The notes beneath the pieces were generated by a model. The model was not told where the DNA came from, made no database searches, and worked only from the letters and a program-made list of their open reading frames with translations. A program made the position numbers and the translations under genes. Positions 1-6,517 of a stretch of DNA of 6,517 bases are shown in pieces. The DNA comes from a bacterium (GTDB lineage Bacteria > Elusimicrobiota > Elusimicrobia > Elusimicrobiales > UBA9959): positions 1-6,517 of the forward strand of contig JAKAMO010000123.1 in the NCBI GenBank assembly GCA_021812825.1. Direction: 5' to 3'. How positions within the stretch are numbered: the first letter of the stretch is position 1; every line of letters starts with the position of its first letter.

Positions 1-6
1 CATAAT
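1..6 (+). promoter_or_regulatory. Candidate -10 element of the rplM promoter
   Basis: The first six bases, CATAAT, match the sigma70 -10 consensus TATAAT at five of six positions. Six bases separate the hexamer from the rplM ATG, so the expected transcription start falls on or beside the start codon. The -35 region would lie outside the window and cannot be checked. The absence of any Shine-Dalgarno before rplM and the same geometry at two other genes in the window support the call. Confidence 0.45.
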
Positions 7-12
7 ACGACT

Positions 13-441
13 ATGATACAGAAAACCACTTTGCCCAAAGCCGACACGGCCGAAAAAACCAGGAAATGGCATTTCCTAGACGCTTCCGACCAGGTCCTGG
101 GCCGGCTCTCCACCAAGATAGCCGTCCTACTGATGGGCAAGCACAAGCGCGACTTCGCTCCCCAGACCGACTGCGGCGATTTCGTAGTAGTGACCAACAC
201 GGACAAGCTCCGCATCACCGGCAGCAAGGCCGAGGACAAGTTCTACTTCCGCCACTCCGGCTACGCCGGCGGCGCGAAGACCATCCCCTACAAGAGGCAG
301 ATGGAGCAGGACTCGACCAAGGTGCTGGAGCTCGCAGTCAAGCGCATGCTCGACGACAACAAGATGCGCGCCAGGCGCATGAAGCGCCTGCGCATCTTCA
401 CAGGCACGCAGACCCAGTTCGGCGTCAAGAAGACCGCCTAA
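13..441 (+). CDS. rplM: Large ribosomal subunit protein uL13 (L13)
   Basis: This is an early-assembling 23S rRNA-binding protein of the 50S subunit. The 142-residue product has the length of E. coli L13. Family landmarks are LGRLSTKIAVLLMGKHK (residues 29-45), the DCGDFVVV segment (53-60) that matches DTGDYIIV in E. coli, HSGYAGG (81-87) for the usual HTG(Y/H)xGG, and the basic MKRLRIFTG stretch (123-131). The N-terminus is a few residues longer than in E. coli, and the lysine-rich tail is shorter. The ATG at 13 gives a complete protein; no purine-rich Shine-Dalgarno precedes it, and a -10-like hexamer lies just upstream, so the mRNA may be leaderless. It is followed 24 bp later by rpsI, the near-universal bacterial partner, and the two are surely cotranscribed. 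Confidence 0.97.
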   Translation: MIQKTTLPKADTAEKTRKWHFLDASDQVLGRLSTKIAVLLMGKHKRDFAPQTDCGDFVVVTNTDKLRITGSKAEDKFYFRHSGYAGGAKTIPYKRQMEQDSTKVLELAVKRMLDDNKMRARRMKRLRIFTGTQTQFGVKKTA

Positions 442-465
442 GCCATACTTAAGGAAGACAGAAAA

Positions 466-864
466 ATGGAAAACAAGAATCTGATACAGGCCACCGGCCG
501 CCGCAAGACCTCCATAGCCCAGATACGCCTTTCGCAGAACGGCGAGGGCAAGATCACCATCAACGCGAAGACCCCCGAGGAATACTTCGGCAACAACCCC
601 CGCCTCAAGCACGTCATCGTCACGCCGTTCGAACTGACGAAGGACCAGAAGTTCGACTGCGTCGTCAAGGTGGTCGGCGGCGGAGTTTCCAGCCAGGCCG
701 GCGCGATACGCCACGGCATCGCCCGCGCGATAGCCAGCCTCGGCGACAGCTTCCACTCCTCCATGAAGAAGGCCGGGTTCCTCACCCGCGACCCCCGCAT
801 GGTCGAGCGCAAGAAGTACGGACATCCGAAGGCCCGCAAGCGCTTCCAGTTCTCCAAGCGCTAA
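466..864 (+). CDS. rpsI: Small ribosomal subunit protein uS9 (S9)
   Basis: This 30S head protein has a C-terminal tail that reaches the P-site tRNA. The 132 residues fit the family length. Visible signatures are ATGRRKTSIA (residues 9-18), the glycine-rich GGGVSSQAGAIRHGIARAI segment (71-89), and the basic C-terminus DPRMVERKKYGHPKARK ending in RFQFSKR, where the terminal KR is the conserved tRNA-contacting tail. An AAGGA Shine-Dalgarno-like sequence at about 450-454 lies some 11 nt upstream of the ATG, slightly far but usable, in contrast to rplM, which has none. The gene closes the rplM-rpsI unit and is followed within about 20 bp by a strong intrinsic terminator. Confidence 0.97.
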   Translation: MENKNLIQATGRRKTSIAQIRLSQNGEGKITINAKTPEEYFGNNPRLKHVIVTPFELTKDQKFDCVVKVVGGGVSSQAGAIRHGIARAIASLGDSFHSSMKKAGFLTRDPRMVERKKYGHPKARKRFQFSKR

Positions 865-884
865 TACCAGCGCGGAGCACTGCC

Positions 885-919
885 AGCCGGGGGAGGCCCA
901 AAGCCTCCCCCGGCTTTTT
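885..919 (+). terminator. Intrinsic terminator of the rplM-rpsI operon
   Basis: A perfect 13-bp inverted repeat (885-897 with 903-915) encloses a 5-nt loop, CCAAA, and runs directly into five T residues (915-919), then CTT. The GC-rich stem plus U-tract is a classic Rho-independent terminator. It lies 20 bp after the rpsI stop codon and separates this unit from the promoter that follows. Confidence 0.93.
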
Positions 920-928
920 CTTCAGCCT

Positions 929-958
929 TTGACCGGGACGGCGGCAATTAAATATCAT
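929..958 (+). promoter_or_regulatory. Sigma70-type promoter for the 966-5085 operon
   Basis: TTGACC at 929-934 matches five of six -35 consensus bases, and TATCAT at 953-958 matches five of six -10 bases, with an 18-bp spacer. It lies in the short gap just after the rpsI terminator. Seven bases separate the -10 from the ATG at 966, so transcription should start on or next to the start codon and give a leaderless mRNA. The hexamers are visible; the start point is inferred. Confidence 0.6.
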
Positions 959-965
959 CGCTATT

Positions 966-1505
966 ATGCGGAGTTTCCTGCTTAGACTCACCGATAAGCG
1001 GCTGCGCGCCACGCTCGGGACCGTCACAGGCTGCGGCGAAGCGCTGGGCGACCTGGAAAGGGAACCGGCGGCCGCGCCCACCCTGCTGCGGCCGTTCAGG
1101 AAGGAACTGGACTCGGCCCGGGCGGCCGGTTCCTCGCAGGAAGCCGGGCGCGCGCTGGCCGCCGCCGACGACTTCGCCGCCAGGCTGGAGAAGACCTTTT
1201 CCGACATGGCGCTGCTGCAGGTCCGTCCTGACTCTCCCAGCCGGGAAGCCCTGCTGCACCTGCAGCGGGCCTGCTCCCTGACCCCCCGCCTGCTCTCGCG
1301 CTCCGGCAGGGCCGCCGCCTCGGCCGAGCTGCTGGCGCACTGCGCCACCGGCCGCAAGGCCCTCTCCCTGGCCCTTTCCGCCGCGGCGGCCGCCGGTTCC
1401 CCCTCGAGTTTCCCGCTAAATCTCAAATTTAGTAGCATATACTCCGGACTCGACTCCGTCTTCGAAGCCCTGGAGCGCTGCGCCGGATCCCTTTACCTTA
1501 TCTAG
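966..1505 (+). CDS. Uncharacterised helical protein, possibly PhoU/DUF47-like
   Basis: The 179-residue product is rich in Ala, Leu, Ser and Arg. It has no signal peptide or clear transmembrane segment and is predicted to be mostly alpha-helical and cytoplasmic. I do not recognise it with confidence. The last 25 or so residues (SSIYSGLDSVFEALERCAGS) resemble the final helix of DUF47/PhoU-like proteins, which commonly ends in an IY..L.....DRCEDVA pattern. That would fit the phosphatase genes downstream, but the similarity is short and could be chance. Strong GC bias at third codon positions and a good promoter just upstream support real coding. No Shine-Dalgarno precedes the ATG. The stop codon (TAG) overlaps the Shine-Dalgarno TAGGAG of the next gene, 9 bp away, which argues for cotranscription. 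Long antisense open frames here are composition artefacts. Confidence 0.7.
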   Translation: MRSFLLRLTDKRLRATLGTVTGCGEALGDLEREPAAAPTLLRPFRKELDSARAAGSSQEAGRALAAADDFAARLEKTFSDMALLQVRPDSPSREALLHLQRACSLTPRLLSRSGRAAASAELLAHCATGRKALSLALSAAAAAGSPSSFPLNLKFSSIYSGLDSVFEALERCAGSLYLI

Positions 1506-1514
1506 GAGCCCCTG

Positions 1515-3062
1515 ATGAAAAAGCTGCTGACCGCCCTGCTTCTCGCCCTGCCCCTCTCCGCGTGGTCGCTGACCGTGGACATCTATCACACCAGCGACGC
1601 GCACGGCTGGTACTACTCCCGCCCCGCCAAATGGGACAAGGAGAATTCTACCCGCACCATCGGCGGCTTCGCGGCGCTCTCGGCGCTGGTCAGCGCGGAC
1701 AAGAATCCGCACATCCTGCTCGATTCCGGCGACACCTTCCAGGGCACCCCGGAAGGGACCCTTACCAAGGGCATGGCGACGGCCGCGATGATGAACCAGC
1801 TCGGCTACTCCGCCTGCGACATCGGGAACCACGACTACGACTACACCGAGGACAGCCTCAGGACCATGGTAAAGGCCTCCAGCTTCCCCTGGCTGGGCGC
1901 GAACGTCTACGTGAAGGAGACCGGAAAAGCCCCGGATTACCTGAAGCCGTACACGGTGGTCACGGTAGCGGGCAAACGCATCGCGGTGCTGGGCATAGCC
2001 GGCAAGCATACCGCCACCTCCACGCTCCCGGTCAACGTGAAGCACCTGGAGTTCCGGGACGAGAGCCAGGAAGCCGCCCGCTGGGCCAGGATCATCCGCG
2101 AGAACGAGAAACCCGACGCGCTCGTAGTGCTTTCCCATACCGGCTTCGGCCTGGGCCTCTCCGGGAAAAAGGACCTCACCGGCAAGACGTATGACGGCGA
2201 GATCCCGCCGGACAGCACGCTCGCGATAGCCCGGGCGTCCGGAGCGGACGTGGTGATAGGCGGCCACAACCACGCCGGCATAACGCGCGGCTACCGCGAC
2301 CCGGTCAGCGGCGCGCTGATAGCGGAAAGCTACTGGGGACTCACAGACGTCAGCAGGATCTCGCTGAACTTCGACGACAAGACCGGCAAGCTGACCGGGG
2401 ACTCCGACGAGCTGCTCCCGCTCTGGACCGACGTCACCGGCGAGGACCAGAAGGTCGTCCAGACGCTTAAAGGCTTCAGCGCCAAGGTGGACAAGGAGAT
2501 GGGCAAGGTGATAGGCCGCTCCGAAGTGGACCTGGGCTCCTCTCGCTCCGGCCTCGACTCGGACATAGGCAACTGGTTCACCGACGCGATGCGCAGGCAG
2601 TCCGGCGCGGACGTCGCGTTCCAGAACACCCCCGGCATACGTTCCGACCTGAAGGCAGGGGACATCCGCATGCGCGACATCTTCCAGGTCATGCCTTTCG
2701 AGAACACGCTGGTGACGCTGACGCTTACCGGAGAGCAGCTGCGCCGCCTGATGGCGGCCAACCTGCCCGGCGGATTTTCCAAGCTGCAGGTCTCAGGACT
2801 GAAAGTGACCTTCAGGTCCCCCTCCGACGATCCGGCCAACATCACGCTGGAGCGCGACGGAAAGCCGGTGGGGGACGGCGAGAGGTTCAAGGTCGCCACC
2901 AACAACTATCTCACCACCGGGGGAACGGGCGGCGCGGTCTTCTCGGAGGACAAGAACGCCGCAGACACGATGCTGCCGATACGCGACCTTCTGATCAAGG
3001 ACATCATGTCCAATCCGATAAAGTCCCGCCCCGAAGGAGGGAGGATAGTACGCCTCGATTAG
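1515..3062 (+). CDS. Secreted 5'-nucleotidase / metallophosphoesterase, UshA family
   Basis: The predicted enzyme hydrolyses nucleotide or cyclic-nucleotide phosphoesters outside the cytoplasm for phosphate and nucleoside salvage. The 515 residues begin with a signal peptide (KK, hydrophobic core, AWS before a likely cleavage after Ser18). The N-terminal calcineurin-like domain keeps all the dimetal motifs: DAHG (28-31), SGDT (71-74), GNHD (104-107), SHTG (207-210) and GGHNH (249-253). The C-terminal 5_nucleotid_C domain (about 325-515) shows DIGNWFTDAMR (350-360), NTPGIR (371-376), MPFENTLV and NYLTTGGTGG. Two substrate-site motifs deviate from the usual NxGGIR and GGDGY. The length suits UshA/YfkN-type enzymes. 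TAGGAG lies 6 nt before the ATG. The next gene overlaps its 3' end and encodes a degenerate paralog. Exact substrate (AMP, UDP-sugar, 2',3'-cNMP) cannot be told, so no symbol is given. Confidence 0.9.
   Translation: MKKLLTALLLALPLSAWSLTVDIYHTSDAHGWYYSRPAKWDKENSTRTIGGFAALSALVSADKNPHILLDSGDTFQGTPEGTLTKGMATAAMMNQLGYSACDIGNHDYDYTEDSLRTMVKASSFPWLGANVYVKETGKAPDYLKPYTVVTVAGKRIAVLGIAGKHTATSTLPVNVKHLEFRDESQEAARWARIIRENEKPDALVVLSHTGFGLGLSGKKDLTGKTYDGEIPPDSTLAIARASGADVVIGGHNHAGITRGYRDPVSGALIAESYWGLTDVSRISLNFDDKTGKLTGDSDELLPLWTDVTGEDQKVVQTLKGFSAKVDKEMGKVIGRSEVDLGSSRSGLDSDIGNWFTDAMRRQSGADVAFQNTPGIRSDLKAGDIRMRDIFQVMPFENTLVTLTLTGEQLRRLMAANLPGGFSKLQVSGLKVTFRSPSDDPANITLERDGKPVGDGERFKVATNNYLTTGGTGGAVFSEDKNAADTMLPIRDLLIKDIMSNPIKSRPEGGRIVRLD
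3036..3044 (+). promoter_or_regulatory. Shine-Dalgarno that places the lipoprotein start at ACG 3050
   Basis: GGAGGGAGG inside the last codons of the nucleotidase gene is a strong Shine-Dalgarno. Five bases after it, in the frame of the downstream lipoprotein, stands ACG at 3050-3052. No ATG, GTG or TTG exists in that frame before the lipobox, so this site is the best explanation of how the signal peptide is translated. Confidence 0.6.
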
Positions 3063-4498
3063 CGATCCCCGCCGCGCTGCTGGCCGCCCTGCTGCTGGCC
3101 GGCTGCGGCAGGAAGGAGCAGCTGGTGGTCTTCGCCACGGCCAGGTCCCAGGGCCGGCTGTGGTCCGAGGACGGCAGAGGCGGCTTCGCCGCCTTCAAGA
3201 ACCTTTACGATTCGGAGCGGAAGCCGAAGCTGGCGGTTGACCTGGGGAACTGGATCTCGGCCACCCCGGAGGGCCGGCTGACCGGCGGCACGGCCGCGGC
3301 GGAATGCGCGGCCGCCGTGCCCTATTCGGCCGCGGCCATCGGCATGGAAGAGCTGGCGCTCTCGCCCGACGAGCTCGAGCGGCTCGCCGAAGCCGCCTCC
3401 ATCCCGCTGCTGGCGTCCAACCTCTACCTCCGCAGCGACCGCAAACCGGACTTCCTCAGGAGCTGGAGCGTCTCAGAGGCCGGGGGCAGGAAGGTGGGCT
3501 TCTTCTCACTGCTGATAAATTCCCCGGAAAAGCCCAACTCCCGGAAATACCTCCCTAACTACAAGCTCGAGAAGGAAACTTACGAGGCGGAGAGGGCCAT
3601 ACACTCTCTCCGTGAAGCCGGCGCCCAGATAATAGTAATGCTGCTGGACATAAATCCCGCAGCCCCGGCCGGGCAGGAGTACTTCCGCACATTCCTTTCC
3701 AAGCTGCCCAGGGTCGACCTGGTCATCACCGACGACCCCTCGATCAAAAAGCCGTTCAAGGTCAAGCGCGCCTGGATAGCCGGGGCCGGGCACGGGATGA
3801 AGGACGCCGCCAGGATAACCCTCTACCTCGATCCGGACACGGGCCGCGTCACTGACGTCAAGCTGAAGAAAGTGGAGCTGGACGTCGCGAAGCTGGGCGA
3901 ATCTCCGGCCGTGCTCACGGTCGTGGAAAGGCACCGCAAAGCGGCGGCGACCCATTTCAGCAAGAAGATAGGTTTCCTTTCCGCCCCTCTTCCGCTGCAG
4001 GCCGGCGGGGACTATCCGGCCGCGGATTTCACCGCCGACTGCATGCGGCGCTGGGCCAGGACCAACGCCGCCATCATCGGCATCGACGAGGTGGCCGCCC
4101 CTCTCTCCAGCGGACCGGTCACGCTCGGGCACCTCTATTCCTCCTTCCCCCGCGAATCCAGCCTGGTCTTCGTCAAGATCCGCGGAGAGGACCTGGAACG
4201 GGCGCTCGACGGCCTGCATCCCTACGGCATAACGGTCTCCGGCCTGAAGCTTTACCTCAGAGGCCAGGCTCTGGAGAAGACCGAGGGCGAGAACGGCCCC
4301 CTGGTGCCGGGCAGGGTATACCATCTGGCAGTCCCGGATTCGCTGGCCAGCGGCAGGGACAACCCGGTGCTCTCGAGCGCGATGGAGTTCGCGAACTCTA
4401 AGCACCGCGTGCGGGACGCCGTACGCTGGTGCCTGGCGCGCCAGGGCGTGACCGGCCCGCCCGCCGGCGGCAGGCTCGTTAGGGCAACGGCGGACTGA
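3050..4498 (+). CDS. Lipoprotein pseudoenzyme paralog of the UshA-type nucleotidase
   Basis: Read from ACG at 3050, the 482-residue product starts with a short lipoprotein signal peptide (Arg3, hydrophobic core, LAG before Cys19). A GTG at 3125 gives a 457-residue form but would discard the lipobox. The body aligns along its length with the preceding enzyme: GGFAAF, ATPEGRLTGG, a SNLYL segment for GANVYV, WIAGAGHGMKDAARITLYLDPDTGRVT for the strand after the fourth metal motif, and a C-terminal domain with DFTADCMRR and VSGLKLYLRG. Every metal ligand is replaced: D28>R32, H30>Q34, D73>N67, N105>M99, H106>E100, H208>D, and GGHNH>TDDPS. The NxGGIR and PFxN substrate motifs are also lost. It is therefore predicted to be non-catalytic; binding, scaffolding or regulation is inference. 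Its stop overlaps the next ATG by one base (TGATG). Confidence 0.85.
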   Translation, partial: TPRLAIPAALLAALLLAGCGRKEQLVVFATARSQGRLWSEDGRGGFAAFKNLYDSERKPKLAVDLGNWISATPEGRLTGGTAAAECAAAVPYSAAAIGMEELALSPDELERLAEAASIPLLASNLYLRSDRKPDFLRSWSVSEAGGRKVGFFSLLINSPEKPNSRKYLPNYKLEKETYEAERAIHSLREAGAQIIVMLLDINPAAPAGQEYFRTFLSKLPRVDLVITDDPSIKKPFKVKRAWIAGAGHGMKDAARITLYLDPDTGRVTDVKLKKVELDVAKLGESPAVLTVVERHRKAAATHFSKKIGFLSAPLPLQAGGDYPAADFTADCMRRWARTNAAIIGIDEVAAPLSSGPVTLGHLYSSFPRESSLVFVKIRGEDLERALDGLHPYGITVSGLKLYLRGQALEKTEGENGPLVPGRVYHLAVPDSLASGRDNPVLSSAMEFANSKHRVRDAVRWCLARQGVTGPPAGGRLVRATAD

Positions 4499-5085
4499 TG
4501 TTCCAGGCCCTCCGGGACTTCTTCGCCAGATGGTTCGGAAGGTTCCGCGCGTTCGCCATGCTGGCCGGCGCCTGGGGCATCATCTTCAGCGTAAACACGC
4601 TGATAGGCTTCCGCGCCGGCTTCGAATACGACGACGGGCTGGTCTATTCCACCCCGGCCTTCCAGGCGGCGGCCAAGGACAAGCTGCAGCCGGGGAGTCC
4701 GGACTACTGGAACTCGGTCAACCGTTCGTTCGTCTTCGAGCGCCTCAAGCCGGTGCCCTGGCTGACGGCCTGGCTATTGCGCTCCCTGGGGGTTAAGGTA
4801 ACGCTCTTCCTGGACCGGGGCCCGGAGGGGGCCGACAGCCTGGAGGCCTCCTGGAGAAAGCTGGCCGACGAGTTCCGCTTCACCTCCAGCGAGGACGACA
4901 AATACCGCGCCCTTGAGAAGGGCAGATTCATCCTTTACGCCTCCCCCTCCGATTCCGGCATCATACAAGCCAGAAAAGCCGGCGTCTGGCCCCTGCGGAT
5001 AACCAGGAGCAGGAAGTCGGTCAACCCGCTGGAAAGCACCCCCGGCAAGTTCGGGGAGCGAGTGCTCCCGTTGTCCCGCTTCTGA
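4498..5085 (+). CDS. Membrane-anchored class B acid phosphatase-like HAD protein, likely inactive
   Basis: The 195-residue product has an arginine-flanked hydrophobic segment at about 18-38 that could act as an uncleaved signal anchor, exporting the rest. The remainder resembles AphA, the periplasmic class B acid phosphatase. GFEYDDGLVYSTPAF (41-55) matches GFDIDDTVLFSSPGF, SPDYW (67-71) matches SEDYL, and LYASPSDSGIIQARKAGVWPLRI (146-168) matches [22 protein letters not shown]. The C-terminal FGERVLPLSRF matches FGEEVIVNSEY. The nucleophile Asp of DxDDT is Glu43, the motif Thr is Gly47, the TGR of motif II reads LDRGP (105-109), and the first Asp of GDSDND is lost. Phosphatase activity is therefore doubtful. 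The ATG overlaps the preceding stop (TGATG), implying translational coupling. Homology rests on motifs recalled by eye; an alignment would settle it. Confidence 0.75.
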   Translation: MFQALRDFFARWFGRFRAFAMLAGAWGIIFSVNTLIGFRAGFEYDDGLVYSTPAFQAAAKDKLQPGSPDYWNSVNRSFVFERLKPVPWLTAWLLRSLGVKVTLFLDRGPEGADSLEASWRKLADEFRFTSSEDDKYRALEKGRFILYASPSDSGIIQARKAGVWPLRITRSRKSVNPLESTPGKFGERVLPLSRF

Positions 5086-5093
5086 CCGCAGAT

Positions 5094-5123
5094 TTGCCCT
5101 CCCCCCCTATAAAATAATAAAAT
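5094..5123 (+). promoter_or_regulatory. Candidate promoter of the HIT-domain gene
   Basis: TTGCCC at 5094-5099 and TAAAAT at 5118-5123 are separated by 18 bp, in a conspicuously AT-rich patch (5108-5126) within GC-rich DNA. Eight bases separate the -10 from the ATG at 5132, again predicting a leaderless or near-leaderless transcript. Overlapping alternatives such as TATAAA at 5108 make the exact hexamer uncertain. Confidence 0.5.
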
Positions 5124-5131
5124 ATACGGGA

Positions 5132-5473
5132 ATGGCGGACTGTATATTCTGCAAGATAGCGTCCGGAGAGGTGAACTCGAAGGTCGTATACGAGGACCCC
5201 GACATCCTGGCCTTCCTGGACCTTAACCCCCAGGCCCCCACTCATGTTCTTATTATCCCGCGCCGTCATATAGACAGGCTTTCGGCCGTGTCCGACGCCG
5301 ACGCGGAGCTGCTAGGCAAGCTGCAGCTGGCGGCCGCAAGAACGGCCAAGCTGCTGAAGGTGGAGGGCGGCTTCCGCCTCGTCACTAACAACGGCAGGGG
5401 AGCCGGGCAGGCCGTGGACCACCTGCACTATCACCTGCTGGGCGGCAGGAAGATGCTGTGGCCCCCGGGCTAG
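5132..5473 (+). CDS. HINT-type HIT-domain nucleotide-binding protein
   Basis: Proteins of this branch of the histidine-triad superfamily are cytoplasmic purine nucleoside phosphoramidases (AMP-NH2 or AMP-lysine type substrates). The 113 residues are a full-length HINT protein. Visible are the N-terminal DCIFCKI with zinc-type CxxC (Cys4, Cys7), FLDLNPQAPTHVLIIPRRH (28-46, with His46 as a possible zinc ligand), NNGRGAGQAV (86-95), the triad HLHYHLL (97-103, His99 the expected nucleophile) and the diagnostic HINT tail GGRKMLWPPG (104-113). No proper Shine-Dalgarno precedes the ATG; an AT-rich promoter-like patch lies directly upstream. The gene sits 46 bp after the phosphatase-like operon and 46 bp before rpsU. 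No intrinsic terminator is visible on either side, so read-through from upstream or into rpsU is possible. Confidence 0.94.
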   Translation: MADCIFCKIASGEVNSKVVYEDPDILAFLDLNPQAPTHVLIIPRRHIDRLSAVSDADAELLGKLQLAAARTAKLLKVEGGFRLVTNNGRGAGQAVDHLHYHLLGGRKMLWPPG

Positions 5474-5504
5474 ACAGCGGGGAAAATTTAAATCTGCATA
5501 CCTA

Positions 5505-5516
5505 AAGGTGGTGATC
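5505..5516 (+). promoter_or_regulatory. Extended Shine-Dalgarno of rpsU
   Basis: AAGGTGGTGATC matches the full complement of the bacterial 16S 3' end (AAGGAGGTGATC) at 11 of 12 positions, far longer than the usual 4-6. It ends three bases before GTG 5520, with the GGTGG core eight bases from that codon, which decides the start. The GTG triplets at 5508 and 5511 lie within the Shine-Dalgarno itself and are not credible starts. Confidence 0.85.
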
Positions 5517-5519
5517 AGC

Positions 5520-5711
5520 GTGGTATTTGTCAAAGTAAGGGACGAAGAGAGCATAGAAGAGGCGCTCCGGCGCTTCAAGCACGACTGCGAGCGCAACGGC
5601 ATCCTCAAGGAGATCAAGCGCCGCGAGCACTACATGCCCCCGAGCATGAAGCGCAAGATAAAGTCGCAGGAAGCCCGCCGCAAGGTCCGCAGGGGCCGCA
5701 GGGCTTACTAA
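5520..5711 (+). CDS. rpsU: Small ribosomal subunit protein bS21 (S21)
   Basis: S21 is a small basic 30S platform protein that lies next to the anti-Shine-Dalgarno end of 16S rRNA and promotes initiation. The 63-residue product reads MVFVKVRDEESIEEALRRF at its start, as typical of the family, then HDCERNGILKEIKRREHYMPPSMKRKIKSQEARRK (20-54), and ends in an Arg-rich tail. I start it at GTG 5520, not at the longer GTG 5508, because this gives the canonical N-terminus and the correct distance to the extended Shine-Dalgarno. An intrinsic terminator follows 17 bp after the TAA, and dnaG comes next, as in the macromolecular-synthesis operon of E. coli (rpsU-dnaG-rpoD). Given its Shine-Dalgarno, autoregulation by S21 availability is plausible. 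Confidence 0.95.
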   Translation: MVFVKVRDEESIEEALRRFKHDCERNGILKEIKRREHYMPPSMKRKIKSQEARRKVRRGRRAY

Positions 5712-5728
5712 GCGCCGAACACGCGATC

Positions 5729-5760
5729 AGCCGCGCGGGCCACGGTCCGCGCGGCTTTTT
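5729..5760 (+). terminator. Intrinsic terminator between rpsU and dnaG
   Basis: A perfect 10-bp stem (AGCCGCGCGG at 5729-5738 with CCGCGCGGCT at 5747-5756) encloses an 8-nt loop and is followed by a short T-run (5756-5760). In E. coli a terminator at the same place between rpsU and dnaG lets S21 be made in large excess over primase; the position here suggests the same attenuation. The T-run is short, so termination may be incomplete. Confidence 0.88.
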
Positions 5761-5789
5761 GCCTGTCGTCGCTAACGTCAGCGTAAAGT
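5759..5789 (+). promoter_or_regulatory. Weak candidate dnaG promoter with an abutting palindrome
   Basis: TTGCCT (5759-5764) and TAAAGT (5784-5789) could be -35 and -10 elements with a long 19-bp spacer. The imperfect palindrome CGCTAACGTCAGCG (5770-5783, 12 of 14 positions symmetric about ACGT) occupies the spacer and touches the -10, as an operator might. The predicted start would leave a leader of about 8 nt. The hexamers are only moderate matches, so this is tentative. Confidence 0.3.
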
Positions 5790-5803
5790 CTTTCTGTTAA
5801 TTA

Positions 5804-6517
5804 ATGAGTTCTTCGCCGATAATAGAGCTGATCAGGGAAAAACTGGACATCGTAGAGGTGGTCCGGGAGTACGTGCCGTCCCTTAGGAGGGCCGGGCGCA
5901 ACTACAAGGCCAACTGTCCGTTCCACAACGAGAAGACCCCCTCCTTCACCGTCAACCCGGACAAGAAGATCTTCTTCTGCTTCGGCTGCAGCACCGGCGG
6001 TGACATCTTCAAGTTCGTGATGGACATAGAGGGGCTGACGTTCCCCGAAGCCGCGCGCAAGCTGGCCCAGAAGGCCGGAGTGGAGTACGGCGACGAGAAG
6101 GCCCACCCGATCTCTCCGGAGGACAGGGAGCGCCTGGAGCTCAAGAAGATCATGAAGGCCGCCGCGGCCTTCTACCACAAGCAGCTTTTCTCCCCCGCGG
6201 GGGAGAAGGCCAAGCTTTACCTGGGCGAGCGCCGCCTCAGCAAGGCCACCGTGGAGAAGTTCGAGCTCGGCTGGGCGCCGGCTACCGGCAAGGCGCTGAT
6301 GGACGAGCTGAAGAAGGCCGGCTGGAGCCGCGACCTGGCGCTCAAGGCGGGGCTCATAACCGAGCGCGAGGGCGGGAGAGTCGCGGATACGTTCCGGGGC
6401 CGCGTGATCTTCCCGATAAAGAGCCAGTCCGGGGACGTGATCGCTTTCGGCGGCCGCGTGCTGGACCCGGAAGGGATGCCCAAGTACCTCAACTCCCCGG
6501 AGACGCCGCTGTTCTCC
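5804..6517 (+). CDS. dnaG: DNA primase DnaG, N-terminal part (cut by window end)
   Basis: DnaG synthesises RNA primers at the replication fork together with DnaB helicase. The 238 codons present run in frame to the last base, about 40 % of a usual 580-650-residue primase. The CHC2 zinc-binding domain is complete: Cys38, His41, Cys59 and Cys62 in CPFHNEKTPSF and FFCFGC, followed by GGDIFKFVMDIEGLTFPEAARKLA (65-88). The start of the TOPRIM-containing polymerase core follows, with YLGERRLS, the FELGWAP segment, FRGRVIFPI, IAFGGRVLD and the PKYLNSPETPLF stretch that ends the window. The catalytic TOPRIM acidic residues lie beyond the edge. The ATG at 5804 gives the normal family N-terminus (IIELIREKLDIVEVV); no Shine-Dalgarno is visible before it. 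Confidence 0.97.
   Translation, partial: MSSSPIIELIREKLDIVEVVREYVPSLRRAGRNYKANCPFHNEKTPSFTVNPDKKIFFCFGCSTGGDIFKFVMDIEGLTFPEAARKLAQKAGVEYGDEKAHPISPEDRERLELKKIMKAAAAFYHKQLFSPAGEKAKLYLGERRLSKATVEKFELGWAPATGKALMDELKKAGWSRDLALKAGLITEREGGRVADTFRGRVIFPIKSQSGDVIAFGGRVLDPEGMPKYLNSPETPLFS

Follow-up and report, generated by a model that had tools for sequence, protein, structure and literature searches.

Nucleotidases of the UshA-type/CD73 family combine the domains PF00149 and PF02872. Class B acid phosphatases such as AphA are HAD enzymes defined, in an excerpt of PMC8475336, by two pairs of essential Asp residues (DDDD). A HAD protein without catalytic residues is described in a portion of PMC12632274: PcrP (PA2803) of Pseudomonas aeruginosa is a cytoplasmic, C1-cap protein related to phosphonatases, is regulated by phosphate, and binds protein partners. 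Another point of comparison is the PiT-DUF47 pair for phosphate uptake, in which DUF47 is a PhoU-like protein. In a survey of complete genomes, Elusimicrobiota appear without ushA-like genes (Table 3 in an excerpt of PMC10454023).

Here, we analysed a window of Elusimicrobiota DNA, the whole stretch being 6,517 nucleotides long. As the initial annotation had proposed, it encodes one active-looking phosphatase together with two non-catalytic relatives of different folds (genes 2, 3, and 4, hereafter the trio), and we found that the gene order is kept among relatives and that the genes are under purifying selection. A system of this composition was not found described in the open-licence literature.

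Organization of the operon

A terminator, followed by a promoter-like site, precedes four plus-strand genes. The features are as follows; the flanking genes were named from sequence.

13..441, plus strand: rplM (L13), conserved neighbour on the upstream side
466..864, plus strand: rpsI (S9), conserved neighbour on the upstream side (29 of 33 loci)
885..915, plus strand: rho-independent terminator behind rpsI, with a 13-bp stem, a T tail, and a predicted fold
929..958, plus strand: promoter-like TTGACC-18-TATCAT, 10 of 12 matches
966..1505, plus strand: orf1, all-helical cytoplasmic protein, PhoU-like in fold and probably a divergent DUF47/PhoU relative
1515..3062, plus strand: gene 2, UshA-type 5'-nucleotidase (PF00149 and PF02872, PDB 3ivd, dimetal motifs)
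3050..4498, plus strand: gene 3, dead UshA paralog and lipoprotein (similarity to gene 2, metal motifs lost)
4498..5085, plus strand: gene 4, AphA-like (class B HAD) pseudoenzyme with an N-terminal membrane helix (profile and fold matches)
5132..5473, plus strand: HIT-family protein, conserved on the downstream side (24 of 33 loci, distant in L013)
5508..5711, plus strand: rpsU (S21), conserved on the downstream side (23 of 33 loci)
5804..6517, plus strand: start of dnaG, conserved on the downstream side

Orf1 and gene 2 are separated by 9 nt, genes 2 and 3 overlap by 13 nt when gene 3 is read from the in-frame ACG at 3050 (no ATG, GTG, or TTG start is present), and genes 3 and 4 overlap by 1 nt, which agrees with the earlier description and its coordinates. 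An excerpt of PMC11445065 on non-ATG starts has no bearing on ACG. The terminator hairpin (fold of -31 kcal/mol, z -6.0) sets the operon apart from rplM-rpsI. The site formerly called one good promoter does exist. However, two promoter-like sites occur in the window as a whole, where shuffled sequences average 0.8, and the site by itself is therefore weak evidence. Its -10 element ends 7 nt ahead of the orf1 ATG, and orf1 may therefore be leaderless. Orf1 and the three envelope genes apparently form one transcript.

The UshA-type enzyme and its dead paralog

Gene 2 contained PF00149 (5.5e-10) and PF02872 (1.3e-35) and aligned over most of its length to the PDB nucleotidase 3ivd (E 1.2e-54). 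The statement that it keeps all UshA-family metal motifs was borne out, since D-x-H, GD, GNH(D/E), H, and H-x-H were all present in 33 of 33 aligned rows, the fragment L033 being left out; the GHxH motif reads GSHNH in L021. While gene 2 resembles the UshA-type/CD73 family in these respects, it differs in that GGDG(F/Y) reads GG(T/S)GG in 32 of 33 rows, with Thr in place of Asp in the window. We take this Asp to be a ribose contact and the retained F395 and Y465 to be the aromatic sandwich. Ribose recognition may accordingly differ from that of the family, and the altered motif makes the nucleotide specificity uncertain. Together with a signal peptide read from the sequence, these features suggest that gene 2 apparently encodes a working, periplasm-directed metallophosphatase with an intact dimetal site.

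Gene 3 showed 24% identity to gene 2 over 464 alignment columns (E 5e-34), indicating that it is a paralog. PF02872 was found in 31 of 31 members scanned and PF00149 in none of the 31; gene 3 is thus a member of the UshA-type/CD73 family by descent, without the metal site. The paralogy claimed in the initial annotation held, whereas its statement that none of the metal motifs remains did not hold for every relative. GNH(D/E) or H-x-H was retained in 0 of 32 rows, but the motif 1 Asp persists in L021, L024, L026, L027, L028, and L032, and GD persists in L026-L028. The substrate-side motifs N-x-x-G-I-R, P-F-E-N, and T-T-G-G were intact in no aligned row, although isolated residues survive (R in both L021 and L032, F in L014). 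Because no nucleotide-recognition motif is intact, the protein probably does not bind nucleotides in the manner of UshA.

The AphA-like pseudoenzyme

Gene 4 matched the NCBIfam AphA model with an E of 9.8e-9, its 35.1 bits being below the cut-off of 195.8. Its profile gave significant PDB matches to AphA chains only (E 2e-9 to 4.5e-8). The AlphaFold model had a pLDDT of 91.8, and the best 13 Foldseek rows were all AphA (E 1e-10 to 9e-9, TM 0.65-0.70). The resemblance to class B HAD phosphatases with altered motifs noted earlier was thus recovered by both profile and structure, and the significant AphA matches spoke against a protein unrelated to HAD phosphatases.

Motif I FDIDDT is changed to FEYDDG and motif IV GDSDND to SPSDSG, so that gene 4 does not possess the DDDD set of class B. 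The nucleophile position was Glu in 29 of 29 rows, and the first Asp of motif IV was missing. Nevertheless, F42, E43, Y44, D46, R107, D152, R167, S174, and E187 were invariant in the 29 rows, and F55 and W71 were retained in 28 of them; we take the latter two to be, in position and presumably in role, AphA F56 and W77, as matched through the PDB profile alignment. These residues suggest that gene 4 retains a candidate ligand pocket at the former active site. Compared with AphA, gene 4 shares the fold, the pocket residues, and the C-terminus, whereas the nucleophile is changed from D to E and T to G, motif IV is broken, the N-terminal membrane helix looks uncleaved, and the gene stands behind UshA-type genes. 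PcrP is likewise a HAD fold without catalytic residues, but it is not AphA-type, and the portion of PMC12632274 at hand names no nucleotidase partner.

Export or anchoring signals had been assigned to all three proteins, and the predictions agreed with this: besides the putative signal peptide of gene 2, the gene 3 product carries a predicted lipoprotein signal with an invariant lipobox Cys19, and gene 4 has an N-terminal helix at 2-36 in the AlphaFold model that would act as a membrane anchor, leaving about 17 residues on the cytoplasmic side.

Repeated loss of AphA catalysis

A dead AphA was found directly behind a metal-complete UshA in seven other loci (L078, L081-L083, L089, L091, and L092). 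Within the same phylum, intact AphA follows an UshA-type gene in L080, L084, L087, L088, and L090, and in L065, L066, L085, and L086 a dead AphA occurs with no UshA in the fetched stretch. A second clade showed the identical exchange in motif I, D to E and T to G. In AU tests, a single dead clade, that is, a single catalytic loss, was rejected (p 0.0045), and so was a clade uniting both E-type groups (p 0.015); the motif columns were left out and the groups were named after the first tree had been seen, which makes these p values optimistic. By parsimony, three changes of catalytic state are enough, and a history of two losses with one gain would supply them. Loss of AphA-type catalysis occurred at least twice and, presupposing that the intact state is ancestral and was never regained, probably four times.

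Conservation and selection

The order of genes 2-3-4 was preserved in 30 of 33 related loci and thus extends beyond a single genome. In one family, UshA-type genes were recovered from 57 of 59 genomes, which contrasts with the ushA-less phylum in the survey (Table 3 in the excerpt of PMC10454023). The AphA-like gene was present in 47 of the 49 family genomes showing rpsI, and in the other two the contig stops within or just behind gene 3. A true absence of the trio from G107, G121, G215, G225, and G227 was rejected: rpsI was not found there either, and the region is therefore probably missing from these assemblies. G205 has its UshA gene on a separate contig, with genes 3 and 4 still next to rpsI, possibly owing to an assembly fault.

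The dN/dS values of genes 2-4 were 0.11-0.36 overall. Across six pairs, gene 3 gave 0.14-0.36 and gene 4 gave 0.11-0.16, so the decay that would have been expected of useless genes did not appear. In five pairs the value for gene 4 was below that for gene 2, the active enzyme; the sixth pair gave 0.162 for gene 4 and 0.123 for gene 2. Gene 3 is split over two frames in G083, and a stop lies within the gene-4 piece of G238 but in none of the other family matches listed.

Evolutionary rates of the dead UshA and the dead AphA covaried with a partial r of 0.61. The values with dnaG (0.83 for the dead UshA and 0.70 for the dead AphA) were at least as high as this, whereas UshA covaried weakly with the dead UshA (0.19) and hardly with the dead AphA (-0.03). 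A trio-specific covariation was hence not singled out.

Orf1 and the link to phosphate uptake

Structure comparison gave orf1 a PhoU-like helical fold (Foldseek E 0.026). Comparison with the DUF47 profile was not significant (probability 0.4%), so that identity with DUF47 was not proven by sequence; no PF01865 (Pfam DUF47) match at E <= 1 was obtained in 24 of 24 members, and a profile search against solved structures returned no clear relative, the best row being a designed protein (E 0.00094). In four deep relatives (L064, L067, L080, and L093), a DUF47 PhoU-like gene stands directly 5' of UshA, in the place of orf1, and a PHO4 permease precedes it in L064, the sole locus where PHO4 was tested. 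From its modelled fold and its position, orf1 is probably a diverged DUF47/PhoU relative. The operon resembles a phosphate-uptake operon of the deep relatives, and by its position orf1 may act with a phosphate permease. The likeness to the PiT-DUF47 pair has its limits: within the window's clade, 9 of 9 searched genomes have their canonical PHO4 and DUF47 genes at other places, and orf1 has no Pfam DUF47 match. L011 and L014, both of which retain the trio, leave no space for orf1 (rpsI-gene 2 gap below 200 nt). Neither the fold of orf1 nor the likeness to a phosphate-uptake operon had been noticed in the initial annotation.

Discussion

We give about an even chance to the view that this is an envelope organophosphate-scavenging operon, in which one enzyme carries out catalysis and the pseudoenzymes bind a ligand or a partner. 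The UshA-type enzyme would act on periplasmic organophosphates, releasing their phosphate together with a nucleoside or another alcohol. At the inner membrane, the dead AphA could hold a ligand (nucleoside, phosphoester, or phosphate), serve as a docking site for the enzyme, or do both; the dead UshA lipoprotein might be a non-catalytic partner or tether of its active paralog, and the PhoU-like protein would tune phosphate uptake from inside. The trio order, presence across the family, dN/dS values, DUF47 link, conserved AphA pocket, recurrent loss, and PcrP precedent argue for this scavenging operon; the rate covariation, dead AphA without UshA, G205, and the lack of intact nucleotide motifs in the dead UshA argue against it, as do the PhoU homology of orf1 by fold and position only and the loci with no room for orf1. 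The earlier proposal that both dead members bind nucleotides was not sustained, as a candidate pocket remains in the dead AphA alone. A more specific version is tentative and rather unlikely: the two dead phosphatases of unrelated folds would be non-catalytic subunits of the one live nucleotidase, with substrate or product caught at the inner membrane by the AphA pocket while the dead UshA lipoprotein fixes the live paralog in position. AphA would have been converted in this way on several independent occasions, two of them through an identical D-to-E, T-to-G change.

The three envelope proteins may instead share a transcript and a nutrient pathway with no contact, each dead one working on its own as a binding protein in the periplasm, one a binder of a nucleoside or of phosphate and the other a structural lipoprotein. 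Shared regulation explains co-conservation as well as a complex does, and the four loci with dead AphA but no UshA, as well as the separate contig in G205, fit such independence; the conserved order, the tight spacing, and the position of the dead UshA behind a metal-complete UshA in the loci examined do not favour it, and we regard it as unlikely, though worth serious consideration. An improbable reading makes the AphA-like protein a membrane receptor whose former active site senses phosphate or a nucleotide and passes the signal through the membrane to the PhoU-like protein. This would account for the conserved former active site, the predicted membrane helix, and the PhoU-fold protein in the same operon, but the short cytoplasmic segment offers little room for signal output, and the trio is kept where orf1 is missing (L011 and L014).

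Slightly more improbable still are enzymes with changed chemistry, for instance with Glu43 as the nucleophile or a different metal site, to which the invariance of Glu43 and the identical change in the second clade lend themselves. In HAD enzymes, Mg is held with the help of the first acidic residue of motif IV; the loss of this residue in gene 4, and the breakage of both the metal and substrate motifs in the dead UshA, speak against such chemistry. Finally, the lost catalytic residues, the broken gene 3 of G083, and the stop in G238 could mark decaying relics carried by the operon. This is very improbable, and relic genes were rejected by the low dN/dS of both dead genes and by their presence across the family.

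Taken together, these findings present a natural pseudoenzyme experiment, with intact and dead AphA behind UshA-type genes in one phylum. Because catalysis disappeared more than once and yet both the former active site and the neighbouring gene were preserved, the reasons for keeping a dead enzyme become testable. The conservation of the dead copies suggests that they acquired a new job, perhaps the capture of phosphate compounds, and hints at how phosphate or nucleosides may be acquired in the mostly uncultured Elusimicrobiota.

Operon layout

The initial annotation described four genes in tandem, and this arrangement was borne out, with coordinates in the window as follows.

rplM, rpsI: upstream of the operon (named from sequence)
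885–915: strong terminator hairpin, after rplM and rpsI
929–958: promoter-like site, 3' of the terminator hairpin
966–1505, +: orf1 (PhoU-like fold)
1515–3062, +: UshA-type gene (gene 2)
3050–4498, +: UshA paralog (gene 3), with an in-frame ACG and without an ATG/GTG/TTG start
4498–5085, +: AphA-like gene (gene 4)
HIT, rpsU, dnaG: downstream of the operon (named from sequence)

The nearest DNA locus was L010, whose UshA-type protein was 90% identical. Related loci were labelled Elusimicrobia, Elusimicrobiales or Elusimicrobiota in 31 of 33 cases and just 'bacterium' in the other 2. We also observed a -10-like TAnnnT 4-10 nt ahead of the start codon in 17/24 orf1 genes and 17/24 HIT genes (raw counts, no shuffled control). 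These sites lay at 929-966 (orf1) and 5094-5132 (HIT) in the window and likewise ahead of both genes in relatives, and a TTGCC element preceded TAnnnT in many of the HIT genes. Leaderless transcripts of orf1 and HIT in Elusimicrobiota are a possible reading of these motifs.

Conservation and selection

Within the main set of 33 loci, gene 3 stood behind gene 2 in 31, and gene 4 followed too in 30. L026 stops within gene 3 and L033 is a fragment. L019 is a lone UshA whose coordinates match the UshA of genome G205, in which genes 3 and 4 adjoin rpsI on a different contig. Among the 59 genomes of one family, that of G001, gene 2 was found in 57 (E <= 1e-100; the match was not always the operon copy), gene 3 in 46 (E <= 1e-80), gene 4 in 51 (a single match in 46, pieces or a second copy in 5) and rpsI in 49. 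Gene 4 was present in 47 of the 49 rpsI-bearing genomes; the exceptions were G202, which is L026 by coordinates and ends within gene 3, and G083, whose contig stops ~50 nt past a gene 3 broken in two frames. Five of the 13 genomes without gene 3 at this threshold (G031, G178, G201, G208, G209) have a weaker or cut gene 3. Five genomes (G107, G121, G215, G225, G227) had UshA without gene 3 or gene 4; rpsI was not found in these either, and they are therefore uninformative on the absence of the partners. Across the phylum sample, gene 4 matched in 41/198 genomes and orf1 in 13/198. The dN/dS values over six pairs were 0.12-0.34 for gene 2, 0.14-0.36 for gene 3 and 0.11-0.16 for gene 4 (one pair based on 63 codons only), and 0.22-0.41 for orf1 in the five pairs having it.

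The UshA-type enzyme and its paralog

Gene 2 carries PF00149 and PF02872 and matched PDB entry 3ivd (E 1.2e-54), and its metal motifs were complete in 33/33 aligned rows (fragment L033 excluded); by these marks it is a UshA-type nucleotidase. The Asp of GGDGF in 3ivd touches ribose. This position was T in the window, T or S in 32/33 rows and F in L028, and thus the nucleotide specificity is uncertain. Both aromatic positions were retained, and GGDG(Y/F) was kept in 10/15 deep UshA rows from loci without gene 3. Many genomes of the family had an extra UshA-type gene outside the operon, e.g. G111:C26:84817-86337 (L156); in the stretches inspected (L107, L149-L152, L156), its motif was GGDGG, GGNGG or GGTGG.

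Gene 3 is paralogous to gene 2 (24% identity, E 5e-34). PF02872 was detected in 31/31 members and PF00149 in 0/31 scanned; GNH(D/E) or H-x-H occurred in 0/32 rows. No aligned row had an intact N-x-x-G-I-R, P-F-E-N or T-T-G-G, with single residues surviving, and the lipobox Cys19 was invariant (31 aligned rows). On a quick tree of 67 selected UshA-type proteins, not every one fetched, one change separated rows with and without GNH(D/E) and H-x-H (SH-aLRT 100). A gene-3-type paralog also stood behind a metal-complete UshA in 9 genomes beyond the trio clade: L099 (2.2 Mb) and eight smaller ones of 1.3-1.6 Mb (L096-L098, L100-L102, L104, L105); gene 4 matched in 0/9, none being among the 41 gene-4 genomes. 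rplM and rpsI lay near the paralog in 6/9 of these stretches. The L099 protein was intermediate, retaining motif 1, GD and one His and missing GNH. In four of these small genomes without a gene-4 match (L097, L098, L101, L105), two metal-complete UshA genes stood in tandem ahead of the dead paralog, near rplM-rpsI.

No ATG, GTG or TTG lay 13-40 codons before the lipobox Cys of gene 3 in the window, L002, L005, L010, L025 and L131. An in-frame ACG (3050-3052 in the window) was found in 6/6 of these distinct loci at equal distance from the gene 2 stop, preceded by a Shine-Dalgarno-like GGGAG, and this conserved ACG is the best candidate start in all six. Near-cognate ATC, ATA and CTG sit 11-13 codons before the Cys at these six loci, so that the signal would be very short. 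In the first set, ACG occupied that place in 5/5 loci without a usual start vs 2/27 with one (Fisher p 1e-4, kinship not corrected for). The scoring covered 58 rows, 24 of them duplicates, with a usual start in 28 distinct rows; it passed over loci that matched gene 3 weakly and 8 loci failing the Cys pattern (L021, L024, L026, L027, L028, L032, L076, L140).

The AphA-like protein and recurrent loss of catalysis

Gene 4 matched the NCBIfam AphA model (E 9.8e-9, well under cut-off), and its profile significantly matched only AphA chains in the PDB (E 2e-9). The AlphaFold model (pLDDT 91.8) gave AphA in all of the best 13 Foldseek rows, and no Pfam match was obtained for the window protein. By profile and predicted structure, it is an AphA-fold protein, and helix 2-36 of the model is likely an N-terminal membrane anchor. 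Motif I reads FEYDDG instead of FDIDDT and motif IV SPSDSG instead of GDSDND. The former active site ranks among the most conserved parts: F42, E43, Y44, D46, R107, D152, R167, S174 and E187 were invariant in 29 rows (partial rows L008 and L020 omitted), F55 and W71 were kept in 28/29, and motif IV positions 149, 150 and 153 varied. Among the best 120 of 166 relatives, every organism given was Elusimicrobia, Elusimicrobiales or Elusimicrobiota.

An AphA-like gene occurred in 32 further loci: directly after UshA or gene 3 in 18, separated from UshA by one gene in 3, and with no UshA within the fetched stretch in 11. The tree of 61 AphA-like proteins, omitting rows with an open motif I (e.g. L008, L020) as partial, had FDxDDT and GDSDxD retained in 15 and not in 46. 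Once motif columns were removed, the dead rows formed four clades: the window's (35 rows), L078/L081/L082/L083 (4), L065/L066/L085/L086 (4) and L089/L091/L092 (3). Parsimony required three changes, and four losses follow if activity was ancestral and never regained. A single dead clade was rejected (AU p 0.0045, motif columns out), as was the union of the two FEYDDG clades (AU p 0.015); the program warned that some long branches meet in these tests. At L078, L081-L083, L089, L091 and L092, a metal-complete UshA is followed directly by a dead AphA, without an intervening gene 3, indicating that AphA death is independent of gene 3.

At L064, L067 and L093, UshA and an intact AphA are separated by a gene of ~210-270 aa, which had no Pfam match at L064 or L093, the loci scanned; a tpiA-like gene, named from sequence, follows.

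Precedent and proposed role

The components are individually known. Our search of open-licence papers found no description of this gene combination, nor of repeated AphA conversion to a pseudoenzyme behind a live UshA. Table 3 of PMC10454023, a complete-genome survey, gives Elusimicrobiota without ushA-like genes, whereas many were found here; the survey's score cut-off and few complete genomes may explain the contrast with that table.

The evidence on the operon comprises the parts list, conservation, selection and fold assignments only, and we infer a complex, ligand, substrate and regulation. The trio did not stand out in a rate-covariation test, in which the two dead proteins covaried at least as strongly with dnaG as with each other. 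Partner binding by dead HAD proteins has a precedent in PcrP of Pseudomonas aeruginosa (PMC12632274). We propose that the gene 2 enzyme frees phosphate in the periplasm, with the dead UshA lipoprotein as partner of its live paralog. The dead AphA, placed at the inner membrane, would serve as a ligand-binding protein or as a docking site for the enzyme, and control of uptake would fall to the PhoU-like protein.
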